DNA of 36,193 bases from Ignavibacteriota bacterium (GCA_016209795.1 JACQVI010000127.1:1-36193), one strand, 5' to 3'; shown: positions 1 through 36,193, numbered from the stretch's first letter. Notes: generated by a model from the letters alone, not told the origin. Numbers and translations are program-made.

Positions 1-1868
1 ATACAACAGTATCCGGAGTATTCACATACATAATTAGTAAATCTACATACATAGAGCTTGGGGGAGCCTATTTCGATACACGACACTTCAGCGGAGATGG
101 TGTGTATAAAGACAATTTCAGTTTATACACCTTAGCAGGGGCCGATAACCCTCGAAATTTGTATGATCCTGCACAGGGTGGATATTTTTCACCTGCAGGT
201 TGGGAGAGATATTTGGGGAATACCAGTGATACCGCGGGACTTGCTCAATTTTTAAATGATAACAGTTTAAACGACTATTATATCCCTGCTGATCGTTATG
301 ATCCATATGGTTTGTATTTCGCTCCTGGCTATGTGCGACGTTTTTATCAAACGTATCATGCACGATATATTAATCCGAAAATTAATATCGTAAGTCAAAT
401 CGATGACCATAACCTGATAAAAGCTGGGTTTGAATACCGGTATCATTCATTAGCGTATTATGAAAATTTTGAATCGAATCGCGGTGTGAATGCGAATATT
501 TTAAATGCATATGGATATACTCATGACGCAAAGGAAAACGATGCGGGAAACGGCGGCTTGCTCGACGGCATTCGACATCCGTATGATATTGCCGCCTATA
601 TTCAAGACAAAATCGAAGCGGAAGGATTGATTGTGAATGCAGGCTTGCGATTTGATTTCTTCAATGCCCAGTCAAAGACATTGAAAGATGAGCAAGATCC
701 ACTTGGAGCAAATCAAGTCCCATCGGGTGATCCGCGTGCTCGTCGGGCTGATGCGAGTGATTTCTCAGAGACAAAAACAGAAAGCAAGGTTAGCCCGCGC
801 TTAGGCATCGCTTTCCCTGTGACGGATAGAACGGTGTTTCACTTTAACTATGGGAGATTCTTCCAGCAGTCAAACCTCACCGATTTGTATTACGGCACAA
901 AGATCATCGAATTTAAGGCACTCAATGGTTCTCCAACATACAACATCCAAAATCCAAATTTGAAGCCTGAAGAAACAACCTCATACGAAGTCGGTATTAC
1001 ACAGCAGATTGCAGATAATATGCGTTTAAATGCGACAGCATATTACAAAGACACAAAAAATCTTGTTAACGTTCGGTATACACCGACGACAGCCCCTGGT
1101 GGTGCTGCATTGTATCAGGTCTCGAACCTTGATTATGGTACCATTAAGGGAATCGATCTTGGTTTTGAGGCGCGGCGTATTGGACGTGTTTCGGGAAGAT
1201 TAGCATACGGTTTGGCGTTTGCAGAAGGAACGGGTTCTGCAAGCAGAGAAAATTTCAATGCCGTATGGCTTGGATACGAAACTGCAAAATTTACTCAACC
1301 ACTCTCATTTGATCAACGCCATACCATTTCTGCAAATATCGATATTCGAAATCAGAAGGGTGAAGGAACGGGAATTTTTGAAAATGCAGGACTCAATGTT
1401 CTTGTATTAGCTCGCAGTGGTTTTCCATATACACCAACGGAAGCCTATAATGCAGCAGCATCAAATATTTCTATTTCAGTTCCGAAGGATGCACCGATCG
1501 ATGGTGTTAACACTCGTTCAGGTCCTTGGACATTCCGCATAGATCTCAAACTCAACAAAGAAGTAGACCTTGGCTTTTTCCGAACAGACTTTTACCTGCG
1601 CGTGCTAAATCTGCTTGATACGAAAAATGCATTGGCGGTGTATCAAGCAACGGGCGATCCCAATTCCGATGGATATCTCGGAACGTCCAACGGCTTTAAT
1701 GATCAGCAACTGTATGATACTGATAACAAAGTGTATACTACCAGTGAAGATTTTGTTAACAAGTATAATGATCGTTTAAATGGTGTGGATCTCAATATCA
1801 ATGGTAACTCGCAGCGAAAGTATGATACACCGCGTGAAGTACGCCTTGGAGTCATCATTAATCTCTAA
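1..1868 (+). CDS. TonB-dependent receptor, C-terminal part (5' end outside window)
   Basis: The frame is open from base 3 to the stop at 1866-1868, so this is the 3' part of a longer gene; the first GTG (102) is internal, not a start. The translated part is an outer-membrane beta-barrel: alternating aromatic/polar strands, the typical receptor segment NPNLKPEETTSYEVG (about nt 950-1000), a YYKDTKNLV strand after it, and a last strand ending in LGVIINL. Plug and TonB box are not in the window. In the family these receptors import large ligands using TonB/ExbBD energy; the substrate cannot be told from this part. It is followed after 63 bases by a secreted protein and then a PorV-like gene on the same strand, which suggests one surface-export/uptake unit. 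Confidence 0.88.
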   Translation, partial: TTVSGVFTYIISKSTYIELGGAYFDTRHFSGDGVYKDNFSLYTLAGADNPRNLYDPAQGGYFSPAGWERYLGNTSDTAGLAQFLNDNSLNDYYIPADRYDPYGLYFAPGYVRRFYQTYHARYINPKINIVSQIDDHNLIKAGFEYRYHSLAYYENFESNRGVNANILNAYGYTHDAKENDAGNGGLLDGIRHPYDIAAYIQDKIEAEGLIVNAGLRFDFFNAQSKTLKDEQDPLGANQVPSGDPRARRADASDFSETKTESKVSPRLGIAFPVTDRTVFHFNYGRFFQQSNLTDLYYGTKIIEFKALNGSPTYNIQNPNLKPEETTSYEVGITQQIADNMRLNATAYYKDTKNLVNVRYTPTTAPGGAALYQVSNLDYGTIKGIDLGFEARRIGRVSGRLAYGLAFAEGTGSASRENFNAVWLGYETAKFTQPLSFDQRHTISANIDIRNQKGEGTGIFENAGLNVLVLARSGFPYTPTEAYNAAASNISISVPKDAPIDGVNTRSGPWTFRIDLKLNKEVDLGFFRTDFYLRVLNLLDTKNALAVYQATGDPNSDGYLGTSNGFNDQQLYDTDNKVYTTSEDFVNKYNDRLNGVDLNINGNSQRKYDTPREVRLGVIINL

Positions 1869-1931
1869 CGATCTTTGAATGATACAAGAAGATAACAATG
1901 TGAATAATAAGAATTCAGAGGAGAACCCTGT

Positions 1932-4900
1932 ATGAATAATTACATCAAAATATTTCTGCTTTTCTTGATTGTGATAGCACTGATGTACTATGATGTAGCG
2001 TTAGCAGATAGTCCCAGGCATCGGCAGCAATTCAGCATCAGTAAAGTTGATAAGACGGCTGTACAAAATCAATTTACAATGGAAGGAAACAACTGGGCAT
2101 TCGAGATGACGAATTATGGACCCTATGCTCAGGACATCTCAGGTCGGTTACCCGGAGGTGGTGCTGGCGGAGAGTTTCCTCGAGGAACAGGGACCTATGT
2201 CATTTTTGCGGCAGGAATACAAATTGGTGCTCTTGTGAACGGTGTTCCAACAGTGAGTGTTGTCGATTTTGACTCTGAATTTCAACCCGGGGCGTTGGAA
2301 AAAACAGATCCCTACGACTCGACTGAAGTGCCCAGAGCGACTGATCCAGGTGCGGCGGTGAACAAATTATTTGCATTAGGTAGTGACGGCAGCGATGGAA
2401 CTCCTATCGGTACTGATGGAGACGGCGTTGACGATTATTCAAACTGGCCCTCACAATACGGTGCCCCAACACGCGCTGACGGTAGCCCTTTAGTGGTTGG
2501 TGATCTCATGAGCTGGTGTGTGTACAACGATATGGATCGGTCGCGTCATACAATTCCCAATGATGAAAACATGGAGCCTCTCGGTTTGGAAGTGCAACAA
2601 GCTTCGATCCAGGTCAATATTACAGGTTATAGTGATGTCTTCTTCATGTATTATAAGATCATCAATAAAGGTACGAGAAATCTCTCCGATGTGTATGTTG
2701 CTGCGTGGTTCGATGCAGATGTCGATAATGCTGGAAATGATTTAGTAGCGACTGATTCACTTACTAATATGGTATTTACTTATAATTCCGATAATACCGA
2801 TCCTCACAGCCTTGGTGGATCAGCATTCGGTGCAGACTTTTTCCAAGGACCGGTGGTCCCTGGTGATCCGACAGATACTGCAAAGTACCTCGAGCTGACG
2901 CCCGATGGATTCGTTCAACGTGTAGTGCCAGGAAAGAAAGTCCTTGGCTTGAGCACAACGGTGCGCTACATTAACGTGCGTGGACCCGATGGAGATCCTG
3001 ATAATGACACAGAATTATATAATCTCATGCGCGGTTTGCAGAAGAATGGCGATCCTCGTCCTAATCGGTTTACCTTCCCTGAGGATCCAGTTGCAGGAAA
3101 CCCCGCACTACTTGATCCAAGACCGGACGATAAACGCATGATGCTCTGTACTGGACCATTTAGTCTTGCCGTAGGTGATATTCAGATAGTCGTACTTGCG
3201 TGCGTTGGTGGGAAGGGGACTGATAGAATAAATGCAATTGAGAACCTTCGAGCAACAGACTTGATAGCACAACAAGCATATGATGCAAAATTCCTTCTTC
3301 CACAACCGCCGCCATCTCCACGTTTGATTGCAACGCCGTTAGACGGACGAGTTGTTCTTCAGTGGGACAATTCATCCGAGATTGCAGAAGATCGCTATCC
3401 TCAACTTGCAGGAATAAGTATCCCCAGTTATCGAGCGTACGATTTTGCAGGCTACAAGGTCTACCGCAGTCCTGATGGCACTGTAGGAAGTTGGACAGAA
3501 ATTGCCCAATTCGATAAGGCTGATGGCATTACAGAAATCCCGGAAACGACATGGTTTGTGCAGGATGTTTCTATAAAATCATTGCGACGTATCCCTATTG
3601 GTGATGATAAAGGTGTCCAATACTCCTTCATTGATGAGAATGTTTTCAATGGACAGGTTTACTACTACGCAGTAACAGCATACGATGCCCAGCCGGACAT
3701 TCGGAGCGGTGCCGCCCCGGTAACGCTTGAGAGCGCGCAAAGTCGAAACGCAGTGAAAGCCGTACCTCGCCCACCAAGCTTGGGAAATGTTGTTACGGCT
3801 GGTGTGCAGGATACGGCTTCTCATATTGGTAATAGCGGCGGCAGTGTTCTTGTCAGTGTAGTTGATCCAACGAAGGTGACAGGACACACATACAAAGTCG
3901 TGTTTGAAAATGTAACGATTACCGATACACTCGATTCTACTTCCACGACAGACATCTACTGGAGGTTGTGGGATGTAGATAAAGGCGCATATGTTCAGTT
4001 CACTAAAGCTGATAATCCGCGAACAGATGTTGATGAATCTTATCTCCAACTGAATCAAGCCTCAGCAGCAGATCCGGCGAGTGAAAATAACTTTGTCACT
4101 GCAGATGGACTTTTGATTAGAGTTTATGGGCCTGCGTTGGACTTCAAAAACTTCTTAGTTGTCGCAAATGCAAGTGGTCCATTAGATCCTCCAGATATGG
4201 GTTGTTTTGCATTCAACGTGAGCGGCTTTCCAACATTCGATGGCAATGATCGGCCCTCCGACAATCAGCAAGTAGGTGGAGGGCATTGGGGTGTACATAC
4301 GGGAAATATTGACGATCCCGATAACGCATCATACGAGTTTTTCAAGTTTCGTGTGACACAGGACGGTGCACGATGGCCATTGATTGTACCCTATGATTGG
4401 GAAATTCGTTATACTTCGAGCGGTGGATATGGTTTTGAGCCTAATGCCTTTGTGACTGGTTCGACTACCGGCGGAACAGTGATACCTGTACCGTTTGAAC
4501 TGTGGCGCATTGGCATTGGCACACTGAATGACTCAAGTGATGACGTCAGGTTATTCCCCTATATTTTAGATGTTAACGGTAATGGGCAGTTTGATCTCGA
4601 TGGAATAGACCATCCGATTTCCGGTGGTGACAATGATCCTGAAACCGATTGGATTTACTGGGTTCTTCCAGCCGATCAATCAGCTGGTCAAAATGGCTAC
4701 GACACATTACTAGGTAGAATCCAGTCTGACCCATCTACCTACGAATACCTCAGTGGAACTGACGGCGACGTGATGCGTCGGATGGTATTCGTTAATTGGA
4801 ACGGTGGTTCAGTGAGTGATCCGACTTTCCCTGGAAATGTCAACCAAGCTATGCCGGAATCGGGAACGATTTTCCGCATTATTACCACGAAGCCTAATCT

Positions 4901-5339
4901 GCCCGCCGACACGTTCATGTTTACGACGACGTCAAAGCCCGCGTTTAGCAGTTCGCTTGCGAGCTCACGGCTCAATAAAAACCATATTAAAGTTGTTCCA
5001 AATCCTTATTATGGATTCTCAGCGTACGATCAAAATCAATTCAATAGAAGAGTGAAGATTACGGGATTACCCGATGTGTGTACGATTCGTATCTTTAACG
5101 TTGCGGGCGATCTTGTGAGAGCAATTCAACACAATGGAACGAGTAATAACGATCGTAGCAGCAGTGGGTCAGAATTTACGTCTATAGAAATTTGGAATTT
5201 AACGTCCGATAACGGTATCTTTATATCGAGTGGTGTCTATTTTCTCCATATCGATGCTCCCGGTATAGGTCAAAGTAAGGAACTTATTCCATTTGCCATT
5301 ATCCAAGGTAACGTACAACTTACTGTTCCAACGAACTAA
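1932..5339 (+). CDS. Large secreted protein with FN3-like module and T9SS/FlgD-type C-terminal domain
   Basis: 1135 residues. ATG 1932 is preceded by a good ribosome site (GAGGAGA, about 1917-1924) and starts a clear signal peptide (NNYIKIFLLFLIVIALMYYD, cleavage near ALA-DS). The body has Asp/Gly-rich stretches (GTDGDGVDDY, GPDGDPDNDTE) that could bind calcium. A fibronectin-III-like module lies near residues 464-605 (LDGRVVLQWDNS ... VYYYAVTAYDAQP). From about residue 1020 comes a module beginning KVVPNPYYGFS and ending SGVYFLHIDAPG..KELIPFAII, the arrangement of type IX secretion sorting/FlgD-like Ig domains, here with a short extra tail. Inferred role: cell-surface or secreted structural or binding protein exported with help of the PorV-like neighbour. 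No enzymatic motif is visible and the exact function is unknown. Confidence 0.85.
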   Translation: MNNYIKIFLLFLIVIALMYYDVALADSPRHRQQFSISKVDKTAVQNQFTMEGNNWAFEMTNYGPYAQDISGRLPGGGAGGEFPRGTGTYVIFAAGIQIGALVNGVPTVSVVDFDSEFQPGALEKTDPYDSTEVPRATDPGAAVNKLFALGSDGSDGTPIGTDGDGVDDYSNWPSQYGAPTRADGSPLVVGDLMSWCVYNDMDRSRHTIPNDENMEPLGLEVQQASIQVNITGYSDVFFMYYKIINKGTRNLSDVYVAAWFDADVDNAGNDLVATDSLTNMVFTYNSDNTDPHSLGGSAFGADFFQGPVVPGDPTDTAKYLELTPDGFVQRVVPGKKVLGLSTTVRYINVRGPDGDPDNDTELYNLMRGLQKNGDPRPNRFTFPEDPVAGNPALLDPRPDDKRMMLCTGPFSLAVGDIQIVVLACVGGKGTDRINAIENLRATDLIAQQAYDAKFLLPQPPPSPRLIATPLDGRVVLQWDNSSEIAEDRYPQLAGISIPSYRAYDFAGYKVYRSPDGTVGSWTEIAQFDKADGITEIPETTWFVQDVSIKSLRRIPIGDDKGVQYSFIDENVFNGQVYYYAVTAYDAQPDIRSGAAPVTLESAQSRNAVKAVPRPPSLGNVVTAGVQDTASHIGNSGGSVLVSVVDPTKVTGHTYKVVFENVTITDTLDSTSTTDIYWRLWDVDKGAYVQFTKADNPRTDVDESYLQLNQASAADPASENNFVTADGLLIRVYGPALDFKNFLVVANASGPLDPPDMGCFAFNVSGFPTFDGNDRPSDNQQVGGGHWGVHTGNIDDPDNASYEFFKFRVTQDGARWPLIVPYDWEIRYTSSGGYGFEPNAFVTGSTTGGTVIPVPFELWRIGIGTLNDSSDDVRLFPYILDVNGNGQFDLDGIDHPISGGDNDPETDWIYWVLPADQSAGQNGYDTLLGRIQSDPSTYEYLSGTDGDVMRRMVFVNWNGGSVSDPTFPGNVNQAMPESGTIFRIITTKPNLPADTFMFTTTSKPAFSSSLASSRLNKNHIKVVPNPYYGFSAYDQNQFNRRVKITGLPDVCTIRIFNVAGDLVRAIQHNGTSNNDRSSSGSEFTSIEIWNLTSDNGIFISSGVYFLHIDAPGIGQSKELIPFAIIQGNVQLTVPTN

Positions 5340-5391
5340 TTCAGATTATGGTTAACACAGCTTTTCAACATTATTAAGGAGAATATCGATT

Positions 5392-6408
5392 ATGAAACGA
5401 TGCTACTTTACGTTGTTCACACTTCTCCTCATCACGACCTTGACATTAGCGGATGAGGGAAGAAAAGGACAAGCAGGGTTTCAGTTCTTACGAATACCCA
5501 TGGGTGCAAGACAAATTGCGATGGGAAACAGCGGGTTAGCCTCAGCAATAGGCGCTGGTGCAATATATTGGAATCCGGCGGGTGTTGCGAGCCAGAAAGG
5601 TTATGAGGCTCAATTTTCCAATGTGAGCTGGTTCGGCGATGTTTCGTATCAACATTTCACCGGCGTAGCAGGCATCGGTGAGCTTGGTACAATTGGCTTT
5701 GCAGTGCAGTACCTTTCGTATCCCGACATCGTTGAGACCACAGAAGAAGCTCCCGATGGCACCGGTGCAACGTATGCACCATACGATCTTGCTTTAGTAG
5801 TGAATTATTCCCGGCAAATGACAGACAAAGTTGCATTCGGTGTCAATGCAAAATATGTGAGTGAGACGATTGCTCTCGTGAGTGCAAGCGCGTTAGCATT
5901 TGATATCGGTCTTACGTATAATACGGGATACCAGGGTTTACAACTTGGATTTGCAATTTCAAACTATGGTACGAAAGGACAATTTACCGGATCAGGTCTC
6001 AGACGTTTTGTCCTGAGACCCGATGGACCTTCGAATCAAACACCCGTCCCTGTGCTTTTTGAGGCTGATAGAATTGAATTGCCTTCGTCCGTGCAGATGG
6101 GTTTGTCGATAAAGCCTGTTAAGACGGAGAATGTCTCGCTCCTTCTGAATGCTGACCAAGTTGTGAATACATTCTCAAACGATCGTACAAATCTTGGTGT
6201 TGAGCTTGCATATCATGACATGATCTTTGTTCGAGGTGGTTATATCACACGGACAGATTATAATGAGAGTACTACGGGGAATGCAAACTTCGGCGCTGGT
6301 ATCAAATACGAGATTGCAAGGAATTTTACCGTACTGTTTGATTATGCTTACGCCGATCTCGGACTTCTTGATAATGCGCAATATATAACCGTCGGGCTAC
6401 AGTTTTAA
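5392..6408 (+). CDS. PorV/PorQ family outer-membrane protein
   Basis: 338 residues with signal peptide (MKRCYFTLFTLLLITTLTLA-DEG). The N-terminal segment GFQFLRIPMGARQIAMGNSG..AIGAGAIYWNPAGVA is the diagnostic start of the PorV/PorQ (UPF0164) family of FadL-like 14-strand barrels. The rest alternates in beta strands and ends on an aromatic residue (YITVGLQF), as outer-membrane proteins do. In type IX secretion PorV is the shuttle that hands cargo with C-terminal sorting domains to the attachment complex. ATG 5392 has AAGGAGAA upstream. It sits 52 bases after a gene encoding a putative sorting-domain protein, so a dedicated shuttle/cargo pair is a reasonable inference; other PorV paralogues are likely elsewhere in the genome. 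Confidence 0.88.
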   Translation: MKRCYFTLFTLLLITTLTLADEGRKGQAGFQFLRIPMGARQIAMGNSGLASAIGAGAIYWNPAGVASQKGYEAQFSNVSWFGDVSYQHFTGVAGIGELGTIGFAVQYLSYPDIVETTEEAPDGTGATYAPYDLALVVNYSRQMTDKVAFGVNAKYVSETIALVSASALAFDIGLTYNTGYQGLQLGFAISNYGTKGQFTGSGLRRFVLRPDGPSNQTPVPVLFEADRIELPSSVQMGLSIKPVKTENVSLLLNADQVVNTFSNDRTNLGVELAYHDMIFVRGGYITRTDYNESTTGNANFGAGIKYEIARNFTVLFDYAYADLGLLDNAQYITVGLQF

Positions 6409-6489
6409 AATAAAATAATTTTCTCTACGATTCATTACAGTATCCGGTTTTACCGTAAAAGTATACTCGTATTCATCGCTGCTCTTGTT

Positions 6490-7347
6490 ATGAGCAGCGA
6501 TTTTTGTTTTGCTATTCTTCTTAGCGATGATTCTCTTGTATCGATAGGAAGCTTCCAGCAGTCAGTTGCGTTATCTGTTGATCCGTCTGGAAATATCTAT
6601 GTGATAGACGGCGGTACCAATGAGATTTTAAAATTTTCTCGTGCAGGTAAACTTCTCACAACAATTGGAGGTTATGGCTGGACACAGCTCTCCTTTGATA
6701 AACCCATGGATCTTATTGCACCGAATGGCATCGATGTCTACATAGCTGATTATGGAAATCATCGTATTCAACGATTCGATCGGAATTTAAATTATGTTTC
6801 AACGTTTTCTACGCGTGATAGTGAACAAGAAGAGCAGCGGTTTGGTTACCCGCGCAGCGTCTCTCTCTCGAAATTCGGAGCTCTCTTTATCGTTGATGGT
6901 GAAAACCAACGCATCCTGAAAGTCAATAATCTTACAAAAGTAGAACGAACCTTCGGGGGTCTTAGCAGCGGCAAAGGTCGGTTACGAAACCCAGCACGTG
7001 TACGCGTTGGTGAGAATGACATCGTGTATGTACAGGACGGTAATACGATAGTACTCTTTGATATTTTTGGGAATTATCTTACATCCCTCGGAAAAGAATA
7101 TTTCAAAAATATCAAATCGTTTGTCGTTCATAGCAACAAACTCTACGTTCTCGACAGTTGTAGTATTGCTGTGTTCAATGAAAAAGGAAACTTTGAACAG
7201 CGTGTTGATAGCCTCCCTAACTATTTCCATGAGGCTAACTGTGAAATCGTTGATCTCGGAATAGGAGGAGAGAATGTATATCTCCTCACTAAGCATAATA
7301 TAGTGAAGATAACATTGAAGGAAATTATAAAACCAATCAAAAATTGA
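6490..7347 (+). CDS. NHL-repeat beta-propeller protein, exported; true start probably upstream at a non-ATG codon
   Basis: 285 residues from the first ATG. The sequence repeats the NHL pattern: PSGNIYVIDGGTNEILKFSRAGK, NGIDVYIADYGNHRIQRFDRN, KFGALFIVDGENQRILKVNN, ENDIVYVQDGNTIVLFD and two weaker copies, giving about six blades. Such propellers are usually binding scaffolds. The frame is open from the TAA of the preceding gene (6406-6408), which is in the same frame, and the codons before the ATG read RFYRKSILVFIAALV and continue into MSSDFCFA. Together these are a convincing signal peptide, whereas starting at 6490 leaves none. No ATG, GTG or TTG exists in frame between 6409 and 6489, so ATT (6430), ATC (6442) or ATA (6463), or a frameshift, must be considered. 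Confidence 0.78.
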   Translation: MSSDFCFAILLSDDSLVSIGSFQQSVALSVDPSGNIYVIDGGTNEILKFSRAGKLLTTIGGYGWTQLSFDKPMDLIAPNGIDVYIADYGNHRIQRFDRNLNYVSTFSTRDSEQEEQRFGYPRSVSLSKFGALFIVDGENQRILKVNNLTKVERTFGGLSSGKGRLRNPARVRVGENDIVYVQDGNTIVLFDIFGNYLTSLGKEYFKNIKSFVVHSNKLYVLDSCSIAVFNEKGNFEQRVDSLPNYFHEANCEIVDLGIGGENVYLLTKHNIVKITLKEIIKPIKN

Positions 7348-7391
7348 AGATTTACAACTCTTCCAGAGATAGAATGTTCAGGGGTATTTAT

Positions 7392-7422
7392 TTGACTTAA
7401 TCACAGGAAAGCAGTATCTTGC
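7392..7422 (+). promoter_or_regulatory. Promoter of ssb
   Basis: TTGACT (7392-7397), 17-base spacer, TATCTTGC (7415-7422), close to the Bacteroidota -7 box TAnnTTTG. It lies 20 bases before the ssb start codon and directly before the ribosome site, so the transcript leader would be very short. Confidence 0.6.
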
Positions 7423-7442
7423 TAAAAAACTAAGGAGGGTTT

Positions 7443-7859
7443 ATGGCTGGCAGAAGTCTTAACAAAGTTATACTTATTGGAAACCTCGGAAAAGATCCTG
7501 AGCTTAGTTACATACCTTCCGGTGTGGCTGTTGCTAAATTTTCTATAGCAACGAATGAGCGCTGGAAAGACCAAGATGGTAATCTTCAGGAACGTACCGA
7601 GTGGCACAACATCGTCGCTTGGCGGAAACTTGCCGAGATCTGTGGACAATATCTCAAGAAGGGGAGTAAGATTTACGTAGAAGGGAAACTTCAGACTCGC
7701 TCTTGGGATGATAAGAATACGGGCGTGAAACGCTACACAACCGAGATCGTTGCTAACGATCTTATCATGCTTGATGCCAAGGGAGTAGGTGTAGCTGAAG
7801 TGGAACAACCAATGACGGAGGAGCCTCAAGAAACCGAGAAAGAGGATTTGCCCTTTTAA
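7443..7859 (+). CDS. ssb: Single-stranded DNA-binding protein
   Basis: 138 residues. The N-terminal OB fold is unmistakable: [19 protein letters not shown], then [50 protein letters not shown] and a final strand ending at LIMLDAKG. A short acidic linker leads to the C-terminal tip EKEDLPF, the D-(L/I)-P-F peptide through which SSB recruits replication and repair partners. The ribosome site AAGGAGGG (7432-7439) fixes the ATG at 7443. It binds ssDNA as a tetramer in replication, recombination and repair. It has its own promoter and is not in the common rpsF-ssb-rpsR context; the next gene starts 24 bases downstream. Confidence 0.97.
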
Positions 7860-7883
7860 CTGCTACCTCACTTCTATACCCCG

Positions 7884-9638
7884 ATGAACGTACTTCATTG
7901 GGTTTGCAAGAATTTGGACTCCTTTCTCACCGCAATGTATTCATCTAATGGTGGGACAGTCGTTGTCATAGCGGTAGCACTATTCTTTCCACGCATAGAA
8001 GGAACAATCCATTGTTCACAACAGCGTGCTAAGCAGGGGATGGTAGTCTCTGCGCACCAACGTGCATCCGAAGTTGGCGTTGAGATCATGAAACGAGGCG
8101 GTAATGCAGTCGATGCCGCTGTTGCAGTTGGTTTTGCTCTCGCTGTTGTGTTTCCTGAGGCTGGAAATATTGGCGGTGGAGGCTTCATGCTTATACGATC
8201 GCATGATGGAGAAGCTGTGACCGTTGATTTCCGTGAGAAAGCCCCCAAGAAAGCTACTCGTACAATGTATCTCGATAGTGCATGGAATGTCACTGATAAG
8301 AGTGTCGATGGACATCTCTCTGTCGGTGTGCCTGGTACTGTTGCAGGTTTCATCAAAGCATTGGATGAATTTGGGACAATGAAGTTGCATGATGTCATTG
8401 ACCCTGCCATCCAATTAGCAGAGCATGGATTTGAAGTTGATGATCGCCTTGCCGGTTCTTTGGAGGACTATAAAGATATTTTATTATCGTTTCCCTCGAC
8501 TGAAGAGGCGTTGACAAAGGAAGGTCGATTGTACAAAGAGGGCGATACGTTACAGCAACCAGAGTTGGCGTCGACATTACGGCGCATTCAACGAGATGGA
8601 GTAGATGGATTTTATCGTGGCACGACGGCACGGCTGATTGTGGAAGAAATGCAGCGAGGAGGTGGCTTGATTACCGAGGATGATCTTACGGAATATCGAG
8701 CGGTTCTGCGTCAACCTCTGAAAGGATCGTATCGAGGGTACGAAATACTAACGGTTCCTCCGCCAAGTTCAGGGGGTTTGTGCTTACTTGAGCTTTTGAA
8801 TATCATGGAAGGATACGATCTTTCCTCGTGGGGCTTCCACTCATCACGATCAGTTCATGCGATGGTAGAAGCGATGAAACGAGTTTACGCCGATCGTGCT
8901 GAATTTATGGGCGATCCCGATTTTGTCGATGTTCCCGTTGAGGCATTAAGCTCGAAAAGCTATGCGGAGAAGCGCCGACGAGAGATTGATACACTCGCTG
9001 CAACTCAAAGTTCGCTTGTACATCACGGCGACCGAACCTACCTCAACGAAGGCGACCACACAACTCACTACTGCGTTATTGATCGAGAAGGAAATATCGT
9101 TTCTACAACCTACACGTTAAATGATCTTTTTGGCAGCAAAGTTATTGTTGACGGAGCCGGTTTTTTCCTCAATGATGAAATGGATGACTTCAGTGCGAAA
9201 CCGGGTGTGCCGAATATTTACGGACTCCTCGGCAGTGAAGCGAATGCCATAGAGCCAGAAAAACGGATGCTCAGCTCGATGTGCCCAACCATCGTGTTGA
9301 AAGATGGGAAACCTATCATGACCCTCGGTGCACGGGGTGGCTCACGCATCATCACGACTGTTTTTCAAACGATCGTCAATGTGGTAGATTTTGGGATGAA
9401 CATCCAACAAGTAGTTGAGCTTCCTCGTTTCCACCATCAATGGTTTCCTGATACGCTAATCTATGAGAGATTTTCATTTCCCGCAGATGTTCTCAATAAT
9501 CTCGAAGCAATGGGTCATACTTTGCGAGAACGACCATTAGCCACTGGTGCGCTGGAGGCACTATATATCGATCATGAAAAAGGAGTTATCTTAGGTGGTA
9601 CTGATTCTCGAGAGGGCGGCGTAGCGGTCGGGTATTGA
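7884..9638 (+). CDS. ggt: Gamma-glutamyltranspeptidase (glutathione hydrolase)
   Basis: 584 residues from ATG 7884; an in-frame ATG at 7935 is an alternative start, and neither has a clear ribosome site. A hydrophobic stretch (VVVIAVALFFPRIEG) acts as export signal. The mature part starts GMVVSAHQRASEVGVEIMKRGGNAVDAAVAVGFALAVV, the typical large-subunit N-terminus, with GNIGGGGFM following. The self-cleavage site and N-terminal nucleophile of the small subunit is Thr393 in DHTTHYCVIDREGNIVSTTYTLN. Oxyanion and substrate residues follow in MLSSMCPTIV and LGARGGSRIITT. The protein ends GGTDSREGGVAVGY as the family does. It hydrolyses or transfers the gamma-glutamyl group of glutathione in the periplasm. 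It runs into the B12 locus promoter right after its stop. Confidence 0.96.
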   Translation: MNVLHWVCKNLDSFLTAMYSSNGGTVVVIAVALFFPRIEGTIHCSQQRAKQGMVVSAHQRASEVGVEIMKRGGNAVDAAVAVGFALAVVFPEAGNIGGGGFMLIRSHDGEAVTVDFREKAPKKATRTMYLDSAWNVTDKSVDGHLSVGVPGTVAGFIKALDEFGTMKLHDVIDPAIQLAEHGFEVDDRLAGSLEDYKDILLSFPSTEEALTKEGRLYKEGDTLQQPELASTLRRIQRDGVDGFYRGTTARLIVEEMQRGGGLITEDDLTEYRAVLRQPLKGSYRGYEILTVPPPSSGGLCLLELLNIMEGYDLSSWGFHSSRSVHAMVEAMKRVYADRAEFMGDPDFVDVPVEALSSKSYAEKRRREIDTLAATQSSLVHHGDRTYLNEGDHTTHYCVIDREGNIVSTTYTLNDLFGSKVIVDGAGFFLNDEMDDFSAKPGVPNIYGLLGSEANAIEPEKRMLSSMCPTIVLKDGKPIMTLGARGGSRIITTVFQTIVNVVDFGMNIQQVVELPRFHHQWFPDTLIYERFSFPADVLNNLEAMGHTLRERPLATGALEALYIDHEKGVILGGTDSREGGVAVGY

Positions 9639-9649
9639 TATTTTTTTTC

Positions 9650-9680
9650 TTGACTTCTTGATCTTGTTGTGGTATATTTG
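9650..9680 (+). promoter_or_regulatory. Promoter of the B12 riboswitch transcript
   Basis: TTGACT (9650-9655), 17-base spacer and TATATTTG (9673-9680), an exact match to the Bacteroidota -7 consensus TAnnTTTG. It starts 12 bases after the ggt stop and about 29 bases before the riboswitch. Confidence 0.65.
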
Positions 9681-9708
9681 TACTAAGCTTAGTTCTTTGT
9701 CATAGTGT

Positions 9709-9901
9709 GTTGGTGTCCCGATCCCAACTTCGCCGGGATCGGGGCGAAACAGGGAATTCCGTGATCCCGCCTGCGGCGGGAAAGTCGGAAGCTGCCCCGC
9801 AACTGTGAATCCTACGATGTAGTTCTGACAAATGTCACTGTGACGCCCGAGGCGCCATGGGAAGACGTCAGAGAAGTGGATAAGCCAGGAGACCGACCAA
9901 C
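9709..9901 (+). promoter_or_regulatory. Cobalamin (adenosylcobalamin-type) riboswitch
   Basis: The conserved landmarks are in order: P1 strand GTTGGT (9709-9714) pairing with ACCAAC (9896-9901); a P2-type hairpin from CCCGATCCC/GGGATCGGG (9717-9735); the core GCGAAACAGGGAA (about 9734-9746); the strongly conserved GCTGCCCCGCAACTGTGAA (9791-9809); and the B12-box GCCAGGAGACC (9884-9894). A perfect CCCGCC/GGCGGG hairpin (9766-9780) fills a variable arm. The element lies in the 5' leader of a BtuB-like receptor and is followed by an intrinsic terminator, so it most likely stops transcription when cobalamin is bound. Confidence 0.95.
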
Positions 9902-9958
9902 GTTGTTACCTGTTGTAACCTTCGAGGGAAGGTATGGGTCGTAAAGATTTACTGATAG

Positions 9959-9997
9959 CCCAGCTTTTCCGCCGAAGGCGGAAAGGTTGGGTTTTTT
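9959..9997 (+). terminator. Intrinsic terminator of the riboswitch leader
   Basis: A 15-bp stem, 9959-9973 with 9977-9991 (two G-T wobbles), loop GAA, followed by six T (9992-9997). Placed 58 bases after the riboswitch, it is the expected expression platform; the alternative antiterminator pairing was not identified with certainty. Confidence 0.85.
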
Positions 9998-10071
9998 ATT
10001 TTCAATAAAAATTACTAACTGATGGTACACACTGTAGGTGTAAAGATAATCTGCTATCATGCGACTGTTGG

Positions 10072-10130
10072 AACTCATCCCCCTGCCCCCTTCTCTTTTA
10101 GAAGAGAATGGGGATCAAAGGGGTTGAGTT
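10072..10130 (+). repeat. 59-bp imperfect palindrome between riboswitch terminator and btuB-like gene
   Basis: Outer arms AACTCATCCCC (10072-10082) and GGGGTTGAGTT (10120-10130), 10 of 11 complementary; inner stem CCCCTTCTCTT/AAGAGAATGGGG (10087-10113) with a one-base bulge and loop TTAG. The look is that of a dispersed REP-like element; only one copy of this type is in the window. An ATG at 10108 lies inside it and is unlikely to be a start. Confidence 0.6.
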
Positions 10131-10185
10131 AGGATATGCATTTCACAAAGAAATTCATTTTAACAGCATAGAAAGGATCACCATT

Positions 10186-12369
10186 ATGCAGAATCGTACA
10201 GTAATGACTGCACTGCTTTTTTCATATATTTTTAGCTTGGTAGTTTTTGCAGGTGAGGACCAGAAAGACACGACGAAGATGTACCAACTTAAAGAGGTTG
10301 TCATCACTGCAACACGGAGTGATAAAAATCTTTCCGATGTTGGTAGGAGCGTTAGTCTCATCACAAAAGATCAATTGAGCAGTTCCATTTACCATAGTGT
10401 GGGGGAATTGCTCTCACACCAGGAGGGAATGTATATTGTTGGTGCCGGGCAAAATCCTGGTATGATCCAGAGTATTTTCACTCGTGGAGCTGCCAGTAAT
10501 CAGACAATGATGATGATTGACGAAGTTCGTATCACCGATCCCTCTGGTGTGAACAACGCGCTTGATCTATCAGAATTGTCGTTTGTTGGCTCTGATCGGA
10601 TTGAGATTGTCAGAGGCTCGCATAGCACGTTATATGGCTCATCCGCAATTGGTGGTGTAGTAAGCATCTTTACGCAGAAGAATAGAAAACCGGGATTCAA
10701 TACCGATGTCGAGTTGAGAACAGGAACATTCGGAAGCGGGACTTCAGCATTTTCGGAAAATGTGTTTTTGAATTATACCGATGTTAACGGCCTCTATATC
10801 AATGGAGAGATCAGCAACTCCAACATCAAAGGTCTTGATGCGACCGTAGATACGGTGACGAATCCTAATGTTTTCAAAAATCGTGATAAGGATGGCTTCG
10901 ACAAGAGGGATGTCATCGGAAAACTCGGCTTTAAGGACAACCGGTTCGATGTCTACGCTTCGTACAAACATACCAGAGATAAGACAGACATCGACAAGGG
11001 TGCTTACAGGGATGATGATAATTACACTCTCGATTTCAAGCGAAATTTATTCACCTATGGTGCAGCCTACAAAATTAGTAACGATGTGTATCTCAAATAT
11101 CTTGGCGGTTATTCGGACATGAAAAGAGTCGCCGTGGATGATTCTACTGTGATCGACAGGTTAGGAAGCACCGATCATACATATTTCGATGGCACGTGGA
11201 AAGGGAGCATATCGACAAATGAGATCCAGACAAATCTAAGGTTAAAAGGTTTCGAGGGTGTCTTCGGAGTAGGTTTATATCGGGAGACAATGACTTCAAA
11301 AACCTACTTTTATACCCGAAGCATCTTTGGTGTGTATGAGTCGAGAACAGATTTGGATACATTGGATTTGAATGCGACTACCAAGAATCTTTTCGCACAC
11401 ATCGATCTGAACGGAAGCTTAGTTGATGAATCATTCAGCAGATTTTCTCTTGCTCTCGGTACAAGATTGAACCATCACAGCACCTACGGTAACAATGTTA
11501 CGTATGAAATCAATCCTTCATTGAGAATCAGTGATAACGTATTGCTGTATGCTTCCCACTCAATCGGTTTCAATGCGCCATCGCTCTATCAAATCAATGC
11601 ACCCGATCAATACTATACTTCACCCATCGCGAGGGGGAATAAAAATCTCAAGCCGGAAAAATCTGTTTCATACGAAATCGGCTTCAAACAATCAATCAGC
11701 AGCAGTGCGAGCGTAGCTGTTGCTTATTTCAATGCCGAAGTTGAAGATGCTATCGAAAATGTTTACCTGTGGGATAAAAATATTGGCATCGATACCCTTG
11801 GCAGCGATTGGATGCGTGATGATTTCAGGGGAGATACGTATTTAAATGTTGGCAAGCAGACCACGAGCGGTGTTGAGTTTACACTGAATGCCAGAATAAG
11901 TGATAAGTTGTCTTTCTCAGGCAACTTCAGTTTGGTCAGCGGGAAGCTGACATACGATCCGTCGAACATAGACACTTCACAGACCGGTGGCAATCATGTG
12001 CAAGTGTACAGCAACGGAGCTTTCATCACGAAGGAAGTGGAAACGTTGGGCTTAGTGAGAAGACCTAACACCGCCAACCTCAGTTTGACCTACAAGCCTA
12101 TCGAGCAGCTTGCTCTGAGGATTGATGTACGATATGTAGGCTCCCGGAGCGATATTTACTATGAATCAAAACTTGGTCCTTACGGCGCTTTAGGGACAGT
12201 GCCTGTTGCTGACTATACTCTGTTAGATTTCTCCCAGAGATTTACTTTCAGCAGCCATTTTTCCATCGGTGCAAGAATAGAAAATGTTTTCAACACGAGG
12301 TACGCAGAGATAAACGGCTTTACCACACGGGGAAGGGGAGTCTATCTGAGCACAGGGATTTCATTGTGA
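10186..12369 (+). CDS. btuB: BtuB-like TonB-dependent receptor for cobalamin/corrinoids
   Basis: 727 residues from ATG 10186, chosen because AAAGGA lies 9-14 bases upstream and it begins a signal peptide (NRTVMTALLFSYIFSLVVFA-GED); the longer frame from 10108 starts inside a palindrome. The TonB box/plug begins LKEVVITATRSDKNLSDVGRSV, followed by the plug core FTRGAASNQTMMMIDEVRITDPSG and IEIVRGSHSTLYGSSAIGGVVSIFT. The barrel carries NKNLKPEKSVSYEIGFKQSI and ends with YAEINGFTTRGRGVYLSTGISL. Substrate assignment rests on the riboswitch in its leader and on B12-type genes downstream, not on ligand residues. It carries corrinoids across the outer membrane, driven by TonB. Its stop overlaps the next start by four bases (GTGA). 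Confidence 0.9.
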   Translation: MQNRTVMTALLFSYIFSLVVFAGEDQKDTTKMYQLKEVVITATRSDKNLSDVGRSVSLITKDQLSSSIYHSVGELLSHQEGMYIVGAGQNPGMIQSIFTRGAASNQTMMMIDEVRITDPSGVNNALDLSELSFVGSDRIEIVRGSHSTLYGSSAIGGVVSIFTQKNRKPGFNTDVELRTGTFGSGTSAFSENVFLNYTDVNGLYINGEISNSNIKGLDATVDTVTNPNVFKNRDKDGFDKRDVIGKLGFKDNRFDVYASYKHTRDKTDIDKGAYRDDDNYTLDFKRNLFTYGAAYKISNDVYLKYLGGYSDMKRVAVDDSTVIDRLGSTDHTYFDGTWKGSISTNEIQTNLRLKGFEGVFGVGLYRETMTSKTYFYTRSIFGVYESRTDLDTLDLNATTKNLFAHIDLNGSLVDESFSRFSLALGTRLNHHSTYGNNVTYEINPSLRISDNVLLYASHSIGFNAPSLYQINAPDQYYTSPIARGNKNLKPEKSVSYEIGFKQSISSSASVAVAYFNAEVEDAIENVYLWDKNIGIDTLGSDWMRDDFRGDTYLNVGKQTTSGVEFTLNARISDKLSFSGNFSLVSGKLTYDPSNIDTSQTGGNHVQVYSNGAFITKEVETLGLVRRPNTANLSLTYKPIEQLALRIDVRYVGSRSDIYYESKLGPYGALGTVPVADYTLLDFSQRFTFSSHFSIGARIENVFNTRYAEINGFTTRGRGVYLSTGISL

Positions 12370-13058
12370 AATGCGCAGAAGGCATTCCTCTGGAAAAAGA
12401 GCGCGTCCTTGTTTCCTGGAGCGGTGGCAAAGATAGTGCCATGGCACTGTATGAGATTCACAACTCACAGCAATACACAATCACTGCATTACTTACGACA
12501 GTAACTGAGGGATATGATCGCATCAGTATGCACGGTGTGCGTCGCACGTTGCTTGAACGCCAGGCAGAAGCGCTTGGTTTACCATTGAGGGAAGTTTTTA
12601 TATCGCAAGGCGCTTCTAATCAAGAGTATGAATCGAAAATGCGTGATGCTCTTACTGAATCTCAAAAGGAAAGCATTGCATCGGTAGTTTTTGGAGACAT
12701 TTTCCTGGAGGATATTCGGCGATACCGTGAAAGGCTTTTGTCGGACATAGGCATGAAGGCAATTTTCCCGATTTGGAAAAAGAACACTACTCAGCTTGCC
12801 CGTGCGTTCATCGAGAATGGCTTTAAGGCGGTTGTCGTTTGCACTGACCCTAAGGTTCTTGATAAAACATTTGCGGGAAGAATCTACGATAAAAACTTTT
12901 TGCATGATCTTCCGCCGACCATTGATCCATGTGGCGAGAATGGTGAATTTCACTCGTTCGTTTTCGATGCACCGTTCTTCAAATCACGGATAGCTTGTAC
13001 GATTGGCGAAGTTGTGTTGAGAGATTCATTTTACTTTTGTGATCTGATGCCCGTCTGA
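12366..13058 (+). CDS. DUF71/COG2102 PP-loop ATPase (Dph6-like), B12-salvage subgroup candidate
   Basis: 230 residues. GTG 12366 is the start; it overlaps the btuB stop (GTGA), and no in-frame ATG precedes the P-loop. The PP-loop motif SGGKDS occupies residues 19-24 (VLVSWSGGKDSAMALYE). Later family motifs are GVRRTLLERQAEALGLPL, VVFGDIFLEDIRRYRERLLSDIGMKAIFPIW and the C-terminal IDPCGENGEFHSFVFDAPFF, the TIGR00290/Dph6 signature. The archaeal and eukaryotic relatives amidate diphthine; bacteria lack diphthamide. Published comparative genomics placed a bacterial DUF71 subgroup with B12 transport and salvage genes, and the position here between a riboswitch-controlled receptor and a BtuF-like gene fits that. 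The reaction is unknown; ATP-dependent amidation of a corrinoid precursor is the inference. Confidence 0.88.
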   Translation: MKCAEGIPLEKERVLVSWSGGKDSAMALYEIHNSQQYTITALLTTVTEGYDRISMHGVRRTLLERQAEALGLPLREVFISQGASNQEYESKMRDALTESQKESIASVVFGDIFLEDIRRYRERLLSDIGMKAIFPIWKKNTTQLARAFIENGFKAVVVCTDPKVLDKTFAGRIYDKNFLHDLPPTIDPCGENGEFHSFVFDAPFFKSRIACTIGEVVLRDSFYFCDLMPV

Positions 13059-13065
13059 AATTCGT

Positions 13066-13096
13066 TTGCTTGTGGTTGTCGTAACTGCTATCTTTT
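13066..13096 (+). promoter_or_regulatory. Likely internal promoter before the BtuF-like gene
   Basis: TTGCTT (13066-13071), 17-base spacer, TATCTTTT (13089-13096), starting just after the DUF71 stop and 21 bases before the next ATG. If active, the last two genes of the locus could be expressed without the riboswitch. Confidence 0.45.
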
Positions 13097-13117
13097 AAGC
13101 AAATCGTATGTAATGAT

Positions 13118-14116
13118 ATGAATGTAGACTCTAAGAAAAATTTGAGAATCTGCTCCTTATTGCCAAGCAGCACAGAAATCTTATTTGCCCTTGGTCTCGG
13201 CGATCAGGTTGTTGCCGTTACGCACGAATGCGATTATCCGCCTGAAGCTCTGACGAAGCCGAAAGTTACTCGTTCCGAGATATCGCCCGCTCTATCAAGT
13301 ATTGAAATTGATTTCCGAGTACGACAACAGCTTGAGAATATTGGAACGTTGTACCAGCTTGACGTCGAGCTGCTCGACAGTCTTTCACCGGACATCATTT
13401 TTACTCAACAGCTCTGTACGGTTTGTGCCGTGTCGTATGATAATGTTTTTCGTGTTGCCCAGAAGATCAAAAGCAAACCGAAGGTTGTTAATCTTGAGCC
13501 ACAATCGTTAGAGGGGATATTTCAGAACATCTTGGAAGTCGGTCGACTCACAGGAAGAATTTCTAAAGCAAACAATGTTGTGAATGAGCTTCAGGGAAGA
13601 GTTGAAAGAGTCAGAAAGCTTACACAAACGCTGGAACGGAAACGAGTTCTCTGCTTAGAATGGCTCGATCCTCCCTTTTGTGCCGGACATTGGATTCCTG
13701 AGCTAGTAGAACTTGCTGGTGGTTCTGATGCTCTTGGAAGAAAACACCAACCATCGAGCCAAGTTGCGTGGAATCAAATACTTTCGTATAATCCTGATGT
13801 CATCGTTGTGATGTGCTGCGGATTTTCAATAGAAAGAACGCTACGGGAAATCTCAGTGCTTAAAAATCCCATGCTAGAAAGACTTTCAGCGGTCAAAAAT
13901 AATAATCTGTTTGTTGTGGATGGATCATCATATTTTAGTCGACCGGGTCCACGGATTGTTGATAGTCTGGAAATACTTACAACAATTTTTCATCTTAACG
14001 AGTTGACCTACGGTCTCGTAGAGAGTTGTCAACCTAAACTTTTTCCAATCGAGTATCCTCAGAATATTGTTCAACAAGTGTATTTGACTGAAACAGGACA
14101 TTTCACTAACATATAA
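13118..14116 (+). CDS. BtuF-like cobalamin-binding protein lacking a signal peptide
   Basis: 332 residues from ATG 13118. The fold is the two-lobed periplasmic-binding type (COG0614, cobalamin-binding branch): RICSLLPSSTEILFALGLGDQVVAVTHECDYP at the N-terminus, DIIFTQQLCTVCAVSYD near residues 90-107, CLEWLDPPFCAGHWIPELVELAGG (about 179-200) and FVVDGSSYFSRPGPRIVDSLEIL near the C-terminus. Classical BtuF delivers B12 to BtuCD in the periplasm, but this protein begins MNVDSKKNLRICSLLP with no hydrophobic leader, so it would stay in the cytoplasm as written. No start further upstream adds a leader. It is ten bases upstream of a small membrane-protein gene. Role inferred: corrinoid binding or trafficking. 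Confidence 0.85.
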   Translation: MNVDSKKNLRICSLLPSSTEILFALGLGDQVVAVTHECDYPPEALTKPKVTRSEISPALSSIEIDFRVRQQLENIGTLYQLDVELLDSLSPDIIFTQQLCTVCAVSYDNVFRVAQKIKSKPKVVNLEPQSLEGIFQNILEVGRLTGRISKANNVVNELQGRVERVRKLTQTLERKRVLCLEWLDPPFCAGHWIPELVELAGGSDALGRKHQPSSQVAWNQILSYNPDVIVVMCCGFSIERTLREISVLKNPMLERLSAVKNNNLFVVDGSSYFSRPGPRIVDSLEILTTIFHLNELTYGLVESCQPKLFPIEYPQNIVQQVYLTETGHFTNI

Positions 14117-14126
14117 GGAAGTTACT

Positions 14127-14651
14127 ATGGCTCGATACCTTTTTACTATCACACTGATTGCCTTAGCGGTTCTCTCTCGCTTGATACCGCATCCACCGAA
14201 TTTCGCTCCAATAACAGCTCTCGCGCTGTTCAGCGGCGTCTATCTTGACAAGAAGTATACATTCATCGTTCCTCTCGTAGCGATGCTCATTAGCGACTAT
14301 TTCCTTGGATTCTATACGGGGATGGCGTGGGTGTATGCGAGCTTCATTGCCATAGGCTTTATTGGACTCTGGCTGCGGAATCATCGAGGAATCGGACAGA
14401 CAATTGGCGCTACGCTTGTAGGGTCTATCCTGTTCTTCGTCGTAACAAATTTTGGCGTGTGGGTCTCATCGAAGGTTGCATATCCGCATACGGTGGATGG
14501 ATTGATCGCATGTTATGTTGCTGCAATCCCATTCTTCCGAAATACATTGCTTGGAGATTTCTTCTATGTGGCAGCCTTGTTTGGTGCGTATGAGCTGGGA
14601 AAGCGATACATACCAGCGTTGAAAATCCAGCCAACGGGTACAGAAGTTTGA
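14127..14651 (+). CDS. DUF6580-like small integral membrane protein, possible transport component
   Basis: 174 residues with about five transmembrane segments: an N-terminal one (LFTITLIALAVLSRLIPHPP), then PITALALFSGVYL, FIVPLVAMLISDYFLGF, WVYASFIAIGFIGLWL, IGATLVGSILFFVVTNFGVWV and a last one near LLGDFFYVAALFGAYELG. The motif RLIPHPPNFAPITALALFSG with a following SDYFLGF resembles the DUF6580 family, whose members recall substrate-binding S components of energy-coupling transporters. ATG 14127 follows the BtuF-like stop by ten bases with AAGGA upstream. No ABC permease or ATPase is in the locus, so this protein is the only local candidate for corrinoid passage through the inner membrane; that is inference. 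Confidence 0.7.
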   Translation: MARYLFTITLIALAVLSRLIPHPPNFAPITALALFSGVYLDKKYTFIVPLVAMLISDYFLGFYTGMAWVYASFIAIGFIGLWLRNHRGIGQTIGATLVGSILFFVVTNFGVWVSSKVAYPHTVDGLIACYVAAIPFFRNTLLGDFFYVAALFGAYELGKRYIPALKIQPTGTEV

Positions 14652-14660
14652 ATGAACCTG

Positions 14661-14692
14661 AAGCCGTCTTGAGAAATTGAGACGGCTTTGTT
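14661..14692 (+). terminator. Possible terminator after the B12 locus
   Basis: Hairpin AAGCCGTCT (14661-14669) with AGACGGCTT (14680-14688), a perfect 9-bp stem with ten-base loop, followed by only a weak T-rich tail (TGTTGT). It separates the B12 genes from carA. Confidence 0.5.
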
Positions 14693-14714
14693 GTATGAGT
14701 GATAAGTATTGATA

Positions 14715-15869
14715 ATGAAAGCGAAGCTTGTTTTAGAAAATGGTGTAATATTTTCCGGAGAATCCTTCGGGACTGAAGGAGAAGTGACCGGCGAAGTCGT
14801 GTTCAACACGAGCATCACCGGTTACCAGGAAATCCTCACCGATCCGTCATACTGCGGTCAGATTGTTACCATGACCTATCCTCTCATCGGCAATTACGGC
14901 GTGAACCCTGACGACATCGAAAGCTGCTGCCCCCAGGTTTCCGGTTTCATCGTGAAAGAATATTTTGAATACCACAGCAACTTCCGAGCAAAGGAAAGTC
15001 TCGGCTCGTGGCTCAAAAAGCACAAGATCATGGCGATCCAGGGAATCGATACGAGGATGCTCACGAAGATCATCCGCGATGTGGGGGCGATGCGGGCGAT
15101 TATTTCCACAATCGATTTTGACGACAAAAGTTTACTGAACAAAGTTTTACACTCTCCTCGGATGACAGGATTGGATTTGACAAGAAACGTGACATGTTCA
15201 GAGCCTTACGAGTGGGATCAGGTTGATAGGACGCCCTTTGCACTTCACCCGAATAGTGTGAATCATCAGAACGATGGAGGGCGGTTTCATGTTATCGTCT
15301 ATGACTATGGCGTGAAGCGAAACATCTTACGACGATTAACGAGTTACGGTTGCAAACTTACGGTCGTTCCATCCGACTTTACTGCCGATCAGACGTTGGC
15401 ATTGAATCCTGACGGAATTTTTCTCTCGAATGGTCCGGGCGATCCAGCCGCAGTTACCTATGCAATTGAAACGATCAAACGATTGATTGGGACAAAACCG
15501 ATTTTTGGGATTTGCCTTGGGCACCAGTTGCTGGCACTTGCGTTGGGAGGAAGAACATTCAAACTAAAATTCGGTCATCGCGGAGCGAATCATCCTGTGA
15601 AGAATCTGCTGACCAACGAAATTGAGATCACCACGCAAAACCACGGGTTTGCCGTCGATCCGGAGTCATTCGATCCTTCTCACATTGAAATTACTCATGT
15701 GAATTTGAACGATGGGACAAACGAAGGCTTCCGCCATCGTGAGTTACCCATCTTTTGTGTGCAATACCATCCTGAAGCCTCTCCCGGTCCGCACGATAGC
15801 GATTATTTGTTCCGACAGTTTGTAGAGTTGATGAAGGAATACTCCGCTGTCGAGTCTCATCAGAAATGA
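14715..15869 (+). CDS. carA: Carbamoyl-phosphate synthase, small (glutaminase) subunit
   Basis: 384 residues from ATG 14715; a TTG two codons earlier (14709) is less likely. The N-terminal CarA domain reads [54 protein letters not shown]. The class I glutamine amidotransferase domain starts at [13 protein letters not shown]; the nucleophile is Cys267 in [15 protein letters not shown] and the other triad members are His352 and Glu354 in [17 protein letters not shown]. It releases ammonia from glutamine for carbamoyl phosphate, used in pyrimidine and arginine synthesis, in complex with CarB. carB is not next to it: the following gene is on the opposite strand and ends 13 bases away. Confidence 0.97.
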
Positions 15870-15881
15870 TTAGAGCGCAGA

Positions 15882-16307
15882 TCATATTTTCATCTCCCGT
15901 ATTGTTTTCAGATCTTCATCGGTAACAAAGACCCTGATCTTGGCGCCGGGGTAGAGTTCCTTGGGGACGGTACTCACTGCTACCATCAAACGCTCCAAGA
16001 ATCTATCGTCTTGTTGCATTCCTCGAAGGATGATATACCGTAACTCGAAGACTCTCTCTACTCTATCCAACTGGAGAATAATATGCTTGTCTGTAGGTAA
16101 GCCTCGTTTGACGAGGTGGTTGCCAAAATTTTCAGCTTCTACTGCGCTGATGACCGGTGTGTAAAAGAATTCTACGTTTCCAAGTCTGATTCTTCTTCCG
16201 TAGTGTGCACATCCAATGAGGAGAAGCACAAAAAGGAGAAACAGGACAAGTGACCTCCAATTGTGAATAGACCAGTACTTGGTAAAGAATGTCTTCACAA
16301 GGTTCAT
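15882..16307 (-). CDS. Small predicted lipoprotein, unknown function
   Basis: 141 residues from ATG 16307; a longer frame begins at a TTG at 16364 but adds only a basic stretch. The N-terminus has basic residues and then RSLVLFLLFVLLLIGC, a typical lipoprotein signal whose LIGC is a good lipobox, so the mature protein would begin with a lipidated Cys and CAHYGRR. The rest is one small mixed alpha/beta domain (VERVFELRYIILRGMQQDDRFLERLMVAVSTVPKELYPGAKIRVFVTDEDLKTIREMKI) that I do not recognise. No Shine-Dalgarno is visible. It ends convergent with carA and stands alone. Confidence 0.65.
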   Translation of the reverse strand: MNLVKTFFTKYWSIHNWRSLVLFLLFVLLLIGCAHYGRRIRLGNVEFFYTPVISAVEAENFGNHLVKRGLPTDKHIILQLDRVERVFELRYIILRGMQQDDRFLERLMVAVSTVPKELYPGAKIRVFVTDEDLKTIREMKI

Positions 16308-16637
16308 TTTATATTTAGGAGCATACTTTTTTACTCGGTGGGAAGTATAAGAAAATTGTTTCAATTTTCATAACTCCAGCGGGAACGTGCAGTAGCCAAC
16401 GAATTGAGTGAAACGGAATGGTTGCGTATGGAACGAACTTTTTAAGTTCTCCAACAGCCTTTCCTACGTTATATAAAATGCATGACTGTTTGGGATGTCA
16501 GTCACATCCTCGTCCTCGATCAGGGATATCTCTCGGTCTGTTGTATGCGACCATTGACGTATGTCTGCGCACCATAGTGCTTAGGCACATAGCTGTGGAC
16601 CATTACAGCCCAGAAAAAAATTTTAGCATAGAATCGA
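16308..16637. other. Intergenic region, 330 bases, no gene seen
   Basis: Lies 3' of the kinase gene and 5' of the lipoprotein gene, both minus strand. It holds a small perfect hairpin GAACTT-TTT-AAGTTC (16435-16449) without a T tract on the useful strand, and a short open frame on the plus strand without a ribosome site. I see no recognisable gene or RNA. Confidence 0.5.
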
Positions 16638-19001
16638 TTATCTCTCAAATCCGAGTTTGTTCAAGAGCGCTGTGAATCGGGGATTAGAATGCCATTTGTC
16701 AAAAATGGATTCAGCTTTCAAGAAAATGATGGAACCATCTTTTTCTTCATAGGCTTGTTGAAGCCACCTAAAGACTTCCGCGGAATTTCCAAGTCCTGCA
16801 TACGCAATACTCATCCAGTAAGGCGCAACATACTCTTCTTTGGATTTTTCTTGTAGCAACTCAATCATGTTCATCGCATCCTCACTTCTCCCGGATAGAG
16901 CGTACACATGGGCAAGAGCAGCAATAGGAACTGGGTGTGCTTTCGAAGTCGCGAGCGACGAAGCCAGAATCAAGTCTTGAAATGCCTTGATTGCCTCCGG
17001 ATACATCTGCTTTTGAACGTAAGCTCCCCCAAGGGGAATATTAGCAACGACAAATGTTGGATCTAATTCGAGTGCCTCACGACACTGATTTATCGCAAGG
17101 TCATACTTCCTTGCAAAATATAATGTAAGCCCCGCATCAGTTCGTATTACCGCTGAAAAAGGATCTAAGAGGCAAGCTTGCTGGGATTCTGTAACAGCTT
17201 CATCAAATCGTCCCATCAGAGATAGGTACAAAGCATACCAGCTATGAGCTTGAGCTGAATTCGGTGAAAGTTCAATCGCACGATGAAATTCTCTCTCTAC
17301 TGCCGACCAATCCCAATCGTAGTGCATAAGTGCATACGCCAGCGATGTGTGAGCTTCAGGAATTTCTGTATCGAGATCCAAAGCTTTCATCGCAGCTTCT
17401 CTTGCTTTTGGGTAGGTTTCTTTGGGCGGGAGTACGTTAAAGTCTCCAAGGATGATATAAGAATCGGCTAAGCCTGCATACGCCTTGGCATATCCAGGAT
17501 CTTTCGATAATGCTTCTTCGAGGTATTGAATGCTTTTTCTTAAGTGTTCCGGCGATCGTTTATTCCAGTGATAGCGTCCTCTCAAATAGAGACGGAAGGC
17601 TTCATCATCTGCAGTCTGAGTTTTAGCGAGCTGCTTCTTTTCTTCTCCACCAAGCCTTGGCTGCAGCGTGGTTGAAATCTCTCTAACAATCTCTTCCTGC
17701 AAGGAGAGAACATCTGTAGACCTTCTGTTGTATTGCTTGCCCCACAACTGCGATTGTCTGACAACATCGATCAGTTCCATCTGCAGATTGATATAGTCGT
17801 CTCGCTGCAGCACTCTACCCGTCAAGATCGAGCGAACATTGAGCTTTTTACCCACTTCTTCAGGATCAACTTTCTCCCCTTTATAACGAAAGACAGTGCT
17901 TCGAGGAACTACGCGTAAATTCGGAAGCTGTGAAAGGCTATTGATAATGTTTTCTGTGATACCATCAGTTAGATATTCTGTATTTGGATCGGCACTGGCG
18001 TTGACCAGTGGTAAAACCGCCACTGAATCTATTCCCTCTTCCTGTCTTAAGAACAGGAAATAGACGAGGAAGGTTGTTAGCATGACAACTGCTACAAAGA
18101 TACCATACTTAAACGCTATCCTACTATGAACTCTTTGTACTTCAGCGGTTCCAGAAATTGTCGAAACATGTGTCATCTTCGCATACTCTAAATTCTTTTT
18201 CTCTCGTCGTAAGTCGGCTAAGAGATCATCAATGTGTTGATAACGTTCTTCTCTGTCTTTCGCCAGCGCTTTTGTAACGATGCGCACGAGTTCCGTAGAG
18301 ACTTTTTCATTGAAACGAGCAATTGGTGCAGGCTCTTCGTTGACAATTGAATACATAATGGCAGCTTGATGCTCACCTCGAAAAGGTAGCTTGCAGGTCA
18401 AAAGTTCATACAGGACAACTCCAAATGAGAAGATGTCCGATCGATGATCGACTTCTTCCCCCCGTGCTTGTTCAGGCGACATGTACGCTGTTGTTCCCAA
18501 GGTTGAGCCAGTCTTGGTTAACTTGCTTGCTCCTTTTAACTTCGCTATTCCGAAATCCATAATTTTGACCTGATTTCGGTGATTGAGCATGATGTTGTCG
18601 GATTTTATATCACGATGGATGATTCCTTTCTCATGCGCAAGTGTTAAACCTTCGCAAATTTGAATTGCAATCTCCACCACGTGCGTAACAGAAAGTTCTT
18701 CCCGCCCAATAAGCTCTCGCAGGGTTCTGCCTTCACAATACTCCATAGCGATGAACATTTTCCCATTAAATTCATCGATCTCATGAATTGTCGTGATGTT
18801 CTGATGGCTCAATGCCGAGGCTGCTTTTGCTTCATGGATAAACCGTTCTTTTTCCGTGGCATCGGACAAGAGATGTTGAGGTAAAAACTTAAGAGCAACG
18901 AGCCGGTCAAGTTTTGTGTCCTGGGCTTTATACACAACGCCCATCCCACCTTCGCCGAGCTTCTCTACAATCTTGTAATGTGAAATTGTTTCGCCGATCA
19001 T
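16638..19001 (-). CDS. Ser/Thr protein kinase (Hanks type) with TolB-like domain and TPR repeats
   Basis: 787 residues from ATG 19001 (MIGETISHYKIVEKLG, the usual beginning of this group); a TTG at 19025 overlaps the upstream stop and is an alternative. The kinase domain covers about residues 8-270: glycine loop GEGGMGVVYK, catalytic lysine in VALKFLP, IIHRDIKSDNIM, DFG in IMDFGIAK, TAYMSPEQA and DIFSFGVVLYELLT, all intact. One transmembrane segment follows near 300-320 (GIFVAVVMLTTFLVYFLFL). Next comes a TolB/FlgO-like domain (VAVLPLVNASADPNTEYLTDGITENIINSLSQL ... ILTGRVLQ), then several TPR units to the C-terminus. The kinase faces the cytoplasm, the rest the periplasm. It is co-oriented and nearly contiguous with a barrel protein gene. 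Confidence 0.94.
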   Translation of the reverse strand: MIGETISHYKIVEKLGEGGMGVVYKAQDTKLDRLVALKFLPQHLLSDATEKERFIHEAKAASALSHQNITTIHEIDEFNGKMFIAMEYCEGRTLRELIGREELSVTHVVEIAIQICEGLTLAHEKGIIHRDIKSDNIMLNHRNQVKIMDFGIAKLKGASKLTKTGSTLGTTAYMSPEQARGEEVDHRSDIFSFGVVLYELLTCKLPFRGEHQAAIMYSIVNEEPAPIARFNEKVSTELVRIVTKALAKDREERYQHIDDLLADLRREKKNLEYAKMTHVSTISGTAEVQRVHSRIAFKYGIFVAVVMLTTFLVYFLFLRQEEGIDSVAVLPLVNASADPNTEYLTDGITENIINSLSQLPNLRVVPRSTVFRYKGEKVDPEEVGKKLNVRSILTGRVLQRDDYINLQMELIDVVRQSQLWGKQYNRRSTDVLSLQEEIVREISTTLQPRLGGEEKKQLAKTQTADDEAFRLYLRGRYHWNKRSPEHLRKSIQYLEEALSKDPGYAKAYAGLADSYIILGDFNVLPPKETYPKAREAAMKALDLDTEIPEAHTSLAYALMHYDWDWSAVEREFHRAIELSPNSAQAHSWYALYLSLMGRFDEAVTESQQACLLDPFSAVIRTDAGLTLYFARKYDLAINQCREALELDPTFVVANIPLGGAYVQKQMYPEAIKAFQDLILASSLATSKAHPVPIAALAHVYALSGRSEDAMNMIELLQEKSKEEYVAPYWMSIAYAGLGNSAEVFRWLQQAYEEKDGSIIFLKAESIFDKWHSNPRFTALLNKLGFER

Positions 19002-19021
19002 GTAATTGCTGTCTACACGAG

Positions 19022-19711
19022 TCAAGGTTTTTTGATCATCTCAAACGATGCACCTACCTCAAGATAGATTTGAAAGTATTGCGGATGAATTCGCACAGTG
19101 CCTTCTCCAAGTTGTTGAGGCAGAGAGATACTTTTCAAATACCTCACGCCCCCGTCCAGCGCAATTGTATTGGAGAAGTTGAGGTCAAGTCCGAGGTTCA
19201 CATCGTAGCCAAAGGCAGCTTTACCCCGTTGATCCAGATTTTGGCGGATGTCTCTTTCACGGTCGTAATCGTCTGGAACCGTAAGGTCTATTCTGAATTC
19301 ATAGTAAACGAGTGCTATGTTAAGTCCGGCGTGTGGGCGCAAGAATCCGTTGCCATGGCCGCCAGCTTGTACCCCGATGTACAAACGAGCATAGGTCTGA
19401 TCCGTGTGCTGCTCGACCCTCAGTAGTGTACTCCTGTCGGTAAAGGTTTCAAATTCACTGAGAAGGTTGATAATTTCCAACCCTGCGGTTCCGGCGATGA
19501 GGTTGGAGGCTGCGGGAAGAGGAATGACGGCATGGAGTCCTCCGCCCCATCCAGGATCACTGTATTTTTCTGCGTCTACGCCATAAGGGACCATGCGAAC
19601 TCCGTAAATCCCGATTTTCCCGCCTGCAGCGGCATTCATGAGCGGCAAGAATAATGAAACGATTATCGCAGCCGTTTTCAATGTTCTTCGATACCACGAG
19701 GATGTTTTCAT
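19022..19711 (-). CDS. Predicted outer-membrane beta-barrel protein
   Basis: 229 residues from ATG 19711, chosen because AAGGAG lies 8-13 bases before it and it opens a signal peptide (KTSSWYRRTLKTAAIIVSLFLPLMNAAAG); a longer frame reaching 19801 has no support. The mature part is a small barrel: GLHAVIPLP, YARLYIGVQAGGHG, HAGLNIALVYYEFRIDLTV, FGYDVNLGLDLNF, IALDGGVRYLKSISL and YFQIYLEVGASFEMI, alternating in polarity. Its stop TGA is 20 bases from the kinase ATG, so the two are probably one operon and may work as sensor or substrate and kinase; that is inference. Family not identified. Confidence 0.72.
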   Translation of the reverse strand: MKTSSWYRRTLKTAAIIVSLFLPLMNAAAGGKIGIYGVRMVPYGVDAEKYSDPGWGGGLHAVIPLPAASNLIAGTAGLEIINLLSEFETFTDRSTLLRVEQHTDQTYARLYIGVQAGGHGNGFLRPHAGLNIALVYYEFRIDLTVPDDYDRERDIRQNLDQRGKAAFGYDVNLGLDLNFSNTIALDGGVRYLKSISLPQQLGEGTVRIHPQYFQIYLEVGASFEMIKKP

Positions 19712-19769
19712 ATCAGTCTCCTTATGATTATGCGTTAACGCTCGTAACAACAATGCCTTCCCACTTGCC

Positions 19770-19801
19770 ACTATATATAAACTAATTCTCTTAAATTGCA
19801 A
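19770..19801 (-). promoter_or_regulatory. Possible promoter of the barrel-kinase operon
   Basis: On the minus strand TTGCAA (19801-19796) is followed after 18 bases by TATATAGT (19777-19770), 58 bases before the ATG at 19711. Box quality is fair, spacing one base longer than at the other promoters here. Confidence 0.38.
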
Positions 19802-19822
19802 GCGGGATCGTTCTCAATGAGC

Positions 19823-20215
19823 CTATCGGATTTTGCTTTTCTGTACAAAACTCTTCCTGAACTCAATACTTTCTTTCAAAAGATTTTTAAAAGGCTCAAC
19901 TCGTATGTCCTTCGACGTCCGGATGAGTATTTGTCCGGTTTGACTCCCTTTGCCTGTAAACAAATGATCGGGATCGGGTAAGACTTTGCCGTGCTCAAAA
20001 TAGACTTTTACAGAGTCTTCGTACAGAAAAGCACCGCAAAAGTATCCTGCTTCCTTGTGGCGAAAGCCGATCCCCCGCCAAACCGGATACACCCGTTCTT
20101 CGGCATCGGGGATTGTCTTCTTGACAGTCGTTCGAATCTTATTTACGAGAGCACGTACTGCTGGCTTATGATCTGCAAGGATTTGTTCGGCTGTTAGCAG
20201 AGAAGGTTTTTTCAT
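19823..20215 (-). CDS. DUF1801 family protein (YdhG/CyaY-like fold)
   Basis: 130 residues from ATG 20215. The sequence has the family pattern: a first helix (TAEQILADHKPAVRALVNKIRTTVKKTIPDAEERVYPVWRGIGFRHK), then the sheet YFCGAFLYEDSVKVYFEHGKVLPDPDHLFTGKGSQTGQILIRTSKDI, and a C-terminal helix FKNLLKESIEFRKSF. The family has no agreed biochemical role. Length is normal. It lies 22 bases after the endonuclease gene on the same strand, and whether it belongs to the cassette region upstream or to the chromosome backbone is unclear. Confidence 0.8.
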   Translation of the reverse strand: MKKPSLLTAEQILADHKPAVRALVNKIRTTVKKTIPDAEERVYPVWRGIGFRHKEAGYFCGAFLYEDSVKVYFEHGKVLPDPDHLFTGKGSQTGQILIRTSKDIRVEPFKNLLKESIEFRKSFVQKSKIR

Positions 20216-20237
20216 GTTACGTACATCTTTGTCGGTC

Positions 20238-21017
20238 CTATCCGTAGTGCGCCCCCTTTTTCTTCTCTCTCTTGAGTCTATACAGCTTGATTTGCACGAT
20301 GCTTACTTCTTCTGAATTTGGGTTACTATCAAACTCGATAAGATAGATTTTATTGTGACCAGCCGGTTTCGCTGCAATCGGGCGACACTTGAGCTTGGGA
20401 AAATTCTGGCGTGAGAACTTGACCATATTCGAAATCTGAATCCAGCCGAGTTTGTCTCGGTCGTCCCCACTCTTTGCTTCGAGAGGAAGAATATACTCGG
20501 TACCATCGGTGTCGACGCCAACGTACAGGTCATCAACTTCGATTTGACCTTCGCCCTCAATGGTCGTTCGGATGTGAGATTGAAGATGAAAGCAGGCGAT
20601 CTCGGTGAAAATGTCTACAAGGCGATTGTAGCGGATTGATGAAAGCAAAGCTTGCTCATCTTCGGATGCATGCTTTTCGACAATTTCAGGGAGTGCATTG
20701 GGAATTTCAATGGCGTGCAAGCCCTCTTGAATGTCAACGAAAGGCTTGCGCTTTGATTTTAGAAACGAGAAACGACCTTTGCCCTTTGGCTTGATGACCC
20801 AGTTGCCCTTGTCGAGAATTGCTTCGGGAAGATTCGCACGTGAGCGATAGGTGTAGACAACGTCGGGAGGGTTTCGAAGCGTGATCTTGAGCTTTCTGGC
20901 AACTGAAACAAGCTCATCCTTGGTAAAGTCGATTTCAGAAGAGCCTTCTTTGAACTTTGAGTTGAAAAGACTGGTTATGATTCGGTCATAGTCTTTCTCA
21001 CGCTGGTTTATTGGCAT
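20238..21017 (-). CDS. Putative type II restriction endonuclease, partner of the adjacent methyltransferase
   Basis: 259 residues from ATG 21017, which has GAGGA 11-15 bases upstream; a TTG at 21038 overlapping the methyltransferase stop (TTGA) gives seven more residues. A PD-(D/E)xK-like core is visible: IEVDDLYVGVDTDGTEYILPLEAKSGDDRDKLGW, where an Asp of VDDLY and Glu-x-Lys of LEAKSG would be the metal and catalytic residues, followed by a helix with Gln (IQISNMVKFSRQNF). The N-terminal half includes DVVYTYRSRANLPEAIL. I do not recognise a named isoschizomer. Directly downstream of a DNA methyltransferase, it is best read as the restriction half of an R-M pair. Confidence 0.75.
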   Translation of the reverse strand: MPINQREKDYDRIITSLFNSKFKEGSSEIDFTKDELVSVARKLKITLRNPPDVVYTYRSRANLPEAILDKGNWVIKPKGKGRFSFLKSKRKPFVDIQEGLHAIEIPNALPEIVEKHASEDEQALLSSIRYNRLVDIFTEIACFHLQSHIRTTIEGEGQIEVDDLYVGVDTDGTEYILPLEAKSGDDRDKLGWIQISNMVKFSRQNFPKLKCRPIAAKPAGHNKIYLIEFDSNPNSEEVSIVQIKLYRLKREKKKGAHYG

Positions 21018-21034
21018 CGACAGTTTGTCCTCGT

Positions 21035-22345
21035 TCAAGTTCGGAGGATGAGGACGTTTTCTTCGATTTGAATCTTGGTTGCTGTTGCCAGTCTTGTTCG
21101 CCAGAGTTCGATTTCCTCGACTTTGTAGCCGAGCGATTCTGCTATTTCTCCAAGAATCTTGGCAGTGGGGATATGTGTGCGGAAGAACGACATCTGGTCG
21201 CCAACGACGTAGGCAAGCCGAGATTCGGGTGACAAGAGTGGCTTGAGAGTTTGAAAGTGTCGGTACATACCGCCAAAGTAATGCTTGACAATCTTGTGAT
21301 ACATCTTCTCGAAACCCGATGTCTTCTTGAGATGAATCCGCTTCTCTTCGATTTCTCTGGCAATTCTGTTGATAGAGTCAAAGGACTTGACGTAGTCTTG
21401 ATCGTTGTCGGTGACGAAGATGTTTCGAGAGTTGCTGCGGAGAAGCTGCTCTTTGAGAGTGCGGAGGCTTTGCTTACTGGATACGAGTCCGAGAATAACA
21501 CTTTCGAGACGAGTAGTGCGTGTGTAGTCTTTCTCGTTAGGATATGGTGGTGAAGTGATTACAAAGTTAACCTCGCTTAAGTGGGTGGGGAAGCAATCTG
21601 ATACACGTCTTGCGTCGCCGTATACGATTTCAGCCGTCCCCGCAATTGCAGGTTGGGAATCGAGGTCGCAGATCATTCGGTCGACAAGTTTGTAGAAAAA
21701 ATCGAGAATGTGAACATCCTTTTGGGGGTTCGTAGTGTAAATCTCTGGACCGAATGCAACGTTTCCAGCGTGATTGACGACAAGGTTTGCCAGCGCAAGC
21801 AAGAACAAATCTGGAATCTTATCATCGTTCACTTGTTCAATGCACTCTTTGAGGATAAGCACCCGTCTGAGCGGCTTTGGACTGATGAAGTCTTTTGGCA
21901 ATACTGCTCGCTGGTCTTTGCTCAATGTTGGCTCAGCCGAAAGAGGCTTTCCTTTGTTGGGTTGAACGAACAAGGAAACATCTTCGGATAGCCCATACTT
22001 GTCAAGCGATGAAGATGCAGTTGCGATGACTTCTCTGAAAGCTTGGCGAAGCTCAGACGTTGAAATGTTCCAGTCCGTTTTTACACGGGAAGCAAAATAC
22101 ACAACAGGGTTGGCTTCGAGACCAAGGGAATCTATATTAAGCTTCTTGCACTCAAGATTGGTCGTACCAGTTCCGCAGAACGGGTCTAGGACAAGGTGCC
22201 CAGAGTTAATTCCAAACTTGTAGATGTAATAGCGAACGAGGTGCGGTGGGTATCCGAGGACAAACTGATACCAAGAATGAAATGACTTATCCCCAATCTG
22301 AGTCTGGTTGCGAACCGAGTTTTCTATTTCAAAAATGTTCTGCAT
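21035..22345 (-). CDS. Site-specific DNA methyltransferase (N4-cytosine or N6-adenine)
   Basis: 436 residues from ATG 22345. SAM-binding motif I is LDPFCGTGTTNLE (residues 53-65), and the catalytic motif IV is TSPPYPNEKDY (264-274); SPPY is commoner in N4-cytosine enzymes, though adenine enzymes also use it. Near the N-terminus FHSWYQFVLGYPPHLVRYYIYKFG is typical of such R-M methylases. The insert between the motifs probably includes target recognition. Its stop overlaps or abuts the endonuclease gene, so both are translated together. The 5' end lies 61 bases from an attC-like element (22406-22492), putting the R-M pair in the first position after that element. Confidence 0.92.
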   Translation of the reverse strand: MQNIFEIENSVRNQTQIGDKSFHSWYQFVLGYPPHLVRYYIYKFGINSGHLVLDPFCGTGTTNLECKKLNIDSLGLEANPVVYFASRVKTDWNISTSELRQAFREVIATASSSLDKYGLSEDVSLFVQPNKGKPLSAEPTLSKDQRAVLPKDFISPKPLRRVLILKECIEQVNDDKIPDLFLLALANLVVNHAGNVAFGPEIYTTNPQKDVHILDFFYKLVDRMICDLDSQPAIAGTAEIVYGDARRVSDCFPTHLSEVNFVITSPPYPNEKDYTRTTRLESVILGLVSSKQSLRTLKEQLLRSNSRNIFVTDNDQDYVKSFDSINRIAREIEEKRIHLKKTSGFEKMYHKIVKHYFGGMYRHFQTLKPLLSPESRLAYVVGDQMSFFRTHIPTAKILGEIAESLGYKVEEIELWRTRLATATKIQIEENVLILRT

Positions 22346-22405
22346 TGCTGAACAAAATACGAAATCTCTTTGTAAATCGAAAGTTGAACGATTACTTCAG
22401 GGAGC

Positions 22406-22492
22406 GTATAACGCACAACAATCATTTACAAGTGAGATGGGAGATCTCTATTCCCGCCTACTTCTGGCGTGGAGCTTCTTTAATTGTTAGCC
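22406..22492 (-). repeat. attC-like recombination site (element A)
   Basis: Read on the minus strand: R''-like GGCTAAC (22492-22486) and R'-like GTTATAC (22412-22406) at the ends; outer pairing AACAAT/ATTGTT (22488-22483 with 22422-22417); central hairpin TCC-A-CGCC/GGCGGGA around loop AGAAGTA, with a single unpaired base in one arm (plus 22470). Unpaired extrahelical bases and short terminal boxes are hallmarks of integron attC sites. Shares a core of about 48 bases with element B. Located between hydrolase and methyltransferase genes. Confidence 0.6.
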
Positions 22493-22520
22493 ACAGTGCC
22501 CATTGGACTTGAGCGAGCAT

Positions 22521-23459
22521 TCAGTGCTTCCCTAGAAATGCAAACACGCTTTCATTAAAGGCTTGAGGATTCTCGAACTCCAATCCATGGGACGCAGCTG
22601 CGATGACCACACGTTCTTTGTTAACCAGACAACGCTCAATCACGTTATTGATAATAGAAAACACCTTTGGGCTGCGCTCTCCGTCTAGCAACAAGGTGGG
22701 AGATTTCACTTTTTGCACATCCTCGCACGTGACTGGTGGGAAGATGTCAGGTGATGATGTCTCACCTTTGAGTTCTTTGGCATTATCCATCATACTTTTA
22801 CGAGCTGGTAGCGGAAGTTTCTCATACGAACTGTCTCCCAGAATGCCATTCACGAATCGCCGTACACCCTCCTCGTAGTTACCGTTTTTGAATGCTTCTC
22901 CAGAAGGCACGATCGATGTTTGGGTGAACACGGCTAGGAGAGAGTCACCTTCGGGTGTCGTTTTCAGCAACGGCATCATCGGCGGTTCGCCCAATGTGAG
23001 TGAGCGTATGAGTTCTGGGTGATCTCGAGCCACCAGAAAAGAGATAAATGCCCCATACGAATGGCCGATGAGGTGAACTGGGGGTAACTTGAGCGCCTTA
23101 ATGAAAGCGGCAAGGTCCCGTGCATGAATGTTGACAGAAAAATCCGTCGAATCTTTGGTCCACTTGTTGGGGTAATGATACCGACGACTCAGTGAGATGA
23201 CCCGATAGTTCTTGGAGAACGCCTCAAGTTGGCCATCCCATGTTCGGTAATCCCCAAGCGTGCCATGCACGAAGACAACTGGAGTTCCTTTTCCACGTTC
23301 GATGTAGTTGAGTATAACTCCATTGACCCGAATCTTCTTTGTCTGGATTCTTGTCGGCGGCACTCCTTTCTCTTGGGCGGGTATCCAACCATCCATCACC
23401 GATGTAATCAATAGCAGGATGACCACAACGTACTTCAAAAGCAGGAATCTTAGTTGCAT
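22521..23459 (-). CDS. Alpha/beta hydrolase, exported or membrane-anchored
   Basis: 312 residues. ATG 23459 is preceded by AAAGGAGAA (minus strand) and opens a hydrophobic N-terminus (LRFLLLKYVVVILLLITSVMDG) that is a signal peptide or anchor. The fold signatures are VVFVHGTLGDYRTW (oxyanion region), nucleophile Ser134 in LIGHSYGAF, acid Asp259 in PTLLLDGERSP and base His291 in AAASHGLEF; the triad is complete. Substrate is unknown: the family includes esterases, haloperoxidase-like enzymes and epoxide hydrolases. The gene is bracketed by two attC-like elements whose facing ends are complementary, as in an integron cassette, which suggests it arrived as one. Confidence 0.9.
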   Translation of the reverse strand: MQLRFLLLKYVVVILLLITSVMDGWIPAQEKGVPPTRIQTKKIRVNGVILNYIERGKGTPVVFVHGTLGDYRTWDGQLEAFSKNYRVISLSRRYHYPNKWTKDSTDFSVNIHARDLAAFIKALKLPPVHLIGHSYGAFISFLVARDHPELIRSLTLGEPPMMPLLKTTPEGDSLLAVFTQTSIVPSGEAFKNGNYEEGVRRFVNGILGDSSYEKLPLPARKSMMDNAKELKGETSSPDIFPPVTCEDVQKVKSPTLLLDGERSPKVFSIINNVIERCLVNKERVVIAAASHGLEFENPQAFNESVFAFLGKH

Positions 23460-23491
23460 ATAATTCTCCTTTCATTGTGAATGGGTATTGC

Positions 23492-23612
23492 TGCTAACGT
23501 TTATATTATGAAAAGGCTGTTCCCGCCAAAGGCGGGGCAACCTGAGTTGTCATGTTCAAGATATAATTCATCCCACCTACTTCTGGCGGGGACCATTTTT
23601 AAAGTGATAGCC
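23492..23612 (-). repeat. attC-like recombination site (element B)
   Basis: Minus strand: R''-like GGCTATCAC (23612-23604), core hairpin TCCC-C-GCC/GGTGGGA with the same loop AGAAGTA as element A and an unpaired base in the same arm, a second hairpin CCCCGCC-TTT-GGCGGGA (23537-23521), and R'-like CGTTAGC (23499-23493). The core from 23571 to 23619 matches element A at most positions. Lies between the AbiU2-like gene and the hydrolase gene. Confidence 0.57.
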
Positions 23613-23632
23613 GCAGTGCTGGTGATTAACGA

Positions 23633-24313
23633 CTATTCGATCCACGCTACCTTAAATATCTCCTTCCAATCCCACTGGGGCTGTATGACAAAATCAAATT
23701 GAACGCAAGGTAACAAGAGCATATACTTTTTGAACATATCATACAACGCATCAATAGCCGTATCAAGGTCGTTGAAAGTCGGTAAAGTAGTGAACTGCTT
23801 TTTGTCTCGGTGTGCAACTCGCTTGTTGACATATTTCACTATCGGGCGACAGGCTCGGTTGAGCAGGATAAGATCGTTAGACACAAGCGAGGGGTCTACG
23901 TGCATCTTCACCTTACCACTGAATTGTTGGAACTCCTTTTTTGCTCTTCTCTTTTCGAGATTGTAGAATATTCTCTGCTCTTCTGTGCGTGTGCTAAGAC
24001 CCTGCGTATACATACTCTCAAACCGACTTAGGCTAAGTATTGCCGGCGTCCGTTGAATCTCAGAAAGTAGACGTCCAAGGGTTATCGTTCTTGAATCCGT
24101 ATCGAGTTGACGTCTTACGCAGACGGACGCTGTTTTGGAGTAGGTTATAGCGACCCAATCATAGAAGTATCCATCAGTTTGGATTTTCCGATTCGCCTTA
24201 ATGATCTTCTGCACTTCCAAGAAAACATAGCGAAGCATCAGTAGTTCATACAAGTCGTTCTGGATTATATTCAACCACCTTTCCCATTTATCTTTCCGTG
24301 AGTCAGATTTCAT
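23633..24313 (-). CDS. AbiU2/HEPN-like protein, candidate abortive-infection factor
   Basis: 226 residues from ATG 24313; a TTG at 24373 would overlap the upstream gene by 32 bases and adds a basic leader without support. The helical sequence WLNIIQNDLYELLMLRYVFLEVQKIIKANRKIQTDGYFYDWVAITYSKTASVCVRRQLDTDSRTITLGRLL, with later HVDPSLVSNDLILLNRACRPIVKYVNKRVAHRDKK and LPTFNDLDTAIDAL, and the C-terminus QPQWDWKEIFKVAWIE resembles my recollection of the HEPN_AbiU2 family. AbiU2 is known from a lactococcal phage-resistance operon. The His-bearing helix is NKRVAH, but an arginine at the usual spacing of the HEPN RNase motif is not obvious, so RNase activity is unproven. It follows a zinc-ribbon membrane protein gene by 28 bases. 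Confidence 0.6.
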   Translation of the reverse strand: MKSDSRKDKWERWLNIIQNDLYELLMLRYVFLEVQKIIKANRKIQTDGYFYDWVAITYSKTASVCVRRQLDTDSRTITLGRLLSEIQRTPAILSLSRFESMYTQGLSTRTEEQRIFYNLEKRRAKKEFQQFSGKVKMHVDPSLVSNDLILLNRACRPIVKYVNKRVAHRDKKQFTTLPTFNDLDTAIDALYDMFKKYMLLLPCVQFDFVIQPQWDWKEIFKVAWIE

Positions 24314-24341
24314 TTTTCGTTCGCGCTTTAGACGTACGTGA

Positions 24342-25421
24342 TTAGTCGCTCTCAAGGGATCTATCAGATACAACGATATCCTTCACTGTGTTTGTTGAAT
24401 ATGCCTCGTTGTTGAAGTCAGTCCAAATCCCAGATTGCGTCCAGACTTCACATCGTATGTAATAGTTCCCATAGTGCCAATGAAACCTTGCGTAGTCGAA
24501 GGGTGTATCTTGCTTCAGGTATTCTCTCCCCCAAAGGGATCGACATTTGTCCAGAATATCACCGATCTGAACACCGAAGACTTTTCCGGTGTATTTCGTG
24601 CCTTTGATTAATCGTGTTGCGTGTATAGCCTTAACACGATTAAGCTGATTGTAATCAGTTATAATGCCATAAGAGAACCAACTGTCGAAGTCGGTCTCGG
24701 TTATATCTTGGTTGCCAAGTTTTGCCCTCACTGATTGTCTTGATTCACCGACGTCAATGGGCAGACCCAATTGAATGGTGGTGATTCTTGATTCATGATC
24801 CTGTGTTTGAGAACTGAGGTTAGATGGACTTGTTATGACAAACTTGCCAATTAGGAAGAGAATAACCCAGACGATCGCAAAGGAAATTAATCCCGAGATC
24901 AGAGAGCGGATCCAAACGGTTTGAATGGTATGGAGCAAGATGCGCTGTCGAAAGGAAAAGTACAATGCGAGTGCAGTGAGAGCACCGAATAACTGCAGGG
25001 CTAAACCAACTGTGCCGAGGGATTCGTATCCCTTAGAAGCCTGAGGAGAGAAAAACATGTAACCGAGTATTGCCCAACCAATACCCCACTTCCACCATTT
25101 TTGTTCACCAAGTTGAGAGTTGAGGCTTCTCCATTTATGAGCAGAAGGTGAAGTGGAACTGTCGGATGGCTGTTGTTGCTTTTCAGCCTCATCTTGCATT
25201 CTGGATTGCGATTGATTCACTTGATTGGGCTTTTCTTTCGGTGTAGGCTTAGGTTCAATGCTTTCGGGAGTTTTTGATGAATGACCTTTCAGAGCGAAGT
25301 CTATCATTTTCTTCAGCTCAGTAGGTTTGCTTTTGCTAACTTTCGAGAGATCGAAACCGCAGTTATTGCAAAATTTTTGGTCTGTGAGTTCGATCATGAA
25401 ACCACAATTTGGGCAGAACAT
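24342..25421 (-). CDS. Zinc-ribbon membrane protein, paralogue 1
   Basis: 359 residues from ATG 25421, supported by AAAGGTGG upstream and by the aligned start of its paralogue; GTG 25430 is the longer option. N-terminal zinc ribbon MFCPNCG..KFCNNCGFDLSK (four Cys), then ELKKMIDFALK, a charged Gln/Pro-rich linker to about residue 100, and two to three membrane segments (WGIGWAILGYMFF, GLALQLFGALTALALYFSF, SLISGLISFAIVWVILFLIGKF). The C-terminal domain, about 150 residues (IQLGLPIDVGESRQSVRAKLG ... YYIRCEVWTQSGIWTDF), looks extracytoplasmic and resembles small SmpA/BamE-like sheets only loosely. Function unknown. Gene order with the AbiU2-like gene suggests co-transcription. Confidence 0.72.
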   Translation of the reverse strand: MFCPNCGFMIELTDQKFCNNCGFDLSKVSKSKPTELKKMIDFALKGHSSKTPESIEPKPTPKEKPNQVNQSQSRMQDEAEKQQQPSDSSTSPSAHKWRSLNSQLGEQKWWKWGIGWAILGYMFFSPQASKGYESLGTVGLALQLFGALTALALYFSFRQRILLHTIQTVWIRSLISGLISFAIVWVILFLIGKFVITSPSNLSSQTQDHESRITTIQLGLPIDVGESRQSVRAKLGNQDITETDFDSWFSYGIITDYNQLNRVKAIHATRLIKGTKYTGKVFGVQIGDILDKCRSLWGREYLKQDTPFDYARFHWHYGNYYIRCEVWTQSGIWTDFNNEAYSTNTVKDIVVSDRSLESD

Positions 25422-25486
25422 TTTGACCACCTTTCAAGTTGATAGATAGTATGGTGCACAGTGTTCGGCGTGTTTACGCCGTGCCG
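25411..25486 (-). repeat. 76-base conserved leader, copy 1
   Basis: Identical at 72 of 76 positions, without gaps, to 26788-26863. Both copies start at the ATG of a zinc-ribbon gene and cover the ribosome site (GAAAGGTG), a GTGCAC palindrome and a hairpin CGGCG-TAAACA-CGCCG on the minus strand. Confidence 0.85.
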
Positions 25487-25528
25487 TTTGGCGCATGTCA
25501 ACAGATCGATTTTCTTCACGCCAAACGG
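25484..25528. repeat. Perfect 10-bp inverted repeat upstream of paralogue 1
   Basis: CCGTTTGGCG (25484-25493) and CGCCAAACGG (25519-25528), 25 bases apart, abutting the conserved leader. It is absent upstream of paralogue 2. It could be a stem in a transcript, an operator, or part of a degenerate attC-like site. Confidence 0.6.
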
Positions 25529-25616
25529 TATGGAACGAGCACAACTGATTCTGAACTGAGTTCTAACATAGCCTATCAAAAGAGCAAGTGTCGTGGTTTT
25601 GCTGTTGTGTCCCGTA

Positions 25617-26798
25617 CTACCTGATTGACTGTTGGTTCTCGATTTGCTTAGATAAATCGTAGCCAAAGAACTTCTTGTATAGCGAAGCATATTCCTGGAC
25701 AGCATTGTTAAGCGACTCTTGTGCCTCTTCATATCGCTCCCAGTAGTGATCATCCATCCCATCACGAGCAATGAGAGACCTGTAGTACGACAATAGATTC
25801 GTCAACATTAGCTGATCAAACGTTGCGATGCCTTCTGTTCTGTCGGCAATTCTCTGGAAGTCACTTGGAGTAAAACTCAGCGACCATCGTTCCGGAGTTG
25901 TCTCGTCATAAATCTCCCGCATTCCAGTGTGGATCCTCCTCATTACGCCGACAAGCACAGAGTCCTTATGACGGTAGAGAGGAATCGCACCCTCTACGAC
26001 CTTAAGATTCGTGCGATAGTCTTGAACAGTGCTTGGTTCAGAAATGAACTGCGCCCACAGCTTCTCATTTTGGTCAGTGAAATCTTTCAGATGGCTCTGC
26101 AATGCGCCAGCCTCGGTTTGGATTACTCCGGCAATTCTCTGATCCTGAGTCGGAATGAAGTATGCAACAATGGGAGTAATGAATACCGCAAGGAGAAAAG
26201 CTATAGCACCGGAATAGAGCGAGCGACGCCAAAGTACCTTGACCCTTTTGAAGTACTTCTTGCGGAAAAGGAAATAGACGAAAAGTGCGAGAGCAACGGC
26301 AAACAATTGGAGTACACCTTGATAGAGTCCGTATTTATCATATGCTTTTTCCACACCCTTGAACGTTAGTCCAAACAGAATGTACCAGCCCCATCCCCAA
26401 ACGGGAGCTTTGTATGCAAGAAACAGTGTGAAAAGGATGAGTGTAGACACTCCAATGAGAGTGCCAGTCAATCCGATCTGAGATGGTGACGCGGCAAGCA
26501 CAACCAACATTAGCAATGAGAACGAGCCACCGATGATAAGAATCGTGATCTGAGCCTTGGTTAGATTTCTCCACCAACTTTTTTTGATAGGCGGGGGTAA
26601 ATCTTGACTCATTAAAGCAGGCGCTGGTTGAGGTTTCTCAATCGCCGGAGACTTCGGTTGTTCTTTGAGAGCAACGTCGATCAACTTCTTCAGCTCAGAT
26701 GTTTCGCCTTTTGCAAGTTTGGAAAGATCGAAGCCACAATTGTCGCAGAACTTCTGGTCTTGAAGTCGGATACTCTTACCGCAATGTGGGCAGAACAT
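25617..26798 (-). CDS. Zinc-ribbon membrane protein, paralogue 2
   Basis: 393 residues from ATG 26798 (GAAAGGTG upstream; GTG 26807 is the alternative). N-terminus MFCPHCGKSIRLQDQKFCDNCGFDLSKLAKGETSELKKLIDVALK matches paralogue 1 over its first 45 residues. It has about five membrane segments (ITILIIGGSFSLLMLVVLAA, IGLTGTLIGVSTLILFTLFLAY, GWGWYILFGLTF, VLQLFAVALALFVYFLF, SGAIAFLLAVFITPIVAYFI). The C-terminal 180 residues are helical (AGALQSHLKDFTDQNEKLWAQF ... ESLNNAVQEYASLYKKFFGYDL) and unrelated to the C-terminus of paralogue 1. So the pair shares a zinc-ribbon/linker/membrane chassis and differs in the C-terminal module, as sensor or effector families do. Function unknown. Confidence 0.72.
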   Translation of the reverse strand: MFCPHCGKSIRLQDQKFCDNCGFDLSKLAKGETSELKKLIDVALKEQPKSPAIEKPQPAPALMSQDLPPPIKKSWWRNLTKAQITILIIGGSFSLLMLVVLAASPSQIGLTGTLIGVSTLILFTLFLAYKAPVWGWGWYILFGLTFKGVEKAYDKYGLYQGVLQLFAVALALFVYFLFRKKYFKRVKVLWRRSLYSGAIAFLLAVFITPIVAYFIPTQDQRIAGVIQTEAGALQSHLKDFTDQNEKLWAQFISEPSTVQDYRTNLKVVEGAIPLYRHKDSVLVGVMRRIHTGMREIYDETTPERWSLSFTPSDFQRIADRTEGIATFDQLMLTNLLSYYRSLIARDGMDDHYWERYEEAQESLNNAVQEYASLYKKFFGYDLSKQIENQQSIR

Positions 26799-26863
26799 GT
26801 TGATCACCTTTCAAGTTGCTAGATAGTATGGTGCACAGCGTTCGGCGTGTTTACGCCGTGCCG
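26788..26863 (-). repeat. 76-base conserved leader, copy 2
   Basis: Partner of 25411-25486: four substitutions, no gaps. Ends at the same GTGCCG, where the two upstream regions diverge abruptly, marking the edge of the duplicated segment. Confidence 0.85.
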
Positions 26864-26873
26864 CAAGTGCAAT

Positions 26874-26888
26874 GTTGTATGCAATCTT
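26874..26888 (+). repeat. Inverted repeat flanking the protease gene, left arm
   Basis: GTTGTATGCAATCTT. Its inverted copy, AAGATTGCATATAAC at 27761-27775, differs at one of 15 positions. The arms sit 14 bases after the protease stop and 54 bases before its start, as the cassette ends of an integron unit would. Confidence 0.7.
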
Positions 26889-26902
26889 TTCCTTAAAAAA
26901 GT

Positions 26903-27706
26903 TTAAGGTAATTTATCAAATATAGGCCTTAAATAGGAAGCTTTCCACAAGGCGCCGTATACATTAAAGGCATGCGAGTAAGCAAAAACACCTATAAACG
27001 CTGAATTACCTCTTACAAAAGCAGATCTTCCATCTTTAAGAGTAACTACTTCATTGCTCATGAAATAAACTGGAGATCCAGACATGCCGGGAAAAGTAAT
27101 GGCATCTACCCAAATAATAGGTTTGCCATCTTGATCAAAGTCGGGTTCTGATGCTAGTAGCCCAGACTTCCATATTGGAAATTCAGAATTACTTTTTAAT
27201 CCTAAAGGGAAACCTAAAATGAATACTCTGTCTGTAGGAGTAATTAGGACACTATCATAAGCTGATGAATGATAATTAACAGGATAAAAACTAACACCTA
27301 AAGTGTCTTTCAAAGGTAATTCAATTACATCAACCATTTCCTTATTAATGTTATTTTGATACCACAATGAGTTTCCAGATTTGTCTAACAGTGGTTCTGT
27401 TTTTATTACATAATTTCCCAGTTTGTTTGCATGATGTGCAATAACGATTCTATTAGGTGCAATAGGTCGTGTAGAATCTAGCCATTGATTGTTAATAGGG
27501 TTCTTTTTTGTGACTACATGGTAATTTGTAACAAGATAATATTGAGTTTTTGATTTGATGACAAATCCCGTTGCATTACCAAGTTTAGAGCTATCTCGGT
27601 AAACTTCTATGTAGAGACTTTGAAGCGACTCTAGTTTAGTTATAGTCTTTACAGTCTGCGTTGATGAAGAAAAATGTAGTGTTAAGAACAAAAAAATAAA
27701 AAACAT
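26903..27706 (-). CDS. Exported trypsin-like serine protease
   Basis: 267 residues from ATG 27706. A short signal peptide (FFIFLFLTLHFSSSTQT) is followed by a chymotrypsin/HtrA-like domain with a full triad: His63 in VTNYHVVT, Asp126 in MVDVIELPL and Ser209 in FPGMSGSPVYF. There is no PDZ domain and no anchor, so it would be a soluble periplasmic or secreted protease, or a binding relative of one. Base use is visibly AT-richer than the neighbours and the leader lacks a Shine-Dalgarno, both consistent with acquisition. It is bounded by a 14/15 inverted repeat and an attC-like hairpin upstream, which suggest a mobile cassette. Target unknown. Confidence 0.87.
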   Translation of the reverse strand: MFFIFLFLTLHFSSSTQTVKTITKLESLQSLYIEVYRDSSKLGNATGFVIKSKTQYYLVTNYHVVTKKNPINNQWLDSTRPIAPNRIVIAHHANKLGNYVIKTEPLLDKSGNSLWYQNNINKEMVDVIELPLKDTLGVSFYPVNYHSSAYDSVLITPTDRVFILGFPLGLKSNSEFPIWKSGLLASEPDFDQDGKPIIWVDAITFPGMSGSPVYFMSNEVVTLKDGRSAFVRGNSAFIGVFAYSHAFNVYGALWKASYLRPIFDKLP

Positions 27707-27760
27707 TTTATAATCAACTGATTTAGGGTAAACATATTTATAGATTATTCAGTGCTATAC

Positions 27761-27830
27761 AAGATTGCATATAACGGGGCGCAGGAAGTATCCCGACAAG
27801 TCGGGACGAGCGAGTCCATTCTTTAGTGTC
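27761..27830 (-). repeat. Possible third attC-like site end (element E), with right arm of the protease inverted repeat
   Basis: Minus strand: hairpin TCCCGAC-TT-GTCGGGA (27806-27791) then GCGCCCCGTTATATGC, whose GTTATAT (27775-27769) resembles an attC R' box and the GTTATAC of element A. The matching R'' box upstream (near 27830) is weak, so this is less certain than A and B. Confidence 0.4.
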
Positions 27831-28092
27831 TATTAGTTTCGGTTGAATTGATAACTTTGATATAACTATTCAAAAGCCAGTATGCTCTATCGGAATGCTC
27901 TCGCCTCAATCTACCTCACAAATGGAATATAAAACTCTCTTGCGAGAATATCAAGTATTATTCGAAAATCCAGTGCCGGCATTCAATAAGAGACATGGGT
28001 GAAAATCTTTTAGCAGGGTGTTGAAAAAGTACTCATTGTCACGAACTTCTCTACGAGTCGTAGAATCTGTCCGAAAACTATCCAAAACACTC

Positions 28093-28220
28093 CCCGTCAT
28101 TCCGTCCCGCCTTTGGCGGGATTGTTCGGAATCTAAACATTGCCTTCTGAGCACAGATGCCGACCTGAAGTCCCGCAGCGCGGGATGGCGCCAAAGGCGC
28201 TCACATGTCGGCATGACGGG
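28093..28220. repeat. Nested palindromic repeat block
   Basis: Outer arms CCCGTCAT (28093-28100) and ATGACGGG (28213-28220); inside are CCCGCC-TTT-GGCGGG (near 28106-28120), ATGCCGAC/GTCGGCAT (28157-28164 with 28207-28214), TCCCGC-AGC-GCGGGA (28171-28185) and GCGCC-AAA-GGCGC (28188-28200). Four hairpins nested within one larger inverted repeat. Confidence 0.75.
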
Positions 28221-28302
28221 TAGGCTTGGTTTTCAGACACTCTCGTAGAGGCTCTCCAATAAGAAAGTATCCCGTCACACTGAGCGGAGTCGAAGGGTGG
28301 TA

Positions 28303-28461
28303 CTGTCCTAATTTCAGATTTCCTGTCATTCCGAAATGCTTTCGTTCGGTCAATGACTCGTTGAGAATCTGAACAGAGCATGCTCAAATTAGATGCTGAA
28401 CAAGAGCATTTCAGCATGACGGGGAAAGTTTTGCTTGGGCTATCAAAGTAAATTAGGACAG
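28303..28461. mobile_element. MITE-like 159-bp element with 12-bp terminal inverted repeats
   Basis: CTGTCCTAATTT (28303-28314) and AAATTAGGACAG (28450-28461) are perfect inverted repeats. Within them is a second pair of 16-base arms (28325-28340 and 28405-28420) matching at 13 positions. No coding capacity. TCGAAGGG occurs on both outer sides, so insertion into an older repeat is possible. Named MITE-like from structure only. Confidence 0.5.
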
Positions 28462-28579
28462 CACTCGAAGGGTTGTTTCTTTATCTTATTTTTCATAATT
28501 TTGCATGCATTCTAAATATCCCATTAAATAACAGGATTCTTACAACTACCCTTTTCACGAAGTGATCATTTCTGACTCG

Positions 28580-30034
28580 ATGAGCATCGTACCTGCGGAA
28601 TTAGTGGCAATAGCGCCTATAACGTTGCTAACCGCACTTTCCCTTATCGTCCTTGTCATCGAAGCATTGATGAAGCAGAGCGAAGGGGTAAGCTACGCGG
28701 TGAGTGTGGTCGGGTTGGTGATCTGTTTACTGATCTCGCTGGGAACTATCGATCTCACCGGTACAGCATTTAACCAAATGCTAACGGTTGGAGGATATGG
28801 GAGCTTGTTTTCGTCGCTCTTTGTGATCGCAGCACTCTTGACGGTGATCCTCTCACGGGATTATCTCCAGAAAGAGCATATTAACTTTGGTGAGTTTTAT
28901 CTCCTCATTCTCTTTTCAACATTAGGGATGATGCTCATGGCATACGCTGCCGATCTCATCATCATTTTCTTAGGCTTGGAATTAATGTCGATTTGTCTCT
29001 ACGTTCTTGCGGGCTTTATGCGTAAGAGGTTACTTTCCAATGAATCAGCCTTGAAGTATTTTCTGCTCGGCGCCTTTGCAACGGGATTTCTTCTCTATGG
29101 TATTGCCCTCATCTACGGTTCATCGGGCACGACAAACATTTCATACATCGTGCAGAATTTTTCTACGCTCTCTTCCTCGTCATGGCTTTGGATGGGACTT
29201 GGGTTGCTGCTGGTCGGATTTGCATTCAAGGTTGGCGCTGTGCCGTTTCACATGTGGATACCGGACGTCTATCAAGGCTCACCAACAACCGTTTCAGGGT
29301 TCATGTCGACAGGCGCAAAAGCTGCTGCCTTCGCAGCGTTTGTGCTTGTCTTTGCCCATCCATTTGAAAATGCTGAGAAGCTGAAAACAGTGCTTTCACT
29401 TCTCGCAGCAGCTTCGATGATCCTCGGAAACATCGTGGCTATCGCACAATCGAATCTGAAACGCATGCTGGCGTATTCGAGCGTCGCACATGCCGGTTAC
29501 ATGCTGATAGGCTTAGCCGCAGCAAATGAGATGGGATGGAATGGCATTTTGTTTTATCTCATATCATACACCTTTATGAACATTGGAGCGTTTGGCATTC
29601 TCTCTCTTCTTGAGCGTGAAGAAGAAAAGAATCTCACGTACGATGATTATGCCGGACTTGGAAGCAAACGACCCTTCCTCGCAGCGCTGATGTCGATTTT
29701 CATGCTCTCACTGGCAGGCATACCGCCGTTTGCCGGTTTCTTTGCAAAGTATTACATCTTTGTTGCGGCGATCAATGCAAACTTAACCTGGCTTGCCATC
29801 ATCGGTGTTCTTACAAGTGTTGTTTCGGTGTATTACTACTTGCGATTAGTAGTGATGATGTATTTTCAGGAAGGGGAGATGGTACTTGTTGAAGCGACAT
29901 CCAAAGCAAGCTCGCCTAAGTTCTTTGAACTCCGGCGAGCAAGCATGGCAGTCTTGACGATCTCTGCGTTTGCTCTGATTGAACTTGGCATTTATCCATC
30001 CACGATTCTCACAATCATCAACAATCTCCGATAA
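28580..30034 (+). CDS. nuoN: NADH-quinone oxidoreductase subunit N
   Basis: 484 residues from ATG 28580; a GTG at 28562 gives six more. No ribosome site marks either. About 14 membrane helices belonging to the antiporter-like (proton-translocating) module of complex I: the helix with ELMSICLYVLAGF, KYFLLGAFATGFLLYGIALIYG, the broken helix with FKVGAVPFHMWIPDVYQGSPTTVSGFMS, LKRMLAYSSVAHAGYMLIG and FMLSLAGIPPFAGFFAKYYIF. The key glutamate and lysines of the family (LELMS, KVGAVPFH, NLKRML) are present. NuoN is usually the last nuo gene after nuoM; here nothing of nuoL or nuoM precedes it, only a palindrome-rich region, so it is either detached or the operon is split. Confidence 0.95.
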   Translation: MSIVPAELVAIAPITLLTALSLIVLVIEALMKQSEGVSYAVSVVGLVICLLISLGTIDLTGTAFNQMLTVGGYGSLFSSLFVIAALLTVILSRDYLQKEHINFGEFYLLILFSTLGMMLMAYAADLIIIFLGLELMSICLYVLAGFMRKRLLSNESALKYFLLGAFATGFLLYGIALIYGSSGTTNISYIVQNFSTLSSSSWLWMGLGLLLVGFAFKVGAVPFHMWIPDVYQGSPTTVSGFMSTGAKAAAFAAFVLVFAHPFENAEKLKTVLSLLAAASMILGNIVAIAQSNLKRMLAYSSVAHAGYMLIGLAAANEMGWNGILFYLISYTFMNIGAFGILSLLEREEEKNLTYDDYAGLGSKRPFLAALMSIFMLSLAGIPPFAGFFAKYYIFVAAINANLTWLAIIGVLTSVVSVYYYLRLVVMMYFQEGEMVLVEATSKASSPKFFELRRASMAVLTISAFALIELGIYPSTILTIINNLR

Positions 30035-30038
30035 TCAA

Positions 30039-31625
30039 GTGGAAATCGTTGTCACATCGGCTGAGATGCGGGCATGTGACCGCTATGCTATCGAGAAGCT
30101 CAAAATCCCCGGCTTGATCTTAATGGAAAACGCCGGCAGAAGCGTTGTTGAGAGGATGGAGAAGCATTATGGCTCGCTATCTGGCAAATCGGTGATTGTC
30201 TTCTGTGGGAAAGGGAATAACGGTGGAGATGGCTTCGTTGTAGCTCGGCATCTTTACAATCGTGGTGCAAACGTCTTGATTATCATCGTTGGCAGAGCAC
30301 GTGAGATCAAAGGCGATGCGAGAGTGAATTATGAAACAATCAAAAAAATGACTCAGTCACTACCAAAGAACGACATCCGCCTGAGTCGGATTGAAGTAAC
30401 ATCAGCTAAGAAGCTGAACAAGCTCCCGCAGGCTAATTTTCTTGTTGATGCGCTCTTTGGAACGGGTTTCTCCGGCGCAGGGAGGGGTGTTTACAAGGAC
30501 GTCATCGAGAAGATGAATACGTTAGAAGGAACAAGAATAAGCATCGATATCCCCTCCGGGGTGAATGCTGACAACGGTGTAGTGGAGAACGTGGCTGTAA
30601 AGGCAAATTTGACGGTAACAATGGGCTTAAAAAAGATAGGATTGATTATTGGAAAGGGGAAAGAGCATGCTGGCGCAGTTGAAGTTGCTGATATCAGCAT
30701 GCCTCGGGAGGTTATCGAAAAGACTGCATCTCAAACGTTCATTATAAGCGTTGAAGATGTCCGTGGAGTTTTGCCCAAACGTTCCTTTGATGCACATAAA
30801 CATAGTGTCGGGAAGATATTTGTTCTTGCCGGTTCACGTGGACTCACAGGTGCAGCGGCGATGACTTCATCATCGGCAATGAAAGCCGGTGCAGGGGCTG
30901 TTATTCTTGGAACACCATCGTCCGTGTATCCTATTCTTGCCAAGAAACTTACAGAGGTCATGGTAGAGCCGTTAGACGAAACCTCAGAGGGAAGTGTTAG
31001 TCTTTCTGCTTATGAGCAAATCCAAAAGCATGTTCGTTGGGCTGATGTTGTCATTGTAGGACCCGGTCTATCACGGGACTCAGAAACTCAGCAATTAGTG
31101 TGGAAGATCGTCAGCACGATCGATAAGCCATTACTCATCGATGCAGATGGTTTGAATGCTTTAGCTGAGAATATTTTAGTGTTAAAGCGACATAAGAGCA
31201 AAGATGTTATCATCACACCTCATACAGGAGAACTCTCTCGTTTAATCGGACTTCCATCAGAGGACATTGAGCGTAACAGAGTAGAGATAGCACGCACTGT
31301 CGCAGAGCAATTCAAGCTTACACTCGTGCTCAAAGGTGCACCGACTGTCACAGCATCTGAACGTGGTGAAGTGTACATAAACTCAACGGGAAATCCCGGA
31401 ATGGCGACTGCCGGTTCTGGAGATGTTCTTGCCGGTCTGATAGGCGGGTTGTGGGCACAAGGTATGACTCGTACAGACGCGGCGTATGCCGGTGTGTTCA
31501 TTCATGGATTAGCAGGAGATATGGCACGAGATACATACGGAGAAAAAAGTCTCATGGCAATGGACATTCAAAGTTATCTTCCAGAAGCAATTCAACGTGT
31601 CGAAAGGAGTGTAGGAGCTACGTGA
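30039..31625 (+). CDS. nnr: Bifunctional NAD(P)H-hydrate epimerase / ADP-dependent dehydratase
   Basis: 528 residues from GTG 30039, four bases after the nuoN stop; the frame extends upstream into nuoN but the family starts here (EIVVTSAEMRACDRYAIEKLKIPGLILMENAG). N-terminal YjeF_N epimerase domain has VIVFCGKGNNGGDGFVVARHL and VDALFGTGFSGAGRGVYKDVIE. The C-terminal ribokinase-like dehydratase domain has VFVLAGSRGLTGAAAMTSSSAMKAGAGAV-type sequence, VVIVGPGLSRD, LLIDADGLNALAE, VIITPHTGELSRL and GNPGMATAGSGDVLAGLIGGL. Together they repair NADHX and NADPHX, damaged cofactor hydrates. The stop overlaps the next gene by four bases (GTGA). Pairing with a complex I subunit is probably incidental. 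Confidence 0.95.
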   Translation: MEIVVTSAEMRACDRYAIEKLKIPGLILMENAGRSVVERMEKHYGSLSGKSVIVFCGKGNNGGDGFVVARHLYNRGANVLIIIVGRAREIKGDARVNYETIKKMTQSLPKNDIRLSRIEVTSAKKLNKLPQANFLVDALFGTGFSGAGRGVYKDVIEKMNTLEGTRISIDIPSGVNADNGVVENVAVKANLTVTMGLKKIGLIIGKGKEHAGAVEVADISMPREVIEKTASQTFIISVEDVRGVLPKRSFDAHKHSVGKIFVLAGSRGLTGAAAMTSSSAMKAGAGAVILGTPSSVYPILAKKLTEVMVEPLDETSEGSVSLSAYEQIQKHVRWADVVIVGPGLSRDSETQQLVWKIVSTIDKPLLIDADGLNALAENILVLKRHKSKDVIITPHTGELSRLIGLPSEDIERNRVEIARTVAEQFKLTLVLKGAPTVTASERGEVYINSTGNPGMATAGSGDVLAGLIGGLWAQGMTRTDAAYAGVFIHGLAGDMARDTYGEKSLMAMDIQSYLPEAIQRVERSVGAT

Positions 31626-32029
31626 GCAATTTTACGTCGCATTTTTTCTGCTATCAATTTCCAGCAATTCTTTGGGGAATTATTATTTTTGTATTGTCTG
31701 CAATCCCTTCGAGCAAGTTTCCAGTATTTGATATTTGGGAGTATGATAAATTCATTCACGCTGGTGTTTTCTTCGTATTTGGATTATTAGTGTATCGTGC
31801 ACTTGAGCTGCGAATGACGTCTGCAAGCATAAGCTGGAATCGTATCCTTTGGTCTGTTGTCACTGTCGTGTTGTACGGACTTCTTACAGAGTTATATCAG
31901 GGATCCGTACCAGGCAGAACACTCGATCTCCGGGATGCGGTTGCTGATGCTGTTGGTGGCATCCTATCGGCAATTGTAATTTTCCTCTATACTCGAAAGA
32001 AAAGCAATGAGATGTCTTCCGAAATATAG
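31622..32029 (+). CDS. VanZ-like family membrane protein
   Basis: 135 residues from GTG 31622, overlapping the nnr stop as GTGA; the open frame further upstream runs antiparallel in sense to nnr coding and is not used. Four membrane segments: FPAILWGIIIFVLSAIPSSKFP, YDKFIHAGVFFVFGLLVYRAL, ILWSVVTVVLYGLLTELYQG and DAVADAVGGILSAIVIFLY. The motifs DKFIHAGVFFVFG, ELYQ..VPGRTLDLRDAVADAVGG are those of the VanZ-like family. The namesake gives low-level teicoplanin resistance; most members have unknown roles. Translational coupling to nnr is likely. Confidence 0.88.
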   Translation: MSNFTSHFFCYQFPAILWGIIIFVLSAIPSSKFPVFDIWEYDKFIHAGVFFVFGLLVYRALELRMTSASISWNRILWSVVTVVLYGLLTELYQGSVPGRTLDLRDAVADAVGGILSAIVIFLYTRKKSNEMSSEI

Positions 32030-32074
32030 CGGTTGGCTTTTGCTTTTTCTGAGAGAAATCTTTACTTTGATACC

Positions 32075-33208
32075 ATGAAATTCATTATTAGCCATACAGA
32101 TGGTAATGCTCGCAGCGGTGTTATCTATACTGATCATGGTGCCTTTCACACACCTGCGTTTATACCCGTTGGGACACAGGGTGCCGTGAAGGCAATGCCG
32201 CATGACGTTTTGGAAGAGACCGGTACAGAAATTCTTCTTTGTAATACGTATCATCTGTATTTACGTCCAGGCACTGATGTTCTTCAAGAAGCTGGCGGTC
32301 TGCACAAATTTATGAGCTGGACGAAGCCAATACTCACAGATAGTGGAGGCTATCAGATTTTTAGTCTATCTCCATTGAGGAAAATAGAGGAAGCGGGAGT
32401 GCAGTTCCGTTCCCATCTTGATGGTTCCTTGCATACATTCACTCCGGAAAATGTTATAGATATTCAGCGTATCATAGGCTCTGACATTATGATGGTGTTG
32501 GATGAATGCACACCATACCCATGTGAAAGGGAATACGCAGATAACTCAAACGACCTAACACTTCGTTGGGCAAGACGGTGCCATGATCAGTCTCGAAGAA
32601 CTTCTCCACTGTATGATCATTCACAAGCGCTATTCGCTATCGTACAGGGGAGCGTTTACCCTGAGCTGCGTGAATATTCTGCAAGTGTCCTCAGCGATAT
32701 GGATTTTGAAGGATATGCAATTGGCGGACTTGCTGTTGGTGAGCCAGTAGAACAAATGTACGAGATTGTTGCTCTCTGTAATGAAATTCTGCCTCAAGAA
32801 AAACCTCGATACCTGATGGGTGTTGGAACTCCCGAGAATCTTCTTGAAGCAATTGAGCGTGGCGTAGATTTGTTCGATTGTGTCTTGCCAACACGGAATG
32901 GTCGCAATGCCATGTTATTTACCAAGTATGGCTCACTCAACATTACAAACGCTCAGTATAAGAATGATTTTACGCCAGTTGATGAGACGTGTGAATGTTA
33001 TACCTGTCGGAATTATTCACGTGCGTATCTTCGGCATCTGTTTCAAGCCAAAGAGATTTCAGGTTTGCAGCTTGCAACGACACACAATCTTTATTTTTAT
33101 CAATGGCTTATGCGACATGCACGTCAAGCAATCGTAGAAGGTAGATTTAATGAGTGGAAGCAAGAACAGCTTCTTACTCTTCACAAAGAGTTATTAGTTT
33201 ACACATAA
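32075..33208 (+). CDS. tgt: tRNA-guanine transglycosylase (queuine/preQ1)
   Basis: 377 residues from ATG 32075; the open frame begins 42 bases earlier but the family starts MKFIISHTDGNARSGVIYTDHGAFHTPAFIPVGTQGAVKAM. Catalytic features: TDSGGYQIFSL, with the Asp that acts as general acid, DECTPYP, GGLAVGEP, MGVGTPENLLEAI and DCVLPTRNGRNA, with the nucleophilic Asp. The zinc site is CECYTCRNYSRAYLRHLFQ..HN, three Cys and a His. It exchanges guanine-34 of Asp, Asn, His and Tyr tRNAs for preQ1 on the way to queuosine. It is 29 bases upstream of yajC, a common order in bacteria. Confidence 0.97.
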   Translation: MKFIISHTDGNARSGVIYTDHGAFHTPAFIPVGTQGAVKAMPHDVLEETGTEILLCNTYHLYLRPGTDVLQEAGGLHKFMSWTKPILTDSGGYQIFSLSPLRKIEEAGVQFRSHLDGSLHTFTPENVIDIQRIIGSDIMMVLDECTPYPCEREYADNSNDLTLRWARRCHDQSRRTSPLYDHSQALFAIVQGSVYPELREYSASVLSDMDFEGYAIGGLAVGEPVEQMYEIVALCNEILPQEKPRYLMGVGTPENLLEAIERGVDLFDCVLPTRNGRNAMLFTKYGSLNITNAQYKNDFTPVDETCECYTCRNYSRAYLRHLFQAKEISGLQLATTHNLYFYQWLMRHARQAIVEGRFNEWKQEQLLTLHKELLVYT

Positions 33209-33237
33209 CAGTCATTCATTCAGGGGATTAGTCAAAT

Positions 33238-33564
33238 ATGTTAGAGATACTTGCAATGGCACCACAGGGCGGGAACGGTGGCGGCATCTTCAGCACGCTG
33301 GTCATGTTCGGCTTGATCATCTTCATTTTTTACTTTATGATTCTCAGACCTCAACAAAAACGTCAAAAGGAGCGGCAAAAAATGCTAGAGAGTCTTCAAA
33401 AGGGAGATAAAATTATTACAGCCGGAGGCGTTCATGGTACAATTGTTGGTTTGGATGAGAAGACTGTGCTTGTTCAAATTGCCGATAACGTCAAGGTGAA
33501 ATTGGAAAAGTCAGCAGTTTCTAGCATTTCACGAGGAACAGAGCATGTTGGAAAGACAAACTAA
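33238..33564 (+). CDS. yajC: Preprotein translocase accessory subunit YajC
   Basis: 108 residues from ATG 33238, with GGGGA upstream. One membrane segment (LVMFGLIIFIFYFMILRPQQKRQKERQKMLESLQKGDKIITAGGVHGTIVGLDEKTVLVQIADNVKVKLEKSAVSSI), with the family sequence ILRPQQKRxKE and the KGDxIxTAGGxxGxI domain. YajC associates with SecDF-YidC. It lies between tgt and ribBA; secD and secF are not adjacent here. Confidence 0.94.
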   Translation: MLEILAMAPQGGNGGGIFSTLVMFGLIIFIFYFMILRPQQKRQKERQKMLESLQKGDKIITAGGVHGTIVGLDEKTVLVQIADNVKVKLEKSAVSSISRGTEHVGKTN

Positions 33565-33585
33565 CCTGTTATGAGGATGTTTTTT

Positions 33586-34806
33586 ATGGGCCGAAAGAAA
33601 TTTAGTACAGTTGAAGAAGTGATACAAGATTTCCAGCAAGGGAAAATCGTCATTATCGTTGATGATGAAGATCGAGAAAATGAAGGTGATTTTGCCATAC
33701 CTGCTGAAAAATGTACACCTGAAGTTATCAACTTCATGACGAAGAAGGGAGGAGGAATCATCTGCGCCGCTCTGACTGCTCATCGAACGAAAGAACTCGC
33801 ACTCGATATGATGGTCGAAAGTAATACGTCTCTTCATGAAACGTCTTTCACAGTTTCAGTCGATTATGTTCATGGTACAACATCTGGAGTCTCTGCATTT
33901 GATCGAAACGCAACAGTCCACGCACTGATCGATCCCCAAACCAAGCCGAGTGACCTAGCGCGACCGGGGCATATTTTTCCCTTGCGTGCCATGGAAGGCG
34001 GTGTGCTGCGGCGTACCGGTCATACGGAAGCAGTGATTGATCTCTGTCATTTGGCTGGCTTGTATCCGGCAGGTGTTCTGTGCGAGATCTTGAATGAAGA
34101 CGGTTCAATGGCTCGAGTTCCTGAGTTGTTACAAGTCACAGAGCGGCACGATCTTCATCTCATAACCGTCAAGGATCTCATTGAGTATCGCATGCAGAGG
34201 GAAAAACTCGTGCACCGTGTTGTGACAACAAAATTACCAACAAAGTATGGAACGTTTGAAGCTCATCTTTATAAGAGTGAAACTGATAGTAAAGAACATA
34301 TTGCTTTAGTAAAGGGAGATATTCAGCCTGGGAAAGCAGTGTTAGTACGAGTTCACTCTGAATGTTTAACGGGAGACGTATTTGGATCACTGCGATGTGA
34401 TTGTAACGACCAATTGATTGCAGCATTGAAGCTGGTCGAGAAGGAAGGTTGCGGTGTTGTTCTCTATATGCGTCAGGAAGGTCGGGGTATTGGATTAATG
34501 AACAAGCTTAAAGCATACCAGTTACAAGATGAAGGGATGGACACTGTCGAAGCTAACGAAAAGCTCGGTTTCCGCCCTGACCTTAGAGATTATGGCATCG
34601 GGGCGCAAATTTTACGAGATTTAGGAGTTGGAGAGATTAAGTTAATGACAAATAACCCGAAAAAAGTAGTAGGTTTACACGGCTACGGTCTCGAAATCGT
34701 TGAGCGTGTGCCCCTTGAAGCAGAACCCCATTCTTTAAACGAGAAATACCTCAAAACGAAGAGAGATAAGCTTGGTCATTTGATCCTGATCGAGAAGAAT
34801 CGATGA
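33586..34806 (+). CDS. ribBA: Bifunctional 3,4-dihydroxy-2-butanone-4-phosphate synthase / GTP cyclohydrolase II
   Basis: 406 residues from ATG 33586, which has GAGGA eight bases upstream; ATG 33571 is a possible longer start. The RibB half has the acidic metal loop [10 protein letters not shown] and later [24 protein letters not shown]. The RibA half begins near [17 protein letters not shown], with zinc ligands in [18 protein letters not shown] (C-x10-C-x-C) and the motif [30 protein letters not shown]; the C-terminus has [22 protein letters not shown]. Both riboflavin branch-point reactions are in one chain: ribulose-5-phosphate to the butanone and GTP to the pyrimidine. All motifs look intact. 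No FMN riboswitch is visible upstream and the gene follows yajC closely. Confidence 0.97.
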
Positions 34807-34819
34807 CTGAATTTTTTTC

Positions 34820-34850
34820 TTGCTTTTGTCTTTTCAGTATTGTAGATTAA
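34820..34850 (+). promoter_or_regulatory. Likely promoter upstream of greA
   Basis: TTGCTT (34820-34825), 17-base spacer, TAGATTAA (34843-34850). It lies 95 bases before the greA ATG, and the intrinsic terminator at 34871-34911 lies between them. Confidence 0.45.
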
Positions 34851-34870
34851 TAGTAACGAAAATAGTCTTT

Positions 34871-34911
34871 AGCCACCATCCCGAATCACCGGGATGATGG
34901 CTTTTCTTTTT
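34871..34911 (+). terminator. Intrinsic terminator between ribBA and greA
   Basis: Stem 34871-34883 (AGCCACCATCCCG) with 34890-34902 (CGGGATGATGGCT), 13 bp with one wobble, loop AATCAC, then TTTCTTTTT. It could end ribBA transcripts or attenuate a greA leader transcript from the promoter just upstream. Confidence 0.85.
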
Positions 34912-34945
34912 ACTTATAGTAAGTCTATTGACATAAGGAGTTCGT

Positions 34946-35437
34946 ATGGGAAATGGAAATAAATCAAACGGCATCGTGTATCTCACGAGAGAGCGATTAG
35001 TCGAGTTAGAAAATGAGCTTCGTGAGCTTAAACTGAGTGGGCGAGCAGAGATTGCTAAAAAGATCGCAGAGGCACGAAGCCACGGTGATCTTTCTGAAAA
35101 TGCAGAATATGATGCTGCTAAAGAAGCTCAACAACATCTTGAATTCCGCATTGCTAAGCTTGAACAAACACTCGCTCGCGCTCGCATTATTGAAAGTAAA
35201 GAACTCCCAAACGACAAAGTGTATATCCTCTCAAAAGTCAAACTTAAAGATCTCAAAACAAATGAGATATTTGAATATATCCTTGTCTCACCCGAAGAAT
35301 CTGATTTCGAAAAGAATAAGATCTCAGTTACGTCACCAATCGGCAAAGGATTAATGGGGAAGACGAAAGGAGAATCTGTCACGATAGGTGTTCCTGCTGG
35401 AACATTTAAATATGAAATTATCGACATCTCTCGCTGA
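34946..35437 (+). CDS. greA: Transcription elongation factor GreA
   Basis: 163 residues from ATG 34946, with AAGGAG 8-13 bases before it. The N-terminal coiled-coil reads YLTRERLVELENELRELKLSGRAEIAKKIAEARSHGDLSENAEYDAAKEAQQHLEFRIAKLEQTLARARII. The tip SHGDLSENAEYDAAK holds the acidic pair that enters the RNA polymerase secondary channel and triggers cleavage of backtracked RNA. The C-terminal FKBP-like domain ends GKGLMGKTKGESVTIGVPAGTFKYEIIDI. Length is typical. The stem-loop terminator upstream suggests leader control. Confidence 0.97.
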   Translation: MGNGNKSNGIVYLTRERLVELENELRELKLSGRAEIAKKIAEARSHGDLSENAEYDAAKEAQQHLEFRIAKLEQTLARARIIESKELPNDKVYILSKVKLKDLKTNEIFEYILVSPEESDFEKNKISVTSPIGKGLMGKTKGESVTIGVPAGTFKYEIIDISR

Positions 35438-35490
35438 TCTAAAGTTTCTTTATTACATATCTCTCCACGTATCTCAATGTATCATTTCAG

Positions 35491-36000
35491 ATGCCTAAAA
35501 ATCTTGAAGTAAAGGTAACGATCTCGAGCTTTAACAAGGCGTTAGATATTGCACGTTCATTGGGGGCATCATATGTCGGAGAAATTCATCAGGTTGATAC
35601 TTATTTTGGCGTTCAGCAAGGACGACTTAAGCTGCGTGAGGCGAACGATAAGAACGCAGAATTAATCTTTTATGATCGAGACGAACATTCTACCCAGCGT
35701 GTGAGTTATTTTCAAATTTATCCTATCAATAGCCCTCAGCAACTTAAACAGATTCTTGCAGAGGCGTTAGGCAATTTAGCTATTGTTGAGAAGAAGCGTA
35801 AAGTATTTTTATATGATTCCACTCGAATTCATATCGATGATGTGAAGGGATTAGGGGGATTCTTAGAGTTCGAAGTTCCTATCCATACAACTCTCGAATC
35901 AGCTACGAAAGTAATGAATTATCTTATTGATCAATTTCGAATTGATGAATCAGATTTCATCTCAGTTTCGTATCTAGATTTGATGTTAAAGATGAAATAG
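35491..36000 (+). CDS. CYTH domain protein (class IV adenylate cyclase/thiamine-triphosphatase-like)
   Basis: 169 residues from ATG 35491. It shows the tunnel-fold pattern: LEVKVTI at the N-terminus (variant of ExExK), VDTYFGVQQGRLKLRE, AELIFYDRDE, VEKKRKVFLYDSTRIHIDDVKGLGGFLEFEVPI and a final helix. Arg, Lys and Glu of these strands line the triphosphate tunnel in the superfamily. Members include CyaB adenylate cyclase and polyphosphate hydrolases; the activity here cannot be fixed from sequence. No ribosome site is obvious. It is 54 bases after greA and may share its transcript. Confidence 0.88.
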   Translation: MPKNLEVKVTISSFNKALDIARSLGASYVGEIHQVDTYFGVQQGRLKLREANDKNAELIFYDRDEHSTQRVSYFQIYPINSPQQLKQILAEALGNLAIVEKKRKVFLYDSTRIHIDDVKGLGGFLEFEVPIHTTLESATKVMNYLIDQFRIDESDFISVSYLDLMLKMK

Positions 36001-36127
36001 CAGGGTTTACTATGTGTAGTGAACAGTTAGCTAATGAGTTAGTGTGAAGCTTTGCCTGAACTTGCTTTTTTTGCAGAGAGAATATATATTTTTGAAGCTT
36101 TAACCATATCAATTACCTATAGTTTAG

Positions 36128-36158
36128 TTGCACAGGGGTAAAAAAATTAGTATATTCA
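36128..36158 (+). promoter_or_regulatory. Promoter of the tRNA gene at the window end
   Basis: TTGCAC (36128-36133), 17-base spacer, TATATTCA (36151-36158), ten bases before the tRNA 5' end. Same architecture as the other promoters found here. Confidence 0.6.
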
Positions 36159-36167
36159 GTCGAACTT

Positions 36168-36193
36168 GCGGGAATAGCTCAGTTGGTAGAGCG
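36168..36193 (+). tRNA. tRNA, 5' part only, probably tRNA-Gly(GCC)
   Basis: The 26 bases present comprise the acceptor strand GCGGGAA, TA, and the D arm GCTCAGTTGGTAGAGC. The first 25 are identical to the bacterial tRNA-Gly(GCC) as I recall it, but the anticodon lies beyond the window, so the amino acid is inferred. Confidence 0.8.

Follow-up and report, generated by a model that had tools for sequence, protein, structure and literature searches.

How does a bacterium that depends on vitamin B12 and takes up corrinoids through an outer-membrane receptor carry them over its inner membrane when BtuCD is missing? Many B12-dependent bacteria have such a receptor and no known inner-membrane importer (PMC6072759). 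The question is raised here by a locus in a 36,193-nucleotide stretch of DNA from an Ignavibacteriota bacterium, referred to as the window. A first-pass annotation had listed a cobalamin riboswitch, a corrinoid receptor, a DUF71 ATPase, a BtuF-like protein and a DUF6580-like membrane protein, all of which were found where it had placed them (Table 1). It had also proposed an alternative inner-membrane route for B12 and an ATP-dependent corrinoid remodelling step. In our analysis, the locus is in all likelihood a B12-repressed uptake operon of a B12-dependent bacterium without BtuCD, in which the DUF6580 protein would act as inner-membrane corrinoid importer without an ECF module.

Operon structure and B12 requirement of the host

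The cobalamin riboswitch and its terminator are followed on the plus strand by the genes of the BtuB-like receptor, the DUF71 PP-loop ATPase, the BtuF-like protein and DUF6580, which form one operon. The receptor stop codon overlaps the ATPase start, and the remaining intergenic gaps comprise 59 and 10 bases. The aptamer match covers the full RF00174 model (1-189) and exceeds the gathering threshold of 31.5 bits. The region 9916-10010 folds at -39.5 kcal/mol (z -5.3), and the terminator inside it is likely the transcriptional expression platform of the riboswitch; its location right behind the aptamer suggests control at the level of transcription. The promoter candidate just 5' of the riboswitch is weak on its own, because 11 sites of such quality were found and 10.1 are expected by chance. 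The operon probably ends at the stem-loop ahead of carA, which presumably serves as a terminator.

Table 1. Features of the corrinoid uptake locus; positions are counted from the first letter of the window
Feature	Position	Strand	Evidence
Sigma-70-like promoter candidate, TTGACT-17-TATATT, TG before second hexamer	9650..9678	+	Consensus scan, 10/12 matches
Cobalamin (B12) riboswitch aptamer, RF00174	9694..9915	+	cmscan, 88.4 bits, E 1e-20
Intrinsic terminator, 17-bp stem, 3-nt loop, U-run	9957..10000	+	Terminator scan
BtuB-like TonB-dependent corrinoid receptor	10108..12369	+	Pfam Plug and TonB barrel
DUF71/COG2102 PP-loop ATPase, DUF71-B12 subgroup	12366..13058	+	PF01902, E 1e-42
BtuF-like (Peripla_BP_2) protein	13118..14116	+	PF01497, E 1e-29
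DUF6580 membrane protein, predicted solitary S-component-like corrinoid importer	14127..14651	+	PF20221, 186 bits, E 7e-55
Stem-loop after operon, before carA, 13-bp stem	14660..14692	+	14652-14708 folds at -18.5 kcal/mol, z -5.1

The best NCBIfam relatives of the receptor are BtuB models (top TonB-B12, E 9e-53, below the equivalog cut-off), and BtuB is among its relatives of solved structure. Its translation probably starts at ATG 10186 rather than at 10108, since the predicted signal peptide begins there. The ATPase carries the motifs SGGKDS and CGENGEFH (the latter at about 12930-12953), and its motif is kept in related loci. An ENGEF/YH-type motif defines the DUF71-B12 subgroup of COG2102, for which co-occurrence with CbiB is also characteristic and whose members are predicted to work in the salvage of pseudo-B12 (PMC3541065). 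Both this motif and the B12 gene neighborhood, an operon under a cobalamin riboswitch, place the ATPase in this subgroup.

The BtuF-like protein has BtuF and other binding proteins as solved relatives. Inspection for an export signal revealed neither a signal peptide nor a hydrophobic N-terminus, and no in-frame start upstream. Signal peptides were also missing, by inspection, from the BtuF-like proteins of related loci with a clear start, and several homologues encoded beside DUF71 begin directly at the motif RIVSLLPSATE. The BtuF-like protein named in the first-pass annotation was recovered with its Peripla_BP_2 domain, whereas a role as periplasmic partner of an ABC transporter was rejected because no signal peptide is present. 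The simplest reading, which we consider plausible, is a predicted cytosolic corrinoid-binding protein. Both the DUF71 and the BtuF-like proteins are accessory to DUF6580, because most related operons hold just the receptor and DUF6580. In a near relative from the same family, the riboswitch, the receptor and DUF6580 are present and nothing else of the operon.

In the host genome (3.39 Mb in 263 contigs, 96% complete), genes for MetH and for a methylmalonyl-CoA-mutase B12 domain were found, but none for CobS, which is required to reassemble a cobamide after cleavage. B12 must therefore be taken up; the host apparently needs the cofactor and is unable to complete its synthesis. A search for adenosyltransferases of the PduO type gave none in this genome. 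A genome-wide search at this completeness returned no FecCD/BtuC permease over the cut-off. The single sub-threshold match is an ABC-3 permease adjoining a ZnuA gene and was rejected as BtuC. EcfT/CbiQ (PF02361) was likewise not detected in the host genome. The absence of BtuCD claimed at the outset thus held for the whole genome, in which neither a BtuC nor a second cobalamin riboswitch exists that could mark a pump elsewhere under its own control. Except for the candidate DUF6580, which is encoded by one gene, the host has no known inner-membrane B12 importer.

An S-component fold with conserved loop residues

The DUF6580 protein of the window is matched by no NCBIfam model, and no paper naming DUF6580 was found in the literature covered, outside of which lay bioRxiv and subscription journals. 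An AlphaFold model built from 69 sequences (pLDDT 92.7, pTM 0.87) and its comparison by VIA-align revealed a six-helix S-component fold spanning the whole protein. The top 19 rows of the comparison were all S-components (Z 9.5-14.1), followed by MreD (8.2), which is itself reported to be related to this fold. BtuM with cobalamin occupied the first row (Z 14.1 over 157 residues, 2.9 A, 15% identity). It was also ranked first by Foldseek, yet with a weak E of 0.24 (probability 0.97), and the PDB, which does contain BtuM entries, yielded no match at E 10 when searched with a profile of the 69 sequences.

The near-invariant residues P21, H22, N25, D57, Y70, N108, W112, Y119, C129, Y130 and P135 map in or next to loops L1, L3 and L5 of the model, and conserved motifs are found in L1 (PHPPN) and L5 (YP...GL..CY.AAIPFF). 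If the topology is that of an S-component, these three loops would face the periplasm, an orientation that fits the positive charges carried by the remaining loops. His22 is missing from a few distant members. C129, the only cysteine of the protein, is placed in L5 by the model and is kept in 87 out of 101 homologues, the other 14 having Ser, Thr or Ala. Ligation of cobalt by cysteine is not assured, since this single residue lies in L5 and is replaced in those homologues. In BtuM, the cobalt ligand is Cys80 in loop L3 (PMC6072759); C129 as its exact counterpart was rejected on topology. From the aligned ranges of the model, our guess is that H22 and D57 may correspond to the BtuM pocket residues H28 and D67.

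Linkage to B12 genes and complementarity with FecCD

The gene neighborhood of DUF6580 was surveyed in 80 loci from more than 10 phyla according to the genome records, scanning one genome per species. A mark in the form of BtuB, DUF71, BtuF or a B12-box was found at 54 of these loci. Within 2.5 kb on the same strand, a BtuB-like receptor is encoded in 40 loci, DUF71 in 19 and a BtuF-like protein in 13, the last always together with DUF71. Cobalamin riboswitches were identified by Rfam/cmscan in 12 out of 13 close relatives and in 6 out of 11 more distant loci. The B12-box pattern, which matches nearly all Rfam-confirmed riboswitches, gave 57 matches near 47 of the 80 loci versus 1.65 expected from shuffled sequence; nearly all were on the DUF6580 strand, and in 10 loci they were located directly upstream of the DUF6580 gene. 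The association with B12 genes, on which the earlier proposal depended, is thus strong and far above chance.

Patescibacteria lack an outer membrane. In this group DUF6580 adjoins an adenosylcobalamin-dependent ribonucleotide reductase (NrdJ) above the TIGR02504 cut-off in loci L051, L059 and L075, and an RTPR-like reductase below this cut-off in L028. A PduO- or BtuR-type adenosyltransferase is encoded beside it in L024, L028, L059 and L075. In L024, L028, L036 and L059, the neighbors include small proteins with a hydrophobic N-terminus and DUF4430, the domain in which transcobalamins end C-terminally (PMC4350170). The Patescibacteria DUF6580 genomes tested (0.7-1.0 Mb) contained no strong FecCD match.

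The distribution of DUF6580 (over cut-off) and strong FecCD (E below 1e-50) was compared in 198 genomes of the phylum, each at least 90% complete, 194 of which have a cobalamin riboswitch. DUF6580 was found in 81 and FecCD in 130 of them: 67 genomes have only the former and 116 only the latter; both occur in 14 and neither in 1 (Fisher p 2e-37). Counted by genus, the respective numbers are 45, 48, 10 and 0, and by family 10, 20, 9 and 0. Some families switch internally between the two. In one of them, two genomes of a single genus lack DUF6580 and have FecCD beside a riboswitch instead. This near-perfect complementarity is what two systems with a shared task would show, although it is partly shaped by lineage, an effect that the genus and family counts do not fully remove. 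Roughly half of the sample's DUF6580 genes, including those of one large family, are located far from riboswitches and B12 genes; they may be unregulated importers or may have drifted. The genomes containing them still mostly lack FecCD. Of 34 genomes with DUF6580, almost all of them outside this phylum, only 8 have a strong intact FecCD permease, a figure which for want of a baseline is supportive only. Within the order to which a rhizobial relative belongs, 3 out of 150 genomes carried DUF6580, which did not suffice to test complementarity a second time.

These data strongly support the alternative inner-membrane B12 route suggested by the first-pass annotation, and B12 would very probably cross the inner membrane by way of DUF6580, with no ATP-driven pump of the usual kind. 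Canonical S-components require an ECF module and a PP-loop ATPase lies in the same operon, so DUF6580 might instead need an unrecognised ATPase or ECF-like module, or be energised by the DUF71 protein. We regard this as improbable: EcfT is absent not only from the host but also from 77 of the 81 DUF6580 genomes of the phylum sample, and three quarters of the loci surveyed have no DUF71 nearby. PP-loop ATPases adenylate substrates, and to our knowledge they do not act as transport motors. Furthermore, BtuM and some BioY proteins function alone (PMC6072759, PMC11109136).

A somewhat slimmer chance remains for a cargo restricted to a B12 precursor or fragment, either cobinamide or alpha-ribazole, the latter being the substrate described for the transporter CblT of a B12 pathway (PMC8123684); the predicted action of DUF71-B12 in salvage (PMC3541065) would fit such a cargo. 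However, without CobS neither compound could be converted to cobalamin in this host, the complementarity with FecCD suggests a cargo shared with BtuCD, and in Patescibacteria an adenosyltransferase and a B12-dependent reductase directly adjoin DUF6580. S-component-like folds are also found in metal ECF systems, which would suit import of cobalt or another metal by DUF6580, with B12 entering by some other system. Such a function is predicted for other small membrane proteins under riboswitch control, and B12 regulons do include cobalt transporters, whether known or predicted (PMC8123684). Still, this explanation is the least credible of the three, given the missing CobS, the corrinoid receptor in the operon, BtuM as nearest fold, a complementarity that suits B12 and not cobalt, and the B12-using and B12-adenosylating enzymes beside DUF6580 in the Patescibacteria genomes of 0.7-1.0 Mb.

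Proposed uptake route and relation to known transporters

We conclude that DUF6580 represents a new, widespread family of predicted solitary S-component-like corrinoid importers. Under corrinoid scarcity, the riboswitch would let transcription read past the terminator, and the BtuB-like receptor would, together with TonB, deliver corrinoid to the periplasm. There DUF6580 would bind it through L1, L3 and L5 and, in the way suggested for BtuM, pass it through the inner membrane with no ECF module taking part. Most likely, DUF6580 would topple like BtuM, net uptake being driven by capture inside the cell (by extension from PMC6072759). Once inside, the corrinoid could plausibly be accepted by the BtuF-like protein in the cytosol and be modified or trapped by the DUF71-B12 ATPase.

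The remodelling by DUF71 that had been suggested initially was weakened by the low frequency of DUF71 at DUF6580 loci, by the predicted cytosolic location of the BtuF-like protein and by the absence of CobS, because of which the pseudo-B12 salvage route cannot be completed here. With low confidence, we consider ATP-dependent trapping or side-chain repair at least as likely as such salvage. Of the initial interpretation as a whole, the importer idea was thus retained and the remodelling idea was not. A more far-reaching scheme is tentative and rather doubtful as a whole: DUF6580 would found a new, phylum-spanning class of one-protein B12 importers. In operons of this kind, a BtuF-like acceptor in the cytosol and a PP-loop ATPase would receive the corrinoid from it, the ATPase chemically trapping or repairing the compound, and such intracellular capture and modification would replace the ABC motor of BtuCDF.

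If the prediction is true, DUF6580 fills the importer gap in some two fifths of the phylum genomes sampled, and it is a candidate for importing the cofactor that the B12-dependent ribonucleotide reductase of Patescibacteria requires. With relatives tied to B12 genes in more than 10 bacterial phyla, these tiny-genome bacteria included, solitary S-components would be a widespread mode of transport and not a curiosity. Genome-based predictions of the ability to take up B12 would be corrected.

BtuM of Thiobacillus denitrificans is a solitary S-component-like B12 transporter (PMC6072759; PDB 8ovv, 8c7p). In the literature covered, again without bioRxiv and subscription journals, BtuM and CbrT were the only alternative B12 importers of this kind found. 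DUF6580 shares with BtuM the six-helix fold, a size of about 20 kDa, the B12 gene context, genomes without BtuCD or an ECF module, and, on the side predicted to face the periplasm, a near-invariant cysteine along with conserved His and Asp residues. In contrast, there is no match to BtuM at the sequence level, the cysteine lies in a different loop, and the neighbors here are BtuB, DUF71 and a predicted cytosolic BtuF-like protein; BtuM is mostly proteobacterial, whereas DUF6580 is spread over many phyla. The ECF S-components CbrT, RibU, FolT, ThiT and BioY share the overall fold, but ECF transporters need EcfT and the EcfA module, and the host has no EcfT. With BtuCDF, DUF6580 has in common the presumed cargo and the genomic slot beside btuB and DUF71 (PMC3541065), although BtuC is missing from the host and the BtuF-like protein has the domain of the periplasmic BtuF without its export signal. 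Likewise, the ATPase agrees with the described DUF71-B12 subgroup (PMC3541065) in its SGGKDS and ENGEFH motifs and its B12 neighborhood, while the transporter linked to it in this host without CobS is DUF6580 and not BtuCDF.

BtuF-like protein and DUF71

Wherever a BtuF-like protein lacking a signal peptide adjoined DUF6580, namely in the window and at 13 related loci, DUF71 was always present. This constant pairing suggests that the two proteins form a cytosolic unit that handles corrinoid. The CGENGEFH motif of the window's DUF71 protein had no pattern match in the DUF71 homologues adjoining DUF6580 at three loci from other genomes (L025, L029 and L016), which perhaps represent a different subgroup.

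Further genes of the window

A gamma-glutamyltranspeptidase homologue was likewise located upstream at L006, L016 and L044. The receptor barrel row is possibly related to type IX secretion, and the methylase-like gene and its overlapping ORF possibly constitute a restriction-modification pair.

Positions of features in the window
Feature	Position	Context
TonB-dependent receptor barrel, protein of 1135 residues lacking a Pfam match, PorV-like protein	102-6408	consecutive genes
Gamma-glutamyltranspeptidase gene	7884-9638	immediately upstream of cobalamin riboswitch
BtuF-like protein	13118-14116	no signal peptide
N6/N4 DNA methylase-like gene	20238-22345 (-)	overlaps ORF without Pfam match

DUF6580 in other neighbourhoods

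At the loci of the DUF6580 group L084-L102 neither riboswitches nor B12 neighbours were found, but the BtuC-type permease FecCD was still mostly absent from the genomes. The conserved His is missing in some members (L099, L100) and the conserved Cys in others.

At Patescibacteria loci L024, L028, L036, L051, L059 and L075, DUF6580 was grouped with B12-dependent ribonucleotide reductase, adenosyltransferase and proteins carrying DUF4430, a transcobalamin-like C-terminal domain. Together these are a candidate for the full B12 scavenging set of tiny genomes.
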